In this document: positions 1 to 64,000 of the stretch, piece after piece
Position numbering within the stretch: the first letter of the stretch is position 1
How the letters are laid out: each line of letters starts with the position of its first letter
From: Nitrospira sp. CR1.1
GTDB taxonomy: Bacteria > Nitrospirota > Nitrospiria > Nitrospirales > Nitrospiraceae
NCBI GenBank assembly: GCA_014055465.1
Contig: WIAF01000006.1
Span: 62,001 to 126,000 of the forward strand
Direction: 5' to 3'
Length of the DNA stretch: 64,000 nucleotides
The notes under the pieces: model-generated
Database searches by the model: none
Seen by the model: the letters and a program-made list of their open reading frames with translations, nothing else
Told to the model about the DNA's origin: nothing
Translations under genes and position numbers: made by a program

Positions 1-1335
1 GAATGTCCGCACATCCGACGCCTCCCGGGACGGCCCTCCCAACAATAAATCAAATCCCCGGCGGCGCGCCTCAGCGGCATCTTCTCCATAGTTCACCAAG
101 GCCGACGTCGGATTCGACAACGCCTCCGGATGAATCTCCAGCACCATGCGCAACCGCGGCACCGCTTTCTGCAAATATTTCTTGAGGCGCGCCAGCACAT
201 CAAGTTCCTGGCGAGCCTTCCAGCCAACCCATCGCCACAGCGTTTTGTCGGAGGCCAGCGCGCCCGCATCCTGACGCACACTCATCCGCTCACGGAGCGC
301 CTGCGCCACTTCGGCTGACGGCTGGCGCACTTGCGCTTCAAACTGGCGTAACACGCCGTCACTCACCTCATAGGCGAAACTGTTCTCTGCCCGCGCGCGA
401 AACACCATCCCATCGACCCCGCTCCTCAGGAGATCGGCCAACAGGTGAGCCAGTTCCTGCTGGACCGGCGGGGCGAGCAGATCGAACTGCGTCCAGGGAT
501 GAACCTTGCGCCTGGTGGGATCATACAGCATCATCCTGGATGCTTGACGGTGATCGGAAAGCGGGGCATGAAACAAATCCATCACGGCAAACACGGAAAT
601 GCCCAGTTCATGCGCCTGCGGCACCATGACGTTGAACCAATCAGTCATCACGGGCCCCTGGGAGGTCGAAAACAAGGCGCCCGCAGGTAACTTCGGCAGG
701 GGGCTGCTGGGGGGAGGACCGGTCGGCACAGGCGCCCTGGTAAACGACGACTCCAAACTGGCATCCATGAGAATTGCGCTGACGCCCTGGGCGCTCAGTT
801 GACGCACCCAGGACTCCACTTGAGCCATGGGGGGCAAATTGCTGAACGACACATAGAGCGCGGTATGACCGGATCTGGCGCCGGCCGGCACGGCCGATTG
901 ATTCCGCAAGGCCTCGATACGATGCAGCGCCCGTTCAGCATAGACACTCTGTGTCGAGACCGGGACGCCTTCCGGACCGGCCAAGATCCGGTACTCTTTC
1001 AACGCTCCTGCCGCTTCACCCATCTGTTCATACGACTGTCCCAATTCCCAATGGGCTTCATTCGCGCGCCGGGATTTCGGATAGGTCGTCAGATACCGTT
1101 CATAGAGATGAATCGCAGCGGAATAGCGTCCGTCGGAAAAGGCCGTCGAGGCCTGGTACCACAGACGCGTCTCGGCCTCGATTCCGGGATTTTCGATGGG
1201 CTGGGCAACTGGAACAACGGGCGGCTTGGTGCAACCGGCACCAAGTGCGATCAGCAGCATCACCAACGAAAGGGATGCCCGACGGCCAGGAAACGGCCGT
1301 CGGGCTTGCGAGACCTGGGGAAAGTCTGCGCTCAA
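1..1335 (-). CDS. lipoprotein with TPR-like repeat and PgaB-like glycoside hydrolase domain (3' end outside window)
   Basis: The frame is open from about 1335 to the window edge, so the C-terminus is missing. The N-terminus has an arginine-rich stretch, a hydrophobic core and a lipobox ending LGAGC, so it is probably a lipidated envelope protein. Residues about 50-120 look like a TPR/YfiO-type repeat (YQASTAFSDGRYSAAIHLYE). The rest resembles the C-terminal TIM-barrel domain of PgaB, which hydrolyses poly-N-acetylglucosamine-type exopolysaccharide; the segment SGVDGMVF sits where PgaB has FDGILF. The substrate is inferred only. The start is uncertain: TTG at 1335, 8 bp after ndk, gives a complete signal peptide. 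GTG at 1263 or ATG at 1260 would leave a lipobox with almost no signal. The hairpin at 1277-1305 would then lie inside the gene. Confidence 0.6.
   Translation of the reverse strand, partial: MSADFPQVSQARRPFPGRRASLSLVMLLIALGAGCTKPPVVPVAQPIENPGIEAETRLWYQASTAFSDGRYSAAIHLYERYLTTYPKSRRANEAHWELGQSYEQMGEAAGALKEYRILAGPEGVPVSTQSVYAERALHRIEALRNQSAVPAGARSGHTALYVSFSNLPPMAQVESWVRQLSAQGVSAILMDASLESSFTRAPVPTGPPPSSPLPKLPAGALFSTSQGPVMTDWFNVMVPQAHELGISVFAVMDLFHAPLSDHRQASRMMLYDPTRRKVHPWTQFDLLAPPVQQELAHLLADLLRSGVDGMVFRARAENSFAYEVSDGVLRQFEAQVRQPSAEVAQALRERMSVRQDAGALASDKTLWRWVGWKARQELDVLARLKKYLQKAVPRLRMVLEIHPEALSNPTSALVNYGEDAAEARRRGFDLLLGGPSREASDVRTF
1277..1305 (-). terminator. hairpin downstream of ndk, possible terminator
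   Basis: On the minus strand CCCGACGGCC and GGCCGTCGGG form a perfect 10 bp stem with a 7 nt loop, about 38 bases after the ndk stop, followed by CATCCCTTT. The T-run is short, and the hairpin may instead fall within the signal-peptide region of the next gene. It could be an attenuating element between the two genes. Confidence 0.45.
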
Positions 1336-1342
1336 TGTGCGC

Positions 1343-1762
1343 CTACCCGACCAACTCCATTTCAGGAAAGAAATACCCGATCTCGAATTTTGCCGTCTCC
1401 GGCGCATCGGACCCGTGTACCGCATTAAATTCGATGTTTGCGCCATGGGCCGCGCGGATGGTTCCATTTTCCGCCTTCGCGGGATCGGTCGCGCCCATCA
1501 GTTCGCGATTCTTTTTCACCGCATTGTCGCCTTGGAGGACCAACACGACACAAGGCCCAGAAGACATGAACGTACACAGGCTGTCAAAGAAGGGGCGCGC
1601 CTTATGAACGGCATAAAACCCTTGCGCCGTGGCTTTGGTCAGGTGCATCAGACGCATGGCGACCGGCTTCAACCCCGCCTTTTCATATCGATGAATAATG
1701 TCGCCGATGGCATCCTTTTTCACGGCGTCCGGCTTGATGATGGCAAGGGTTCGTTCACTCAT
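1343..1762 (-). CDS. ndk: nucleoside diphosphate kinase
   Basis: Cytosolic enzyme that moves the gamma-phosphate of ATP to other nucleoside diphosphates through a phosphohistidine. At 139 residues it has the usual family length. The N-terminal IIKPDAV (Lys10) and the active-site segment NAVHGSD (His116) are both present, and the order of motifs is normal along the whole chain. It starts with ATG at 1762 after a purine-rich site (GGAGCTGACGATCC). It lies upstream of the PgaB-like lipoprotein and about 160 bp downstream of mtnA, apparently as its own unit. Nothing unusual was seen. Confidence 0.95.
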
Positions 1763-1922
1763 GGATCGTCAGCTCCTTCAGCTAGAAATATCGCAATGGC
1801 ACACTCTCGTGGCATTATAAAGAAGCGGCGGAAGTGCTGGCAAGATAAAGGACTCTGCGATCCACCGGAAGCCGAAGCACTGACGAGATTCCCAGCATAC
1901 CTGAGAACAGGGTATCAGAGTA

Positions 1923-2987
1923 TCAGGAGACGATGCCGGACTTCTTCGCAGCCCGGTCCGGCCCGAATGCACCGGCGAGTTCTCCTGGCTTGAAGATGCC
2001 CCGCTCGGTGATGATGCCGGTGATCAACTCGGCCGGGGTCACGTCGAACGCCGGATTGTACACGGCCACGCCGGTCGGAGCCACAGGATGGCTGCCGTGG
2101 ATGGACGTCACTTCGAGCGGGTTCCGTTCTTCGATGGGAATATCGGCTCCGGTCTTGGTGGCCAGATCAATCGTGCTGTACGGCGCGGCAACATAAAAGG
2201 GGATCCCATGCGCCCGGGCCAGGACTGCAACTGAATACGTGCCGATCTTGTTGGCCACATCGCCGTTGGCGGCGATACGATCCGCACCGACGACACAGAC
2301 CTGAATCTTCCCCTGGCGCATGAGGCTACCCGCCATATTGTCCGTAATCAACGTCACCGGAATCTTGTCCTGCATGAGTTCCCAGGCGGTCAACCGCGCT
2401 CCCTGCAGGACCGGCCTGGTTTCGTCAGCAATGACGCGAATGTGTTTTCCCTCCTCCCATGCAGCACGGATCACGCCAAGCGCGGTTCCGTATCCGGCCG
2501 TCGCTAACGCGCCCGCATTGCAGTGGGTCAAGACCGTCTGTCCATCTTGAAGCACGGTCGCACCATGCCGGCCCATGACCTTGCAGAGCGCGATGTCTTC
2601 GTCGAGAATGGTTTGCGATTCCCGGATCAACTCACGCTTGATCTCCGCAATTGTCTTCCCTTTGAGGGACGCCAGTGTGTCCTTCATGCGGGCTATCGCC
2701 CAGAATAAGTTTACAGCCGTCGGTCGCGAGGCGGCCAGATGATCGCAAATCTCTTCGACCTGTTTCACAAACGCGTGATAGTCGTCGACGTTCAGACTCT
2801 GCGCGCCGAGGGCGACGCCCATCGCGGCGGTCACACCGATTGCAGGAGCGCCGCGCACCTTCAATTCCCGAATGGCCTGCGCGACCGCACGATAGTCACG
2901 ACATTCGAGAAATTCGACCTGGGACGGAAGTCGGCTTTGATCCAAGAGCCGAACCGCTCCATCTTTCCACTCGACAGTGGGCACCAT
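1923..2987 (-). CDS. mtnA: methylthioribose-1-phosphate isomerase
   Basis: Converts 5-methylthioribose 1-phosphate to the ribulose isomer in the methionine salvage pathway. The 354-residue product matches the eIF2B-like MtnA family in length. It has [11 protein letters not shown] near residue 45, the catalytic cysteine in [10 protein letters not shown] (Cys156) and the catalytic aspartate in [12 protein letters not shown] (Asp236). The ATG at 2987 opens the characteristic [11 protein letters not shown]-terminus. No other methionine-salvage gene lies beside it, so the rest of the pathway must be elsewhere or incomplete. Confidence 0.93.
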
Positions 2988-3120
2988 ACCAATGGTCTCC
3001 GGGTTTCAGCTGGGGAAGCAGGACATGATGCCGTCACACGACGTCTTGAAATTCGCACTCATCATGCCGATCAATCAGGCGAGGGTCAAGGGCGGAGTGT
3101 CCCGAGAGGGCCGACCCCCG

Positions 3121-4212
3121 TCAGCGAAGCTCTTCCTGCAGAATCTGCGTAGCCTGCCGGATCGCTTCTTCTGTGAGCGAAGGATGAATCGGCAGGGAAA
3201 TGGCGGTCTCGTCCGCCTCGTCACTGGCTGGAAAGTCCGGCAAGTCGAGATACCGATGCAGAGGACGAAACACCGGTTTGCGGCATTGCAGGCCACGATG
3301 GGCCAGGCGCGACAGATAGTCGGTGAAGTCATCGGGCGACTGTAACCCCTTCATCAGGCGTACGACGAAGCGATAATAGATGTGCGTTCGGCCGGCAGGC
3401 ACAGCGGGCACTGTGAACAGCTCCGCCGGCAACGTGTCACGATAGACGGCGGCCAACATGGACCGCTGGTCGAGAAATTCTCCCAACTGATTCAGCTGCG
3501 CGACCCCGATCGCCGCCTGCAGATCCGTCAATTTGCAGTTGCCCGACGCTGCATTGAGGGATGGCGCCTTATCATATTCCCGCAGCGCGCGGACCCGTTC
3601 GAGCAAGGCCTCATCGTTCGACAACACCATGCCGCCTTCACCAGTGCAGAGCAACTTGGTGGCATAGAACGAACAGACCGTCAGCGCCCCCACGCTGCCG
3701 ACCGCGCGTCCCTGTTCCATGGCGCCCAGCGTGTGCGCGCAATCTTCGATCAACGGGATGTCCAACGACTGCAGGCTGGTCAAATCAGCCGGCAAGCCGA
3801 ACATGTGCGGAACGATCACGGCTCGCGTGCGACTGGTGCGGGCTTTGCGCACTTTGTGGGGATCGAGATTGTAAGTGGCCGGATCGATATCGACGAGTCT
3901 GGCTTGGGCGCCGACACGTTGTACCGCGAGCCATGGGGCCGAGCAGACATAACTCGGAAGAATGACGTTGTCGCCATGTCCGACACCGAGAGCGCGCAGG
4001 GCCAATTCCAGGGCGACCGTGCCGGAACTCACCGCTACGCCGCCGTGCAGGCCGATATACGCAGCTACCCCCCGTTCAAACTGCGCCACCACCGGCCCGG
4101 CGGTGATTTGGCCCGATCGAATCACCTCTGTGACTGCGCGCAATTCTTCTGGTCCCAGCGAGGGGCTGGAGTGCGGGATCAACGTCATCGTGTCAGGGGC
4201 GGCCTTGTTCAA
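3121..4212 (-). CDS. DegT/DnrJ/EryC1/StrS-family aminotransferase
   Basis: PLP-dependent fold-type I enzyme of the sugar aminotransferase family, 363 residues. Such enzymes aminate nucleotide-linked keto-sugars for surface polysaccharides. The PLP-binding lysine is in CSFYATKLLC (Lys186), followed by the GEGGM loop. The ring-stacking aspartate/histidine segment IEDCAHTLGA is near residue 157. It starts at TTG 4212, or at an internal ATG 4188 that would still leave a complete domain. It lies 143 bp downstream of a glycosyltransferase gene on the same strand, which suggests a shared role in a cell-surface glycan. The exact sugar substrate cannot be read from the sequence. Confidence 0.85.
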   Translation of the reverse strand: MNKAAPDTMTLIPHSSPSLGPEELRAVTEVIRSGQITAGPVVAQFERGVAAYIGLHGGVAVSSGTVALELALRALGVGHGDNVILPSYVCSAPWLAVQRVGAQARLVDIDPATYNLDPHKVRKARTSRTRAVIVPHMFGLPADLTSLQSLDIPLIEDCAHTLGAMEQGRAVGSVGALTVCSFYATKLLCTGEGGMVLSNDEALLERVRALREYDKAPSLNAASGNCKLTDLQAAIGVAQLNQLGEFLDQRSMLAAVYRDTLPAELFTVPAVPAGRTHIYYRFVVRLMKGLQSPDDFTDYLSRLAHRGLQCRKPVFRPLHRYLDLPDFPASDEADETAISLPIHPSLTEEAIRQATQILQEELR

Positions 4213-4355
4213 TCGTCATACGATCTACGACTCACACCGGCGGAAAATTCTACGTGGAGCACTGTCAGAACACAACAGCTTCCTCCGGCCAGGCGTGACT
4301 CTGAACCCGATCCTGGCACGATGACGTGGACGCGCATACGAATTCGACCGCAGGC

Positions 4356-5537
4356 TTAACAAGCCACGGCTTTCGGTGTGAGAAGATTCTGATAGAGCGG
4401 CTCTAACGGCCAGAGACAGCGACTCCAGTCGTACCAGATCTCGGCCATATGGCGGGCGGCCTGTGCAAAACGCTCCCGATCCGGTTGACTCGCGAGTAAC
4501 GTGTGAATCGATTCAATCATGTCGGCCGGCTGATCAGCCACGAGCAAATCACGGCCTGGTTGTACTTTCATGCCCTCCATCCCGAGAGAGGTCGTGATGA
4601 TCGGCAACCCCGCCGCCATCGCTTCCAACAGTTTCGTGCGCGTGCCGGAGCCGGAGAAATGTGGCGCAACATAGATCGTCGCGGCCCGCAGATGGAGCTG
4701 CATGTCGGGAACGGCGCCGGTGACCATGATGCCCTGACCGGCCAATCGAACCACCCGGGGATCCGGGTTTCTTCCCACCAGACGGAGTTCCGCCTTGGGA
4801 AATTCCCGGCGAATGGCGGGGAACACCTCCGTGGCTAGAACGGTTGCGGCCTCCACATTCGCCTCAAGGCCCATGTCGCCCGTGAAGAGCAGCACGGGCG
4901 AGGTCATGGCATGATCGGGTTTCGGGCGAATCGCCTGACAATCGACACCGTTGGGCACGACCACCACACGCTGCCCCGGATGCGCGCCTTCACAACGAAT
5001 GCGGTCTTCCTCTGAGACGACGGTGACACAATAGGTCAGGGGCCAACACCAACGGTCATACATTCCCAGCTTGAACCGACGCACCAATTGCTTCGGCCGA
5101 CCGGTGGGTCCGCCGCCGCTCCTGAGTATTCGGAGCGGGCTGGGCAGGCCATAAGACCAAATATCCAACACCACCGGGACCGCCGTCTGTGGCGGCAAAG
5201 AAGGAATCATCCCAAGTTTTTCGACATGGACCGCGCCATAGACGCCGCTTGCCAAGCGCTCGCGCACCACCGAAGCCAACGCCCGATCTTTTCCGTAGGG
5301 GCTGACCCGGCCGATGCGATCCAGTAAGCCAGGCCCTTGAGACGGGACGAAGGTTGTCTCCGAACAGACGCTCTGCAACACGCGTTGGGCCTCCTCCCAG
5401 CCATCAACCGCCGGGGCGATCAGGTCCACCTGAAACCGGCTCCCCAGGAAACGGAGCAGATGCAGCATCCGCAAGGCGCCTCCGCCCTGATGATCGGAGG
5501 GTGGCGCCGGGGCCAGAAATAACAATCGATTCGCCAT
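4356..5537 (-). CDS. GT4-type glycosyltransferase
   Basis: Two-domain GT-B fold glycosyltransferase of about 393 residues. The N-terminus MANRLLFLAPAPPS and the glycine-rich loop HQGGGALRML form the acceptor domain. The C-terminal half carries the donor-site segment GSGTRTKLLEAMAAGLPII, with the acidic residue typical of GT4 enzymes. I prefer ATG 5537 (or the adjacent ATG 5540) because the purine-rich GGCGAGGCG sits just upstream; a longer frame to 5573 adds an unlikely N-terminus. It is followed by the DegT-type aminotransferase, so both probably serve a polysaccharide or glycoprotein pathway. Donor and acceptor are unknown. Confidence 0.85.
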   Translation of the reverse strand: MANRLLFLAPAPPSDHQGGGALRMLHLLRFLGSRFQVDLIAPAVDGWEEAQRVLQSVCSETTFVPSQGPGLLDRIGRVSPYGKDRALASVVRERLASGVYGAVHVEKLGMIPSLPPQTAVPVVLDIWSYGLPSPLRILRSGGGPTGRPKQLVRRFKLGMYDRWCWPLTYCVTVVSEEDRIRCEGAHPGQRVVVVPNGVDCQAIRPKPDHAMTSPVLLFTGDMGLEANVEAATVLATEVFPAIRREFPKAELRLVGRNPDPRVVRLAGQGIMVTGAVPDMQLHLRAATIYVAPHFSGSGTRTKLLEAMAAGLPIITTSLGMEGMKVQPGRDLLVADQPADMIESIHTLLASQPDRERFAQAARHMAEIWYDWSRCLWPLEPLYQNLLTPKAVAC

Positions 5538-5699
5538 CATCGCCTCGCCTTTCCGACCATCACCTCGTGGCACCGCTGCCTGGGGTTCTTCCGAGAGTCA
5601 CCTCTCAACAGACTGGCCGCTCGGACATATGCCGAGGTCAGACGCAGGAAAAGATGTGCATGCGCTATGCCTTGAACAAACTCCGGCATACCTGCGCAT

Positions 5700-5722
5700 T
5701 ATTGCCGGCTTATGCCGGCATC
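5700..5722. repeat. small inverted repeat in the comEC-glycosyltransferase gap
   Basis: GCCGGC, TTAT, GCCGGC with flanking TTG/CAT pairing forms a short palindrome in the 320 bp gap. No T-run follows it on either strand. I see no gene in the rest of 5541-5857; the open frames there lack family features and read across the end of comEC. Confidence 0.25.
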
Positions 5723-5857
5723 TGCTCCGCGCATCGGCAAAATTGACAGCGGTACTGGTGAAAAACGGAACAGCCCGGCAAGTTCGACATCTGCAAAGTG
5801 GGGATTTTTGCCCGGCGAACTCCATACCAGCCAATGAGGCTGAGACTGCCGGTGAAC

Positions 5858-8389
5858 CTAGCCCCAATTCCAACGACGCCACAGGCGACGAAGATTCTCC
5901 TGCTCGATTGTCCACAGGGGAACCGACATCAGCGCCGGTTGAAGCTGCCACTTTCTGGCGCTCTGCATGGTCAGGTGCTGTTGAGCCAGGTCAAGCTCGG
6001 CCCAGACAGCGCCGTCCTGATCCGTTCTCAACATTTGTGCCTGGACGGACTGATAAGCAGTTAGCACTTCTCCAGCTGGATGGCCATAGGGATTGCGACG
6101 CCCGGCCGACACCACGGCTATGTCCGGTTGAACGGTGTTCAGCCATTCACGATCCAGCGAACTCAGCGCCCCATGATGTGGGACTTTAAGCAGATTGACG
6201 TGGCTCAGATGACCGGATTGCGTCATCCGCGCCAAGGCCTCCCGTTCGATATCCCCCGTAAACAACATCCGTTGGTGACCACAAGTGAGTTCGGTCACGA
6301 CCGACACATTGTTCAATGATGGCTGCTTCCCCGCCGCGGGCGCGTCACGGCCTGCCGGCGGGTTGAGTACGGCCATGTCGCAGTCTGCGCCCTCCACGAT
6401 TCGTCGCCCCTGCTCAGCCACCGTCGCCTGGAGGTGCCGCTTTGCCAGAGTCCGTTCGATTTTCTGCCAGAACTCTTCGTTCCGCGTGACGCCATTGGTC
6501 CAGAAATTCTCAACCTGGAAATGCGCCAGTATCCAGGCCAGTCCTCCTGCATGGTCCAATTGAGGATGTGTCGCGATGACATGATCGATGGCGCGAATGC
6601 CGCGATTCCAGAGGAAGGGCGCCACAACACTCCGCCCCATGTCAAACCGCTCATAGGTCGCGCCGCCATCGATGAGCAGCACCTCCCCTTTCGGCAATTC
6701 AATCACAGCACTGTCTCCCTGGCCCACGTCGAGAAACGTCACCTGCACCTGTCCCTCCCGGCTGAACGGGCGCGGAGACCACAACCACCAGAGAACGAGA
6801 CAGGCCATGCCCGCCGCCATCGCGCGTTTCACCAATGGGGATGCGTGCGCCGGCCGATCCGTCAGCATGGCCCAGCACAGAATGTAGAACAGCGCCATCA
6901 TGGGAACAGTCGGCGCGGCCACAAACCATTCCGCCCCGGGCAGGCCGGCCAGCCACTGCGTCGAGGCAATCACTCCCTGACCAAGTACTTCAATGAGTCC
7001 GGCCCCGGGAAGCGTACTGTCCTGCGAGACAATGACCCAGACGGCGGACAGCAAACTGACCGGCAACAGAATGAACCCTACGAAGGGCACCATGAGCAGA
7101 TTTGCGAACAGCCCCATCCAGGACACTTGATTGAAATAGCAGGCCACCAACGGCAGGGTTGCCAGCGTCACCCAGGCCGTCAGCCGCATAGACTCCCGTA
7201 GCCAATAGAGCGTTCGTCCGGTGATCTCTTTCGCGGGCGGTGGTAATTCGTCTGCGTGCATTTCCCGTTGCAGTGCCAATGCCAGCACCCACACGGAAAC
7301 ATACGAGAGTTGAAAGGAAATATCATACAGGGCGGCAGGGTGTACCAGGAGCGTCAACCCGGCTGCCGCGGCCAAGGCGTGGAGAAGATACTGCGGTGTG
7401 CCAAGCCATACGGTCCAGAGACCGACAATGATCATGATAGCCGAACGAATCGTCGCCATTTCCGCCCCTGCCAGCATGGTGTACCCCAACACCGGCACCA
7501 GTGTGAGTACGGCCGCCAGCCTGCTTGGTATCAGCCATCGTGAAAGACTCAAGAGAAGCATGGAAGGAAGCAGGAGGCAGGCTTTCCTGACCAGGGCGAA
7601 GGACAACAATGCGATGAGCCCGAGATGGGATCCGGAGATGGAGAGTATGTGCACCGTTCCGGTCGTCATGAACCACTCGCGGACTTCCGGCGAAAGGAAA
7701 CCCTGCTCCCCGATGGTCAAGCTGAGGAACAGGCCATGAGCCGGCTGAGGTAACGTATCGGCTGCATTTCGTACCAGGCTGCGCCATGCGTCGATCCGTG
7801 ATGAAAGCGGATACGACGTCAGCCCTCCACCTGCATCAAGCACCTCAACGGCGCCGGCGCCGGACACCGAGCCCACGGCATCCACACCCTGCGCATCCAG
7901 GTACGCGGCGTAGTCAAATCCTCTCGGATTCAAGGTCCCCGACGGGGCGTGCACATGGGTTCGTATGCGGATCTGCAGGCCGCGTTGAAGGTCGCGATCA
8001 GGGTTACGCCAGGTCAGACGCAGGCACAACGGCGTGGCGAGGTCGGGATCGTCGCTGCTGGTCACCTGCACGAGCGCGGTCAGTCGGCCGGGGGCATGAC
8101 GAACCGATTCGACGATGGTTCCGACAAGGCTAGAGGGAAAGGCGCCGGGACGGTCCGGCACCGGAACATGCGGGGTCAACCACGCGAACACTGTCCAATA
8201 CAGACAGCCGCCGAACAGACAAGCCAGCAACAGACTACTTTGCCGCAATGTGAGCAGCCTTTTCCGCTCGGCTAGCCCAGCCGCAACGGTCGAGGCGATG
8301 AGGAGCGTCGCAATGCTGTGAGGGAAAAATAGGAGGTACGAGCCGAGGACGATTCCGAGGATGAAGGTGATCGTCAGTGACGGCAGCAT
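5858..8389 (-). CDS. comEC: DNA internalization competence protein ComEC/Rec2
   Basis: Inner-membrane channel for uptake of single-stranded DNA in natural transformation. The 843-residue product has the full architecture: two or three N-terminal membrane helices, a periplasmic OB-like domain (about 70-220), the multi-helix Competence domain with SISGSHLGLIALLS (about 250-500), and a C-terminal metallo-beta-lactamase-like domain (about 530-800). The last contains LDVGQGDSAVIELP, ATHPQLDHAGG and VPHHGALSSL. It starts at ATG 8389, 26 bp after the glmM stop, so it is probably cotranscribed with glmM-folP. No other transformation gene is visible in the window. Confidence 0.93.
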   Translation of the reverse strand: MLPSLTITFILGIVLGSYLLFFPHSIATLLIASTVAAGLAERKRLLTLRQSSLLLACLFGGCLYWTVFAWLTPHVPVPDRPGAFPSSLVGTIVESVRHAPGRLTALVQVTSSDDPDLATPLCLRLTWRNPDRDLQRGLQIRIRTHVHAPSGTLNPRGFDYAAYLDAQGVDAVGSVSGAGAVEVLDAGGGLTSYPLSSRIDAWRSLVRNAADTLPQPAHGLFLSLTIGEQGFLSPEVREWFMTTGTVHILSISGSHLGLIALLSFALVRKACLLLPSMLLLSLSRWLIPSRLAAVLTLVPVLGYTMLAGAEMATIRSAIMIIVGLWTVWLGTPQYLLHALAAAAGLTLLVHPAALYDISFQLSYVSVWVLALALQREMHADELPPPAKEITGRTLYWLRESMRLTAWVTLATLPLVACYFNQVSWMGLFANLLMVPFVGFILLPVSLLSAVWVIVSQDSTLPGAGLIEVLGQGVIASTQWLAGLPGAEWFVAAPTVPMMALFYILCWAMLTDRPAHASPLVKRAMAAGMACLVLWWLWSPRPFSREGQVQVTFLDVGQGDSAVIELPKGEVLLIDGGATYERFDMGRSVVAPFLWNRGIRAIDHVIATHPQLDHAGGLAWILAHFQVENFWTNGVTRNEEFWQKIERTLAKRHLQATVAEQGRRIVEGADCDMAVLNPPAGRDAPAAGKQPSLNNVSVVTELTCGHQRMLFTGDIEREALARMTQSGHLSHVNLLKVPHHGALSSLDREWLNTVQPDIAVVSAGRRNPYGHPAGEVLTAYQSVQAQMLRTDQDGAVWAELDLAQQHLTMQSARKWQLQPALMSVPLWTIEQENLRRLWRRWNWG

Positions 8390-8415
8390 CCGACTTCTCG
8401 GGCAAGGAGCCGGTC

Positions 8416-9765
8416 CTACCCGATACGAGCTCGAACGATATCCGCAAGGTGATCGGCGACCTCACGAATGGTCGAATCCCGTTCGCCTTCAACCATGATT
8501 CGCAACAGCGCTTCGGTGCCGGAATACCGCACCAACACACGGCCACTTCCATTCAGGGTGGCTTCCGCAGTTTTGATGGCCTGCTGGATATCAGGAATCT
8601 GGTTCAAGTCCGGCTTATGTTTCACTTTGACGTTCAGCAGGATCTGCGGCACGGCAGTCATCGCCTTCGCGAGTTCGGATAGCGGCTTCCTTGTACGTTT
8701 CATCAAGGAGAGGATCTGCAATGCCGAAATCAATCCGTCGCCGGTGGTGTTATGGTCCAGGAAAATAAAGTGACCGGATTGCTCGCCGCCGAAGTTATAT
8801 CCGTCCGCCAGCATCCGCTCCATGAGGTACCGGTCCCCCACCGGCGTTCGCATCAGCTGGATCCCGGCTTTCTTCATGGCAAGCTCCAACCCGAAATTGC
8901 TCATCACGGTTCCCACGACCGTCCTAGAGGCGAGCCGGCCCTGCCCGTGCAAGTCGAGTCCCAGCGCGGCCATCACGTGATCTCCGTCCACAATGTGGCC
9001 CTGCTCACAAACGAAGATCGCTCGATCGGCATCGCCGTCGAGCGCGATGCCAATGTGCGCGCCATGCCGACGCACCGCCTCCTGCAGCCGTTCCGGATGC
9101 ACGGCGCCGCAGTGATCATTGATGTTCATCCCGTCAGGAGTATTCGCGATGACTTCAATGTCGGCACCCAGCTCACGCAGCACAGCGGGAGCCACCTTGT
9201 AGGCCGCGCCGTTGGCGCAGTCCACCACTAATTTAATCCCTTGAAAATCGAGATCCCTGGGAAGCGACCGTTTCACGAATTCAATATACCGCCCCTCGGC
9301 ATCACCGATGCGATAGGCCTTTCCGATCGCATCCGCCGTCGGTCGGAGATGTTTGATCTCGTCGGAAATGATCAACTGTTCGATGCGCGCTTCCAACTCA
9401 TCCGGCAATTTGAAGCCTTGGTTGGAGAAAAACTTAATCCCGTTATCCTGATACGGATTGTGCGAGGCGGAAATCACCACACCCGCATCTGCGCGTAAAC
9501 TTCGGGTGAGAAACGCGATGGCAGGGGTCGGCAAGGGCCCCACGAGCAGCACGTCGACCCCCATCGAGCAGATACCGGAGGTCAAAGCCGATTCCAGCAT
9601 GTACCCGGACAAACGCGTGTCTTTTCCGATCACGACCTGATGCCTGCCCGCCCGCCGCATGAATATATGGGCGGCCGCACGGCCGAGTTGCATGGCGATT
9701 TCGCTGGTCATGGGCTCAAGGTTCGCAACCCCGCGAACGCCGTCTGTGCCGAACAATTTACGCAT
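8416..9765 (-). CDS. glmM: phosphoglucosamine mutase
   Basis: Interconverts glucosamine 6-phosphate and 1-phosphate for UDP-GlcNAc, and hence peptidoglycan and LPS, synthesis. The 449-residue protein begins [12 protein letters not shown] as is typical. It has the phosphorylated serine in [11 protein letters not shown] (Ser101), the metal-binding loop DGDADRAIF near 240, the sugar-binding GGEQSGH and the C-terminal phosphate loop [10 protein letters not shown]. Its start overlaps the end of folP by 8 bp, so the two genes are translationally coupled. This is a common bacterial pairing. Confidence 0.96.
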
Positions 9766-10654
9766 TGGATACCTCTACAGAAGAACGCGCGTGACGGGAA
9801 ATGGCTGACACGACAGTGGCCGTATCTTTCATCGCTCGAACGTCATGCACACGAATAATGTGGGCGCCTTTCAACACAGCCACCGCAATGGCTCCGGCAT
9901 TACCGAACTCCCGGTCGTGAACCGGTTGCCGGGTCAGATTCCCGATAAACTGTTTACGGGATACCCCGGCCAATACCGGATACCCCAATTTCGTGAACGC
10001 CTCGAACTCCGCAAGCATGTGAAGGTTATGCTCTTGGAGCTTACCAAAACCGAAGCCCGGGTCAAGGACGATTTGACTTGGCCGGATACCGCGAGCGAGG
10101 GCGTGCTGAGCCCGCTGCTGCAGAAATACCGTTACCTCTTCCACCACATTCCCATACCGTGGTGACTGTTGCATCGTCTGCGGCGTCCCCTGCATATGCA
10201 TCAACACCACTGCGACCCCGGTCTCGGCCACCAGCCCCGCCATCAACGGGTCTCCCTGTAAGGCGCTGATATCATTCACAATGACCGCGCCGGCCTGGAT
10301 AGCCATTCGGGCAACGACGGCCTTCGTCGTATCGACTGAAATGGGAAGAGAAACAGCCTCCCGCACTGCTTCCACGACGGGAATTAACCGCCGCAACTCC
10401 TCGCTCTCGGCGATCGGTTGTGCGCCTGGCCGCGAAGACTCGGCACCGATGTCGATGATATCGGCCCCTTGGGCCTGCATTTGCCTGGCATGATTCACCG
10501 CCTGTTCAATCGTAACGTAGGCCCCCCCATCGGAAAATGAGTCAGGGGTGACATTGAGGACACCCATGATGAGTGGATTCGATTCAATCGTAATCGTGCG
10601 GGGTCCAGCCGTGAGCACAACAGGATGTGCTGAGGATGGGTTTCCGATGGTCAA
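9758..10654 (-). CDS. folP: dihydropteroate synthase
   Basis: Condenses p-aminobenzoate with hydroxymethyl-dihydropterin pyrophosphate in folate synthesis; the target of sulfonamides. The 298-residue TIM-barrel enzyme carries the signature [15 protein letters not shown] (about 30-44), [11 protein letters not shown] (about 72), the VNDISA strand, and the C-terminal RVHDV near residue 280. ATG 10654 gives an N-terminus some residues longer than the minimal enzyme. The 3' end overlaps glmM, forming the operon folP-glmM-comEC. Confidence 0.95.
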
Positions 10655-10788
10655 GGCAAGTCCTCGGGCAATCAGGATCTACACACTGAAATGACAGTGA
10701 GCCGATGACGGAAGGGACATGAGGAGCAACAACCGGCGAGGGTAGCAGGCTTTCCCAACCCCTGGCCCGGAACTCACAAGAGGAATCT

Positions 10789-10825
10789 GCTTCGCAGGAA
10801 GACCACCAAGGCGTCCCTGCGAAGC
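10789..10825. terminator. inverted repeat downstream of ftsH
   Basis: GCTTCGCAGG (10789-10798) and CCTGCGAAGC (10816-10825) are perfect 10 bp arms with a 17 nt loop, 15 bases past the ftsH stop. No clear T-run follows on the minus strand, so it may be a weak terminator or mRNA 3'-end stabiliser. The rest of the 185 bp gap to folP shows nothing else. Confidence 0.45.
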
Positions 10826-10839
10826 TGGTAGTCTACAAA

Positions 10840-12654
10840 TTAGGCAGGAACCGTCTGTGATGAGGATCCCTGAATGAGGATCTGATCAATCTCCAATGCG
10901 TCTAACACTTCTTTTTCCAGTAAGGCTTCGGCCAGCGCCTTCAGGCTGGTCATATTGTCGGTGAGGATTCGCTTCGCGCGTTCGTAGTTTTCCGTCACCA
11001 GACGCCTGACTTCATGGTCGATTTCCAGAGCAACCTGCTCGCTGAAATCGCGCTTTGACCCGATCTCCCGGCCGAGGAAAATTTCCTCTTCCTTCCGGCC
11101 GAAGGTCAGCGGACCCAGCTTTTCACTCATGCCCCATTCGCACACCATTTTCCTCGCGAGATCCGTCGCGCGCTCCAGATCATTGCCCGCTCCGGTCGTC
11201 ACATCATGCAACACTAACTCCTCCGCAACGCGCCCGCCCATGAGAATGGCGAGGTTGTTGTACAGGAAATCCTTCGAATAATTGTGGCGATCGTCGGTCG
11301 GAAGCTGCATCGTCACGCCGAGCGCCCGCCCGCGAGGAATAATCGTCACCTTATGCACCGGATCCGTTCCCGGTAGGAGTTTAGCCATCAGCGCATGGCC
11401 AGCTTCATGGTAGGCGGTGGTGCGTTTCTCTTCGTCGGTGAGCACCATGCTCTTCCGTTCCGCCCCCATCAACACTTTATCCTTCGCCATTTCGAAGTCG
11501 ATCAACTCGACCTCTTTCTTATTCAGCCGAGCCGCCCACAGCGCCGCTTCGTTGACGAGGTTTTCGAGGTCGGCACCCGAGAAGCCTGGCGTGCCTCGTG
11601 CAATTTTCTCCAGCTCCACATCCGTGGCCAAAGGAACCTTCTTGGTATGGACCTTCAGGATTTCCGACCGGCCACGCAAATCCGGGCGGTTCACGACGAC
11701 CTGACGGTCAAATCGACCCGGGCGTAGCAAGGCCGGATCCAGCACGTCAGGACGGTTCGTGGCGGCAATGAGAATGACGCCTTCCGTCGTGTCGAACCCG
11801 TCCATCTCCACCAATAATTGGTTGAGGGTTTGCTCACGCTCGTCATGACCTCCGCCAAGGCCTGCGCCACGCAAGCGACCGACCGCATCGATCTCATCGA
11901 TGAAAATAATACAGGGGGCGTGCTTCTTGCCTTGCTCAAACAGATCCCGCACCCGTGAAGCGCCCACGCCGACGAACATTTCGACGAAATCGGAACCGCT
12001 GATGCTGAAAAACGGCACTCCCGCCTCACCGGCAATGGCCTTGGCAAGAAGCGTCTTCCCCGTACCGGGAGGGCCGACGATGAGCACGCCCTTCGGGATA
12101 CGCCCGCCCAGTTTCTGGAATTTTCGCGGGTCCTTCAGGAACTCGATAATCTCAAGGACTTCTTCTTTGGCTTCTTCGATGCCGGCAACATCCGAGAACG
12201 TCACTTTCTTGCGCTCTTCGGTCAGCATGCGAGCGCGACTTTTCCCAAAGGATAAAGCCTTGTTGCCGCCGATTTGCATCTGGCGCATCAGGAAGAACCA
12301 GAGTCCGAGAAACAGAATGAAGGGGCCCCAGGTCACTAAGAAGGTGATGTACCACGGACTCTCGTCAGGAGGCCGAGCTTCAATCTGCACATCTTTCTCG
12401 CGCAAATGCTTCACCAATTCCGGATATTCAGCCGTATACGTCCGAATCCGGCTTTGGTCTTTCAGAATGGCGCTGATGTGATTGGCCTTGATCGTGACCT
12501 TCATGATCTCGCCCTTATCGAGCTTGGCCATGAAGTCGCTGAATATGACTTCATCTTCCGGCGCATGGGTCGGCACGCTAAACAAATTGAACAACAAAAT
12601 CATGAACAGGCCGACCACGACCCAGAATAATAAATTCTTTACACGTGAATTCAT
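10840..12654 (-). CDS. ftsH: ATP-dependent zinc metalloprotease FtsH
   Basis: Membrane-anchored AAA+ protease that degrades misfolded membrane proteins and short-lived regulators. With the start at ATG 12654 it has 604 residues: a first membrane helix (about 6-25), a periplasmic domain, a second helix (about 105-125), Walker A GPPGTGKT (194-201), Walker B with [10 protein letters not shown], the second region of homology with NRPDVLD, and the zinc site HEAGH (416-420). This start is chosen over an upstream one because GGAGAGG lies immediately before it and it gives the usual [15 protein letters not shown] start. It follows hpt and tilS on the same strand, a frequent arrangement (tilS-hpt-ftsH). 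Confidence 0.97.
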
Positions 12655-12741
12655 CCACCTCTCCTTTGAGGATATTAGGCAGACCAAAAATTAGCTAACC
12701 GTGCAGAATGTTACCATAGATTCCGCGGAGGGAACAACCTT

Positions 12742-13293
12742 TCATGCTGACTCCTGCTCCCCTTCCTCCCCTTGGTCGAGCGCCGCAAGGTACGGCAGAT
12801 TGCGGTACTCCTGCCGGTAATCAAGTCCATAGCCGACGACAAACTTATTGGGAATCTTAAACCCGACATACTCGAGATCCACCTCGACTTGTCGCCGCTC
12901 CGGTTTGCTGAGCAACGTGCAGACCTTCAACGATCGAGGTTTTCGTCTCGACAAGGTCTTCATGAGATACTGCACCGTGAGCCCCGAATCGACAATGTCC
13001 TCCACGAGCAGGACATCCTTCCCCGCGATCGGTTCCGTCAGATCGGAAATCAACTTGACCTTGCCGGAGCTTTTCTTGCCAGCGCCATAACTGGTGACCA
13101 CGATAAACTCCACGCGCATCGGAATACGGATGGCCCGCGCCAGATCGGCATAAAAGGCATACGCTCCTTTGAGCACCCCTACCAGCACCAACTCTTTGCC
13201 AGCATAGTCGGACGCGATCTGCCGGCCGAGTTCACGGATTCGAGTCCGCATCTGTTCCTGTGTCACAATGGGGCGACCAAAAATGCGTTCCAT
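12742..13293 (-). CDS. hpt: hypoxanthine phosphoribosyltransferase
   Basis: Purine salvage enzyme making IMP (and GMP) from the base and PRPP. The 183-residue product shows VLVGVLKGAYAFYADL near 37-52, the PRPP loop VLLVEDIVDSGLT (about 93-105), and the base-binding IPNKFVVGYGLDY near the C-terminus. Its ATG lies just past the tilS stop with only a couple of bases between, implying translational coupling. The order tilS-hpt-ftsH is conserved in many bacteria. Confidence 0.95.
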   Translation of the reverse strand: MERIFGRPIVTQEQMRTRIRELGRQIASDYAGKELVLVGVLKGAYAFYADLARAIRIPMRVEFIVVTSYGAGKKSSGKVKLISDLTEPIAGKDVLLVEDIVDSGLTVQYLMKTLSRRKPRSLKVCTLLSKPERRQVEVDLEYVGFKIPNKFVVGYGLDYRQEYRNLPYLAALDQGEEGEQESA

Positions 13294-13295
13294 TC

Positions 13296-14777
13296 CTACA
13301 AGACTCCTTTCCGGCGCACGGGATGCGTGACACGAGCCAGAATAAATCGGGTCGTCGAAGCAGTCGCCGCGAATCGGGCATCGATCCGTTGCCCCACGAT
13401 CCAGGCGATGTTCTCTCGAGACAGCAGCAGTGGTATGTGTTCTCGCATAGACCGACCCAGTTTTGCATCTGTGAAGTAATCTTGCAATTTCTTTCGTCGA
13501 CCGCCCATCCCGACAGGAAAAAAATAATCACCCGGGCGCCACGATCGGACCGTCAATGGCAACAACAGTCGCCCAGCATCCAAAATCGCAACGGTCGAAG
13601 AAGGCTTTTCCAGCAGCGCCAGCCCCCGTTTGCGCGTGACCACATGGATGCGAATCAAGGCCCCTGTCGGCGGCCATGGTACAGTGCACGGCAAAGTGGA
13701 CCACGTGACAGCAGGGGCAGATATCATAGATGCCGGCTGAGGGTCAGCCTCTGTCCGCGGGTGAGACGTGTCCGTCGTGATCCGTACTTGTCGCTGTTCG
13801 GACGTCATCACTAGAGAGCCTACCTTCCACACACCGCCTGAGCGCCTGCTGGCCAGGGAGGCTACCATCGAGAGCACCACATCGCCACGCAGTCCGGCGG
13901 CCGATGACGAGAGGGCCTGCACCGCCTGTCTCAGCATACGGCGCTGCAAGGCCACCGGCTGTTTCAGCAAGGCCGCCCGATCAAGGTTGATCGTTGTCGA
14001 GTCCCGACTCTGCGTCGCCCGCGCCAGACGCCGCGCTGCCAACCGGTCCAATAGCCGGTCGTCTTCGCGCACAATGTCAGCCTGTCGTGCCAGCAGCCGG
14101 ACCGTTGCAGGGGCCAGGGACTCCATCACGGGAAGCAGTTCATGCCGGACACGATTACGAAGATAGACGGATGTCGCGTTGCTGGAATCGGTCCGAAAGG
14201 ACAACCCCATCGTTTTCAGATACGACAGGATCTGGCCACGAGTGACAGTCAGGAGCGGGCGCACGAAGAGCTGCCCGCGGCTATGCGGCATGCCGGCCAG
14301 GCCGCGCAAACCGGCCCCGCGCAACAATCGCAATAGCACAGTTTCAGCCTGATCATCCGCCGTATGCCCAAGGGCGACACGATCCGCGCCGAGTTCGGCG
14401 CTGAGGTCACGGAACAGCCGGTAGCGCAACTCCCGGGCGCGCGCCTGCAATGAGCTCGAAAGACCCGCCTGGCGAGAGGAAATCTGGAGAGACCTGATGA
14501 GACAAGGAAGGTTGAGGCGGCGGCAGAGAGCGGCGACAAACGAGGCATCCCCGTCAGACTCCGCACTCCGTAATCCATAGTTACAATGGACGACCGTGAG
14601 TGAAAAATTCCAGGCCGGGGCGAGACGATGGAGAACGGAGAGCAAGGCCACAGAATCCGGCCCCCCGGAAACGGCCACCAGGATAGACTGTCCCGGTTGG
14701 AGTAACGCACGCGCGCGGAGAGCACGGACGACCTGGTGATGAAGCGGATGATGTCCTGCTGCGAGAGAACCTGCCAT
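13296..14777 (-). CDS. tilS: tRNA(Ile)-lysidine synthase
   Basis: Attaches lysine to C34 of the CAU-anticodon tRNA-Ile so that it reads AUA. The 493-residue protein has the N-type ATP pyrophosphatase loop VAVSGGPDSVALLS (about 34-47), the region HTADDQAETVLLRLLRGAG, and the C-terminal TilS domain with RSWRPGDYFFPVGMGGRRKK near 400-420. It is therefore the long form with both accessory domains. Its stop nearly abuts the hpt start, and its own start is 4 bp from the ribF stop. Confidence 0.93.
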   Translation of the reverse strand: MAGSLAAGHHPLHHQVVRALRARALLQPGQSILVAVSGGPDSVALLSVLHRLAPAWNFSLTVVHCNYGLRSAESDGDASFVAALCRRLNLPCLIRSLQISSRQAGLSSSLQARARELRYRLFRDLSAELGADRVALGHTADDQAETVLLRLLRGAGLRGLAGMPHSRGQLFVRPLLTVTRGQILSYLKTMGLSFRTDSSNATSVYLRNRVRHELLPVMESLAPATVRLLARQADIVREDDRLLDRLAARRLARATQSRDSTTINLDRAALLKQPVALQRRMLRQAVQALSSSAAGLRGDVVLSMVASLASRRSGGVWKVGSLVMTSEQRQVRITTDTSHPRTEADPQPASMISAPAVTWSTLPCTVPWPPTGALIRIHVVTRKRGLALLEKPSSTVAILDAGRLLLPLTVRSWRPGDYFFPVGMGGRRKKLQDYFTDAKLGRSMREHIPLLLSRENIAWIVGQRIDARFAATASTTRFILARVTHPVRRKGVL

Positions 14778-14780
14778 CGC

Positions 14781-15743
14781 TCATGACTGGGAATGGAGGG
14801 GTGAGACCGTCTCTACGGACGCCTCACGCAACTGCGCGCGGGCTCTATCCACGTCTAACTCAATCTGTCTGGTCAATGCCTCGGCAGAGGCGAACACCCG
14901 GTCCTCGCGAACAAATCCCAGCAACTCAACACGAATTGTTTCGCCATAGAGATCCAGCCGTTCGTCCAAGATAGAGACCTCAAGTAATCGTTCTCCGGCC
15001 TCAAAGGTAGGCCTGGTGCCGATGTAGGCGACCGAGTCCAAGGCACGCCCTCGCCACAGCACCCTCGCTGCGTACACGCCATCCGGCGGAATGACCCGTC
15101 CCTGAGGCAGTCGAAGATTGGCTGTCGGCCATCCGAGCTCCGTCCCGCGATGAGCGCCGGTGATTACCGTTCCTTCGATGCGATAGGGCCTCCCCAGAAA
15201 ACGAATGGCTTTGTGCAGATCACCCGCTTGAATCATCTGGCGAATCCGTGTCGAGCTCACCACCTCGCCGTCGATCGTCACGGGCGGCGTCGGATGAACT
15301 CGAAACCCGAGCTGCGCCCCAAGCTCAAGCAGATCCGCAATACGACCGACCCGCCCCTTCCCGAAGGCAAAATGCTCTCCGACGAACAGCTCCCGCGTCC
15401 CGATTCCGTCGCACAGCACCTGTTTCGCAAACTGCGCGGGACTCAACCCGGCAAACGCGGGCGTGAATTCGAGAAACACCACTTCATCGATGCCGGCAGC
15501 CTCGAAGCGGGCCAGTTTTTCTTCCGGCGACGTCAGAAACATCAGATTGACCTGAGGAGCGAGAATCTTGACCGGATGCGGATCAAATGTGAGCACCAGG
15601 GCTGTGCCGGCCTCGCGCCGAGCAGTCGACACCACGAGATCCAACAGGGCTCGATGGCCGTGATGATGACCATCGAAATTACCGATGGTCACCACCGAAT
15701 AGGGCCGTGCGACGGATGGAGTGAGACCGCGCGAAACTTTCAT
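14781..15743 (-). CDS. ribF: bifunctional riboflavin kinase/FAD synthetase
   Basis: Makes FMN from riboflavin, then FAD. With ATG 15743 it has 320 residues. The N-terminal adenylyltransferase domain begins with [10 protein letters not shown] (21-30), a variant of GNFDGVHxGH. The C-terminal kinase domain contains [11 protein letters not shown], with the PTAN motif. I choose this start, not one further upstream, because the extra N-terminus has no family match and because this ATG overlaps the hemB stop as ATGA, a typical coupling junction. It sits between hemB and tilS on the same strand. Confidence 0.94.
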
Positions 15744-16723
15744 GCGTGTCGTGACTGAAGCACAGCGGCAGCTTCTTTGGCAAAATAGGTCAAGATGATC
15801 TCGGCGCCAGCGCGTTTGATCGATAGCAGCGACTCCATCATGGCTCGACGCTCGTCCAGCCATCCCGCCTGCGCAGCCGCTTTGATCATGCTGTATTCGC
15901 CGCTCACCTGATACGCGGCGATGGGCAAAAGCGTCCGCTCACGCGCCGCGCTGATGACATCCAGATAGGGCATGGCCGGCTTCACCATGATGATATCCGC
16001 GCCCTCTTCGACATCCAGGTCAATTTCCCGTAACGCCTCGCGCTTGTTGGCCGGATCCATTTGATACGACTGCCGGTCGCCAAACTGCGGGCTGGAATTG
16101 GCGGCATCGCGAAACGGGGCATAAAAGCAGGACGCGAATTTCGCGGCATACGCCATGATCGGGAGGTCGGCGAAACCGGCCCGGTCCAGTTCGTCACGGA
16201 TGGCGGCCACCCGTCCATCCATCATGTCTGACGGGGCGACCATATCGGCGCCCGCCTCCGCATGGGTCTTCGCCATGGCCGTTAGACAATCCAGCGTCTC
16301 GTCGTTGACGATGGTTCCGTCTCGCACGATGCCGCAATGTCCATGACTCGTGTACTCGTCGATGCAGACATCGGTAATCACGACCAACTCGGGAACCTGT
16401 TTCTTCACGGCGCGAATGGCGCGTTGCACGATTCCATCAGGGTCGAATCCCGAACTGCCCCGTTCGTCTTTCCGATCCGGAATGCCGAAGAGGATCACGG
16501 CAGGAATACCCACCGCCTTGACCTCCAGGGCTTCCTGAATCAGAAGATCAATGGAGAGACGAAATTGTCCCGGCATCGAGCTGATCGGTTCGCGCCGTCC
16601 CTGTCCTTCCGTGACAAACACCGGATAGATGAAGTCGTTCGGGGTCAGGCTCGTTTCCCGAACCATTCGCCGAAGCGGCTCCGTTTCCCGCATTCGACGC
16701 ATGCGCTGCACCGGAAAGGCCAT
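15740..16723 (-). CDS. hemB: delta-aminolevulinic acid dehydratase (porphobilinogen synthase)
   Basis: Condenses two 5-aminolevulinate molecules to porphobilinogen. The 327-residue protein has both active-site lysines (Lys195 in YAAKFASCF and Lys248 in [12 protein letters not shown]). In the metal-site segment [14 protein letters not shown] the first and third positions are cysteine (Cys120, Cys130), but the middle one is aspartate (Asp122). This is intermediate between the zinc (CxC...C) and magnesium (AxD...D) types. It belongs to the tetrapyrrole cluster that runs back to hemA and is coupled by overlap to ribF. Confidence 0.96.
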
Positions 16724-16727
16724 GCGC

Positions 16728-17120
16728 TTACTTCCTCGGCAAGTTGGTGAGAAACACCACCAAATCGCGGACTGAAATCATGCCGACCAGTTGCCCGTCC
16801 TTCGTCACCCCGAGATGGCGAAGATGCGTTTGGGCCATCAGGTCATTGGCGTCCAACAGCGTCTTATGTTCCTCGATCGTGACGAGCGGCGCGGACATGA
16901 TCTGTTCAACCGTCGTCTTGGTCATATCGGCCCCGGTCGCCACGACCCTCCGAACCATATCCGTGTCCGTAATAATGCCGATGACATCCTTGCCGTTGGT
17001 GACAAACAGACTGCCGATGTTGCGATCCCGCATGACGCGGCCAGCAGTGCGCACATCCACATCACGCTCCACGGTGATGAACTTATCTTTCGGAACCATG
17101 AATGACTTGACTGGAACCAT
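16728..17120 (-). CDS. two-CBS-domain protein
   Basis: A 130-residue stand-alone pair of CBS domains, a Bateman module that usually binds adenine nucleotides or S-adenosylmethionine and regulates a partner. The first CBS domain spans about 7-60 ([16 protein letters not shown]) and the second about 70-128 ([22 protein letters not shown]). There is no enzymatic domain. It sits in the heme cluster between cobA-hemD and hemB, 4 bp from hemB, so it may be a regulatory subunit for that pathway. It is paralogous to the protein at 40423-40857. Confidence 0.85.
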
Positions 17121-17174
17121 GCCACCTCCTCCTCTCTATTAAGGACCACCTTCTTGCCGATCAACTCCACACGA

Positions 17175-18749
17175 TCATCGATTCGCCGCCGACGCGGGCC
17201 GGCGGTCGAGCTGATGCTCAACATGCCGGACAATGGCTTCCGCCAGCGCAGGAATGGTATTCTCCGCCGCCATGACGTGAACCGTCAGACCGGCTTCCCG
17301 GGCGGTCCCCGCCGTGATGGGGCCGATGCAGGCGACCGTCGTCTTCCCGACCAGTCGCAACAATTCATCCTTCGAGGAAAACAACCCCGCAAAGTTTCGC
17401 ACCGTCGATGAACTGGTAAACGAAATCACATCAATCTCACCGGCCTCGAGCTGCCCGGCAAGGCGATCCAGCGCCACAGCAGGAGAAATGGTGCGATAGA
17501 CCGGCACCACATCGACGTCCGCTCCCTGCGCGCGCAACTGCTCCGGAAGCAGTTCCCGAGCCACCAACGCACGGGGAATCAGCACTTTCGCTCCGCGGAG
17601 CTGCCGCCCGGCCAATGACTCAAGAATGCCCTCGGCCTGAAATTGTTCCGGAATGATATCTGCGCGCAAGCCATACGCGGCCAGCGCCTCCGCGGTGCGT
17701 GGTCCGATACAGCAAATGGTGAGACCGGCCAAGGCGCGGACATCGCGCTGCGTCTCGAGCAAGCGAGTCATGAAGGGATCTACGCCGTTCACACTGGTGA
17801 AGATTAACCATTTGTAGCTAGACAGCCGCGCAAGAGCGGCATCCAGAGGGGCCCGGTCTTCAGCCGGCGCAATTTCGATGGTCGGGCATTCCACGGCCTC
17901 CCCGCCCTGAGCCTGGATCAAATCGGAAAATTCGGCGGCCTGGCGCTTCGGTCTCGTGACAAGAATCCGTTTACCGAACAACGGACGTTGCTCGAACCAG
18001 TTCAACTGCGCGCGCAAGCGTACGACTTCTCCCACCACGATCACGGTCGGTGGTTCCATCCGGGCCGCCGCCGCCTTCTCCACGATATCCTCTAAAGTGC
18101 CCACGACCGTCCGCTGCGACACACGCGTCCCCCAACGAATGACGGCCACAGGCGTCGTGCCCGCTTTCCCCTCGGCCCGGAGGCATTGCACAATCTTCGG
18201 CAAGTTGGTCATGCCCATGAGAAAGACCAACGTACCGTGCACGGTCGCCAAGCGAGTCCATTCGATACTGCTGTGCTCTTTCGCGGGATCTTCATGGCCA
18301 GTGATGAAGGTCACGGTCGATGCCAGCGTCCGATGCGTGACGGGAATACCCGCATAGGCGGGAGCCGCCACGGCTGCGGTCACACCCGGCACCACTTCGT
18401 AGTCCAACCCAGCGGCTGCCACGGCCTCCGCCTCTTCCCCACCCCGCCCGAACACGAACGGATCGCCGCCTTTCAGCCTCACCACACATTTTCCGGCCCG
18501 GGCATGGTCGATCAAGAGGCGATTGATCTCTGATTGATCACGATAGTGACCGCGACCCCGCCGGCCGACGTACAGTCGTTCAGCCGCTGGGGAGACGTGT
18601 TGCAACAGCGCTTCGTTCGCGAGGTAATCGTACAGGACGACATCGGCCTGCTCCAGACACTCCTTGCCGCGCAATGTCAGCAGCTTCGGATCACCGGGAC
18701 CGGCGCCGACCAAATAGACGGTTCCTTTGCGCGTCGTCACCACCATCAC
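17175..18749 (-). CDS. uroporphyrinogen-III C-methyltransferase / uroporphyrinogen-III synthase fusion
   Basis: A 524-residue fusion of CobA and HemD. The N-terminal half (about 1-250) is the SAM-dependent methylase that makes precorrin-2, with YLVGAGPGDPKLLTLRG, the GGDPFVFGRGGEEAEA loop and VVPGVTAA. The C-terminal half (about 255-515) is the synthase that cyclises hydroxymethylbilane, with LFGKRILVTRP and FTSSSTVRNF. The fusion links the steps that feed heme, siroheme and cobalamin at their branch point. It overlaps hemC by ATGA, so the two are translationally coupled. Domain order CobA-HemD is known in other phyla. Confidence 0.94.
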   Translation of the reverse strand: MMVVTTRKGTVYLVGAGPGDPKLLTLRGKECLEQADVVLYDYLANEALLQHVSPAAERLYVGRRGRGHYRDQSEINRLLIDHARAGKCVVRLKGGDPFVFGRGGEEAEAVAAAGLDYEVVPGVTAAVAAPAYAGIPVTHRTLASTVTFITGHEDPAKEHSSIEWTRLATVHGTLVFLMGMTNLPKIVQCLRAEGKAGTTPVAVIRWGTRVSQRTVVGTLEDIVEKAAAARMEPPTVIVVGEVVRLRAQLNWFEQRPLFGKRILVTRPKRQAAEFSDLIQAQGGEAVECPTIEIAPAEDRAPLDAALARLSSYKWLIFTSVNGVDPFMTRLLETQRDVRALAGLTICCIGPRTAEALAAYGLRADIIPEQFQAEGILESLAGRQLRGAKVLIPRALVARELLPEQLRAQGADVDVVPVYRTISPAVALDRLAGQLEAGEIDVISFTSSSTVRNFAGLFSSKDELLRLVGKTTVACIGPITAGTAREAGLTVHVMAAENTIPALAEAIVRHVEHQLDRRPASAANR

Positions 18750-19675
18750 GCTCGCCCGTAGATCTCCTTGAGAATCACATCGCCACCAGCCGACAACAAC
18801 CGTTCCGCAAGCGTGGTTCCAAGCCGGTGCGCGTCTGTGGCCAGGCCTTGAATGCGCTGCCGGATCATTCGCCGGCCGTCAACGCTGGCTACCAGGCCAT
18901 CCAGCGTCAGACTCTCGCCATCCAATTGAGCATGGGCGGCGATGGGAACCTGACACCCTCCTTCGAGCCGGTGCAGCAAGGCGCGCTCGGCTGTCACGGT
19001 GATACGGGTGGGGCGATCTTCGAAACGGGTGAGCACCTCGCGCACGACGTTGTCGTTGCGGCGCGCCTCGATGCCCAGCGCTCCCTGAGCGATGGCAGGC
19101 AGGCTGAGCTCCACCGGCAAGTATTCCGTGATTTCTGCATCCCACCCCAAGCGCCGCAAGCCTGCAGCAGCCAACACGATGGCATCAAATTGTCCCTCGC
19201 GTAATTTCCTCAAGCGAGTGTCCAAATTGCCGCGCAGCATCTCGATTACAAAATCGGGACGATGATGCAGCAACTGGGCTTGCCGCCGCAGGCTGCTGGT
19301 TCCGATGCGGGCTCCGGTCTTCAACTCATCCAATCGGCGGCCATCCCGCGTGATCAGCGCATCGCGCGCATCTTCACGAGGAGGCACGCAGAGAATATCC
19401 AGGCCATCCGGTAATGCCGTCGGGACATCCTTCATGCTGTGGACGGCCAGGTCAATCTCCCCGCTCAGGAGGGCATCCTCGATTTCTTTGACGAACAGCC
19501 CCTTGCCGCCGATTTTCGCCAGCGGCACATCGAGGATTTTGTCGCCGGAAGTTTGGATGCGCTTCAAGGTGACGGTGAGACCGGGGACCAGTTCCTGGAG
19601 GCGCGCTCGAACCCACTCACTCTGGTGCACAGCCAATTTACTGCCGCGTGTCCCGAGAATAAGCGCGCGACTCAT
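18746..19675 (-). CDS. hemC: hydroxymethylbilane synthase (porphobilinogen deaminase)
   Basis: Polymerises four porphobilinogens into hydroxymethylbilane using a covalent dipyrromethane cofactor. With ATG 19675 it has 309 residues: the start RALILGTRGSKLAVHQ, the substrate-binding DLAVHSMKDVP and GTSSLRRQAQL segments, and the cofactor-anchoring cysteine in LEGGCQVPIA (about Cys241). An in-frame ATG four codons upstream is possible. It lies 86 bp after hemA and overlaps cobA-hemD. Confidence 0.95.
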   Translation of the reverse strand: MSRALILGTRGSKLAVHQSEWVRARLQELVPGLTVTLKRIQTSGDKILDVPLAKIGGKGLFVKEIEDALLSGEIDLAVHSMKDVPTALPDGLDILCVPPREDARDALITRDGRRLDELKTGARIGTSSLRRQAQLLHHRPDFVIEMLRGNLDTRLRKLREGQFDAIVLAAAGLRRLGWDAEITEYLPVELSLPAIAQGALGIEARRNDNVVREVLTRFEDRPTRITVTAERALLHRLEGGCQVPIAAHAQLDGESLTLDGLVASVDGRRMIRQRIQGLATDAHRLGTTLAERLLSAGGDVILKEIYGRA

Positions 19676-19761
19676 CGCAACCCACAATCGAATCGGTCGG
19701 CCATGAATACGCAGTTGTCTGTGACGGATAATCTACTCATGGGAATCACCGGCGAGACGGA

Positions 19762-21168
19762 TCAACTCACCCGCCGGCCTTGCTCCTTCGTTGTATGCTG
19801 TACCAATGACGGCTCCGAAAATCGAGTGGCGCCGTTCCCCGCTCCGCTCTCTTCCGGTACATCCTGAACATCCGTCGGCGCGGGCGGGTAGGCCGCAGGC
19901 GTATCCTCCAGGCTAAAAAACCGGCGGGCCGCGTCGACATAGGCCGCCCCGCTGGAAGACGTGGCCTCGGCTTTCAACGTCACCATCGTGCCATGCACCA
20001 TTTTATTCACAATGGCCGACGCCAGCGATTCGACAGCGGCCCGATCCTCCGAGGACAGATGCGCCAACCGCGCAAGAACCTTATCGACCTCGCGCCGCTT
20101 GATTTCTTCGGTCCGGCCGCGCAAGGCGACAATGGTCGGCGTCACTTCCAACGACTGCAGCCACTGTCCGAGCACGCTGACTTCTTCCACCACCATCTGC
20201 TCGGCTTTCGCCGCTTCCCGCAACCGGTCTTCCCGGTTCTGCTCGACCCGCATGTGCAGGTCGTCAATGTCGAAGAGGAACGCGTCGTCGATCGGCCTCA
20301 CGGCAGGATCAATGTTGCGCGGCACCGAGATATCGATCAAAAACATCGGGCGACTCATCCGTTGCCGCATTGCCCGCTGCACATCCTCGGCCGTGACCAG
20401 ATAATGTGACGCTCCGGTAGACACGAGGACGATATCCGCTCCGGCCAGTTCCGTTTTGTAGTCCTCGAATGGCACGGCGGTGCCGTTAAACTTCTGAGCC
20501 AACTCCAACCCATGTTGGAAATTCCTGGTGGTGATCCTCACCTGGCGTACCCCGTTGGCAATCAGATGACGGGCAGCCAACTTCGCCATCTCCCCTGCCC
20601 CGATCAACAGGACAGTCTTCTCGGTCAAGTTCGAAAAGATCTTCTTGGCTAATTCGACGGCCGCGTAACTCACGGACACGGCGGTCTCGGCAATTTTGGT
20701 TTCGGTACGCACGCGTTTGGCGACCGAAATGGCCTTCTTGACGATCTTGTTGAGCAACAACCCGGAGGCCTTGTGCGTCAAGGCCACTTCGAACGCATCC
20801 TTGATTTGTCCGAGAATTTGCGATTCACCGACAATCATAGAATCGAGGCTTGACGCCACGCGGAAGAGATGGCCAATGGCACGATCGCCGGCATGCCAAT
20901 AGAGGTGCGGGGTCAGATGGTCCGAGGAAAGAGACAGATGGGTATCAGCCAGAAATTCCTGCACACGCCCATAGCCGCTTTCCAAATCTTCGACGACGGC
21001 ATAGACTTCGACGCGGTTACACGTGGAGAGCAAGAGCCCCTCGCGCACACCTGGATACGTACAGAGACGACTGAGCGCTTCACGGAGGCGACTTTCAGGA
21101 ACGGCGAGTTTCTCACGAATCTCGACAGGGGCGGTCTTATGGCTCAGCCCAACAACAATGACATGCAT
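19762..21168 (-). CDS. hemA: glutamyl-tRNA reductase
   Basis: First committed enzyme of C5-pathway tetrapyrrole synthesis, reducing glutamyl-tRNA with NADPH. The 468-residue product begins MHVIVVGLSHKTAPVE and has the catalytic cysteine in LLLSTCNRVEVYA (Cys50), the NADPH loop LLIGAGEMAKLA near 190 and a C-terminal dimerisation helix. The last ~50 residues are a proline- and serine-rich tail that looks dispensable. Its ATG overlaps the stop of the HemX-like gene by one base. Confidence 0.96.
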   Translation of the reverse strand: MHVIVVGLSHKTAPVEIREKLAVPESRLREALSRLCTYPGVREGLLLSTCNRVEVYAVVEDLESGYGRVQEFLADTHLSLSSDHLTPHLYWHAGDRAIGHLFRVASSLDSMIVGESQILGQIKDAFEVALTHKASGLLLNKIVKKAISVAKRVRTETKIAETAVSVSYAAVELAKKIFSNLTEKTVLLIGAGEMAKLAARHLIANGVRQVRITTRNFQHGLELAQKFNGTAVPFEDYKTELAGADIVLVSTGASHYLVTAEDVQRAMRQRMSRPMFLIDISVPRNIDPAVRPIDDAFLFDIDDLHMRVEQNREDRLREAAKAEQMVVEEVSVLGQWLQSLEVTPTIVALRGRTEEIKRREVDKVLARLAHLSSEDRAAVESLASAIVNKMVHGTMVTLKAEATSSSGAAYVDAARRFFSLEDTPAAYPPAPTDVQDVPEESGAGNGATRFSEPSLVQHTTKEQGRRVS

Positions 21169-21974
21169 CAGGACACCGAACCGTGACTTTTCAGCACGAC
21201 GCCGATCAGGGTCAGAATGACGCCCGCAAATCCGATGATGGTGAGATACGCGGCTCGTTTAGCCCGCCATCCGATGGTCAACCGCCCGACCAGCACGGCG
21301 AAGTAGAAGCCCCACGTCACCATGGCCCAGGTTTGCTCAGGGTTCCAGTTCACGTACGATCCCCGAACAATCTCCGCCGAAAATGCGCCGCTGATGATGC
21401 CGAGGGTCAGGAGGGGAAACCCCATCACGATCGATTGCTGATTCAGATGATCAAGATAGTCCAGGGCGGGCAGTTTCGCGTAGAGCACATTGAAGCGCTT
21501 TGACTTGAGAAGACCATCCTGAATGAGATACATCACCCCCGCGACGAACGCGACGGCAAAACCCACAGTTCCCAGCATACTGAGGGTCACATGCACCCAC
21601 AGCGTTTTGAAGACGGGTTGAAGGCTGGACGCTCCATCCGAACGAAACGCCGCAGCGGTGACCAGGGAAACCAGCGCCAGTGGTACGATGAAGGAGCCGA
21701 GCACATGGAGCTGCCGCCGAAATTCTACAGCAAGGAAGACCAGAATCAGCATCCAAGAAAAAAATGAGAGGGCTTCGTGAAATGTCGGCAGCTGAGCCTG
21801 GCCGGAGTCAGCCATCCGGGCAACCAGCGCAACGGTGTGGGTGGCAAAGCCGGCAGCCGTAATGCCAAGCGAGACCTTTGAAAGGGTTTCAGCCCGCCGG
21901 AGCAAATAGGCCAGGTAGCACACCGTGCTCACGAAATACAGGCCCATCGTGAGCATGAAAAAAACCGACGACAT
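21168..21974 (-). CDS. cytochrome c assembly (HemX/CcsA-like) membrane protein
   Basis: Integral membrane protein of 268 residues with about eight hydrophobic segments, of the CcsA/CcmC/HemX superfamily. A tryptophan-rich segment NWNPEQTWAMVTWGFYF is near residue 212, in the position of the WWD-type heme-handling loop, but the classic WGxxWxWD is not complete. Located just upstream of hemA in one operon, as HemX is in Bacillus and in many Nitrospira-like bacteria. It may influence GluTR levels or deliver heme for cytochrome c. It is the first gene of the minus-strand tetrapyrrole operon. Confidence 0.85.
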   Translation of the reverse strand: MSSVFFMLTMGLYFVSTVCYLAYLLRRAETLSKVSLGITAAGFATHTVALVARMADSGQAQLPTFHEALSFFSWMLILVFLAVEFRRQLHVLGSFIVPLALVSLVTAAAFRSDGASSLQPVFKTLWVHVTLSMLGTVGFAVAFVAGVMYLIQDGLLKSKRFNVLYAKLPALDYLDHLNQQSIVMGFPLLTLGIISGAFSAEIVRGSYVNWNPEQTWAMVTWGFYFAVLVGRLTIGWRAKRAAYLTIIGFAGVILTLIGVVLKSHGSVS

Positions 21975-22039
21975 ACTGCCCCTATCCTCGCAACATTTCA
22001 GCGCAAAGCCACTTTTTTCGGGAATTGGAAATTATATCG

Positions 22040-22783
22040 ATGCGACCAGAACAGAGTCAAGGAAAGCGCGCTCAATCCGGCACTGGACCAGGGAAGTTGT
22101 TCATCGTGGGCGTACCAATCGGGCATCCGGATGATCTCACCGTTCGGGCCATTTCAACGCTTCGGCAAGTCGATTTGATTGCCGCCAAAAATCCCCAGTC
22201 TACCCAAGCGTTGCTTTCGCATCACGGCATTCATGCCGTCGTGACCACCTATGATCGGAACAATGCTGCTGAGAAAGCGCGAGTTCTGCTGGATCGACTC
22301 AGACAAGGACTCCACATGGCATTGGTTTCGGACTGCGGAATGCCTGCGATCTACGATCCCGGCAGGGTGCTGATTTCAGCGGCATCCAAGGAACACATCC
22401 CTATCGAAGTGATTCCGGGAACCTCTGCGGTTGTTGCGGCAGCTGCGCTGTGTGGCATGGACGGAGATGCTTTTCTCTTCGAGGGGCGCTGGTCGGGTGG
22501 GCTGCGCACCGTGACGCATCGCCTTCAGTCGTTGCGAGCCGAGCCCCGCACCATGATCTTTCTGCCTCCCGCGCAAACCCTTCCCCATCTTCTCTCCCTC
22601 ATCTCCTCTACATTCGGCAATCGACGAGTGGTGGTAGCGCTGGACCTCACACAAGCCACACAGAAAGTCGTCAGGGGACGAGTCCAAACTGTCCTGGCCA
22701 GACATTCATTTCGTGACACTGCAGCACGGGTCACGCTAATTGTGGAGGGATTGAAAGGGAATACAGGAAAAGGACCGGCGTGA
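22040..22783 (+). CDS. RsmI-like tetrapyrrole-methylase family protein
   Basis: About 247 residues of the SAM-dependent tetrapyrrole methylase fold closest to RsmI, which 2'-O-methylates C1402 of 16S rRNA. It has the N-terminal KLFIVGVPIGHPDDLTVRA (cf. the ATPIGNLxD motif), SDCGMPAIYDPG, and VIPGTSAVVAAAALCG where RsmI has PGPSA. The central TYDRNN replaces the usual FHEHN-type segment, so substrate specificity may differ. ATG 22040 is preferred; TTG 22025 is also possible. It is divergent from the heme operon with a ~50 bp shared upstream region. Confidence 0.75.
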   Translation: MRPEQSQGKRAQSGTGPGKLFIVGVPIGHPDDLTVRAISTLRQVDLIAAKNPQSTQALLSHHGIHAVVTTYDRNNAAEKARVLLDRLRQGLHMALVSDCGMPAIYDPGRVLISAASKEHIPIEVIPGTSAVVAAAALCGMDGDAFLFEGRWSGGLRTVTHRLQSLRAEPRTMIFLPPAQTLPHLLSLISSTFGNRRVVVALDLTQATQKVVRGRVQTVLARHSFRDTAARVTLIVEGLKGNTGKGPA

Positions 22784-22787
22784 CGAC

Positions 22788-23048
22788 TTATTCGTCGGGA
22801 CGCTTTCGTATCACAACACGAAAAGACTGCTCGGCACGCTCCTGCGAGACCACATCGTGCCCATCATCGCTGACACTGCGAGGCACATTGCGAATGGGGT
22901 CGCCATCATCCAGGTGAACGAGGAGCAATTGTCCGGGAGCCATGCTTTCAAGCTTGAGCTTCGTCTTTACGAAATTGTAAGGACAAATGACCCCCCGAAG
23001 ATCCAATTCTTCATCGGGGGTGCGATCATGTACTGATGAGTCGGACAT
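22788..23048 (-). CDS. TusA/SirA-family sulfur-carrier-like protein
   Basis: Small cytosolic protein of 86 residues with the TusA fold: EELDLRGVICPYNFVKTKLKLE then LVHLDDGDPIRNVPRSV. The reactive cysteine is conserved (Cys22), but the family CPxP motif is CPYN, lacking the second proline. TusA-type proteins relay persulfide sulfur for tRNA thiolation, cofactor synthesis or sulfur oxidation; which applies here is unknown. It is convergent with the RsmI-like gene, with 4 bp between their stops. Confidence 0.82.
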   Translation of the reverse strand: MSDSSVHDRTPDEELDLRGVICPYNFVKTKLKLESMAPGQLLLVHLDDGDPIRNVPRSVSDDGHDVVSQERAEQSFRVVIRKRPDE

Positions 23049-23138
23049 TCAAGCTCTCAAGGGAAGTGATAGGTTGATGGTACCAAGCAATTCCTGCGGT
23101 TACAATGGTGACTCAAAAAAAGCGTGACAGAAAAAGAA

Positions 23139-23168
23139 AGCGGGGTGCCTCTTACGAAGCACCCCGCT
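23139..23168 (-). terminator. rho-independent terminator of the secreted-protein gene
   Basis: AGCGGGGTGC and GCACCCCGCT form a perfect 10 bp stem around a 10 nt loop. On the minus strand it is followed by TTCTTTTT (23131-23138). It lies 34 bases beyond the stop of the 23202-23984 gene and matches a classic intrinsic terminator. Confidence 0.9.
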
Positions 23169-23201
23169 CGTGAAACTAGCCAAATTACATGGCGTGAATT
23201 C

Positions 23202-23984
23202 TTAGTTGGTCAAACCCTTCTGTAAGTTTGGCTTGGCACCATCGGTACCATAGTCAGACTTGTTTTGAACTTTGGTTTCCGGGGCCACGGTCTGATAACC
23301 CCATCCTGGCTGAGGTTCGCAGTTCCAGCATGGTGCCTGCCCGGTAAATTCACCGACGCTGGTAGTCACCACACCCGTCGTGACCGTTCCGGGAAATACT
23401 CCACCAACCAATCCGCCGGTAACGGTGCCGGAAGACGTCTCGATTCCACGCTCGGTGGAAGGGGCCGGACGTTGGCCGAGGCCACCGAATCCTGCCAATT
23501 TCTCGTTGCCGCGGAATAGATACACTTCTCGCACCAGCTTACGACCAGTCCCGTATACACCCTGTTCGGCCCGTTGATTGACTGGCTCCATGACCTGCAC
23601 CGAAATGTCATCACCAGCATTCAAGGCGCGGATCTGGTCAAGATTGGTCTTCTCGTCAATGTACAGAGTGAGCGAAGACATTGCACCGGTTCCGGCGCGG
23701 CCTTCATCATGAGAACTACCACCAGTCTCCAGGTGAAGCTTTCCACCCGGGATATCGATGGCCAGCACGCGCCCGAAAACCGTTTCCGCCTGAGACAGAC
23801 GCTCCATGAACGCGGTCCGGTCAAATGCTGCCGTACGGCCAGAGTTACCCGACACATCCCCGACTCCGGTGCCGACACCGAACCCTGATCCTGACGAGGA
23901 CTGTGGCAAACGCTCCTGAGCGCCTGCAACACCAACGGAGCTGATAAAAAGCACCGCAGCTCCAAGTGCCAACACGTTACGCAT
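23202..23984 (-). CDS. secreted hypothetical protein
   Basis: A 260-residue protein with a clear Sec signal peptide (MRNVLALGAAVLFISSVGVAGA, cleavage near residue 22). A glycine/serine-rich stretch follows. Residues about 65-135 form a small beta-rich domain (FGRVLAIDIPGGKLHLE ... LYIDEKTNLDQI ... DISVQVME) that resembles OB-type periplasmic domains. The C-terminal third is low complexity with a GTVTGG-rich stretch and a WNCEP/GWGYQ segment. The purine-rich site upstream (AAGGAGGCAGCAC) and the strong terminator suggest good expression as a single gene. Function is not recognised. Confidence 0.8.
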   Translation of the reverse strand: MRNVLALGAAVLFISSVGVAGAQERLPQSSSGSGFGVGTGVGDVSGNSGRTAAFDRTAFMERLSQAETVFGRVLAIDIPGGKLHLETGGSSHDEGRAGTGAMSSLTLYIDEKTNLDQIRALNAGDDISVQVMEPVNQRAEQGVYGTGRKLVREVYLFRGNEKLAGFGGLGQRPAPSTERGIETSSGTVTGGLVGGVFPGTVTTGVVTTSVGEFTGQAPCWNCEPQPGWGYQTVAPETKVQNKSDYGTDGAKPNLQKGLTN

Positions 23985-24263
23985 GTGCTGCCTCCTTAGT
24001 GAGATGGAATTGGTAAGAGATTGATGATGGACGACAATAAACTAACCGAGTCATAAGTATTCCATAGCAAATTCGGGCGAACTATAGGCCAACCCCCACA
24101 TCATGTCAAGAGGTTTTCGGCTGTGACATCCACTATATGGTGTCGTCGCAACTGGCACAGCCCAATTCATTCGCACTCCGTCTGCATTCATGTATGCCAT
24201 TGTTGCATGATATAGGAAATACGCGGAGGGCGTCGTGTATTGAGTTGCGGCTACAGTATAATT

Positions 24264-24350
24264 TGGTGCCCAGAGGGAGGGTCGAACTCCCACTCTCTTG
24301 CGAGAACCGGATTTTGAGTCCGGCGCGTCTGCCAGTTCCGCCATCCGGGC
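24264..24350 (-). tRNA. tRNA-Leu(CAA)
   Basis: On the minus strand the 87-base sequence starts GCCCGGA and ends with the pairing TCTGGGC plus A and an encoded CCA. The D-arm GGCGGAACTGGCAGACGC, anticodon stem-loop CCGGA-CTCAAAA-TCCGG (anticodon CAA), a long variable arm typical of class II tRNAs, and the T-arm GGGAGTTCGACCCTCCC are all present. It decodes UUG. The open frame across it, whose product reads MAELADAPDSKSG, is an artefact. Confidence 0.97.
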
Positions 24351-24528
24351 ACCTGTCTCGTGATGCGACATTCAGCTCTCGAACCTCAAATTTTGAGGGG
24401 ACGCATTTTTAGCATGAACCTGAAGGCCCGTCAATCTGGGTGACCTACCTTTTTTCTGAGAGATACGGATGCTAGAATAGTGCGCTTTTCAATGTTCATC
24501 GGAACTTGTAGATTTTAGGGAGGCAACC

Positions 24529-24810
24529 ATGGCGGATGTGCAGTGTGTCACCTGCGGTCAGGCAGGGGAAGCAATCACTGATATGTTGTTTCTGGGAAAA
24601 CTTGAAGCTGAAATTAAGGCGAAGGTCTGCAAGCCCTGCTGGAAGAAGTGGGAAGGCATGCGGGTCATGGTCATCAATGAGTATCAGGTGAACCTCGGCG
24701 ATGAAAGCGGCCGTGAACTGGTCAAAAAACAGATGAAGGCGTTCCTAAAGCTGGGCGAACAAACCGATACGTCAAAACTGGACCAGAATTTTCGGCCAGC
24801 CGGCACATAA
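24529..24810 (+). CDS. YggX-like Fe(II)-trafficking family protein with four cysteines
   Basis: A 93-residue protein whose C-terminal two-thirds match YggX (W...W...MxINEYxxNL...QMKAFL), a family linked to iron trafficking and protection of Fe-S clusters from oxidation. Unlike classical YggX with a single key cysteine, it has CVTC (Cys6, Cys9) and CKPC (Cys34, Cys37), a pattern fit for a metal site. A strong GGGAGG site precedes ATG 24529. It is a single gene, ending before a hairpin at 24826. Other members of this variant may exist; I did not search. Confidence 0.78.
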   Translation: MADVQCVTCGQAGEAITDMLFLGKLEAEIKAKVCKPCWKKWEGMRVMVINEYQVNLGDESGRELVKKQMKAFLKLGEQTDTSKLDQNFRPAGT

Positions 24811-24825
24811 ACCTCAGCGGAGACA

Positions 24826-24860
24826 GCCCGTCGCCCGCATGACGTGCGAGGCGTACGGGC
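24826..24860 (+). terminator. hairpin downstream of the YggX-like gene
   Basis: GCCCGTCGCCCGCA pairs imperfectly with TGCGAGGCGTACGGGC, 16 bases past the stop. The following CAATGTGCCCTCTCTATTT is pyrimidine-rich but has no strong T-run, so termination is plausible but not certain. Confidence 0.5.
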
Positions 24861-25039
24861 CAATGTGCCCTCTCTATTTCACTTTATCTCGGCGGACGAA
24901 ACAAAAATACATGCTTCACACCGCGGCTACCCTCCCTGCTCCATCACGACACCGGATTCATTGACACTCTGTTTTCAGAAGTGATAGAGTGCCCTGCTTC
25001 TTAAGGTTTTTGGCAGACATCGGGAAGGATACTCCCGCC

Positions 25040-25495
25040 GTGATTACACAAATGCGGGTCAAGGGGCTCATCTTCGACCCCTATAACAACGCCTACATCG
25101 TGGTGCTGCGGGACGAAGAAAATTCAGATATGCTCCCGATCTGGGTGGGAAAATCAGAAGCGAGCGCCATTGGCCTTGCGCTCGAGAGCGTCACCGCGCC
25201 GCGCCCGATGACCCACGATTTGATGAAGTCATTCTTAGAAACGTTTGATGCCAAGATCATCAGCGTGGTGATCACAGATCTGAATGACAACACGTACTTT
25301 GCCACGATTCACCTGATGTACGAAGACTCTGAATATACCGTTGACTCTCGCCCCAGCGATGCGATCGCCCTGGCCCTTCGAACCAGCGCACCGATCTTTG
25401 CCAGCGAGAAGGTCATCAAGAAACAGTCGTCCGAAGAGCTTGAACAGTGGCTTGAAAATCTCAAGCCTGAAGACTTCGGCAAACTAGATAGCTAG
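25040..25495 (+). CDS. bifunctional nuclease (BFN/DUF151) family protein, copy 1
   Basis: About 151 residues, the DUF151 fold seen in Thermotoga and plant BFN proteins, which have DNase and RNase activity in vitro. It has MRVKGLIFDPYNNAYIVVL, LPIWVGKSEASAIGLALE, RPMTHDLMKSFL and the conserved DSRPSDAIALALR. GTG 25040 is preferred to the upstream ATG 24989 because a GGGAAGGA site lies before it and the family begins at this point. It is followed directly by a paralogue 3 bp after the stop. Confidence 0.85.
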   Translation: MITQMRVKGLIFDPYNNAYIVVLRDEENSDMLPIWVGKSEASAIGLALESVTAPRPMTHDLMKSFLETFDAKIISVVITDLNDNTYFATIHLMYEDSEYTVDSRPSDAIALALRTSAPIFASEKVIKKQSSEELEQWLENLKPEDFGKLDS

Positions 25496-25498
25496 CCT

Positions 25499-25987
25499 AT
25501 GGATACCGCCGCACCACCAAATGACGCTTCGGAATTGGTCGCACTGTCCGTCAAGCAAGTACTGGACGACGGGAACACCGACACCCGCATCGTCGTCCTG
25601 AAAAATGAGGATGCAAGCGTGACTTTGCCGATCTGGGTAGGGTCCGCAGAAGGCAATGCCATTCGGCTTGCTATGGAACATGTCGTAACGCCCAGGCCCA
25701 TGAGCCACGACCTCATTCGGAGCTTTGCGGATCACCTCGGCGTGCGAATCGAACGGGTCGTGATTACGGATGTGAAGAGCAGTACGTACTATGCGAGCAT
25801 CGCATTTGCCTCTAAGGGACTCCATCGAACCTTGGATGCCAGACCGAGCGACGCCATTGCCCTGGCGCTTCGCGCAGGGTGCCCGATTTATGCGACACAG
25901 GATGTACTCAACCGCCGTACAGCGGTGCACTTAGACGCCTGGATCAATAAACAGGACGCCAACAATACCGAAACCCAACAGGCGTGA
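25499..25987 (+). CDS. bifunctional nuclease (BFN/DUF151) family protein, copy 2
   Basis: A 162-residue paralogue of the preceding gene. Shared features are the VLKNEDASVTLPIWVG segment, EGNAIRLAMEHVVTPRPMSHDLI and DARPSDAIALALR. The N-terminus (MDTAAPPNDASELVALSVKQVLDD) and C-terminus differ from copy 1. Tandem duplication with divergence is evident. The gene is immediately upstream of rplM, whose leader begins about 50 bp later. Confidence 0.85.
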   Translation: MDTAAPPNDASELVALSVKQVLDDGNTDTRIVVLKNEDASVTLPIWVGSAEGNAIRLAMEHVVTPRPMSHDLIRSFADHLGVRIERVVITDVKSSTYYASIAFASKGLHRTLDARPSDAIALALRAGCPIYATQDVLNRRTAVHLDAWINKQDANNTETQQA

Positions 25988-26040
25988 GGCCTGATCCCTC
26001 ACATGCAGAATCCTTTCAGAATCCTTTCGTGCAGGAGTAG

Positions 26041-26481
26041 ATGGAGACCATGACAAAAACGTATCTCGAGAAGCCCGCCAATGTGCAACGAAAATGGTAC
26101 CTCGTAGACGCCGAGGGAAAGACGCTTGGCCGCCTTGCGGCAAAAGTCGCCACTCTGCTGCGAGGCAAACATAAGCCGACCTTTACTCCCCATGTCGACA
26201 CCGGGGATCATGTCGTCATTGTCAACGCGGAGAAGGTCGTCCTCACCGGCAACAAAATGGAGAATAAGACCTACTCGACTCACAGCGGATTTCCTGGCGG
26301 ATTGAAGACGCTCACGGCAGAGCATGTTCACCGAAAAGATCCGACCAAACTGCTGACGAAAGCCATCGAGGGCATGTTGCCCAAGAACCCGCTCGGCAAC
26401 CACATGGCGAAGAAGTTGCGCGTGTACGCCGGCGCAACGCACCCGCATCAAGCGCAAAAACTGGAATCACTCTCGTTGTGA
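26041..26481 (+). CDS. rplM: 50S ribosomal protein L13
   Basis: Early-assembling large-subunit protein, 146 residues. It shows [28 protein letters not shown], the conserved [16 protein letters not shown] and the C-terminal [15 protein letters not shown] second in-frame ATG at 26050 gives MTKTYLEKP, which matches the more usual L13 start; the AGGAG at 26033 is too near the first ATG, so either is possible. The leader has a direct repeat AGAATCCTTTC. It forms the conserved pair with rpsI. Confidence 0.95.
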
Positions 26482-26523
26482 TTTTTATTCCTCGAATTCG
26501 ATCAGTGAAGGAGACCGCCTGAT

Positions 26524-26916
26524 ATGGCAGCAATGACGCAGTACGCAACCGGAAAGAGAAAAAGCGCGATCGCGCGCGCATGGGTCACCGCCGCCGCTGG
26601 TGACATCGTCATCAACGAGAAGCCGCTGGAAAAAGCGTTTCCACGCCCGACGCTGCGGAATGTGATTCAATTTCCGTTTGAGTTGGCCGGCGTCGCGGGC
26701 AAATATTCCGTCCGCGCCACCGTCTATGGTGGTGGCCCAGCTGGCCAGGCCGGAGCTCTCCGCCACGCCATCTCGAAAGCGCTGGTCATCATGAGCGCAG
26801 CTTTCCGGGGTCCCATCAAGAAGGAAGGGCTCCTGACCCGTGATTCTCGCGTGAAGGAACGTAAGAAGTACGGTCAGAAGGGCGCCAGAAAGCGCTTCCA
26901 ATACTCGAAGCGGTAA
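26524..26916 (+). CDS. rpsI: 30S ribosomal protein S9
   Basis: Small-subunit protein of 130 residues whose basic C-terminal tail reaches the P-site tRNA. Recognised by YATGKRKSAIARAWV, VYGGGPAGQAGALRHAISKAL and the terminal KKYGQKGARKRFQYSKR. Preceded by GAAGGAG and cotranscribed with rplM, 42 bp apart; an intrinsic terminator follows. Confidence 0.97.
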   Translation: MAAMTQYATGKRKSAIARAWVTAAAGDIVINEKPLEKAFPRPTLRNVIQFPFELAGVAGKYSVRATVYGGGPAGQAGALRHAISKALVIMSAAFRGPIKKEGLLTRDSRVKERKKYGQKGARKRFQYSKR

Positions 26917-26942
26917 CGATCGACTGGAGCGACAGGGTTCAA

Positions 26943-26975
26943 AAGGGAAGGCTCCGCAGCCTTCCCTTTTTTATT
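26943..26975 (+). terminator. rho-independent terminator of rplM-rpsI
   Basis: AAGGGAAGGCT and AGCCTTCCCTT form a strong stem around a short CCGC loop, followed by TTTTATT, 27 bases past the rpsI stop. Confidence 0.92.
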
Positions 26976-27026
26976 GGCTCGCCACAGGAAGCGGACAACA
27001 ACTTGTGACGGGCGCGGAGGCCTAAG

Positions 27027-28100
27027 ATGACGTCGGTACGAGTCGCGGTAGCAGGGGCCAGCGGATATACAGGGGCGGAACTAGTACGGCTGCTCTCTCA
27101 ACATCCCAACGTACAACTTACAGCGGTCACCTCGGAAAAGTCAGCGGGCGCGGCCATCTCTGCCGTGTATCCTCACCTACAAGGGATCGTGCCACTGTCA
27201 TTTGAAGCGTTGGCACCGGAAGCACTGGCAGAACGAGCCGATGTTCTGTTTCTTGCGCTCCCCCACACCAAATCCATGGGTCCCGTGGCGAGCTGCATGA
27301 ACGCCGGAAAACGTGTCATCGATTTGAGCGCGGACTTCAGGCTTAAAGATTCCGCGACGTATGAAACCTGGTACCAGACCCCGCATGCGCAGCCTCACTT
27401 GATCAAGGATGCCGTGTATGGCCTCCCCGAACTTCATCGAGCAGCCATTGCCCAGGCCCGACTCGTGGCTTCGCCGGGATGTTACCCGACGGCGGCCATC
27501 CTCCAGCTGGCGCCCTTGATCGCCCATGGATTGGTCGCGGCTGACAGCATTGTGATTGACGCGAAATCGGGCATCTCCGGCGCAGGAAGAAGCCCCGCCC
27601 TACCCTATCACTTTCCCGAAGCTCACGAATCACTGGAGCCGTATAAGATCGGCCAGCATCGGCACATCCCCGAAATCGAACAGGAACTCACCGGATTGGC
27701 CGGCACCAGAGGACAAGCGGCTCGCGGTGAACAGCGTCCAGTCACCGTGGCCTTCACGCCACACCTCGTCCCCATGAACCGAGGCATCCTCAGTACCGCC
27801 TATGCCCGAATGAAGGCACAACCGGATGTCGCCGAACTACGGACACTCTATCGGGATTTTTATAAGGGCGAGCGATTTGTGCGACTTCTGGAAGGAGCTA
27901 TGCCGAATCCCCGCCACGTGCGAGGCGCCAACTACTGCGACATCGCCGTGCACATCGATCGGCGGGCCGGCTGGGTCGTCACCGTGTCTGCCATCGACAA
28001 CCTGATCAAAGGAGCGGCCGGACAAGCGATTCAAGCGATGAACCTCATGTTGGGTTATCCGGAGGAAACCGGACTCGTGGCTCCAGGCATCTATCCCTAG
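27027..28100 (+). CDS. argC: N-acetyl-gamma-glutamyl-phosphate reductase
   Basis: NADPH-dependent third step of arginine synthesis. The 357-residue protein begins with a Rossmann loop VAVAGASGYTGAELVRLL. It has the catalytic cysteine in VASPGCYPTA (Cys152) and SAGRSPALPYHFPEA-like positions as ISGAGRSPALPYHF. This long (type 1) form is usual. It starts at ATG 27027 and is followed by argJ 57 bp later; together they form an arg cluster. Confidence 0.96.
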   Translation: MTSVRVAVAGASGYTGAELVRLLSQHPNVQLTAVTSEKSAGAAISAVYPHLQGIVPLSFEALAPEALAERADVLFLALPHTKSMGPVASCMNAGKRVIDLSADFRLKDSATYETWYQTPHAQPHLIKDAVYGLPELHRAAIAQARLVASPGCYPTAAILQLAPLIAHGLVAADSIVIDAKSGISGAGRSPALPYHFPEAHESLEPYKIGQHRHIPEIEQELTGLAGTRGQAARGEQRPVTVAFTPHLVPMNRGILSTAYARMKAQPDVAELRTLYRDFYKGERFVRLLEGAMPNPRHVRGANYCDIAVHIDRRAGWVVTVSAIDNLIKGAAGQAIQAMNLMLGYPEETGLVAPGIYP

Positions 28101-28157
28101 CACCCACATGCATGAGCATGCCGGACCGGGTCAATTTCACCTCACACAGGAAGAGCG

Positions 28158-29369
28158 ATGAAGACAATTTCTGGAGGCGTGACCGCGCCGATCGGTTTTC
28201 GGGCCGCCGGAGTCTACAGCGGCATCAAAAAGAAAAAAAAGCAGCAACTCGACCTGGCCTTGCTCGTGTCTGACCGCGAAGGTCCGGTAGCCGGAGTGTT
28301 CACGACCAATCAAGTCGTGGCCGCACCGGTCATCCTCGATCGCCTGCACCTCAAGCAGGGCGTCGGCCGTGCGTTTCTCGTCAATAGCGGGAACGCCAAC
28401 GCTTGTACAGGGCCGGAAGGCCTGCAGGCTGCCAAGGAGATGGCGAAACTGGCGGCAACCGCCCTCCACTGCCCCCCGCACACCATCTTCGTCGGTTCGA
28501 CGGGAGTCATCGGTCAACCGCTTCCGATCGCGTGTATCCGAGAAGCGCTGCCCGCACTGGCCGCCCGCCTGACACGGCGAGGCGGATCCGAGGCAGCTTC
28601 AGCCATCATGACGACCGACCTCAAACCCAAGCAAGTTGCTGTCCGCGCTCAACTCGGCGGGAAAATGGTGACCGTCGGCGGCATGGCCAAGGGCTCGGGC
28701 ATGATTCATCCCAACATGGCGACGATGCTGGGCTATCTGACGACAGACGCCGCCATCGGGCAACGGGCCCTTCAAGCGGCGCTCCGACAGGCGGTCGATC
28801 AATCATTCAATTGCATCACCGTCGATGGCGACACCAGTACGAACGACACCGTGCTCTGCCTGGCCAACGGGATGGCAGAAAATCGTCTCATTAAACCCGG
28901 GTCGGCAGATTTCACACGCTTCTGCGCGATGCTCGAAACAGTCTGCCGCACCCTGGCGCTGAAAATCTGCTGGGACGGCGAGGGTGTCACCAAAGTCGTC
29001 CGGGTGGAAGTGACAGGAGCCGCGACGACTACAGCCGCGAAACAGATCGCGCAAACGGTGGCGACGTCAAATCTGGTCAAAACCGCGCTCTTCGGCGGCG
29101 ACGCCAACTGGGGGCGCGTCATGGCAGCGCTCGGACGCGCAGGGGTGCCCCTTGACCCCTCCCGCGTCAGCCTGCAATTTGGAGGCGTGCCGATGGTGCG
29201 CAAGGGCTTAGGACTCGGGCGGGCAGCCGAACGGCAATTGACCAAGGTCTTCAAATCCAAAGAGTTCACCATTCTCATCGATCTGGCTCAGGGCAAGGCC
29301 GGAGCACACATGTGGACGACAGATTTATCTTACGAATACGTGCGGATCAACGCGAGTTATCGATCATAA
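28158..29369 (+). CDS. argJ: glutamate N-acetyltransferase / amino-acid acetyltransferase ArgJ
   Basis: Recycles the acetyl group from N-acetylornithine to glutamate in arginine synthesis and, in bifunctional forms, also uses acetyl-CoA. The 403-residue precursor is self-cleaved at Ala188-Thr189 in HPNMATMLGYL. The new N-terminal threonine is the nucleophile. The oxyanion-type loop (GSTGVIGQPL) and the C-terminal ending YVRINASYRS are intact. Whether it is mono- or bifunctional cannot be decided here. It is cotranscribed with argC. Confidence 0.95.
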   Translation: MKTISGGVTAPIGFRAAGVYSGIKKKKKQQLDLALLVSDREGPVAGVFTTNQVVAAPVILDRLHLKQGVGRAFLVNSGNANACTGPEGLQAAKEMAKLAATALHCPPHTIFVGSTGVIGQPLPIACIREALPALAARLTRRGGSEAASAIMTTDLKPKQVAVRAQLGGKMVTVGGMAKGSGMIHPNMATMLGYLTTDAAIGQRALQAALRQAVDQSFNCITVDGDTSTNDTVLCLANGMAENRLIKPGSADFTRFCAMLETVCRTLALKICWDGEGVTKVVRVEVTGAATTTAAKQIAQTVATSNLVKTALFGGDANWGRVMAALGRAGVPLDPSRVSLQFGGVPMVRKGLGLGRAAERQLTKVFKSKEFTILIDLAQGKAGAHMWTTDLSYEYVRINASYRS

Positions 29370-29383
29370 GCGGCCTCGCGCGG

Positions 29384-29412
29384 TTGCAAAATCCCAGCCA
29401 TTGTGCTAGCGT
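29384..29412 (+). promoter_or_regulatory. candidate sigma-70-type promoter upstream of rpsB
   Basis: TTGCAA (29384-29389) and TAGCGT (29407-29412) are separated by 17 bases, about 185 bp before the rpsB start. Both boxes deviate from consensus, so this is only a candidate. It would start a long leader containing the hairpin at 29532. Confidence 0.3.
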
Positions 29413-29531
29413 TCCGGCGTTTCGAGCGGTGAATGGTTCGTCCCACCGTTCACATGATCGCATCCAAAATCAGGGACGTCTTATTTAAATCCACACCAGC
29501 GTGATGCGCACGCTGCGCAGCCTGAGTATAA

Positions 29532-29578
29532 GGGGGACATCCCCCTCGCCGTTGGCGTTCGCCAGGCGCTCTGCAGGC
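29532..29578 (+). promoter_or_regulatory. structured rpsB leader segment
   Basis: GGGGG-ACAT-CCCCC is a tight hairpin (29532-29545), followed by a second potential stem GTTGGCG/CGCCAGGC. They lie within the 5' leader just before the rpsB Shine-Dalgarno. S2 leaders in many bacteria bind S2 to regulate translation; that role here is inference. Confidence 0.3.
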
Positions 29579-29597
29579 TTCGGAGGGAGGTGAAGGT

Positions 29598-30371
29598 ATG
29601 GGAGTAGTTGCGATTAAGGAATTGCTGGAAGCCGGCGTCCACTTCGGACACCAGACGAACCGTTGGAATCCGAAGATGAAACGATTCCTGTTCGGGGAAC
29701 GCAATGGCGTCTACATTATCGACCTTCAACAGACGGTCGAGCGCATGGAACAGGCCTATGCCTTCGCACGTGACACCGTGGCGGCCGGTGACTCCGTCCT
29801 GTTCGTCGGCACCAAGCGCCAAGCGGCCGAGATTTTGGAAGAAGAGGCCAAGCGAGCCAACCAGTTCTACATCAACCAGCGCTGGCTGGGCGGCATGCTG
29901 ACGAACTTCCAGACCATACGCCGCAGCATCGACAAAATGAAAAAAATGGAAGCGACCCTCGCTGATCCGACGCATCAGGGCCACACGAAAAAAGAGCTCG
30001 GACAGATGCAGAAGGAAGTCGTCAAACTGCAGAAGAACTTGTCCGGTATTCGCAACATGCGCGCCCTCCCCGGCGCGGTGTTTATTCTCGATACGCGCAT
30101 CGAGCACATTGCCATCCTTGAGGCCAGCCGGCTGGAAATTCCCGTCATTGCCATCGTCGATTCGAATTGTGATCCGGATCACATTCAATATCCCATTCCC
30201 GGCAACGACGACGCGATCCGTTCCATCAAGCTGATTATCTCCCGGATTGCGGACGCCTGCCTTGAAGGCGCCCATCTCCGCACCCAACAGGAAGAGACTG
30301 AATTCGCATCGGCACCGGCCGGCGGCGCCGCCAAACCGGCGGCAAAATTGGCCGGCGTGTCCGCATCCTAA
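29598..30371 (+). CDS. rpsB: 30S ribosomal protein S2
   Basis: Small-subunit protein of 257 residues. It has [46 protein letters not shown] and the coiled-coil insert KMKKMEATL...[10 protein letters not shown]. The C-terminal alanine-rich tail is a little longer than the core. A near-perfect GGAGGGAGGTGA precedes ATG 29598. It is the first gene of the usual rpsB-tsf-pyrH-frr order. Confidence 0.97.
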
Positions 30372-30422
30372 GAGCCGCATCCCGCATGATGACATTGTTG
30401 TATTCGACCAACTGAGGAAGCC

Positions 30423-31019
30423 ATGGCAAGTTTGAGTGAGCTCGTGAAAGAGTTGCGTGAAAAAACCGGGGCCGGCATTCTGGATTGCCAGAAGGCCTTA
30501 ACCGAAAACGGAAACAGCATCGACAAAGCGATCGATTACCTTCGACAGAAGGGGTTGGCGGCGGCGCAGAAGAAGGCCGGACGTGAAACCAACCAGGGCC
30601 TGATCCACGCCTACATCCATGCCGGAGGAAAAATCGGCGTGCTCATCGAAGTGAACTGCGAAACCGATTTCGTGGCGCGCAATGAGCAGTTTAAATCCTT
30701 CGTCAACGATCTCGCCCTGCAGGTGGCAGCCGCAAGCCCGTCATATGTAAGACGGGAAGAGATCGCCGCCGATGTGGTCGCGAAAGAACGGAGCATTTAC
30801 GAAGGGCAAGCCAAGGAACTCGGGAAGCCGCCGGCCGCCTGGCCGAAAATTGTTGAAGGCAAACTCGAAAAGTTCTATCAAGAGAACTGCTTGCTCGAAC
30901 AGGCGTTCATCAAGGATCCGTCCGTCGTGATCAAGGATCTCCTGGCGCAACAAATTGCCACCATCGGCGAGAACATGAACATCCGCCGGTTTACACGGTT
31001 CCAACTAGGCCAAGCATGA
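30423..31019 (+). CDS. tsf: elongation factor Ts
   Basis: Guanine-nucleotide exchange factor for EF-Tu. At 198 residues it is the short form, as in Thermus and many non-proteobacteria, rather than the ~280-residue E. coli type. It shows the UBA-like N-terminus [20 protein letters not shown] and the conserved CETDFVARN (about 79-87). GAGGAAG precedes the ATG, and the stop overlaps the pyrH ATG (ATGA). Confidence 0.96.
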
Positions 31020-31741
31020 GTTCTGCCCACTACCGCCGCATCCTCCTGAAAGTCAGCGGAGAAATGCTGGCCGGTGAGCAGGGCTATGGCATCCAACCCT
31101 CGATTCTCGAAGGGCTGGCGGAAGAAATTGCCGACGTGGTCGCGATGGACGTCGAGGTGGCCGTCGTCATCGGCGGCGGCAATATCTTCCGCGGCCTGGC
31201 CGCCAGTGCCCGCGGTATGGAGCGGGCCTCCGCCGATTACATGGGTATGCTTGCGACCGTGTTGAACGCGCTCGCGCTTCAGAACGCGCTGGAAGGCCGC
31301 GGGGTCAGCACGCGTGTCCAGTCGGCGATTGAAATGCGACAGCTGGCCGAGGGCTACATCCGGCGGCGAGCCATCCGGCACTTGGAAAAGAAACGCGTGG
31401 TGATCTTTGCCGGAGGAACGGGCAACCCCTATTTCTCCACCGATACCGCCGCGTCGCTCAGGGCGATGGAAATCGGCGCGCAGGTCATCATGAAGGGCAC
31501 CAAAGTCGACGGCATTTACGACAGCGATCCGGTTAAAAATCCGCAAGCTAAAAAGTACCGTGAGATTCCGTTTCTCTCGATTCTCACCCAGAATCTCAAA
31601 GTCATGGACTCGACCGCCATCAGCTTGTGCATGGACAACCGGCTGCCATTGATCGTCTTCAACTTGAAAGAAAAGGGCAACTTCAAACGCGTCGTCCAGG
31701 GTGATCCCATCGGAACTCTGGTCACCGTGGAAAGCCGTTAA
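31016..31741 (+). CDS. pyrH: UMP kinase
   Basis: Phosphorylates UMP to UDP, a hexameric amino-acid-kinase fold enzyme. The 241-residue product has the N-terminal [25 protein letters not shown], the [15 protein letters not shown] helix and [16 protein letters not shown]. Translation is coupled to tsf by overlap. Nothing unusual is seen. Confidence 0.97.
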
Positions 31742-31752
31742 GGGAGAAGCTG

Positions 31753-32316
31753 ATGTCGACGGCGCAAGACGTGAAACACCGGGTTACCGAAAAGATGGAT
31801 CACGCGATCGAGCATTTGAAACGCGATTTGGCGGGAATCCGCACCGGTCGCGCCTCAGTGGCTCTCCTCGACGGGATCAAAGTCGACTATTACGGTACGC
31901 TAACCCCACTGAAACAGGTGGCAAACGTGGCCACGCCGGAAGCCCGCCTCATCACGATTCAGCCGTGGGAACAGAACCTCATCCGGGAAATCGAAAAGGC
32001 GATTCAAACCTCCGACCTTGGACTGACGCCGTCGAACGACGGCAAGATGATTCGCATTCCCCTTCCACCGCTCACCGAAGAGCGCCGCAAAGATCTCATC
32101 AAGGTCTGCAAGAAACACGGCGAAGAGATGAAGGTGCAGATTCGCGGTTTTCGGCGGGACGGAAACGAAGAACTCAAGAAGCTGCAAAAAGATGCCGCGC
32201 TTACCGAAGATGAACTGCGAAAGTCGGAAACAGAAATTCAAAAACTGACCGACCAGTATGTGCAGAAAATCGACGACATGATGAAGAAAAAAGAAGGCGA
32301 AATTCTGGAAGTCTAG
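31753..32316 (+). CDS. frr: ribosome recycling factor
   Basis: Splits the post-termination ribosome with EF-G. The 187-residue protein has EHLKRDLAGIRTGRAS, the conserved YYGTLTPLKQVANVATPEARLI, IRIPLPPLTEERRKDL and a C-terminal helix with a KIDDMMKKKE end. It closes the rpsB-tsf-pyrH-frr operon; alr follows 26 bp later. Confidence 0.97.
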   Translation: MSTAQDVKHRVTEKMDHAIEHLKRDLAGIRTGRASVALLDGIKVDYYGTLTPLKQVANVATPEARLITIQPWEQNLIREIEKAIQTSDLGLTPSNDGKMIRIPLPPLTEERRKDLIKVCKKHGEEMKVQIRGFRRDGNEELKKLQKDAALTEDELRKSETEIQKLTDQYVQKIDDMMKKKEGEILEV

Positions 32317-32342
32317 CGCTAGATTCTGTTGTCAAACACTGC

Positions 32343-33506
32343 GTGTACCAGCCGTCCGAATCCTCCCCAACTTCAGCCTCCGTCGACCTGACTGCCCTCG
32401 CACAGAATGTGGCCCATGTGCGGCGTCTGGCGCCGCACGCCGACATCCTTGCCGTCGTCAAGGCCAACGCGTACGGACATGGCGCAATCGAAATTACCCG
32501 CGCCTTACGACAACTGGCCGTGCGCCGGTTCGGCGTGGCCACCGTGGACGAAGGCGTCGCGCTTCGCCAGGCCGGTGTCCGTGATGACATCGTCGTCCTA
32601 GGCGCGACCATGCCCGCTCAATTTCCGGATCTGGCTGCGCATCGGCTGACTCCGGTCCTCTATCGTGCCGATTTGCTCCAGACCTTTGCCGCGGCGGTCG
32701 AGCCCGCTACCACCCCGTATCCCGTCCACATCAAGATCGAAACCGGCATGGGGCGCTTGGGTGTGCTGCCCCGTGAACTGCCCGAACTCCTTTCCAGGGC
32801 TGAACTGCACGCGCCTCTGCGCCTGGAGGGCCTCATGACGCATCTGTCTGATGCCGACAATCGGGATGCCGGACAGACGGAGGAGCAACTCGCGCAATTC
32901 CAACAGGGCCTCAACCACGTGCGTGAACGCGGCCTCGCGATTCCGTTGATTCATGTGGCCAACAGCGCGGGCATTATCAAATATCCTGCCAGCCTTCACT
33001 CCCTCGTACGGCCAGGCATCATGCTGTATGGCTACCATACCCTCTCGAACGACACGGCGGCTCCCGAGTTGCAACCGATCCTCACCTGGAAGACGGCGGT
33101 CGCTCATGTGCATACGATTCCACCGGGAGGCAGCGTCAGTTACAACCGGACCTTCATCGCTTCTCGGCAGACGCGCGTGGCAGTGCTTCCGGTCGGCTAT
33201 GCCGACGGGTACAATCGGCTGCTCTCGAATCGTGGAACGGTACTCATCGGCGGACAACGAGTGCCGGTGATCGGGCGGGTATGTATGGATATGACGATGA
33301 TCGACGTCACGGATGTGCAGGGCGTCCAAGTTGGACAGGAGGCCATCTTGATCGGGCAACAGGGCTCCCAGCGGATCACCGCAGCCGACCTCGCCGCCTG
33401 GCAGCAGACCATTCCCTACGAAATTCTCTGCGCCATCGGTCCCCGTGTGCCGCGTCGTTATCTCCCACTCGTCTCGCCTGCCGGCGAAACCTCCCGGGAA
33501 AGCTGA
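32343..33506 (+). CDS. alr: alanine racemase
   Basis: PLP enzyme that makes D-alanine for peptidoglycan. The 387-residue protein has the PLP lysine in AVVKANAYGHG (Lys40), the substrate region HIKIETGMGRLG, RPGIMLYGY, and the catalytic tyrosine region SVSYNRTF in the C-terminal beta domain. It starts with GTG at 32343; the preceding 26 bp carry no strong ribosome site, so it may depend on coupling from frr. Confidence 0.93.
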   Translation: MYQPSESSPTSASVDLTALAQNVAHVRRLAPHADILAVVKANAYGHGAIEITRALRQLAVRRFGVATVDEGVALRQAGVRDDIVVLGATMPAQFPDLAAHRLTPVLYRADLLQTFAAAVEPATTPYPVHIKIETGMGRLGVLPRELPELLSRAELHAPLRLEGLMTHLSDADNRDAGQTEEQLAQFQQGLNHVRERGLAIPLIHVANSAGIIKYPASLHSLVRPGIMLYGYHTLSNDTAAPELQPILTWKTAVAHVHTIPPGGSVSYNRTFIASRQTRVAVLPVGYADGYNRLLSNRGTVLIGGQRVPVIGRVCMDMTMIDVTDVQGVQVGQEAILIGQQGSQRITAADLAAWQQTIPYEILCAIGPRVPRRYLPLVSPAGETSRES

Positions 33507-33650
33507 CGCCCACGCACCAGGAAAAGCGTCCTGCCACGTGGCGCCAGGCCTCCCCTTGCCTTCCCAGCCCCGTTCCCTCATAGTCCATACGTAGTCTCGA
33601 GAGAGCCCTCTGATCACGATCCGTCTCGGACACGGCATGAGGACACGAGC

Positions 33651-35072
33651 ATGACCAGCTGGATTTCATTGACGCAGTGCCATCTGATTCGCGTGTGCGC
33701 CGCCATCCTGGCGGCAATCCCGATCACCCCGGCCATGGCCGCAGGGACACCGGCCTCCGGACAAGCCGGAGTAACCCCTTCCACCATGACCATCCACATC
33801 CCGATTCCGGTGACACCTCTCGCCGAGTTGTATGGGACTATCCATCAGCAACTCGCGACACATCGAAGCCACGGTCGTGAATGGGTCACGTTGGGCGGAG
33901 GAAGCGGTTTTCTCAAGTATCGGCTCTGGCCTGACGAACAGGGCTTGACCACAGCGGGAGACCAGTTGCTGTCCAACAGCACCGTGCCGTTCGGTGTGGA
34001 ATATGCCAAGCAGATCAAAGGGGCCATCACGAAAATCGCCGAATGCGGACAGCGCGACGCGTCCACAGGAACAGGACGACTGTCGGTCACCGTGACGACG
34101 CGGCTCAAACAAGGTCGCAGCTATACGGTACTCCCGGCCAGTCAGGTCAGCGCCGTGCAATCGACTCAATCCTGTGTGTTGTCCGAGCAGGGCGTGAACG
34201 CCGGCCCATTGATGGCACAAGTGTATCGGAGTGATTTACAGGAAGTCCTGCCGGCGGTCGATCGCAAGGCAGCCGGCCTCGTCACCGTAAAACCGGCGGC
34301 AGCCCGCATCTGGAACGATCTTCAGGAACCGTTGCTGCTGGATGAGACGGAACAGCTGTGGCTCTTGCTGAACCCTGAGAGCACTGCCACGGCCGGCATC
34401 GCGCCGCTTTCCGGCAGCCCCGCCGCCGGCTTTGGTGTGATCGCCAAACCGGCCGTGGTACGAGGTTCGAAACCCGCGCCGCGCCGCCTGCCGCTTCCCG
34501 AACCGCAGGATCACTTCCAGGACGACGGGTTTCATGTCGATTTCGCGTTGCAGGTGCCGATCGAAGAAGCGAATCAACGTCTGCGCGAAGCCGTCATCGG
34601 CCAGGAATGGTCGCTGGGCGTGGGCGCGATCAAGATCGTCAACGCCACCCTCTATCCTCTGGGCAACCAGGTGGGAGTTGAATTGACCCTCCGCGGACTC
34701 CTGCCGTTGACCCTCCGTCTCAAGGGAACACCGGCTTATGACGAACCGGCGGGACGTATCCTGTTCCGGGAGGTCGATTACACCATCAAGGAACGCACCC
34801 CCGCCACGGACCTGGCGGAAGAATGGCTGCACGAACCGCTGCGGGAAGAATTGGCCCGCAGACTGACCTTACCGATTCGTGAGGAATTGGATCTGATGCG
34901 GCAGGCGCTCGAGAAGGGGCTCAACCGCGAGCTGGCCGGTGGGCGGTTGCGAGGAACGGTCAGCCGGTTGTCGCTGAAAGACCTCGCGGTACAGACCGCA
35001 AGTCTTTCGGTCCGATTCAAGACCGAAGGTACCCTGCGCTACGACGCCCGCCCAGACGTCGTCGCGCCGTAA
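33651..35072 (+). CDS. DUF4403-family secreted protein
   Basis: A 473-residue protein with a signal peptide (VCAAILAAIPITPAMA, cleavage near residue 30). The rest matches the DUF4403 pattern: an N-terminal TIHIPIPVTPLAELYGTI, a repeated beta-rich unit (FHVDFALQVPIEEANQRL) and a C-terminal helix/strand set with LREELARRLTLPIREELD. DUF4403 proteins are predicted lipid-binding-like (tubular) envelope proteins of unknown function. It is a single gene; the preceding 144 bp gap holds no gene. Confidence 0.75.
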   Translation: MTSWISLTQCHLIRVCAAILAAIPITPAMAAGTPASGQAGVTPSTMTIHIPIPVTPLAELYGTIHQQLATHRSHGREWVTLGGGSGFLKYRLWPDEQGLTTAGDQLLSNSTVPFGVEYAKQIKGAITKIAECGQRDASTGTGRLSVTVTTRLKQGRSYTVLPASQVSAVQSTQSCVLSEQGVNAGPLMAQVYRSDLQEVLPAVDRKAAGLVTVKPAAARIWNDLQEPLLLDETEQLWLLLNPESTATAGIAPLSGSPAAGFGVIAKPAVVRGSKPAPRRLPLPEPQDHFQDDGFHVDFALQVPIEEANQRLREAVIGQEWSLGVGAIKIVNATLYPLGNQVGVELTLRGLLPLTLRLKGTPAYDEPAGRILFREVDYTIKERTPATDLAEEWLHEPLREELARRLTLPIREELDLMRQALEKGLNRELAGGRLRGTVSRLSLKDLAVQTASLSVRFKTEGTLRYDARPDVVAP

Positions 35073-35079
35073 CTCGAAT

Positions 35080-35388
35080 TTACACCTTCAGTTTTCGTTT
35101 CAATTGCGTTTGCACACTCGACACCTTGCTGTCCAACCGCCCCTTCGGCCCCTTGCGATAGTCGATCTTGATGCTGCAGGACACGCGGTTACAATCCTTG
35201 CGCATGCGCATGTAGCACTTCTTCACCACCGCCATGACCTCGTCCCACTCCCCTTCCAACACCGTGCCCATCGGATTCAATCGATAGGCCACCCCGCTTT
35301 TATCGATGATGTCGAGGGAGCGCGCGACATACTTGCTCACACTTTCGCCCTTGCCCAGCGGCGACATGCTGAATTCCAATAACACCAT
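35080..35388 (-). CDS. MTH1187-family thiamine-binding-like protein
   Basis: A 102-residue ferredoxin-like-fold protein of the MTH1187/YkoF family, members of which bind thiamine-type ligands. Typical segments are VLLEFSMSPLGKGESVSKYV, YRLNPMGTVLEGEWDEVM and RVSCSIKIDYRKG. The start at ATG 35388 is chosen because upstream residues do not fit the family. It is convergent with the DUF4403 gene (7 bp) and 16 bp downstream of the precorrin-2 dehydrogenase gene, so probably cotranscribed with it. Confidence 0.85.
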   Translation of the reverse strand: MVLLEFSMSPLGKGESVSKYVARSLDIIDKSGVAYRLNPMGTVLEGEWDEVMAVVKKCYMRMRKDCNRVSCSIKIDYRKGPKGRLDSKVSSVQTQLKRKLKV

Positions 35389-35404
35389 GGTCCGATTGTC
35401 CTTC

Positions 35405-36064
35405 CTACGTCGTGGATGCCGGGGCTGCTGGAGCCTGTTGAGCGGCGCGCTGTTCCTGCCACACCTTCGGGTATTGCACCTTGCCGAGGAGACGGAATCC
35501 GTCCAGCGCTTCACGAAGAAGCGCCCGGCGTTTTTCCGCATCGGGCTCATTGGCCTTTGCCTGCTCGCGAAGCTGGGCAAGCCAATCGACGAAGGCGGCA
35601 AATTCGCTGTCCAGAATCCGCTCCAGATCTTCTTTCATGAACCCGGACAAGGCCGGCGCCTGCCCGCTCGAGCTGATCGCCACGCGAACATGACCGGAAC
35701 TGACCACGGCCGGCATCACGACGTTCGAGACATCGGGCTGGTCGACGGACCAGAGCAGGAATTTCTGTTCGCGAGCCAGCCTGATCAGCGAGTGCGCGAG
35801 TGCGCGATCATCGCGCAACGTATTTAAGACGAGAATCACGCTCTCCAGATCGTTGGCGCGAAAATGCCTCCCGCGATGAATGATTTTCGCGGAGGCCGCA
35901 AGTTTGCGGAGCGCTTCGTGGAGCGTAGGACTGACGACCGTCACCTTGGCGCCGGCATCCAACAGCCGCTGTGCCTTTTCAGCCGCTTCCTCATTGCCCC
36001 CGATGACAAGGACCGGCCACCCACGCACATCGAGTGAAATTTGAAACCCGGAATTTGCAGCCAT
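35405..36064 (-). CDS. precorrin-2 dehydrogenase / sirohydrochlorin ferrochelatase-like protein
   Basis: A 219-residue NAD-dependent enzyme of the CysG N-terminal/Met8 type that converts precorrin-2 toward siroheme. It has ISLDVRGWPVLVIGGNEEAAEKAQ with the Rossmann glycine loop, the VVSPTLHEAL strand, LLWSVDQPDVSNVVMPAVV and the SSGQAPALSGFMKEDLE helix. ATG 36064 follows GGAGGAAG. It supplies the step after the CobA-HemD fusion at 17-18.7 kb. The C-terminal tail is alanine/proline-rich. Confidence 0.88.
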   Translation of the reverse strand: MAANSGFQISLDVRGWPVLVIGGNEEAAEKAQRLLDAGAKVTVVSPTLHEALRKLAASAKIIHRGRHFRANDLESVILVLNTLRDDRALAHSLIRLAREQKFLLWSVDQPDVSNVVMPAVVSSGHVRVAISSSGQAPALSGFMKEDLERILDSEFAAFVDWLAQLREQAKANEPDAEKRRALLREALDGFRLLGKVQYPKVWQEQRAAQQAPAAPASTT

Positions 36065-36233
36065 GATTGATCTTCCTCCAACAAGCCGACAATACCGTGA
36101 ACGCGTATCATACAACAGCGGATTTCACAGCGTAAACCGTCCACGCCATTCCCCTTTGCGCCGCGAGCTGGGTATAATGCGCCGCAGTTTAGGACGGAAG
36201 TCTCAGGGCTATCGCGCAACAAAGGAGTCTATT

Positions 36234-36686
36234 GTGGCTGGATATACAGGACGATCACTGGCGATGGCCGGCGGGATCATCGGCATAGCGGCCGTGGCGG
36301 CCTATTTCGGCGTCGCCCATATCGGAGAGCCGGATCAGGGCGGAGGATCGATCGCCGGACAGGTGCAGATCGCGCCCAATCTGGCCGACCAGGTCAAACC
36401 GACGGATGTGCTGTTCGTCATCGTGCGCCGTCCAACCGGTCCCCCGCGCCCCATCGCAGCAAAACGATTCGACGGACCGAAATTTCCGGTGCAATTCGAA
36501 ATTACGAACGAGGATGTGATGGTGAAGGGCAGCGAGTTGAAAGGGATGGTCGATGTAATCGCTCGCCTGGATCGCGATGGCCAAGCAGGGCAACCGCAGC
36601 CGGGCGATATGGAAGGGCGCTATCCGAAAAATCCGACACTACCGGGCGGGAAGGACGTGACCATCACCATCGACAAAGTGTACTGA
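36234..36686 (+). CDS. CcmI/CycH C-terminal-domain protein with N-terminal membrane anchor
   Basis: About 150 residues: one membrane helix (about 8-28) then a periplasmic domain of the CcmI C-terminal type. The signs are SIAGQVQIAPNLADQVKPTD, LFVIVRRPTGPPRPIAAKRF, PVQFEITNEDVM and PQPGDMEGRYPKNP. CcmI domains chaperone apocytochrome c during heme attachment. Here the domain is separate from a TPR part. GTG 36234 follows AAAGGAG with 6 bp spacing and is preferred to an ATG at 36063, which lies within the divergent gene. Single gene next to an HNH gene. Confidence 0.75.
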   Translation: MAGYTGRSLAMAGGIIGIAAVAAYFGVAHIGEPDQGGGSIAGQVQIAPNLADQVKPTDVLFVIVRRPTGPPRPIAAKRFDGPKFPVQFEITNEDVMVKGSELKGMVDVIARLDRDGQAGQPQPGDMEGRYPKNPTLPGGKDVTITIDKVY

Positions 36687-36709
36687 CCCAGAGAAGATTG
36701 ATAAACACT

Positions 36710-37255
36710 CTATGGATCGGAAGGATCGGCATCCAACTCGAGATTCCAGTAGAGATAGTCCCGCCAGCTTTCCGGCGTGTTGCGAATCCCGATGGTTATG
36801 GTGACCGTGGGACTCCAGCGAGGCTTCACGGGTTTTTTAATCAGGCGCATGTTGGCTTCTTCCGGCGTCCGTCCGCTCTTCCGGTTGTTGCATCGCCAAC
36901 AGGCCGTCACAATGTTTTCCCAGGTCTTGCGCCCGCCCTTCGCGATGGGCACGACATGGTCAAAGGTGAGTTCTTCCGTGCGGAATTTATGTTTGCAATA
37001 TTGGCAGCAGTAGCTGTCCCGCGTAAAAATGTTGATGCGTGAAAATTTCACGGCGCGGTGACTATCCTTGAGCTTGACCAGCTTCAAGAGCCGCATCACC
37101 GAGGGGAGTTTGATCGAGATCGAGATGCCGTGGATCTGACGGTCGTAGACTTCGAGGACTTCGACCTTCCCCTGCCAGAGCAAGGTAATGGCCTTTTGCC
37201 AATGCAGGACACGCAGCGGTTCATAGGTGGAGTTGAGCAACAAGGTCATTTCCAT
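36710..37255 (-). CDS. HNH endonuclease
   Basis: A 181-residue HNH protein. The zinc-finger core is RDSYCCQYCKHKF ... LTFDHVVPIAKGGRKTWENIVTACWRCNNRKSGRTPEEA, with both CxxC pairs and the HNH histidine. The N-terminal ~60 residues (LLNSTYEPLRVLHWQKAITLL) are typical of the stand-alone bacterial HNH family of unknown role. It is not near any phage gene here. It is convergent with the CcmI-like gene. Confidence 0.88.
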   Translation of the reverse strand: MEMTLLLNSTYEPLRVLHWQKAITLLWQGKVEVLEVYDRQIHGISISIKLPSVMRLLKLVKLKDSHRAVKFSRINIFTRDSYCCQYCKHKFRTEELTFDHVVPIAKGGRKTWENIVTACWRCNNRKSGRTPEEANMRLIKKPVKPRWSPTVTITIGIRNTPESWRDYLYWNLELDADPSDP

Positions 37256-37451
37256 AGTGGCTCCGGCGGTCTCCTATGAGAACACTATTTAAAGCATAGC
37301 AAACGGCGGCGCTGTTGTGACCCTTCCGTGAATGGTTCCCGCTTCATCTATGCCATATGCCGCCAATGAAATCAAGCGCTTAGGCCCTAGTCCGCACAAT
37401 GTTACCCCGTGGTAAATCACTCTGGATCATCCTGTAACGCACAAGGGACAC

Positions 37452-37778
37452 ATGGATGCTCACGCCGGTTATGTCACCGTAGCCCAAGTCGACCAGATCC
37501 CGCCGGGTACCTGTCGCACCGTGGAAGTCGACGGCATCTTCCTCGCCCTCTGCAATGTGGAGGGAACGTTTCGAGCCGTCGACAACACGTGTCCGCACGC
37601 AGGCGGACCGCTGGGCGAAGGCTGTCTGGAAGGCGACCTCATTGAATGCCCCTGGCATGGGTGGCGGTTCAATGTTCATACAGGCGAGCGGCCGGAGAAT
37701 CCAGAGATCCGTGTCGCCTGCGTAGAAGTGCGCGTACAGGGGTCCGACGTGCAGGTGAAAGTGCCGCTTACATTGTAG
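37452..37778 (+). CDS. Rieske [2Fe-2S] ferredoxin
   Basis: A 108-residue cytosolic Rieske protein. The cluster ligands are Cys47-x-His49 (NTCPHAGGPLG) and Cys66-x2-His69 (IECPWHGWRF). It resembles small Rieske ferredoxins that feed oxygenases or nitrite-reductase-type enzymes. No oxygenase is adjacent, so its partner is unknown. Convergent with the next gene, whose stop it overlaps by 11 bp. Confidence 0.93.
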   Translation: MDAHAGYVTVAQVDQIPPGTCRTVEVDGIFLALCNVEGTFRAVDNTCPHAGGPLGEGCLEGDLIECPWHGWRFNVHTGERPENPEIRVACVEVRVQGSDVQVKVPLTL

Positions 37779-38223
37779 GAGGGAACGGAGGCGCACCGGC
37801 GGGAGGAGTTCCTGCGCGTCCGCTATCAGGACCTTCGGGCATCAATCCGTCGGCAGGCAACGAAGCGGCATTCACGCGTTTCGTACCCAGATCGACGTGC
37901 CAGATAAAATCACGCTCGAACCACTGCGTCGTGCCCTGTTCGCGCATGTAAATTCGTACTTCGTATCGCTGCTCATCCTGCTTGATCACTTGCCATTCCC
38001 CTAACCGCAGGCCCAGCTTGCGGGCCGCTAGAATTCGCGCTCGTTCGTTGAACGCCTGAAGGATTGTCGGATAGCCGGCAGCGCGGTGAGTCTGCACCAG
38101 CGCGAGAGCCTCGGCCGCGCGCGGATCGGTCATTGGATTGGCGCCTGGCGGCTTCATCCACCAATAGACCAGCCCCCCGATGACGAGAAGCAGGAGCACC
38201 GCGTAATGGATGACTTTACTCAT
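37768..38223 (-). CDS. single-pass membrane hypothetical protein
   Basis: A 151-residue protein with one N-terminal helix (VIHYAVLLLLVIGGLVYWW). The soluble part has a charged helix (AAEALALVQTHRAAGYPTILQAF) and a beta-rich region with EWQVIKQDEQRYEVRIYMRE. The C-terminal tail is proline/alanine-rich. The region beginning at the helix suggests a periplasmic folded domain, but I do not recognise a family. It overlaps the Rieske gene tail-to-tail. Confidence 0.7.
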   Translation of the reverse strand: MSKVIHYAVLLLLVIGGLVYWWMKPPGANPMTDPRAAEALALVQTHRAAGYPTILQAFNERARILAARKLGLRLGEWQVIKQDEQRYEVRIYMREQGTTQWFERDFIWHVDLGTKRVNAASLPADGLMPEGPDSGRAGTPPAGAPPFPPTM

Positions 38224-38426
38224 AACCGTTTACGACCTCTGCCGATCATGTCGAATGAACTGATCACTATATGTGGCAGGTGATTTCACTGTCAATTAGT
38301 GACCAGCCTGCGGAGAAATGAGAAGCCTGGAAGCGAAGCGCCATCGCCGCGCTTGACAAGGCTGCGCAGCGCTATGGTACAAGTACCGGTCAACTTACAA
38401 GACACCATTGGGAGCCTCACCGTTCA

Positions 38427-38870
38427 ATGAAGTTCTTCTTTTACGCGGATAACTTGAACCCGTCCCAACTCAAGCGTCGTGCCCCGGAACATAAGTTCCT
38501 TTTCACGGCCTATCTCCCCGACCACAACGTACAGTTCTGCCGCTGGTCGACGCAGTGGCGCTGCGGCCTGGCGAGCGTCGTGCCGTCGCCGGGAGAGAAA
38601 GTCTGGGGGGCCGTCTTTGAAATCACCGACGAAGATCTCAAAATCCTCGACGAGTTCGAGAACGATGTGCCGCAAGGCGCATACCGGCACCTCCCGGTGA
38701 CCGTGATCACCGAAGAGGGCGAAAAGTTATTGGTCACGACCCATGCGGCGAATCCCATCGGCAAGTTCAAACCGAAGGAACATTATATCGACTGGGTGCT
38801 CAAGGGCGTCAAACAATGGAAGTTGCCCGAAGCATGCAGCGAGCAGTGGAAAGCGTATAAGCCGGCCTGA
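38427..38870 (+). CDS. gamma-glutamylcyclotransferase/AIG2-like protein
   Basis: A 147-residue protein with the GGCT-like beta-barrel fold. MKFFFYADNLNPSQLKRR replaces the usual YGSN phosphate loop, and KILDEFENDVPQGAYRHLPV carries an acidic residue where the catalytic Glu is expected. Such proteins release 5-oxoproline from gamma-glutamyl compounds. The substrate is not readable. A 203 bp gap before it holds no gene that I see. Confidence 0.78.
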   Translation: MKFFFYADNLNPSQLKRRAPEHKFLFTAYLPDHNVQFCRWSTQWRCGLASVVPSPGEKVWGAVFEITDEDLKILDEFENDVPQGAYRHLPVTVITEEGEKLLVTTHAANPIGKFKPKEHYIDWVLKGVKQWKLPEACSEQWKAYKPA

Positions 38871-38912
38871 CACACGCCACAGATCGTCACTTATCCATAC
38901 ATTGAGGTCACG

Positions 38913-39239
38913 ATGCCGAAACCCAAACATCATATCCTTGTCTGCACCAACGCCCGACCGCCGGGTCACCCGAAACCGTCCTGCGGAGGCCAGGGCTCCG
39001 CGCAATTGCTCATGACCTTCAATATGGGCCTGATGCAACGCGGCATCATGCCGGGTGACGTGCTGGTCACGGGATCCTCCTGCCTGGGCCCTTGCGAGCA
39101 AGGACCAACCGTCGTCGTGTATCCGGAAGGCACCTGGTATTCCAAGGTGACGGAAGCCGATGTCGCGACCATCCTCGATGAACACATCAAGGGCGGCAAA
39201 CCGGCCGCGAAGCTGAATCCGGACAGCATCTGGAAGTAA
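38913..39239 (+). CDS. thioredoxin-like [2Fe-2S] ferredoxin
   Basis: A 108-residue ferredoxin of the thioredoxin-like 2Fe-2S type. The four cluster cysteines are visible: HHILVCTNARPP, then SCGGQGS, and the pair SSCLGPCEQG near residue 55. It may transfer electrons to an unrecognised enzyme. The 3' end is followed by a copy of the ~120 bp palindromic repeat (39264-39381) and then by moaB. Confidence 0.88.
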   Translation: MPKPKHHILVCTNARPPGHPKPSCGGQGSAQLLMTFNMGLMQRGIMPGDVLVTGSSCLGPCEQGPTVVVYPEGTWYSKVTEADVATILDEHIKGGKPAAKLNPDSIWK

Positions 39240-39263
39240 CTCCCATCATCCCTTTTCTTTGAG

Positions 39264-39381
39264 GATGATCAACATGCCTTTCCAGCAAGGCCGCAGGCGA
39301 CTCAAACCCGGAGGCGTACCCTCATGGGTACGTTGAGGATTTTGAGGAGCTGAGAACGATGCTGGAAGGCATGTTCATCAT
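39264..39381. repeat. palindromic repeat unit A (subtype 2)
   Basis: Left arm GATGATCAACATGCCTTTCC pairs with the right-arm complement GGAAGGCATGTTCATCAT. The middle holds AAACCCGG, GCGTACCCTCATGGGTACG (inner palindrome) and GAGGATTTTGAGGAGC. Compared with other units, AAAACGG in the arms has become AACATGCC, with a matching change on the right, so pairing is kept. It lies between the ferredoxin stop and moaB. Confidence 0.9.
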
Positions 39382-39390
39382 TCGATCGCT

Positions 39391-39903
39391 ATGAGCACCC
39401 CAAGCCACAAAGAACACAAACACCACGCTCCACGCTCTGTCGGCTGCATGGTTATCACCTGCAGCGATACACGGACGCCCGACACCGACACCAGCGGCCA
39501 GTTGATTCAGAAGCTCCTGAAAGAGAACGGCCACACGATCGCAGCCTACCATCTCGTCAGAGACGAGCCGGCGCAGATCACGGCACGGATCACAGAGGGC
39601 ATTGCTGATGATTCCGTGCAGGCCATCATCATCAACGGCGGGACGGGGATCTCCAGACGAGACTCCACGTTTGAAGCGGTCGATGGCATGCTGGAAAAGC
39701 GGTTGGACGGATTCGGCGAAGTCTTCCGGTTCCTGACCTATCAAGAAATCGGCTCACCGGCCATCATGAGCCGGGCCACCGCCGGCATCATCAAAGGCCG
39801 CGTGTTGTTCTCCACCCCAGGGTCGGAAAACGCCGTGCGCCTGGCGATGGAAAAGCTCATCCTCCCCGAACTTGGTCACCTCATCAAAGAACTCACGAAG
39901 TAG
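39391..39903 (+). CDS. moaB: molybdenum cofactor biosynthesis protein MoaB
   Basis: Molybdopterin adenylyltransferase-like protein of 170 residues in molybdenum cofactor synthesis. The conserved site IINGGTGISRRDSTFEAVD matches MoaB/MogA, and FSTPGSENAVRLAMEKLI is the usual C-terminal segment. An N-terminal HKEHKHHAPRSVGCMVITCSD is a histidine-rich lead-in. It stands alone, 151 bp after the ferredoxin gene. Confidence 0.92.
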   Translation: MSTPSHKEHKHHAPRSVGCMVITCSDTRTPDTDTSGQLIQKLLKENGHTIAAYHLVRDEPAQITARITEGIADDSVQAIIINGGTGISRRDSTFEAVDGMLEKRLDGFGEVFRFLTYQEIGSPAIMSRATAGIIKGRVLFSTPGSENAVRLAMEKLILPELGHLIKELTK

Positions 39904-40042
39904 TAGCTCGTCCGCTTTCAGCGATCAGCAATCAGTCTTCAGCTTTGAGGTTTGCTCAGAACTGACGTCTGTGAGCTGATGTCGATGATTTTGATGCGCC
40001 GAAAAGGAAGCAGAAAACCGCTTGCGCTCTTTGCCTAATCAA

Positions 40043-40163
40043 GGATGCTCAAAACGGTTATTCAGCGAGGCCACAAGGAGTGCGGCGACTGAGGCGTACC
40101 CTTGCGGTACGTCGCAGGGAGATGCACGACTGAGAACGAAGCTGATGGCCGTTTTCAGCATCC
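40043..40163. repeat. palindromic repeat unit B (subtype 1)
   Basis: Begins GGATGCTCAAAACGG and ends CCGTTTTCAGCATCC, exact complements. The middle has CGGCGACTGAGGCGTACCC, TTGC, GGTACGTCGCAGGG. The 139 bases after the moaB stop hold no gene. Confidence 0.9.
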
Positions 40164-40173
40164 GCCCGATGAA

Positions 40174-40290
40174 GGATGTTCAAAACGGCTCTCCAGCAAG
40201 GCCGCAGGCAAAGCAAAACCGGAGGCGTACCCGCAGCGGTACGTCGAGGATTTTGATGAGCCGAGAACGAAGCTGGAAGCCGTTTTGAAC
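40174..40290. repeat. palindromic repeat unit C (subtype 2)
   Basis: Begins GGATGTTCAAAACGG. The middle is AAAACCGGAGGCGTACCC ... GGTACGTCGAGGATTTT, and it ends GGAAGCCGTTTTGAAC. The last bases of the right arm differ, so the outermost stem is degraded. Confidence 0.85.
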
Positions 40291-40299
40291 GGTGGCTGA

Positions 40300-40420
40300 G
40301 GATGCTCAAAACGGTTCTCCAACAAGGCCGCAGGAAGAACGGCGACTGAGGCGTACCCTTGCGGTACGTCGCAGGGAGCCGTGCGACCGAGAACGAAGTT
40401 GGAGGCCGTTTTCAGCATCC
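40300..40420. repeat. palindromic repeat unit D (subtype 1)
   Basis: Begins GGATGCTCAAAACGGTTCTC and ends GGAGGCCGTTTTCAGCATCC, pairing along ~23 bases. It lies 3 bp from the 3' end of the CBS gene (stop at 40423), as at other gene ends. Confidence 0.9.
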
Positions 40421-40422
40421 GA

Positions 40423-40857
40423 CTAGTCTTGGCTGATCTTGGGTTCAGAATACGTCTGCCTCTCAGCCAGTCTCGATTGCGCATACCGCTTGTAGTGCAG
40501 CAAGAGATCGCGGACCGACACGACGCCGACGATCGACCCGCCCTTGGTGACCGCCAGATGGCGCACGCCGAGATCGCCCATCATATCCTGAGCGTCGTCA
40601 ACGGCCTGATTGCTTTCGATGGTGCAGAGCGGAGAGGTCATCACCTGTTCGACCGTGAGCTTGCCTACGTCCTGATTGGTGGCCAAACCCTTTCGGACCA
40701 GATCCGTGTCGGTCACGATCCCGACATGATTTTTCCCCTTTTTGATCAGCAGGGAGCTGACTCGCAAGGTGCGCATCTTCTTCGCCGCACCGCGAATAGA
40801 CGTCGCCGGACCGACGCTTTGAGGTTTCTTGTTCATGATTTGCGCAACAGTCGCCAT
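40423..40857 (-). CDS. two-CBS-domain protein (paralogue)
   Basis: A 144-residue pair of CBS domains. CBS1 includes GIVTDTDLVRKGLATN near residue 48, CBS2 includes LGVRHLAVTKGGSIVGVVSVRDLL near residue 95. Together they form a Bateman module that likely senses adenosine nucleotides. It is similar to the protein at 16728-17120, with a longer, charged C-terminal tail. Preceded by a repeat array at its 3' side and adjacent to the dehydrogenase gene; no operon partner shows its target. Confidence 0.85.
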   Translation of the reverse strand: MATVAQIMNKKPQSVGPATSIRGAAKKMRTLRVSSLLIKKGKNHVGIVTDTDLVRKGLATNQDVGKLTVEQVMTSPLCTIESNQAVDDAQDMMGDLGVRHLAVTKGGSIVGVVSVRDLLLHYKRYAQSRLAERQTYSEPKISQD

Positions 40858-40907
40858 GTCACATACCTTTCTGCCCGTTGGGACAAGAGAGCGGATAATG
40901 AAGCCGA

Positions 40908-41939
40908 TTACGGAACAGTCAGCACGATTTTACCAAAAAATTTCCGATTCAAAAGATATTCTTGCGCACCCCTGGCCTCCGACAGTGGAAACGTGCGGTC
41001 GATCACCGGCCGCAACTTCCCGACGCCGATCAGGTGAGCGGCCTTCAACAACTCGCTCTGGGAGCCCATGTATGACCCCTTGATCGTCAGCTGCCGCGAA
41101 TACACGTAGCGCAGATCGAGCTTAACCTCAGCGCCCGTCGTCGCGCCGCAGGTGACCAGCCGCCCGCCCTTCGCCAACGAATCGATGCACTGCGTCCAAA
41201 CCTCCGGGCCGATGTGCTCGATCACCACATCCACACCGCGGCGATGCGTCAACTCCCGCACCCGCTGATTGACCTGCTCGCGGCTGTGAATGATGACTTC
41301 ATCCGCGCCTAGGGCCTCGGCCTTCGCAACTTTCTCTTCGCTCCCGACCGTGGTCAACACACGAGCGCCGGCCAGTTTGGCCATCTGGATCGCCATGTGC
41401 CCAACCCCGCTGCCGGCGCCCATGATCAACACGTCTTCGCCGGGCCGTATCTCCGCTAACCCGAACAGCATATGCCAGGCAGTCACGGACACCAGAGGAA
41501 AAGCCGCGGCCTGTTCGAACGACAGAGTGCCGGGAATCGGGCGCACGTTCCTGGCCGGCACCTTCACATAGTCTGCGTAGCCGCCGTGGCACATCGCCCC
41601 GATCAATCCATAGGACCGGCACATATTGTCGCGACCGGCTAGACACTGCTCACACCGGCCGCACCCGACACCGGGAGACACATAGATGCGCTCCCCCACG
41701 GCCACCCCTTCCACCTGCGAGCCGATCTGCTGCACCACGCCGGCGATGTCCGAGCCGAGAATATGAGGGAGCGGCATCGGATAGGCGGGACTCCCCTGCC
41801 GAATCCAGATATCCAGATGGTTCAATGCGCAGGCCTTGACCTGCACAAGGACTTCGTCGGCGCCGATCGTCGGCATCGGCATGTCCTGATACTGCAGCTT
41901 TCCCGGCCCGCCATGCTCGTGGAAGACAACCGCGTTCAT
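40908..41939 (-). CDS. zinc-type alcohol dehydrogenase / quinone oxidoreductase family protein
   Basis: A 343-residue MDR superfamily oxidoreductase. The structural zinc cysteines are in GCGRCEQCLAGRDNMC (about residues 93-108). The cofactor loop is LIMGAGSGVGHMAIQMAK. The catalytic zinc position is ACALNHLDIWIRQG, and GSDIAGVVQQI replaces the usual GHE, so the catalytic zinc may be absent, as in quinone reductases. Substrate unknown. ATG 41939 is followed by MNAVVFHEHGGPGKLQY. Confidence 0.88.
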   Translation of the reverse strand: MNAVVFHEHGGPGKLQYQDMPMPTIGADEVLVQVKACALNHLDIWIRQGSPAYPMPLPHILGSDIAGVVQQIGSQVEGVAVGERIYVSPGVGCGRCEQCLAGRDNMCRSYGLIGAMCHGGYADYVKVPARNVRPIPGTLSFEQAAAFPLVSVTAWHMLFGLAEIRPGEDVLIMGAGSGVGHMAIQMAKLAGARVLTTVGSEEKVAKAEALGADEVIIHSREQVNQRVRELTHRRGVDVVIEHIGPEVWTQCIDSLAKGGRLVTCGATTGAEVKLDLRYVYSRQLTIKGSYMGSQSELLKAAHLIGVGKLRPVIDRTFPLSEARGAQEYLLNRKFFGKIVLTVP

Positions 41940-41949
41940 AACACCTCAG

Positions 41950-42046
41950 TGTAACAAACCATGTTGAGTGTCGAGTTGTGAGTCCTGAGTCCCGGGATTC
42001 GGAGCGATTCGTGACTCAACACTTAAGTATTCACAACTCACAACTG
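41950..42046. repeat. imperfect GTGAGT-rich inverted repeat
   Basis: The left side holds TGTTGAGTGTCGAGTTGTGAGTCC, and the right side CGTGACTCAACACTT and CACAACTCACAACTG, which pair with each other and with the left. It lies between the dehydrogenase and PhzF genes, both on the minus strand. The content is low complexity and the alignment is irregular. Confidence 0.6.
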
Positions 42047-42048
42047 CC

Positions 42049-42978
42049 TTAGAAGGTGAGCGTCCCCTCCACCACCATCACCGCTTCTCCACCGACCATC
42101 ACACCCTGAATCGCATCGTCGTCGGAATTCACCTGAATGAAAATGCGAGAGGGGCGATCGATCTCGTACCCCTGCTCGGCGGTGATCTCAGTCTCCGGTC
42201 TGATATCGACGACTCCATGCTGCACCAGATAGGCACCCAGCGCGCCGCTGGCGCTGCCGGTCGCGGGGTCTTCCACGATGCCGATCAACGGGGCGAACAT
42301 GCGCGTATGCACGGTGGAAGACTGTTCAACCGTCATCGTGCTGAAGACCATCATGCCGTTGGCCCCATACTGTTGTGACAACTCGGCGATAGCCGCGACA
42401 TCAGGAACGATCGAACGCACAGCCGTCAAAGTGCGCACCGGCACGATGATGACCGGAAGCCCCGTCGAGACCACCTGCACGGGAAAACGGGTTTCGGTAA
42501 TCGCGGCCTTGGTAATGCCCAGGGACCGGGCGATGGCAAAGAGCGCTTCCGGTTCGTCGATCACATCCAGAAACTGCGGGCTCGGTTGCGCCATGACCAC
42601 GCGTTCGATCATCCCGTCATGGGAATGGATATCGACGGGAAACAGGCCGAGATTACATTCCTGCAGCACCCGTGTGACCGGTTCCCGGAGCGCGAAGCGA
42701 TCCAATGTACTCAGCACAAAAAACGTCCCGATGACCGGATGTCCGGCGAAGGGAATTTCCTGCGTTGGTGTAAAAATGCGCATCTTGACGACAGCCGCCT
42801 GGTCAGTGGGAGGAAACACAAACACGGTTTCCGAGAGATTCATCTCGCGAGCGATCTGTTGTAGCTCGACGTCGGTCAACCCGTCCGCGTCCGGAAACAC
42901 CGCCACGGGATTCCCGCCAAATGGTTCATCGGTAAACACGTCGGCCTGATAGAACTGTAATCGCCGTTGCCCGGGCAT
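42049..42978 (-). CDS. PhzF-family isomerase-like protein
   Basis: A 309-residue protein with the two-domain diaminopimelate-epimerase-like fold. The catalytic glutamate segment is REMNLSETVFVFPP and the glycine-rich loop PFGGNPVAVF lies near residue 20. The second-domain motif is EDPATGSASGALGAYL. PhzF in phenazine synthesis isomerises DHHA, but most family members act on unknown substrates, and no phenazine gene is nearby. ATG 42978 is followed by a purine-rich TGAGGAGTG on the upstream side. Confidence 0.87.
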   Translation of the reverse strand: MPGQRRLQFYQADVFTDEPFGGNPVAVFPDADGLTDVELQQIAREMNLSETVFVFPPTDQAAVVKMRIFTPTQEIPFAGHPVIGTFFVLSTLDRFALREPVTRVLQECNLGLFPVDIHSHDGMIERVVMAQPSPQFLDVIDEPEALFAIARSLGITKAAITETRFPVQVVSTGLPVIIVPVRTLTAVRSIVPDVAAIAELSQQYGANGMMVFSTMTVEQSSTVHTRMFAPLIGIVEDPATGSASGALGAYLVQHGVVDIRPETEITAEQGYEIDRPSRIFIQVNSDDDAIQGVMVGGEAVMVVEGTLTF

Positions 42979-43077
42979 ACACTCCTCAAGAAGATGCTGG
43001 CGGCATGTTGCCCCGAGCCAGTATTTTTTGCAAGGGGGAGGCGGAGCGACACAGATCGGCGCCTAAGAATTGGGAAG

Positions 43078-43140
43078 GCTGCTCAAAACGGCGTCCCACG
43101 AGGCCGTAGCTAAGGGGTACATTGAGGATTTCGGCAACCC
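43078..43140. repeat. palindromic repeat unit E, degenerate left half
   Basis: GGCTGCTCAAAACGGCGTCCCACGAGGCCG matches the left arm of the repeat family and GTACATTGAGGATTTC the middle of subtype 2. No right arm is seen, so this is a decayed or deleted copy. Confidence 0.65.
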
Positions 43141-43175
43141 GATGTGTTAGGCATGCATCTTGGGTTGCAGGCGCC

Positions 43176-43370
43176 GGCTGGTCAAAACGGCATCTGCCAA
43201 GGCCGCGGGGAGCGCGGCAACTGAGGCGGTACATACCAAACTTTGTCGACCCGTTCACCAATCACATACTCTTGGTGAACGGATAAACCCCTTCAGTGCC
43301 CCCTCCCTACTTCTACCGTCGCAGGGAGACAGGTGACCGAAAACGCCGGCAAATGGCGTTTTCACCAGCC
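43176..43370. repeat. palindromic repeat unit F with central insertion
   Basis: Left arm GGCTGGTCAAAACGGCATC, right arm GGCGTTTTCACCAGCC. The middle TGAGGCGGTACAT is separated from CTACCGTCGCAGGGAGAC by ~80 bp not found in other units. That insert has its own inverted repeat CCGTTCACCAA/TTGGTGAACGG. The unit ends 2 bp before the stop of the radical-SAM gene. Confidence 0.85.
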
Positions 43371-43372
43371 GT

Positions 43373-44614
43373 CTAAGAGGGGCGTGGAATCGCTTCGTAC
43401 GCAGCTCTCAACGGATTATTGAGGTATTGCTCCACGTAGTTCTGCAGTGACCCGTGTCGATAGAGCTGCTGATTGGCGAATCGGGTGTCGATCTTGTGCA
43501 GCACCTTCACGCGCACACCAGTTTTCCTGGTGAACTGCTCCAGGCTCACGCCGGTGATATCGGTATAGGGGCCCCGCCCGGACTGCATGATGCATTTCGG
43601 CACGTGGACGACCTTTTCCGTCGTCAACCGACGCGCGATATCATCGAAGGTTAAGAGCACCGTGCAATCCGAATCGCCGCTGAGCAAGGCATTCGGGACG
43701 TAGAGAAACTTCGCGCGATTCTTCCGAAACATAGTCAGAATCTTGTGGACACTGCCCGCCATCACCACCGTATCCTTTTTTTGCAATTCCAATGAATCGA
43801 AGAGGCTGACGATGCGGCGGCGGCTCAAGAATGCCGTGGTGTAGGATTCGGTGTGAATGGTCTGCAGATTCGGCAACCCTAAGTGATAGATCCGCGTCGC
43901 CTCCTCCGGCAGGAATTTCCGCCCCTGCCGCATGAGCGAGGCCGTCTCTTCCTTGAGACCCCGCACCGGAGTGAGCGTCCCCATCCAGAGCACGCATTGC
44001 TGGTTGATCGCGGAAATCGTCGCCGCATCCTTCGACATCGTGTATTGGTCGAACGCGTAGAAGTTCGCGGAAGACACGGCTGGTCCATCCAACACCTTCA
44101 TGAGATGCTTGACGGACGGCGCATGCGGCATCAACCGCTGCCGGTAGTCGCTGAGCGTAATCACCGACAGTTCAAAGTTGATTCGTCCCGGATACTGTGC
44201 AGCCAGTTGGTGGATCTTGGGCACATGCACAAACCCGACGGTAAAAAACTGGATACTCTTGTCGGTATATTTGAGAAAGTCCTCGACCCATTCCATGGCC
44301 TTGGGATGGAGAAACAGATCGGTCCATTCCATGAACTCATTGCCGCCGAGGCACCAGAACTGCGTGGGATCAGTGGGCTTCCGGCTGATGTACTCGAGGA
44401 TGAACTTCCAATCCTCATCGCTGGTTTTCGGCGGATCGAGTGTTTCACGGTAGGAATGATCGAGTTCATAACAGAACTCGCATTTGACCGGGCAGTCCCG
44501 CCCCAGACTCAGGGGAATTTTTCCCGCGTCCATTTCCCTAATGAGCACCTGCCGATAGTCGGTGCGATCTTTGAAGATCGGGGTCGGCTGAAAAATCGGA
44601 AGAGTGGTGGCCAC
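43373..44614 (-). CDS. radical-SAM protein
   Basis: A 413-residue protein with the cluster motif LGRDCPVKCEFCYE (Cys41, Cys45, Cys48; CX3CX2C), so it binds a 4Fe-4S cluster and probably uses SAM. No other radical-SAM sub-family domain is obvious; the second half has PYTDITG and DTRFANQQLYRHGSLQ. The Cys-rich region near residue 340 (VPKCIMQSG) is not a SPASM domain. GTG 44614 starts MATTLPIFQP. The function is unknown. It lies near two longer B12-type radical-SAM genes and a J-like small protein. Confidence 0.85.
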   Translation of the reverse strand: MATTLPIFQPTPIFKDRTDYRQVLIREMDAGKIPLSLGRDCPVKCEFCYELDHSYRETLDPPKTSDEDWKFILEYISRKPTDPTQFWCLGGNEFMEWTDLFLHPKAMEWVEDFLKYTDKSIQFFTVGFVHVPKIHQLAAQYPGRINFELSVITLSDYRQRLMPHAPSVKHLMKVLDGPAVSSANFYAFDQYTMSKDAATISAINQQCVLWMGTLTPVRGLKEETASLMRQGRKFLPEEATRIYHLGLPNLQTIHTESYTTAFLSRRRIVSLFDSLELQKKDTVVMAGSVHKILTMFRKNRAKFLYVPNALLSGDSDCTVLLTFDDIARRLTTEKVVHVPKCIMQSGRGPYTDITGVSLEQFTRKTGVRVKVLHKIDTRFANQQLYRHGSLQNYVEQYLNNPLRAAYEAIPRPS

Positions 44615-44695
44615 AGGTGATATCCCTTGCCTGTCGCCGCTGGGACGACGAAGACTCCATTGACAATGTCAGGATCGAACCGGGAAACTTCCGCT

Positions 44696-44950
44696 ATGAC
44701 CGACGACCGGCTGGCCCAGGCTTTGGCGCTGTTCGCACTCTCTCAGCCTTATAGCCTCGAACAACTCAATCAACAGCGCGACGCTCTTCTCCACACCTGG
44801 GCGCCTCAGCGCTTCGCCAACCTCACGAACAATCCCAAGAAATACATGCAGGCCTACACAAAAGCCGAGGAGATGACCCGCTTGGTCGAGGCTTCCTATG
44901 CCCTGCTTGCTGCGTTAGTCGTCCCCGACGACAACCACCGTCGCTCGTGA
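44696..44950 (+). CDS. small protein with J-domain-like helix pattern, no HPD
   Basis: About 84 residues. PYSLEQLNQQRDALLHTWAPQRFANLTNNP ... ASYALL follows the helix layout of a DnaJ J domain, but the HPD tripeptide is replaced by HTW/APQ. It is therefore a degenerate J-like protein or an unrelated helical one. ATG 44696 is preferred; ATG 44666 and TTG 44627 are possible. It is divergent from the radical-SAM gene at 43373-44614 and upstream of repeat units. Function not recognised. Confidence 0.6.
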   Translation: MTDDRLAQALALFALSQPYSLEQLNQQRDALLHTWAPQRFANLTNNPKKYMQAYTKAEEMTRLVEASYALLAALVVPDDNHRRS

Positions 44951-45038
44951 AACGCCCCCTGAGAACACCGTCGCCCCTCTCTCGTCGTTCGTATCTCGCG
45001 AGAGACGCTTCTTGTTTCACGCGCCGGATTTCCCCACC

Positions 45039-45158
45039 GGATGATCAAAACGTCATACCACATGGCCGCAGGGATGGTGGCGACTGAGTCGTACCCTTGC
45101 GGTACGTCGCAGGGAGACACCCGACCGAGAACGCCGTGAGATGGCGTTTTCATCATCC
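45039..45158. repeat. palindromic repeat unit G (subtype 1)
   Basis: Begins GGATGATCAAAACGTCAT and ends ATGGCGTTTTCATCATCC, pairing with one mismatch. The middle GGCGACTGAGTCGTACCC ... GGTACGTCGCAGGGAGAC matches units B and D. Confidence 0.9.
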
Positions 45159-45178
45159 AGGCAACTCCGCAGCCCCAG

Positions 45179-45297
45179 GGCTGCTCAAAACGGCTTCCCG
45201 CTAGGCCGCAGGCGGGTCAAAACCGGAGGCGTACCCTCAGGGTACGGTGAGGATTTTGACGAGCCGAGAACGACGCGGGAGGCCGTTTTCAGCAGCC
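45179..45297. repeat. palindromic repeat unit H (subtype 2)
   Basis: Begins GGCTGCTCAAAACGGCTTCC and ends GGCCGTTTTCAGCAGCC, with the inner palindrome GTACCCTCAGGGTAC. The arms are intact. It ends 3 bp before the stop codon of the radical-SAM gene at 45301, probably acting as its 3' structure. Confidence 0.9.
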
Positions 45298-45300
45298 CTG

Positions 45301-47268
45301 TTATTCGACGCCGTGGGAGACCACCCGCGAGAGCGACGTCTCCCCGTCCTTCTCTCCTGCTCCTTCGGCGACGGCCATCGGCCAGGTCACCAACCCCGAT
45401 ACCCCTTCGGTCGTTGCGCCATCCTTCGTCGCCGCATAAATCTGCGGCAACTTGTTCGTGCCGAATTTGGAGATGTAGAGGAACACATGTTCGCGGCTAT
45501 TCACCCGCACCGCCCAAGGCTGAAAGTCGTTCTTATAAAACTCTTCGCAGAGCTGCATCGCGTCTAGGCAAGAGATCCCCACCGGCTCATTCAGCGTGTA
45601 GTAATAATCCAGCGGCAGGTCATACTCCTCTTGCTTATGGATCGTGATACCGAACTTGTCCGGATTGCGCACCATCGGCGTGTGGCGATAGGCCACGAAA
45701 TAAAACAGCTCGACCGAATGGATCACCGGCTGATTGTCGATGACGAACTGCCGCGTCTCCAGCGCCTCATCGCGCGTCTCGCCCGGGAACCCGTAGAACG
45801 CCATCACGTGGTTCCAGATGCCGGCCTTGGCCGCTTGGTGCAGATTGTTCTGGATCACGCTCTTCCGCGCATGCTTGTCCATGAGATTCAACACACGCTC
45901 GTTCGCGGATTCCATGCCGTAGTAGAGCGTGCAGCAGCCGGCCTTCGCCGCGAGATCCCAAATCGCCTGATCCTGCAAAGTCTCTTCGAAACGGATCAAC
46001 GTGGTCCACTTGATACCGACGTTCCGGTCCACGAGCAATTGCGACACCTTCTTGAACAGCGCGGGTGGATAGGACTCGTCGGAGAAGAGAAAATGGCGGC
46101 AGTTATACTTGTCCCGCAGCGCCGTGACTTGCTCCACCACGTGCTGCGCGCTCATGCCGCGGTACTGGTCGAAATAGCCCTGTCCGTGATCGCAAAAGGT
46201 GCATCGGCCCCAGTAGCAGCCGCGCGTGGCAAGATATGGAATGATGCGCTCGGGCACGAAATAACGATCCAGCGGAAAGCCGTCGAAATCCGGGAGCGGC
46301 AGCGCGGAGGTTTTCTCCGTGTACACTTCCTTACTCTGCTTCACGCCGTCCGCGTCGCGATACATGAGATTCGGCACCTGCTCCATCGCCCGCTGGCCGT
46401 TCACGGCCTCCAGATACCAGAGCAGCGCATGCTCGCCTTCATACAAAATGGCCGCGTCGAATACCTCGGTGAAAAACCGCTCATGGTGCGCCCATTCTTC
46501 CTGCAATCGCGTCACGACGTTGCCACCGACCACGACGCGGATCTCCGGAAAGCTCTCCTTGATCATCTTGCAGAACGTGAGGCCGGCCATCAGCTGCATT
46601 TGCGTGCCGATGGAAATGCCGATCACCGCCGGCTTTTCCTTGCTCACGCTGGGCAGCACCAATTGATTGCAGATGTCGCGATAGACGTTGACCTGCTCAT
46701 CGTCGAGACAGGCGAACACTTCCTTGGACACGCCAGGCCGATAGCCCAGATTACTTTCCATGGGGTAGAACACGAGCGAGGCCGGATAGTAGGCGGCGGA
46801 GATGTACTGCATCGCTTCGCGAAACGTATTGAGCGCGCGTTCCAATTTTTCCGCATGGTAGAACCGCTCGCCGCGTACAACTAATTTGGCATCTTCGGCC
46901 CGCTCCGCGAGATCGAACACGTCCACCGCATAGGCGTCTTCTAGCACCGCTTTCTGGCTGGCCTCCTGGTCGGTCAGCGTCCCAGCCTTCTCCTTGTCCT
47001 GGAGCGGCTTGAGGTGCATGCCCAGACGGCCCTTCACCCAGATGAGAAACTCCATGCTGAAGAAGTGGTCGTACATCTCGATGTTGATATCGCGCTGCAC
47101 GACCTGATGGCCGGCCTCCCGCAGCACGGCGGTCAACATCGGCAGGGCGAGGTAGGGCGCAGTCGGCACCCACTCCGGCGGGAACAACAACATGACCTTC
47201 GACTGCTTCCGATCTTCCGTTTTGATCGGCGACAGCCCGTCGATTTGGACGAGACCGTTACTACTCAT
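45301..47268 (-). CDS. B12-binding-like radical-SAM protein 1
   Basis: A 655-residue protein. The N-terminal ~250 residues resemble the cobalamin-binding Rossmann module (VMLLFPPEWVPTAPYLALP, ISIGTQMQLMAGLTFCKM, VVVGGNVV), but without the DxHxxG base-off motif. The radical-SAM motif is RGCYWGRCTFCDHG, CX4CX2C (Cys351, 356, 359), one residue longer than canonical. The C-terminal part has ETRQFVIDNQ and a fixed EHVFLYISKFG. ATG 47268 follows AAGGATATCC; upstream codons are unlikely. It is adjacent to a paralogue (47421-49319). Confidence 0.85.
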   Translation of the reverse strand: MSSNGLVQIDGLSPIKTEDRKQSKVMLLFPPEWVPTAPYLALPMLTAVLREAGHQVVQRDINIEMYDHFFSMEFLIWVKGRLGMHLKPLQDKEKAGTLTDQEASQKAVLEDAYAVDVFDLAERAEDAKLVVRGERFYHAEKLERALNTFREAMQYISAAYYPASLVFYPMESNLGYRPGVSKEVFACLDDEQVNVYRDICNQLVLPSVSKEKPAVIGISIGTQMQLMAGLTFCKMIKESFPEIRVVVGGNVVTRLQEEWAHHERFFTEVFDAAILYEGEHALLWYLEAVNGQRAMEQVPNLMYRDADGVKQSKEVYTEKTSALPLPDFDGFPLDRYFVPERIIPYLATRGCYWGRCTFCDHGQGYFDQYRGMSAQHVVEQVTALRDKYNCRHFLFSDESYPPALFKKVSQLLVDRNVGIKWTTLIRFEETLQDQAIWDLAAKAGCCTLYYGMESANERVLNLMDKHARKSVIQNNLHQAAKAGIWNHVMAFYGFPGETRDEALETRQFVIDNQPVIHSVELFYFVAYRHTPMVRNPDKFGITIHKQEEYDLPLDYYYTLNEPVGISCLDAMQLCEEFYKNDFQPWAVRVNSREHVFLYISKFGTNKLPQIYAATKDGATTEGVSGLVTWPMAVAEGAGEKDGETSLSRVVSHGVE

Positions 47269-47276
47269 GGATATCC

Positions 47277-47420
47277 TTCGTGAAACGTGAGACGTCAAAC
47301 GTGAAACGAGAACGGAACGGCCTGCGTTTCACGTTTAAAGTTTTATCTTTCGCCCCGTTGTCTTTCACGCCGTTTCACGTTTCACCTTTAACGTCTCACG
47401 CGTAATGTTTCACGCCTTCG
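47277..47420. repeat. GTTTCACG-type inverted repeat between the two radical-SAM genes
   Basis: Multiple copies of GTTTCACG (or its complement CGTGAAAC) and GTCTCACG. The left block CGTGAGACGTCAAACGTGAAAC pairs with the right block GTTTCACCTTTAACGTCTCACG, and a second set lies outside. The element covers the whole intergenic gap and could form a long hairpin. A related short block (CGTTTCACCC ... CGTCTCACGTTTCACGG) is at 50176-50206. Confidence 0.7.
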
Positions 47421-49319
47421 CTACATCTTCCCCGCCAGCGTCGGCACGGCCCCGGCGATTTTCGCCGCGCGATACTGAAGATCCGGCAGCTTCTGCAACC
47501 CGAAGCGCGCGATGTAGAGAAAAATGTATTCGCGGATGAACAGCCGCAGGTCCCAGCCGGGGTTGTGGTTCCGTTCAAATTCTTCAAACACCCGCTCCGC
47601 CTCTTCGATGCTCAAGCCCTGCTTCACCGTGAAGTAATAATCCAGCGCCAGATCCCACTCGGGATTCTTATAGGCCGTCACACCGAACTTCTCCGGATTC
47701 TTCGCCACGGGATTGTGCCGGCCAAGATCAAACGTCCCGAAGCCGAGCGAGTGGACGTGATCCTTGTTCTGTTCCAAGAACTGTACCGACGACCAGGCCT
47801 CCTCGCGCGTCTCGCCGGGAAAGCCGAAGAACCCCATGCAGTGATTCCAGATGCCGGCCTCGGCGGTATACTTCAAGTGTTTCATCATGATTTCGGTGGT
47901 CGTGGCCTTGTCCATCAGCCTGAGCACCCGCTCATTGCCAGATTCGTAGCCGAAGTGGAGGTACTTGCAGCCGCTGTCCTTCGCATCCTGCCAGACTTGA
48001 TCCTCCAGCAAACTCTTCTCGAACCGCATGTGGGTCGTCCAGGCGATCCCCATGTCGCTGTCGATCAAGCCGCGCGTGAGTTTCCGGAACAGGGCCGGCG
48101 GATACGACTCATCGGTGAAGTGGAAATGTCTCGCCCCGTACTTGTCGCGCAGGTAGGTGATCTCCGCCAGCACGTCTTGAATCTTTTTCGACCGGTAGCC
48201 CGCCGTGTAGCCCTCGCCATGATCGCAGAATTCGCAGCGGCCCCAATAACATCCTCGCGTCGCCAAATAGGGCAGGATCTTCGTCGGGACGAAATATTTC
48301 CCCAGCGGCAGCCCGTCGAAATCCGGCGGCGGCAGGGTCTGCATATCTTCGGCGAAACTTGTCGCGGACACATGTACGCCGCTCGCGTCCTTATAGATGG
48401 TGTTCGGCACGTCGGCCAGGCTCTGCTTCGCGCCCACCGCCGACACGAGTTGCACAAACGCCGTCTCCCCTTCATAAACCACGGCGCTGTCAAAGTACTG
48501 AAACAACGGCGACTGCGGGAGCACGTCGCGCAGACGCGTGACCGTGTTGCCGCCGATCGTGACATGAATGTGGGGAAAGTGTTGCTTAATGAGCGCGCAG
48601 AAGGTCATGGAGGAGAACATCTGCTGCTGCAACACGATCGAGATGCCGATCACATCCGGCTGCTCGGCCTGAATGGCCGGCTTCACCAGCTGCTCGAACA
48701 CATCGCGGTAGACGTTCACCTGGGCGTCGTTCACCGCCTCGATCACTTCGCTGGAGACGAACACCTTATAGGAGAGGTTGGTCTCCATCGGCGGCATGCA
48801 GATCCGCGCCGGGGCATAGACCAGGGAGATCACCGCGGTGACCTCACGAAAGACTTGAATCGCCCATTCCAACTGGTCGATTTCGTAGAATATTTCCCCG
48901 CGAATGATCGCCTTGGCCTGCTCCGCCTTCCTGATCAGTTCGTCGATCCGCTGGCGGCTCACCTCGCAAAGCTGCAGCTGAAGATCGTTTTCCCAGTCCT
49001 CCAACTCGCGCTTCTTTGCCAGCTTCCTCAGGCGATCGAGCTGCTGCGGCACCTTGCGCAAGACCTTCTTGAGAAAGTCTTCGCTGAAGTACCAATCCCA
49101 CATCTCGAGATTGATGTCTTTTTGAACGACCTGATGCCCAGCTTGGCGGAGGACGGCGGTGAGGGATGGAAGACTGAGATAGGGTTCGGAAGGGAACCAG
49201 TCGGGCGGAAAGATGAGCATGACCTTCATCTTCCGGCCGGCGGCGGCTTCAGACGATTGGCGCTGGAGCATGATCAGCTCGCGCGACGCCCGCTCGCCCT
49301 TTGTGTACTCAACCCGCAT
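47421..49319 (-). CDS. B12-binding-like radical-SAM protein 2
   Basis: A 632-residue paralogue of the gene at 45301-47268. It has the N-terminal VMLIFPPDWFPSEPYLSLP and DVIGISIVLQQQMF, with VTIGGNTV, and the cluster motif RGCYWGRCEFCDHG (Cys357, 362, 365; again CX4CX2C). The C-terminal WDLRLFIREYIFLYIARFG matches the same region in copy 1. A later in-frame ATG (49271) also fits. The pair are most likely cotranscribed, separated by the 47277-47420 repeat. Confidence 0.85.
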   Translation of the reverse strand: MRVEYTKGERASRELIMLQRQSSEAAAGRKMKVMLIFPPDWFPSEPYLSLPSLTAVLRQAGHQVVQKDINLEMWDWYFSEDFLKKVLRKVPQQLDRLRKLAKKRELEDWENDLQLQLCEVSRQRIDELIRKAEQAKAIIRGEIFYEIDQLEWAIQVFREVTAVISLVYAPARICMPPMETNLSYKVFVSSEVIEAVNDAQVNVYRDVFEQLVKPAIQAEQPDVIGISIVLQQQMFSSMTFCALIKQHFPHIHVTIGGNTVTRLRDVLPQSPLFQYFDSAVVYEGETAFVQLVSAVGAKQSLADVPNTIYKDASGVHVSATSFAEDMQTLPPPDFDGLPLGKYFVPTKILPYLATRGCYWGRCEFCDHGEGYTAGYRSKKIQDVLAEITYLRDKYGARHFHFTDESYPPALFRKLTRGLIDSDMGIAWTTHMRFEKSLLEDQVWQDAKDSGCKYLHFGYESGNERVLRLMDKATTTEIMMKHLKYTAEAGIWNHCMGFFGFPGETREEAWSSVQFLEQNKDHVHSLGFGTFDLGRHNPVAKNPEKFGVTAYKNPEWDLALDYYFTVKQGLSIEEAERVFEEFERNHNPGWDLRLFIREYIFLYIARFGLQKLPDLQYRAAKIAGAVPTLAGKM

Positions 49320-49340
49320 GAAGACGGCCCTTGTATCGGT

Positions 49341-49440
49341 CCGGCACTCCGAAATAATCAGAATGCCAAAGGGTTAGGCTCTGAGAGAGGACATTGTACG
49401 AGGGGGAAAGATTGAGATGCAAGAGTGGGAAATAGGAACG
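49341..49440. repeat. direct repeat, copy 1
   Basis: CCGGCACTCCGAAATAATCA, then GAATGCCAAAGGGTTAGGCT and GATGCAAGAGTGGGAA, repeated at 50220-50318. It lies between the upstream end of the radical-SAM gene and the toxin gene. Confidence 0.8.
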
Positions 49441-49449
49441 TGGCGGGGT

Positions 49450-49704
49450 CTAACGAATCAATTTGTCATACTCTGAATGAGTCCCGATCCAGAACCAGAC
49501 GATGCCGTCCGCTGCTTCAACTCCGACCGCTCGATACTGAAGCCCTGCACGCGCAGACCAAAACCGGCCTACTTGCTTAAAATGCAACGACGGATGCCGA
49601 GGGTTAGCCTTTAACAATTCAAAGGCGCGGTCGGCTTGTTCGCGGATCGAAGCAGGGAGGGCGTCGTAGCAAGCCCAAAACTCTGGTGAGGTGTGGTGAT
49701 TCAA
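49450..49704 (-). CDS. RelE/ParE-like toxin-type protein
   Basis: An 84-residue protein with the RelE/ParE fold signature: MNHHTSPEFWACYDALPASIREQADRAFELL, helix pair, then FKQVGRFWSARAGLQYRAVGVE and the final WFWIGTHSEYDKL. RelE-like proteins cleave mRNA on the ribosome and ParE-like proteins inhibit gyrase; which applies is unknown. Its ATG overlaps the stop of the antitoxin-type gene (ATGA), so translation is coupled. Confidence 0.8.
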   Translation of the reverse strand: MNHHTSPEFWACYDALPASIREQADRAFELLKANPRHPSLHFKQVGRFWSARAGLQYRAVGVEAADGIVWFWIGTHSEYDKLIR

Positions 49705-49907
49705 AACGGCTTCGACTGGCCGGAGGTATGAGACCGAAGCGCTTGTTCAGCGAGGGCATCGAGTTTACCGGCCTTCACATCAGCCTCGAACTGACGATCC
49801 CATGCCTCTGCATCAAATGCCGCATACCATCGGCGAAACGCGGCGAGTTCGTCAGAGGAAAGCTTTTCGATCTGCTGCTCAATGGCTTCCACTTTGCTCA
49901 TGATCAC
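49701..49907 (-). CDS. antitoxin-type protein
   Basis: A 68-residue protein: KVEAIEQQIEKLSSDELAAFRRWYAAFDAEAWDRQFEADVKAGKLDALAEQAL. This matches the small helical antitoxins paired with RelE/ParE toxins, with an N-terminal amphipathic helix and the AWDRQ motif. The second residue of an MIMSK start gives an alternative start two codons in. It is encoded just upstream of the toxin with overlapping stop and start. Confidence 0.82.
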   Translation of the reverse strand: MIMSKVEAIEQQIEKLSSDELAAFRRWYAAFDAEAWDRQFEADVKAGKLDALAEQALRSHTSGQSKPF

Positions 49908-49912
49908 CCTTT

Positions 49913-50083
49913 CTACTGCACATCTGAAAGAGCTCCGCCATTTAACAAGTCACGGTAACGATCACCAAGATGGGATTGTAGATCCTCGAACGACTCCCCT
50001 TGCGTCCAGTAATCGGGATAGTCCTGAAGGTAACCGAGCCACTGCGCCTGATTCTGCCACCCAATATACCGGATCGATTCCAT
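49913..50083 (-). CDS. small HicB-like protein
   Basis: A 56-residue protein: MESIRYIGWQNQAQWLGYLQ, DYPDYWTQGESFEDLQSHL, then DLLNGGALSDVQ. The pattern GYLxxYPDYxTQGxSxExL resembles the partial RNase-H-like fold of HicB antitoxins and DUF1902 proteins. It starts at ATG 50083 and its stop is 5 bp before the antitoxin gene at 49907, so all three genes form one operon. Normally a HicA toxin gene would follow; here a RelE-type pair follows instead. Confidence 0.7.
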   Translation of the reverse strand: MESIRYIGWQNQAQWLGYLQDYPDYWTQGESFEDLQSHLGDRYRDLLNGGALSDVQ

Positions 50084-50219
50084 GAGCGGGATTATAGCCG
50101 GACTCTAAAGGCCTGGGAAGTGGAGGGCGGGAACGGACGGATCAAGGCCGGCGAATCGGTAGCTCAGGCCGCCCCCGTTTCACCCTTCACGTCTCACGTT
50201 TCACGGCTTCTGAGATCAC

Positions 50220-50318
50220 CCGGCACTCCGAAACAGTCAGAATGCCAAGGGATTAGCTTGAAGAACGACATTGTAAGGGGGGAAAAGATGGAGATGCAAG
50301 AGTGGGAGGGAAGGAACG
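50220..50318. repeat. direct repeat, copy 2
   Basis: CGGCACTCCGAAACAGTCAG, then AATGCCAAGGGATTAGC and GATGCAAGAGTGGGAGG. It parallels 49341-49440, in the same orientation, on the other side of the three-gene cassette. Confidence 0.8.
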
Positions 50319-50839
50319 GCCGGTCACCCTTCTTGCTCGCAGAACGCGCACGGTGAAACGGTGCTCGTCCCATGCGCGCAGTTGAAGGGCAATCCGGCCA
50401 TTCCTGGTGAGAGTGAATGGACAGCGCAAAGCGCGGTCGCAGGCACTCCTCATTGGACGCGCGGACTGCGAGACCAATCAGGCTCCCTACCCTAAAGGAA
50501 AACAAGCGAGCTTGGCATGACCATGGGAGTATGGGCAGAGACGCAAGACCCCATCCCCCGCTCATCCGTTATGGTCCTCTACACCCTATGTCAGGCAACG
50601 GCTATAAATTACGGTTGATTTCCTAGACCGTAAGGCGTAGGAAATGGCGCGACAATTTTCACACCCATGCTATTGTTGACACCATTTCTGATCCAACAAT
50701 TCAGCCTGTGGATATCCGACTTTACTTACAGTACACTTGCTGCAGTCAAAGGGCCAACTGCGCATCAGTTGACACGTGACACGACGCTGATTAGAGCGCG
50801 AAGTATCTTCAACCATCTGTTTGGTGAGGGAACACTGTC
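50319..50839. other. 521 bp gap with no recognised gene
   Basis: I see no gene. Short open frames with no family features occur on both strands. A promoter-like TTGACA (about 50677) lies about 160 bp before the HEPN operon, but its -10 box is weak. GC content falls toward the right. Confidence 0.4.
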
Positions 50840-51388
50840 ATGGGAAAAGCCAAACCGTCCGACATCGTGGGGAAGATAGTTGACCTCCTAACCCCGCTTT
50901 CATCTGACGAGAGGCGGCGCGTGGTTTCTGCATCTCTGACCCTACTCGGCGAAACCACAAACGCGGGTAGCGATAGAGAAACTGAGGACGGCGGAACAAT
51001 TACCACGTCAGGAAAGGCCAAAACCTGGCAGAAGCATAACAACATCACGGCTAATCAGCTCGGCCAAGTGTTCCATTGCGAGGACGGCAGAGTCGACGTG
51101 ATTGTCGGAGAAATGCCAGGAAAGAATAAGAAAGAAAAAACGCTCAACGCATATGTCCTAGCTGGAATCGCACAGCTGTTGATCAGTGGCGAGGCGAAAT
51201 TCACTGACAAAGACGCGCGCGCTTTGTGTTCATCGGTCGGCTGCTACGACGCCCCCAATCATGCTACGACGTTGAGGGCCAAGGGCAATTGGTTCACCGG
51301 ATCGAAGGATAAGGGGTGGATCTTAACAGCCCCGGGCTTGAAACACGCCGCCACGTTAGTCAAAAACCTTTCGCCTGAGCAGGCATGA
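50840..51388 (+). CDS. hypothetical partner protein of HEPN-type operon
   Basis: A 182-residue protein. Residues 1-40 are helical (PSDIVGKIVDLLTPLSSDERRRVVSASLTLLGE). A charged glycine/threonine-rich linker follows, then a second helical region from about 65 to 90. Residues 100-180 resemble a winged-helix-like module (AYVLAGIAQLLISGEAKFTD ... NHATTLRAKGNWFTGSKDKG, then ILTAPGLKHAATLV). No catalytic residues are evident. The stop overlaps the next ATG (ATGA), giving coupling, so the two proteins probably act together. I do not recognise a named family. Confidence 0.75.
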   Translation: MGKAKPSDIVGKIVDLLTPLSSDERRRVVSASLTLLGETTNAGSDRETEDGGTITTSGKAKTWQKHNNITANQLGQVFHCEDGRVDVIVGEMPGKNKKEKTLNAYVLAGIAQLLISGEAKFTDKDARALCSSVGCYDAPNHATTLRAKGNWFTGSKDKGWILTAPGLKHAATLVKNLSPEQA

Positions 51389-52164
51389 TCGACTCAGCGA
51401 AGTTGCTCGCTGGAATTCCTGCAGGCCTGCGCGATCCTCTGATCATGAGCTTTCAGGAGATCGCTGCAAACTATGCCGAGCACCGCTGGGAGCCTGCAGA
51501 GCTCAATGGCGGGAAGCTCTGCGAGGTGGTGTTCACGATCATCGATGGAGTTCTGAAAGGCGCATTTGCGGCAAAACCGTCCAAGCCCGCAAACATGGTT
51601 GATTCGTGTCGAGCGTTGGAGAAGATACCCCCCTCAGCATCACGCGTAGGCGACAGGTCTCTAAGAGTACTCATCCCGAGAATGCTGACCGCGCTCTATG
51701 AGATCAGAAACAATCGAAATGTTGGCCATCTAGGTGGCGACGTTGATCCAAACTATCTCGATGCCACTGCTGTGCTAAGTATGTCGAGCTGGGTGGTAGC
51801 TGAACTCGTGCGGGTATTTCACAATGTGTCTACGAAAGAGGCACAAGAATCGGTTGATGCGTTGATCGAGCGTAAACTCCCTGTGATTTGGGAAGTCGGC
51901 TCTGTTCGACGTGTTCTCGACTCCGAAATGCCAGCGCGGGACCAAGCCCTCCTTCTACTATACCAGAAGCCTAGCTGGGTTAGCGAAAAGGACCTCACAA
52001 GTTGGGTTGAGTACAGTTCGCTAGCCATGTTTCGCACAAGAGTTCTTCGCCCGCTGCATTCTGCAAGGCTCATCGAGCATGACAACGTTTCGGGTACAGC
52101 CCGAATCTCGCCGAAAGGAGCCAGAGAAGTCGAAGAACGAGTCCTACAGTCACGCAAGTCGTAG
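51385..52164 (+). CDS. HEPN-motif protein with winged-helix-like C-terminus
   Basis: A 259-residue protein. Residues about 95-150 hold RMLTALYEIRNNRNVGHLGG, i.e. Arg108-Asn109...His115, which fits the HEPN ribonuclease motif RNx4-6H within a helical segment. A downstream helix follows (LSMSSWVVAELVRVFHNVS). Residues about 185-255 look like a winged-helix module (DQALLLLYQKPSWVSEKDLTS, then LRPLHSARLIEHDN and ISPKGAREVEERV). HEPN nucleases are common in toxin-antitoxin and phage-defence systems. Encoded in coupled operon with the previous gene. Function is inferred. Confidence 0.75.
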   Translation: MIDSAKLLAGIPAGLRDPLIMSFQEIAANYAEHRWEPAELNGGKLCEVVFTIIDGVLKGAFAAKPSKPANMVDSCRALEKIPPSASRVGDRSLRVLIPRMLTALYEIRNNRNVGHLGGDVDPNYLDATAVLSMSSWVVAELVRVFHNVSTKEAQESVDALIERKLPVIWEVGSVRRVLDSEMPARDQALLLLYQKPSWVSEKDLTSWVEYSSLAMFRTRVLRPLHSARLIEHDNVSGTARISPKGAREVEERVLQSRKS

Positions 52165-52352
52165 GGCCTTGGAAGAAAAGTGGGCGGGAGCCTTTGCTCA
52201 TTGCGGAAAAGGTGTCATACCCCATTTCCCGACGCGCGGTGCTCAGAGGCATAGGCCCACAAAGCTTGAAGGGAGTCTTTTCTCGACACGTCACTGGGAC
52301 TTGCCCTTACACCAAGGAGGGACTCTAGACCGCATTTGACTTTCCGCCTTTT

Positions 52353-52376
52353 AAGGATTTCCTGGAGACAATCCTT
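52353..52376 (+). promoter_or_regulatory. hairpin enclosing the ribosome site of the next gene
   Basis: AAGGATT (52353-52359) and AATCCTT (52370-52376) are perfect arms around a 10 nt loop TCCTGGAGAC. The loop contains the only GGAG before ATG 52377. Pairing could hinder initiation. Confidence 0.5.
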
Positions 52377-53276
52377 ATGACAACAAGATCAGATCGCAAG
52401 TATGTTATTTGGGCGAGCCGGATTTTAACAGCCTTCCTCATGAACCTACTTATGCTATCAGGCTCCTCCTCTTCGAATGACACTTCGCCAACTGAAAGGT
52501 TGATGACAAGCAAGTCGCTGCTGGAGATAGTATCAATACAACCAACAAAAGCGCAGCCAACCGTTGGGTCCGGATTGGGGTTCATAGTCCAGGTGAAAAA
52601 TCAATCCGAAGAAACCGTATTTATTACCTGGGACACTACTGTGCTAGTCGTCCCACCCGAACTCTTATACCCGTTCGCTCAACGGACTGATGTCTGGCAT
52701 GCTACTTTTGCGACTGAGCTCAAACATTCGCCTAATGAAACAATCGGAATAAAGCCGGGTGATTCCTATATTCTATTTTGGACTCCTTCGCCCCCAGAAA
52801 TAGAAAATATGGCCACATCGGCAGGAGTATTTAGTACTCTCAAAGTAATCATCACGGAGGTTGGATTTCTCTTTTTCTCCCCCGCCAATTACGAGGTCAG
52901 TGTAATCATTAAGCAGTGGACGAATGCCAAAGAGGTAGGAGGGGATAATTATCGGCTTGTAACCAAGAGCGCTAGCATCCCCGTCGCGGCCCCAAATATC
53001 GTGATCATGATAGGAGCGGCCATAGGAGGAATTCTTGCCTTCTATTGGCTTCGTGTCTCAAAGAAAGATGGAGAGGGTATACCTATTACCGCTCTTGCAA
53101 CTTCCGGCACTTTTCTGAGATGCATATTACTTGCAGTAATTGTCACCATTCTTCTTTCCAGAATCGCAGATACAAAGTTTTTCATTCAGATCACGGTAAA
53201 CGATGTTTGGGGGGCAATAGCAATGGGATTTCTAGCAAACCTCCTCGGGACAAAGTTATTAGAAAAGCTTTTGTAA
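52377..53276 (+). CDS. AT-rich membrane protein of unknown function
   Basis: A 299-residue protein. A first hydrophobic segment (about 9-30) is followed by an extracytoplasmic beta-rich domain (45-200) with VGSGLGFIVQVKNQSEETV, then three membrane helices near residues 205-222, 240-260 and 275-298 (VWGAIAMGFLANLLGTKLL). The domain recalls Ig-like or channel-accessory proteins, but I do not recognise the family. The base composition and codon use are markedly more AT-rich than the core genes. This suggests recent acquisition. Next to the HEPN pair and the RAYT remnant. Confidence 0.7.
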   Translation: MTTRSDRKYVIWASRILTAFLMNLLMLSGSSSSNDTSPTERLMTSKSLLEIVSIQPTKAQPTVGSGLGFIVQVKNQSEETVFITWDTTVLVVPPELLYPFAQRTDVWHATFATELKHSPNETIGIKPGDSYILFWTPSPPEIENMATSAGVFSTLKVIITEVGFLFFSPANYEVSVIIKQWTNAKEVGGDNYRLVTKSASIPVAAPNIVIMIGAAIGGILAFYWLRVSKKDGEGIPITALATSGTFLRCILLAVIVTILLSRIADTKFFIQITVNDVWGAIAMGFLANLLGTKLLEKLL

Positions 53277-53395
53277 GCTCCCCCGCACAGAGAAAAAAAG
53301 GGGGCGGGAATCTGACAGGATCACGCCGGGGGACAAGAAAAGGGGTCGGGAGTCTTTTCTTGACAGGATCGCGCCGAATCGGTACAAGATCGCCC

Positions 53396-53719
53396 ATGCC
53401 ACGCCGTCCACGGCTCGCAGCCGGAGACCTCGCCTATCACGTCCTGAATCGTCGCGTGGGACGCTTGGCTTTATTCGACAAGCCCTCTGACTACGCCGCG
53501 TTCGAAACGATTCTCGCCGAAGCCAACGCTCAGACCCGCATTCGCATCGCCGCCTACTGCCTGATGCCGAATCACTGGCACCTCCTCCTCTGGCCTCGCC
53601 AGGATGAAGAACTCTCCGAGGTGCTCCGCTGGATGACCATCACCTACACACAACGCTGGCATGCCCACCGTAGAAGGGGTCAGGTCTTGCAATCATACAT
53701 TTTCACGTCCGGCGAATAA
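53396..53719 (+). pseudogene. REP-associated tyrosine transposase, 5' fragment
   Basis: The 107-residue product begins MPRRPRLAAGDLAYHVLNR and includes LMPNHWHLLLWPRQDEELSE, the HxH site of Y1 transposases, followed by LRWMTITYTQRWHAHRR. At that point (about 53675) homology stops and a short foreign tail follows. The catalytic tyrosine and the rest of the domain are missing, so it is truncated and presumed inactive. Short direct repeats GACAGGATCACGCCG and GACAGGATCGCGCCG (53317-53331 and 53361-53375) lie just before it. Confidence 0.82.
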
Positions 53720-53737
53720 GCTCGCACCCAGGAATTG

Positions 53738-54220
53738 CTATTTCCTTCCTGCGCGGTTCCTTTTCCAAACAAGAGCGGCAGCCGAAATCGTAAGCGGCAC
53801 CAGCAGCAAGAGCCCAACTGAAAGGCTGTACGCGGATGCGCCGAGTAGGCCGGAGTTTCGGGAATCATGATAGTCGATGCCGCTGGCTGCGATGAACAAG
53901 GCCACCAGGACGCCGGCCATGGAGAGAACCACCGCTCACAGGAGCCACCACCAGCCACCTCCCCCCTGCACAGAGGCCGTGAGAAATGTAAGGGGAATCC
54001 CGCCCAACGGAATCATGAGCCAAAGCGTTTCAAGGAAGTCGTTGCCCGCCGGAGTCGAAGGTTCATTCCTCGCCGCGAAGAGATAGACCGCAAGGCTTAT
54101 CGCAATCCAGATTCCTTCGGGTCCAAACAGAAGAGACACAACACGCCACCTCGGGGCGCCATCTTGGCTGCGAGACGCATGCGAGTCAACCGGCGTGCCC
54201 CTGCGGCGCTCACTGATCAC
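53738..54220 (-). pseudogene. membrane-protein gene copy 1, interrupted by a stop codon
   Basis: A single reading frame on the minus strand is broken by an in-frame TGA at 53933-53935. The first part (54220-53936) holds WIAISLAVYLFAARNEPSTP and GGIPLTFLTA. The second part (53932-53738) continues VLSMAGVLVALFIAASGIDY and SLSVGLLLLVPLTI. The duplicate at 57228-57665 has a cysteine codon (TGC) where this copy has TGA, so the break is a nonsense mutation. It has about four hydrophobic segments in total. Function unknown. Confidence 0.8.
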
Positions 54221-54555
54221 TGACCCTACTTCCCAAATGGAAAGAGCACAGCCAGCCTTTCCATTTCAGATCTTCACCGTGCGTGCGGAGGCCCAGGAGG
54301 CCCATATGTGTCCCTGTAGTGCCGACTCCAGACGCCAAGGCCGATGCGGGAGCAGCTGAACCGAGACACCGCATGGTGAATTGTGTCAGAACTCAGTTCA
54401 GATCCGGGAAATGACGGAAGGATCCTAAAACCAGGACTCCTCTTCAGCCTCTCTCACTTTCCGTATTCAGTTTGTGATCGATGGATGTTCCTCTATAATT
54501 TAACCCAGAAGTGCAGAGGCCGGGCTGGTCAGTGACTCGCCAGATGGAGGTTGCC
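54221..54555. other. 335 bp gap with no recognised gene
   Basis: No coding pattern. A short inverted repeat TGGAAAG...CTTTCCA occurs at about 54238-54263. The last 60 bases include the GGAGG ribosome site for the next gene. Confidence 0.4.
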
Positions 54556-55374
54556 ATGGTTTCTGTTCCGCTGAATAATTTAACCAATGATTCGATCAAC
54601 TCCGACGACGCAATCCTGCTTTTTGAAAGCGGTAGCCACAAGGTCTATTGGATCGGCACACACACTGGAGGAGACGAGATAGAGTGCAACACCTACCTGA
54701 TTATCGACGGAAACGAAGGCTACCTGCTTGAACCGGGTGGGTTCGACCGGTTTCCACACGTGTTCAAGAAAGTGTGCCTTCTCCTCAGCCCGATGAGCAT
54801 CACCCACCTGTTCTTCAGCCACCAAGATCCCGATATCTGCGCCTCATTTCCCAGTTGGACCAAGTGGAATGAACACATCAAGCTGGTCGTGTCGAGCCTA
54901 TGGACTCGGTTCATGCTGCATTACGAATCCAGAGACGTGAGCGGCAAGGCTCACCATCTCGATTTCGTCAAAGTACCGGACGAGGGCCTTTCGATCCCGT
55001 TGAAAGAAGGCGGCCGACTCGATTGTATCTCCGCGCCATTTCTTCACTCCCCCGGTAATATTCTTGTTCACGATACGGTCAGCGGGTTCCTGTTTTCAGG
55101 AGATGTCGGAGCAGCCATGTACAAGGACCACACATTCAGGCTCGTGATCGATGATTGGACCCTGCACACCCAAGCCATGCAGGGATTTCATCAACGCTAT
55201 ATGTCCAGCAACCGGGCTGTCGCCGGGATGAACACACGACTCGCACCACTGCCGATCACGGCAATTCTTCCTCAGCACGGATGCATTTTTCGCGGGGAAG
55301 AGGTCTCGCGCTTTACGCAATGGCTCGGCAAACTCCCCGTCGGAGCCGACTATTTCTATCCCGACGTAGCTTAA
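54556..55374 (+). CDS. MBL-fold protein of the flavodiiron/ODP type
   Basis: About 272 residues. The metal-binding elements are HLFFSHQDPDI (an HxDxD-like variant of HxExD), SPGN, LFSGDVGAAMYKD and ILPQHGCIF, the pattern of the diiron MBL domain found in flavodiiron proteins and in ODP oxygen sensors. The flavodoxin domain is absent, as in ODP. It may reduce oxygen or sense it. ATG 54556 is chosen as GGAGG lies 5 bp before it. The gene lies alone between the two broken RAYT ends. Confidence 0.8.
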   Translation: MVSVPLNNLTNDSINSDDAILLFESGSHKVYWIGTHTGGDEIECNTYLIIDGNEGYLLEPGGFDRFPHVFKKVCLLLSPMSITHLFFSHQDPDICASFPSWTKWNEHIKLVVSSLWTRFMLHYESRDVSGKAHHLDFVKVPDEGLSIPLKEGGRLDCISAPFLHSPGNILVHDTVSGFLFSGDVGAAMYKDHTFRLVIDDWTLHTQAMQGFHQRYMSSNRAVAGMNTRLAPLPITAILPQHGCIFRGEEVSRFTQWLGKLPVGADYFYPDVA

Positions 55375-55667
55375 TCCCTGCGGGCAATGGTGTGTGCCGC
55401 CAATGAACAAACAACGGGAAGTCGTTTTTTGAACCATGCAAAACATGCCAGGAATCGTTTCAGTCCGCCGTCCCCCCACTACACTCCGACAGGCAGCTGC
55501 AACCCGGCCTGACGCTTGTCGATCGTTCGCCTTCTCCAGCCACTCGCCGGGATCCGTTCAATAGCCGTATAGTCCCTCTCCTGCGCGAATATACGCGGCA
55601 GGCCGTTTCCGCGATTCAGCACTGATTCAGCAAGCCTACGGCTGCGGGGCGCAAGTGAACACACTAG
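55375..55667. other. 293 bp gap with no recognised gene
   Basis: Only short frames without family features are seen. A stop TAG at 55665 limits the next frame. Confidence 0.4.
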
Positions 55668-55979
55668 AACCCCGCCATCACTTCCCCCCGTGCCGAAGCA
55701 GATCTACTACTATCCGCTACAACCGACAAGGCAACATCTGAGCTGGTCTCAACAACCCGGCTGCGCATTCCCCGAGAAACAGGAGCACAGCGGATAGTTC
55801 GTGGACGATACTATGTTGGAATACACGGCCACCGTCACTTCCCAGCCAGGCTGGTTGCACGATGGCTGCAGATCCCGTTGTATAGACGCATCATCATCGG
55901 CCTCATCGGCCTGATACTGGGCGTCGCAGTGGGGCTTGCGTTGAGAAACAAGGGCGGGATCAAGGAGATGCCAAGCTGA
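55668..55979 (+). pseudogene. possible membrane-protein remnant
   Basis: A frame of 103 codons, open from a TAG to TGA, without a good start. The end is hydrophobic: RRIIIGLIGLILGVAVGLAL, preceded by HRHFPARLVARWLQIPLY. This resembles the first helix of transporter families such as dicarboxylate or cation symporters, but no other domain is present. It may be a chance frame or a gene fragment. Confidence 0.3.
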
Positions 55980-55988
55980 CAGCTTGGC

Positions 55989-56194
55989 TCAGTGACTAGC
56001 CCATGAGGCGGCCACGCGATTGGGTGGCGCGCATGAATCGCCCGAAGACTGCATCGCAGCTGGAATCACTCCGAACGAGTGTGCAACGGGGCCACCTGTT
56101 CGCTTAAGAAGCTTGGGTGCGGGGATTAGCAAAGCGGTTTGGAATGGAGTCGCTCAGGCCACGGAGACGACCGGAAGGGTGCTGAGAAGAGACG
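55989..56194 (+). pseudogene. REP-associated tyrosine transposase, 3' fragment
   Basis: Translation gives RPRDWVARMNRPKTASQLES, then LRTSVQRGHLFA, an in-frame TAA, EAWVRGLAKRFGMESLRPRRRPEG. This is the usual C-terminal end of RAYT proteins (VNRPQTxxELxxLRxSVxRG ... LGLESTLRPRGRP). It has a stop codon inside and lacks the front, so it is a decayed end. It could be the other end of the fragment at 53396-53719, but the middle part with the tyrosine is missing. Confidence 0.75.
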
Positions 56195-56249
56195 CCCTGA
56201 ACTTGGAGGCTAGCCAAGCAGAGGGGTTGTGATATGAGCAGTCCCGATC

Positions 56250-57014
56250 CTACCGAATGCCGACAAATCTTCCTCGCAGTGAATATTCGTAACTGTCAGT
56301 CAAGACCTTTGTCATGTCCGGAGCGTGATGATCAAATTGCTCAAAGACCGTCTTGAAACCCAATTCGTATATCAGTCCGATCAGGTCTTCCCGTTTCACC
56401 CAAAATGACTGGCTATTATGAAAAGAGGCCCAGCGAAGCCCTTGCCGTTCGTCAACGGAGGCATTGTCCTGGAACTCTCTATACCAACGGCCCTTCAGAG
56501 ACTCGTTCGATGTCATGGGAGAAAGCACATACTGCGATTTTACCCGATCGGACTCGATCGAAAAATGCGTATCAAGAATGAGCATTTTTTTCGTCTGCTT
56601 GGCCACCTGTTCCAGAAATGCTTTTGGTTGATCCAAGTGATAGAGCAGACCACAGCAAAACACCGTGTCAAATCTGCCATAAGAGGAAAAGTTCAACACA
56701 TTGTCCTGCACGAATTGCAGATTCGGGAGACTGACATGCTCCTTCACATAGGAGCAGCATTGAAAGTTCGCGTCTCTGACCTCGATCCCCACCGCCTCGA
56801 ATCCCATCCTGGCAAATCCGACCGAGTAGCCCCCTTCCAAACATCCCAGATCCACAATGCGATGGTTCTCCTTGCCGGCAGGAAACACCACGTCTAACAG
56901 CCTCCTGAGAGAGTGAAACCCAGGCCACTCCTCCACCAACAGTGGCGCATCAGGTATGGTGCGCCTGCCGCCATCGAGCCGGATGTTGTGTGCAGTAAAG
57001 GAAGGCACGCTCAT
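56250..57014 (-). CDS. class I SAM-dependent methyltransferase
   Basis: A 254-residue protein. Motif I is RIVDLGCLEGGYSVGFARMG (about 53-72), followed by VGIEVRDANFQC and motif NVLNFSSYGRFDTVFCCGLLYHLDQP. The C-terminal part (RWASFHNSQSFWVKREDLIG) fits methyltransferases acting on small molecules or sugars, but the substrate is unknown. It starts at ATG 57014 and the end is 56 bases from the RAYT remnant. Confidence 0.82.
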   Translation of the reverse strand: MSVPSFTAHNIRLDGGRRTIPDAPLLVEEWPGFHSLRRLLDVVFPAGKENHRIVDLGCLEGGYSVGFARMGFEAVGIEVRDANFQCCSYVKEHVSLPNLQFVQDNVLNFSSYGRFDTVFCCGLLYHLDQPKAFLEQVAKQTKKMLILDTHFSIESDRVKSQYVLSPMTSNESLKGRWYREFQDNASVDERQGLRWASFHNSQSFWVKREDLIGLIYELGFKTVFEQFDHHAPDMTKVLTDSYEYSLRGRFVGIR

Positions 57015-57227
57015 ACCAAGCCCCTTTCACGAGGGTTCAATTTCATCAATGCCCACTGCTATACGCCGGACGTGAACCGCAAGCCATATATGCCCCATAA
57101 CTCTGAGTCTGTCCATAATAGAACGGGAACTCGACCTGCCGACTGGAGCTCCGAATGGTGGCTGTCAAATACGGGCGACTTCAACTCTGGAAATCGCACA
57201 GTCCACCTGCGGACGCAGCAACTCGCA
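57015..57227. other. 213 bp gap with no recognised gene
   Basis: No coding pattern or strong structure was seen. Confidence 0.4.
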
Positions 57228-57665
57228 CTAGGCACCGTTATCTCGTCCTCGCCCGTTTTTTTTCCATGCTAGAGCCGCAGCGATGAACGTATGGGGCACC
57301 AGCAGCAAGAGCCCAACTGAAAGACTGTACGCGGGCGCGTCGAGTAAGCCGGAGTTACGGGAATCGTGATAGTCGACGCCACTGGCCGCGATGAACGAGG
57401 CCACCGACACGCCAACCATGGAGAGAACCACCACGCACAGGAGCCACCACCAGCCACCTCTCCCCGACGCATAGGCCGTGAGAAATGTGAGGGGAATCCC
57501 GCCTAACGGAATCACGAGGCAGAGCGTTTCAAGGAAGTCGTTGCCCGCCGGAGTCGAAGGTTCATCCCTCGCCAACAAAAGATAGACCACAGGGCTAATC
57601 GCGATCCACCGATAATGGCTTTCGCGCCCTTGACCTGACGGTTGTAGATGTACGGATTGCTCCAA
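57228..57665 (-). pseudogene. membrane-protein gene copy 2, 5' end replaced
   Basis: A 145-residue frame. From about residue 20 it parallels copy 1 (WIAISPVVYLLLARDEPSTP, IPLGGIPLTFLTA, VSVASFIAASGVDY, SLSVGLLLLVPHTF) without the internal stop. The first ~19 residues (MEQSVHLQPSGQGRESHYR) come from the epimerase remnant read on another frame, so the native N-terminus is lost. It may still be translated as a small membrane protein. The joining point is about 57605. Confidence 0.7.
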
Positions 57666-57893
57666 CTTGGATTGAAGGCGCTGGTAACGGCCCCGTGACC
57701 GCCAACCGAACGAGCCACCTCATCGGCCTGGTAGATATCGGCTTTCAGGGGATGAAGATGCGGGTGCGGCGGTAATGTGTTCGGATGCCGCACGATGGCC
57801 GTGACCTCATGGCCGCGGCCCACGGCGTCCTGCACAAGAGCCGATTTGATGAATCCGGTGGTGCGTCGATCAAGGCGACCCTCATCCTGCGCC
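57606..57893 (-). pseudogene. NAD(P)-binding epimerase/NmrA-like remnant
   Basis: On the minus strand the frame VQDAVGRGHEVTAIVRHPNT and LKADIYQADEVARSVGGHGAVTSAFNP, then PYIYNRQVKGAKAIIGG, matches the N-terminal third of SDR/NmrA-like reductases (YwnB type). The front reads VALIDA and then shifts frame before TGFIKSALVQDAV, so there is a frameshift of one or two bases at about 57867. It ends at 57606, where the sequence switches to the membrane-protein copy. Confidence 0.75.
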
Positions 57894-57934
57894 TCTATTT
57901 AAACGGCTACGCGCGCATAAGGAGTTCAGGAGTC

Positions 57935-58798
57935 TTAGTGATTCGCCTGCGACAGATACCGATACATGCCTTCCACGTTCTCCGGAAACCAATCGGCATA
58001 GCGCTGCCACTGCTCATATTTGGGAAGCCTTACGGCCTGCTTGGTTTCTTCCATGCTGCGGCCTTGCTTCACGTGCTCGAGTACGGCGGCCCGGAGATCT
58101 TCAAGATAGCCGCGAAACAGGCGCACGTGGTCCTTCCTGCCGATCTTCCCATGGCCGGGCACGAGCATCTCAAAATCCAACTGCTCAACCTTCTTGAGCG
58201 ATTCGATCCACTCGTCGGGATAGTCGCTCTTCAGCGTGCGATAGGCGACGGTTTCGACGGGAATGAAATCCACGGCGAACAGCAGCTTGTGCTGAGGCAA
58301 CAGGACGACCACGCTGTTGTCCGAATGGTTCCTGCCGGTATAAATCAATTCAACGTGAGTGCCGCCGAGGTCGATGGACAATCGGTCGGTGAAGGTGATG
58401 TCCGGAACGGGAGTTGCCGGATCCGCCGCCTGCAGAATGTTCGGCCGAGCCAGAGCATGGCTGACATAAATAGCGTGCTCGGCAAAGACGCTGCCGCCGG
58501 TGATGTGGTCGTTGTGGTGATGGCTGTAGATGACGTACCGTACCGGCTGATCCGTGAGTTTCTTGATCTCGGCATTCAGCCAAGCGGCCGCGTCTGCGCT
58601 GATCGGGTCGGTGACGATCACGCCCTGCGGCGTCGTGATAAACACAGCCTGATGGAATTGATGCCGGAACAGATAGACGTTGTCGGCCAGCCTGGTGATT
58701 TCATCATCGGGTCGTGATTGTTGGGCTGCCGCCTCGACACTGTGCATCACTAGACAGCCAATGATCAGCCAACAGGGGAACCATTTCGAAACCGTCAT
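57935..58798 (-). CDS. secreted MBL-fold metallo-hydrolase
   Basis: About 287 residues with a signal peptide (FPCWLIIGCLVMHSVEAAA). The zinc motifs are SHHHNDHITGG (HxHxDH), YTGRNHSDNS and LVPGHGKI. This matches periplasmic quinoprotein-relay-type or lactonase-like MBL proteins. ATG 58798 follows a strong AAGGAGG. It is the last gene on the right of the islet and 105 bp upstream of the efflux operon's 3' end. Confidence 0.83.
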   Translation of the reverse strand: MTVSKWFPCWLIIGCLVMHSVEAAAQQSRPDDEITRLADNVYLFRHQFHQAVFITTPQGVIVTDPISADAAAWLNAEIKKLTDQPVRYVIYSHHHNDHITGGSVFAEHAIYVSHALARPNILQAADPATPVPDITFTDRLSIDLGGTHVELIYTGRNHSDNSVVVLLPQHKLLFAVDFIPVETVAYRTLKSDYPDEWIESLKKVEQLDFEMLVPGHGKIGRKDHVRLFRGYLEDLRAAVLEHVKQGRSMEETKQAVRLPKYEQWQRYADWFPENVEGMYRYLSQANH

Positions 58799-58903
58799 GA
58801 GCCCCTCCTTGCGATGATCCGGCGACCCGCTCATGAAACGCCTTGTCGGCACCGTCAGGAGAACGGTCAGCCTCCATCGATATCAAGATTCGTGAACCGC
58901 GCA

Positions 58904-60337
58904 TCATTTGGATTGGGCCTCGACGGCGGTCGCCATCGGCCGTGCCGGCCCCTGTTCCTCCAGTGACCACCCTCCCCCCAAGGCTTTGTAGAGTTGAACC
59001 ACCGACGTCAGATAGAGACGACGGGTCGAGGCAAGGGAGAGTTCGGCGTCGAACAGATTGCGTTGCGCGATCAGCACGTCCAAATAGTTCGCCAGACCGC
59101 CCTTGTAGCGGAGACTGGCGAGTCGCAGCGCCGCTTGCAAGGCATTGACCTGTCGCTCCTGCGCCGCCGCCTGCTCGCGGGCGGTGCTGACGCCCACCAA
59201 CGCATCTTCGACTTCTTTGAACGCTACGAGAATCGTCTGCTTGTATTGGGCCACTGCCTGGCGGGCCTGGGCCTCGGCCGCGTCCTGTTGAAACCCGAGC
59301 GCCTGCGCATTCAGCAACGAGCCGGTCAACCCGGGACCCAACACCCCGAAATCCCCGCCTGGAGTGAACAGCTTCCCCAAGCTCGGATTCGCGATGCCCA
59401 ACGTCCCGGTGAGGGAGATTTTGGGAAAGCGGTCGGCCTTCGCGGCCCCGATCCTGGCGGTCGCCGCAGCCAACTGCTGCTCAGCCTGCACGATATCCGG
59501 GCGTCGCTGCAGCAGTTCGGAGGGCAGGCCGGCCGGCACGAAGGGTGGCATCGTTTGCCCGGTCAACGCCAGACCTCTCGGAATCTGGCCGGGATTCCTC
59601 CCCAATAACACGCTCAGTTCATTTTCCTTCTGAATCATTTGGCGTTTCAAATCGGCGATACGGGCTGCCGCGTTTTCCCGCTCGGCCTGGAACTGCTCGA
59701 CATCCAGCCGATCAATCAATCCCTGCCTGTGGCGCGCCTGACTGATGCGCACCGATTCATTCCACGCCTTCAAGGTGCGCTCGGCGATTTCCAATTGCAG
59801 ATCGAACTGCCGCAGATCGAAATACGACTGCGCCACGCCTCCGACCAACTGCAGCACGATCGCGCGTCGGTTGTCCTCCCTGGCCAGCAGGTCGGCCCGC
59901 GCGGCTTCGTTGGAGCGGCGGATGCGTCCCCAAACGTCGATCTCCCAAGCGAGATTGCCCTGCAAATAATAGTTGAAGGGGTTGCTGAATCCGGGAAACC
60001 GGACACCACCTTCTCGCACAATAGGTCCATTCGCCGTCGCGGTCAGTTGCGGCGCATAGTCGGTTCTGGAGATGAATAGCCGCGCCTTGAATTCTTCGAC
60101 GGTCGCCACGGCGCGCTCAAGATCCTTGTTCTCCTCCAGCGATACGCGGATCAGTTTTTGAAGTTCTTCATCCCGATAGAGCTCCCACCAAGGCATGTTG
60201 GCGAGCGACGGCAGATCTTTCTCTTCCCCGGCCATCCGGAACGACTCGGTGACGGGAATGTCGGGCCGCGAGTAATCCGGCCCCATCGCGCAGGCCGACA
60301 ACAACACAGCGGCTCCCATCAACGCGACAACACGCAT
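58904..60337 (-). CDS. RND efflux outer membrane factor (NodT type)
   Basis: A 477-residue outer-membrane lipoprotein of the TolC/NodT family, the exit duct of the pump. It has the lipobox LLSACAMGPDYSRP, then PWWELYRDEELQKLI, a repeat of coiled-coil helices, and PSELLQRRPDIVQAEQQLAA, the conserved turn of OEP repeats. ATG 60337 follows a GGAGGG and is preferred to a longer frame to 60553. It is encoded directly after the permease gene, whose stop is adjacent. Confidence 0.92.
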   Translation of the reverse strand: MRVVALMGAAVLLSACAMGPDYSRPDIPVTESFRMAGEEKDLPSLANMPWWELYRDEELQKLIRVSLEENKDLERAVATVEEFKARLFISRTDYAPQLTATANGPIVREGGVRFPGFSNPFNYYLQGNLAWEIDVWGRIRRSNEAARADLLAREDNRRAIVLQLVGGVAQSYFDLRQFDLQLEIAERTLKAWNESVRISQARHRQGLIDRLDVEQFQAERENAAARIADLKRQMIQKENELSVLLGRNPGQIPRGLALTGQTMPPFVPAGLPSELLQRRPDIVQAEQQLAAATARIGAAKADRFPKISLTGTLGIANPSLGKLFTPGGDFGVLGPGLTGSLLNAQALGFQQDAAEAQARQAVAQYKQTILVAFKEVEDALVGVSTAREQAAAQERQVNALQAALRLASLRYKGGLANYLDVLIAQRNLFDAELSLASTRRLYLTSVVQLYKALGGGWSLEEQGPARPMATAVEAQSK

Positions 60338-60338
60338 G

Positions 60339-63300
60339 TCACTGCCCTCCTTCCCTGGATGTCGGGGTCGATCCGGCCCGGATTGCTTCGGCTCCGTCCG
60401 CCGGAACCGGTCTTGCAGCCGGTCGGACGAACGATCGGACCAGCACGAAGAACAAGGGAACGAAAAAGACGGCCAGAAAGGTTGCGGCCAGCATCCCGCC
60501 GAATACGCCGATGCCGATCGAATGGCGGCTGGCAGCCCCGGCGCCACTGGCAAGCAGCAAGGGCACCACGCCGAGAATAAATGCCATTGAGGTCATGAGG
60601 ATCGGCCGGAACCGCAACTGCGCGGCCTCGATCGCAGCATCCTTCAGCGAGAGACCGTGCGCATAGCGCTGATTGGCAAACTCCACGATCAGGATGGCGT
60701 TCTTGGCCGCAAGCCCGATGAGAGTGACCAGGCCGATTTGAAAATAGATGTCGTTGGCCATTCCCGAAAGCCACACGGCAACCAGCGCGCCGAACACCCC
60801 GAACGGCACAGCCAAAATGACCGCAAAGGGAACGCTCCAGCTCTCGTATTGCGCGGCCAGCAGCAGAAATACCATCAGCAGTCCGAACCCGAATGCGACC
60901 ATCGATTGCGTTCCCGCCTTGCGTTCCTGATAGGAAATCCCGCTCCAATCAATGTCGAAGCCCTGCGGGAGGAGGACGTCTTGCGCCGCTCGCTCCAGGG
61001 CATCGAGCGCCTGGCCTGAACTGTATCCCGGCGCCGCGGATCCGAGCACGAGCGCGGTGTTAAACCCATTAAAGTGGGTGACAGGATCGGGTCCGCTGGA
61101 ATAGGTCGTCGTGACGACCGTATCGAGCGGGATCATCGAGACCCCCTGCCCGTTCGTCGCCCGCACATAGATTTTGCTGATGTCCGAGGGCCGGGCGCGG
61201 TACTGGGGTTCGGCTTCGGTTTGGACCCGATACACGCGGCCGAACTTGACGAAATCGTTCACATACAGATTCCCGAAGTAGGCCTGGAGGGTATCGAAGA
61301 CTTCGGAGATCGGCACCCCGAGCGCTTTGGCCCGTTCCCGATTGATTTTGGCCTGCACGCGCGGCGCGCTCACGCGGAAACTAGTGCTGACCGATCCGAT
61401 GGCGGGGTCCTGCCTGGCCCTGGCGACGAATTCCTGCGCCACGGCGCCGAACTTTTTGAAGTCCCCGCCGGTCGGATCTTGAAGCTGCATGGAGAACCCG
61501 CCGGTCGCGCCGAGCCCGCGGATCGAAGGCGCATTGAAGGCTAACACCAGTGCGCCGGGAATCTTGGCAAACTCTCTGAACGCGCCGCCGATAATCGACT
61601 TCGCATGATCTTGTTCGCGCTTCCGCTCGTCCCACGGTTTGAGCGGCGTGAACATGGTGGCGGTGTTGGTGCCCCGCGTATTGAAGACAAAGTTCTGCCC
61701 CGACAACACTTGTGTCCCATAGATCGCGGGCAAGGTATGGTAGTACTGCTCCACCTGATCGAGCACGGCATCCGTGCGTTTTTTCGAGGCTCCGTCCGGG
61801 AGCTGCACGACCGTGATGAAGTACCCCTGATCTTCATCGGGCAAAAACGCCATCGGAATCGAACGAAAGAGACCGGCGGCGATCACGAGAAGCAGGCCGA
61901 ACAGCACCATCGAAAGCAGCCCATGTTTCAACATGAGGCCCACGCCGTTCGTATAGCGACCTTGAATCCGATCGAATGCGCGGTTGAAGAGTCCGAACAG
62001 GCCCCGGTGAGATTCGTGACCCGGCTTCAAGATCAACGCGCAGAGTGCCGGGCTGAGGGTCAAGGCCACGAATCCCGAGATCGTCACGGAGACCGCAATC
62101 GTGATGGCGAATTGCTTGTACAACTGGCCGGTAATACCCCCCAGAAACCCCACCGGGACGAACACGGCGCAGAGAATCAGCACGATAGCAATGACGGGGC
62201 CGGCGACTTCGCTCATGGCTCGCTTCGCCGCGTCTCTCGGCGACAGTCCGCCGGCCATGTGGCGCTCCACATTCTCCACCACCACGATGGCGTCGTCCAC
62301 CACGATCCCGATGGCAAGCACCAACCCAAACAACGTCAGCGTGTTGATCGAAAAACCCAGCGCGGCCATGCCTGCGAACGTGCCGATCAGGGACACCGGA
62401 ACCGCCAGGGCGGGAATCAACGTGGCCCGCCAGCTTTGCAGAAAGAGATACACGACCAGCAACACGAGAATCATGGCGTCGCGCAACGTAGCGATGACCT
62501 CGTGGATCGAGACTTCGACGAAGCGCGTCGTGTCATAGGGAATATCGTACGTGACGCCCGGCGGGAACACTCTCTTCATGCGCTCCATTTCAGCCCGGAC
62601 CCGTTTGACCGTGTCGAGAGCATTGGCGCCGGGCGAAAGAAATGTGAGGAGCAGAGCGGTGGGTTTGCGGTTATAGCGGCCTTCGAGGACGTACGACTGC
62701 GCGCCCAGCTCCACTCGCGCCACATCCTTGAGGCGGACCATGGAGCCGTTCGGCAAGGCCCGGACGATCATCTCTTCGAACTCGCGCACATCCGACATCC
62801 GTCCGTCGGTAATCAACGGGAGCGTGAGCTCCGTGGCCACCGGCATGGGTTCCCGACCGATCGTGCCGGCGGGAAAATCCCGGTTCTGTTCGCGCACGAC
62901 GTTCGCGATATCCGTCGGCGTCAGGCTGAGCTGCGCCATGCGAACCGGGTCGAGGATCAGGCGCATACTGTAGTTCTGTTGCCCGAATACCAACGCGTCA
63001 CCGACACCCGGCAGGCGCTTGATATTGTCGAGAATGCGCAGCGTGACAAAGTTGGAGAGGAAAAAGGCATCCTGTTGCGGGTCGTCCGATTGCATGACCA
63101 TGACGGCCAGGAGATCCGGAGACATCTTCTTGACCGTGATCCCTTGCCGGACGACTTCCGGCGGCAGTTGAGGCTCGGCCAGTTTCTGGCGGTTTTGGGC
63201 CTGGACCTGCGCAATATCGACGTTGGTGCCGATCTGGAACGTGAGCCGGATGCTCATGTGCCCATCGTTCGTACTCGTCGAATCAAAGTAGAGCAGGTTG

Positions 63301-63521
63301 TCGATACCGGGCAATTGCAGTTCGATCGGACGCGCCACCGACTCCGCCACGACCTCCGCACTGGCTCCCGGATAGTCGGCCTCGATCTGCACGACCGGCG
63401 GGGTGATTTCCGGAAATTGGGAGATGGGCAGGGCCTGCATGGCAACCAGCCCCACCACGATGATGACGATAGAGAGAACCGACGCAAAAATCGGGCGATC
63501 GATAAAAAAACTGAGGTTCAT
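60339..63521 (-). CDS. RND efflux permease (HAE1 type)
   Basis: A 1060-residue inner-membrane drug/proton antiporter. It begins MNLSFFIDRPIFASVLSIVI and has the family order: TM1, porter domain with VVQIEADYPGASAEVVAESV, GIVVDDAIVVVENVERH (helix 4), AFNAPSIRGLGATGGF, and the C-terminal repeat with GLAAKNAILIVEFA. This is the AcrB-like HAE1 group that handles hydrophobic and amphiphilic compounds. It overlaps the membrane-fusion gene (stop/start at 63518-63521). Specificity unknown. Confidence 0.94.
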   Translation of the reverse strand: MNLSFFIDRPIFASVLSIVIIVVGLVAMQALPISQFPEITPPVVQIEADYPGASAEVVAESVARPIELQLPGIDNLLYFDSTSTNDGHMSIRLTFQIGTNVDIAQVQAQNRQKLAEPQLPPEVVRQGITVKKMSPDLLAVMVMQSDDPQQDAFFLSNFVTLRILDNIKRLPGVGDALVFGQQNYSMRLILDPVRMAQLSLTPTDIANVVREQNRDFPAGTIGREPMPVATELTLPLITDGRMSDVREFEEMIVRALPNGSMVRLKDVARVELGAQSYVLEGRYNRKPTALLLTFLSPGANALDTVKRVRAEMERMKRVFPPGVTYDIPYDTTRFVEVSIHEVIATLRDAMILVLLVVYLFLQSWRATLIPALAVPVSLIGTFAGMAALGFSINTLTLFGLVLAIGIVVDDAIVVVENVERHMAGGLSPRDAAKRAMSEVAGPVIAIVLILCAVFVPVGFLGGITGQLYKQFAITIAVSVTISGFVALTLSPALCALILKPGHESHRGLFGLFNRAFDRIQGRYTNGVGLMLKHGLLSMVLFGLLLVIAAGLFRSIPMAFLPDEDQGYFITVVQLPDGASKKRTDAVLDQVEQYYHTLPAIYGTQVLSGQNFVFNTRGTNTATMFTPLKPWDERKREQDHAKSIIGGAFREFAKIPGALVLAFNAPSIRGLGATGGFSMQLQDPTGGDFKKFGAVAQEFVARARQDPAIGSVSTSFRVSAPRVQAKINRERAKALGVPISEVFDTLQAYFGNLYVNDFVKFGRVYRVQTEAEPQYRARPSDISKIYVRATNGQGVSMIPLDTVVTTTYSSGPDPVTHFNGFNTALVLGSAAPGYSSGQALDALERAAQDVLLPQGFDIDWSGISYQERKAGTQSMVAFGFGLLMVFLLLAAQYESWSVPFAVILAVPFGVFGALVAVWLSGMANDIYFQIGLVTLIGLAAKNAILIVEFANQRYAHGLSLKDAAIEAAQLRFRPILMTSMAFILGVVPLLLASGAGAASRHSIGIGVFGGMLAATFLAVFFVPLFFVLVRSFVRPAARPVPADGAEAIRAGSTPTSREGGQ

Positions 63522-64000
63522 TTCGGCCGGTCCGTCTCGGTGACGACACCGGAGGAACCGGCGGCGGTTGCGGCGGAGGAGACCAGCACAGTCTTGACCT
63601 GGGCTCCCGGTACAGCCCGTTGAAATCCGTCTACGATCACGCGTTCCCCGACGTGAAGCCCCTCCTCAATCAGCCATCGATCTCCTTGCCAATCCGAGGC
63701 TTTCACGTCGCGGACTTCGACCTTGTCGCCGGGACCGATCACATACACCACCGTGCCTTTCGCCCCCTGTTGCACCGCACGCTGCGGAACCAGAATGGCA
63801 TCGGGTTTCGACACGCCGTGAAACCGTACGGTCACGAACTGGCCCGGCAAGAGCAGACGATCCGGATTCGGGAAGACCACCCGCGCCTGCCTTGAGCCTG
63901 TTTCCGTTCGCAGGCTGATATCCGTGAAATCCAGCTTGCCCTCGTGAGAATAGGTCGTGCCGTCCACGAAGATAATGGTGCCGGTGAGGCTATAGACACC
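63518..64000 (-). CDS. RND efflux membrane fusion protein (5' end outside window)
   Basis: Only the C-terminal ~160 residues lie in the window. GKLDFTDISLRTETGSRQAR, FPNPDRLLLPGQFVTVRF and QRAVQQGAKGTVVYVIG are typical of the beta-barrel and membrane-proximal domains of HlyD/AcrA adaptors. It is coupled by overlap to the permease gene, with the usual order MFP-permease-OMF. Confidence 0.92.
   Translation of the reverse strand, partial: GVYSLTGTIIFVDGTTYSHEGKLDFTDISLRTETGSRQARVVFPNPDRLLLPGQFVTVRFHGVSKPDAILVPQRAVQQGAKGTVVYVIGPGDKVEVRDVKASDWQGDRWLIEEGLHVGERVIVDGFQRAVPGAQVKTVLVSSAATAAGSSGVVTETDRPK

Follow-up and report, generated by a model that had tools for sequence, protein, structure and literature searches.

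HEPN ribonucleases such as AbiJ, AbiF, RNase LS and Csm6 (Anantharaman 2013, PMC3710099) share an all-helical domain in which an arginine ends helix 3 and a histidine lies in the loop before helix 4, the two being spaced as Rx4-6H with a polar residue after the arginine (PMC3710099). A conserved upstream acidic residue, an operonic partner and restriction-gene neighbours recur among them (PMC3710099). Pairs of the HEPN-MNT type (HepT/MntA) have the partner gene first and the HEPN gene second, the order typical of toxin–antitoxin (TA) pairs (PMC3710099). In Table 1 of the same survey, fusions to a winged helix-turn-helix domain are given solely for two other HEPN families, EC042_2821 and MTES_1575 (PMC3710099). 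HEPN domains that have lost catalysis serve in binding or regulation, a role proposed for MtlR (PMC3710099). HEPN effectors also occur in small antiphage units, namely AbiV/SaV (title of PDB entry 9bj6) and Tha, a phage-activated HEPN RNase that combines an N-terminal sensor region and an Rx4H motif in a single protein (PMC11087260).

Two overlapping genes of Nitrospira sp. CR1.1, found in a stretch of 64,000 nucleotides (the window), resemble the HEPN RNases in their predicted helical domain, the placement of the R-polar-x-H motif, a candidate for the upstream acidic residue, the operonic partner and the restriction genes that adjoin related loci. The module differs from the named HEPN families in giving no significant profile match, in a C-terminal MarR-type winged helix of its own and in having winged-helix partners of several classes. 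The partner gene comes first, as in HEPN-MNT pairs, but encodes a winged-helix protein; Tha is a single protein, unlike this two-gene module, and no sequence match to AbiV was found. The best reading is that gene 2 represents a new subfamily of HEPN RNases with a MarR-type winged helix.

Scans of both proteins against Pfam, PADLOC, NCBIfam and PHROG returned nothing significant, and HEPN family profiles gave no significant sequence match. Abi_C (PF14355), the only HEPN-like Pfam model to match, shares the R-x6-H spacing and a similar surrounding stretch; its match reached E 0.11 in two of 15 family members, was below the curated cut-off in all and was absent for the window protein. Profile–profile comparisons of the family with Abi_C, DUF4145 and HepT were not significant and their alignments were small, although the alignment with Abi_C falls exactly on the motif, and the Abi_C sequences that were fetched have the same spacing. 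Neither gene 1 nor any of the ten further partner-type proteins that were scanned matched a nucleotidyltransferase, the partner that an HEPN-MNT pair would have. The literature searched, which lay largely outside subscription journals, held no description of the pair.

The gene pair and its islet

Both open reading frames were found exactly where the earlier note had placed them (Table 1), and their overlap as ATGA suggests translational coupling. The stretch that holds the pair has a G+C content of 0.53-0.55, whereas much of the window is at about 0.58-0.60. To the left lie radical-SAM genes of the genus core, the nearest of which was present in 11 of 11 congeners searched, with 88-95% protein identity. 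In nine of these sister genomes, aligned with blastn, this neighbour is retained (82-90% DNA identity), the alignment ends at or before ~50483 and there is no similarity from there to ~53677. With no alignable islet in these nine sisters, the pair is either a recent accessory insertion or an islet that was lost locally. The description of the region in the earlier note as an accessory islet of lower G+C content thus agrees with both composition and synteny. Promoter and terminator scans yielded no signal that beat shuffled sequences and could be assigned to the operon, the Rfam scan gave no match, and no tRNA was found at the compared loci.

Table 1. Features of the gene pair and its islet, in window coordinates (AF2, AlphaFold2).
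Feature	Position	Strand	Basis and remarks
Accessory islet	50484..53640		blastn against syntenic regions; not present in nine sister genomes; uncertain on the right side
Gene 1 (partner, class A)	50840..51388	+	ORF, 182 aa; helical hairpin, linker and C-terminal winged helix; AF2 mean pLDDT 78
Helical hairpin, N-terminus of gene 1, residues 6-35	50855..50944	+	AF2; motif common to class B partners
PadR/MarR-like winged helix, gene 1, residues 97-177	51128..51370	+	AF2, high confidence; VIA-align Z about 7
ATGA stop/start overlap of genes 1 and 2	51385..51388	+	Sequence; comparable overlaps in L001, L003 and L009
Gene 2 (HEPN-like domain and C-terminal winged helix)	51385..52164	+	ORF, 259 aa; 14 further full-length relatives; AF2 mean pLDDT 80.5
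Predicted HEPN-like four-helix domain, gene 2, residues 13-146	51421..51822	+	AF2, helices 13-31, 42-58, 90-108 and 122-146
Codon of the invariant acidic residue E47 (helix 2)	51523..51525	+	Alignment, 15/15
R-N-x5-H (Rx6H) motif, R108-N109-N110-R111-N112-V113-G114-H115	51706..51729	+	Alignment of 15; R111 and H115 invariant; codons R108 51706-51708, H115 51727-51729
MarR-type winged helix, gene 2, about residues 184-253	51934..52143	+	VIA-align and weak profile matches to MepR

Further elements were observed around the pair. A predicted ORF of 299 aa (52377-53276) with hydrophobic segments and no Pfam or NCBIfam match adjoins it, and on the right side of the islet lies a fragment of an IS200-like (Y1) transposase, probably truncated (53045-53719). 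Upstream, in the same variable stretch, direct repeats of ~88 bases that are about 90% alike (49341-49430 and 50220-50307) flank a ParE-like toxin gene (Pfam; 49450-49704, minus strand) and a likely antitoxin gene (49701-49907, minus strand). In seven of the nine sister genomes the radical-SAM gene ends with just one copy, a place that both repeats match.

Predicted folds and conserved residues

The AlphaFold2 model of gene 2, built with four relatives, contains a HEPN-like four-helix arrangement, in keeping with the HEPN fold that had been anticipated around residues 95-150. In this prediction helix 3 ends with R108, and the loop leading to helix 4 (residues 109-121) contains H115, as in the HEPN four-helix core; the active-site part of the loop (residues 112-119) has a pLDDT under 50. 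Foldseek retrieved the HEPN domain of sacsin (3o10; probability 0.75-0.84), Csm6 (6tug) and AbiV (9bj6), weak matches (E near 1) that are compatible with a HEPN fold rather than proof of one. The VIA-align list for the whole model was filled by winged-helix matches and held no HEPN structures, and a viral structure library gave nothing notable beyond winged-helix matches.

Besides the HEPN-like domain, gene 2 carries in this model a MarR-type winged helix of its own, which matches MarR-family structures with VIA-align Z scores of up to 10.7 over ~75 residues. The winged helix was also the sole match when the PDB sequences were searched with the family profile (E 0.03); Pfam gave no MarR match for the window protein, and one relative matches MarR at E 0.01. 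No MarR match spans the whole protein, the structural match being confined to the winged helix. The model of gene 1 begins with the helical hairpin, which a disordered linker joins to a small helix/hairpin part and the winged helix; the relatives of gene 1 in L001, L002 and L032 are 36-48% identical to it. A match of gene 1 to MATCAP (E 0.013) was below the cut-off and was disregarded. The models support the winged-helix-like parts that had been read earlier from the letters, placing one at the C-terminus of each protein.

The window protein was aligned with its 14 further full-length relatives. Eight residues (E47, R111, H115, D126, W136, E140, R143 and G245) are invariant in all 15 proteins, at identities down to 21%. 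Position 109 is Asn or Ser throughout, and R108 is retained in 13 proteins and replaced by Ala in L007 and L008, so that the strictly invariant pair is R111-x3-H115 rather than R108 and H115. Gene 2 itself conforms to Rx4-6H with a polar residue after the arginine, at the x6 spacing. In the Ex3[KR] pattern that HEPN proteins typically show at their second acidic residue, Lys or Arg follows E47 at +4 in six of 15 proteins, and the window protein has Thr there. Shuffled versions of the gene 2 protein contain Rx4-6H in 74% of cases and R[NDHS]x3-5H in 22%; the motif alone is therefore weak evidence, and it is conservation across relatives that lifts it above chance. The residues R108-N109 and H115 singled out in the earlier note were correctly identified and form a conserved feature across the 15 proteins; H115 is invariant, as are R111 and E47, whereas R108 is not.

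Distribution, partners and neighbourhood

The relatives come from Methylobacterium and one more genome of its phylum, a Phormidesmis-like cyanobacterium and three more genomes of the cyanobacterial phylum, two actinobacterial MAGs and one more genome of that phylum, four other Nitrospirota genomes and the haloarchaeal plasmid PL131 of Natronomonas pharaonis (L010). A HEPN-like gene cut by the contig end is also present beside a serine recombinase on a phage or phage-like contig (L032). Occurrence is patchy, in about 1% of genomes or fewer, across Nitrospirota, Cyanobacteria, Pseudomonadota, Actinomycetota, a haloarchaeal plasmid and a phage contig. Searches with tblastn gave no match among phages and one among plasmids, PL131. 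In a tree of the HEPN-like proteins, those closest to the window protein come from Pseudomonadota and Cyanobacteria rather than from its own phylum. Class C groups with a class B pair, and class B itself is split between two distant places, both arrangements resting on partly weak branches. The module is mobile, and the disagreement of this tree with phylum and partner class points to its horizontal transfer and to exchange of its partners.

A small partner gene lies directly upstream of the HEPN-like gene in 13 of 13 other bacterial loci and on the phage contig, usually overlapping it or within a few bases. Two small overlapping genes with the partner first, the arrangement of the type II TA pairs that serve as a working analogy, are present in the window, and the partner is upstream at every other bacterial locus. 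At least six partner classes surround the constant HEPN-like protein, sometimes two or three in one operon; class A comprises the window, L001, L002 and L032, class B L003, L004, L009 and L027, and class F L007 and L008. Classes A and B are clearly related (hhalign score of 33.9 over 145 columns, where the best of 20 shuffles reached 17.9). For classes C, D and E the resemblance to A or B is confined to the winged-helix part, the comparisons B-C, B-D and A-E exceeding all shuffles, and hhalign linked class F to none of the others. Partners of class E have an additional zinc ribbon, L032 has class C and class A genes in tandem upstream of the HEPN-like gene, and in L007 and L008 two further small genes of related build surround the pair. 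PL131 has no upstream partner.

Since the partners differ in class from locus to locus, what stays constant in the module is the HEPN-like protein. The pair is therefore conserved as a unit in that a partner precedes the HEPN-like gene at all other bacterial loci, while the class of that partner varies. The earlier reading of the pair is corrected in this respect, gene 1 being one exchangeable option among the partner classes.

Two observations concern individual loci. On PL131, a short ORF downstream of the HEPN-like gene (L010, 4883-5131) looks by eye like the N-terminal part of partners in classes C, D and F0, and an ISH6-type insertion sequence comes directly after it; the ORF is possibly a broken partner gene or remnant. 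In L094 (5435-8639) and L026 (5333-8626), two genomes of one phylum, versions of the module that are only distantly related (classes A and D) occupy the same place in the same orientation, ~55-60 bases from the 3' end of lepA (recognised by eye), where tRNA is absent; the 3' side of lepA is a possible insertion hot spot.

Pfam matches identified defence and toxin genes next to several copies. In L027 (4518-11072) the module is nested within a type I restriction system, flanked by hsdS and hsdR and read from the other strand; L007 adjoins Mrr and L008 adjoins GmrSD. The neighbours in L006 are a D12 DNA adenine methylase and a possible nucleotidyltransferase, that in L023 is a TIR protein and that in L009 a PIN toxin, and two tandem, near-identical MNT-HepT fusion genes lie directly downstream of the module in a cyanobacterium (L002, 5926-7987). 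As a control, 129 neighbouring proteins and 138 taken from randomly chosen regions of these genomes were scanned against PADLOC (E 1e-12), with ORFs called by a simple rule. The neighbours matched 149 models and the control 25; since the models are redundant in both sets and the control regions have defence matches of their own (Argonaute, type IIG restriction and candidate systems among the top 25 matches listed), no significance is claimed and the link to defence is at most suggestive.

Interpretation of the module

We favour gene 2 as the effector, an HEPN RNase, of a two-gene module resembling TA or abortive-infection systems, with a probability of roughly 0.55. By analogy with these systems, gene 1 would be made first, from the overlapping upstream gene, and would probably bind gene 2 through its helical hairpin and winged helix and keep it inactive; it may also serve as a sensor or operator-binding subunit. 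The trigger would be displacement or degradation of the partner, or its engagement by a nucleic acid or protein of an invader. Gene 2, once freed, would act as a metal-independent RNase (H115 with R108/R111 and E47) that cuts RNA and stops growth.

The main rival, which we consider rather unlikely, is that the HEPN-like domain is non-catalytic and that gene 2 is a regulator which binds DNA by its winged helix and RNA, protein or a ligand by its helical domain, the pair forming a transcriptional regulatory complex. Winged helices in both proteins would suit such a complex, as would the loss of R108 in L007 and L008 and the precedent of HEPN domains that act without catalysis (PMC3710099). The invariance of E47, R111 and H115 in 15 highly divergent proteins, however, is more readily explained by an active site than by a scaffold for binding, and no constant target gene stands next to the pair across the loci.

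A defence system proper, rather than an addictive TA pair, in which the winged helices of both proteins would directly sense foreign DNA or RNA and so activate the RNase, appears a little less probable again: exchange of partners around a constant effector suits exchange of sensors, and the restriction-gene neighbours and the copy on a phage contig point the same way, but the PADLOC enrichment is unclear against the matched control. That the pair is a selfish module stabilizing mobile elements by addiction, with defence incidental, seems improbable. Its patchy occurrence, its presence on a plasmid beside an insertion sequence and on a phage contig, and the ParE-like toxin gene upstream would all suit such a module, yet most copies found lie on chromosomal contigs and have no plasmid or integration genes in the stretch read.

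If the favoured effector reading is correct, the known HEPN effectors would gain a subfamily of RNases that carry a MarR-type winged helix themselves, range from bacteria to a haloarchaeal plasmid and have no entry in the searched libraries (Pfam, NCBIfam, PADLOC and PHROG). More tentatively, the family could be a modular immune or toxin device, in which one HEPN-winged-helix RNase is combined with interchangeable winged-helix sensor or antitoxin subunits and the trigger is changed by a swap of partner. A constant effector with exchangeable partners would then be a natural system in which to examine how one toxin is specified by its sensors or antitoxins.
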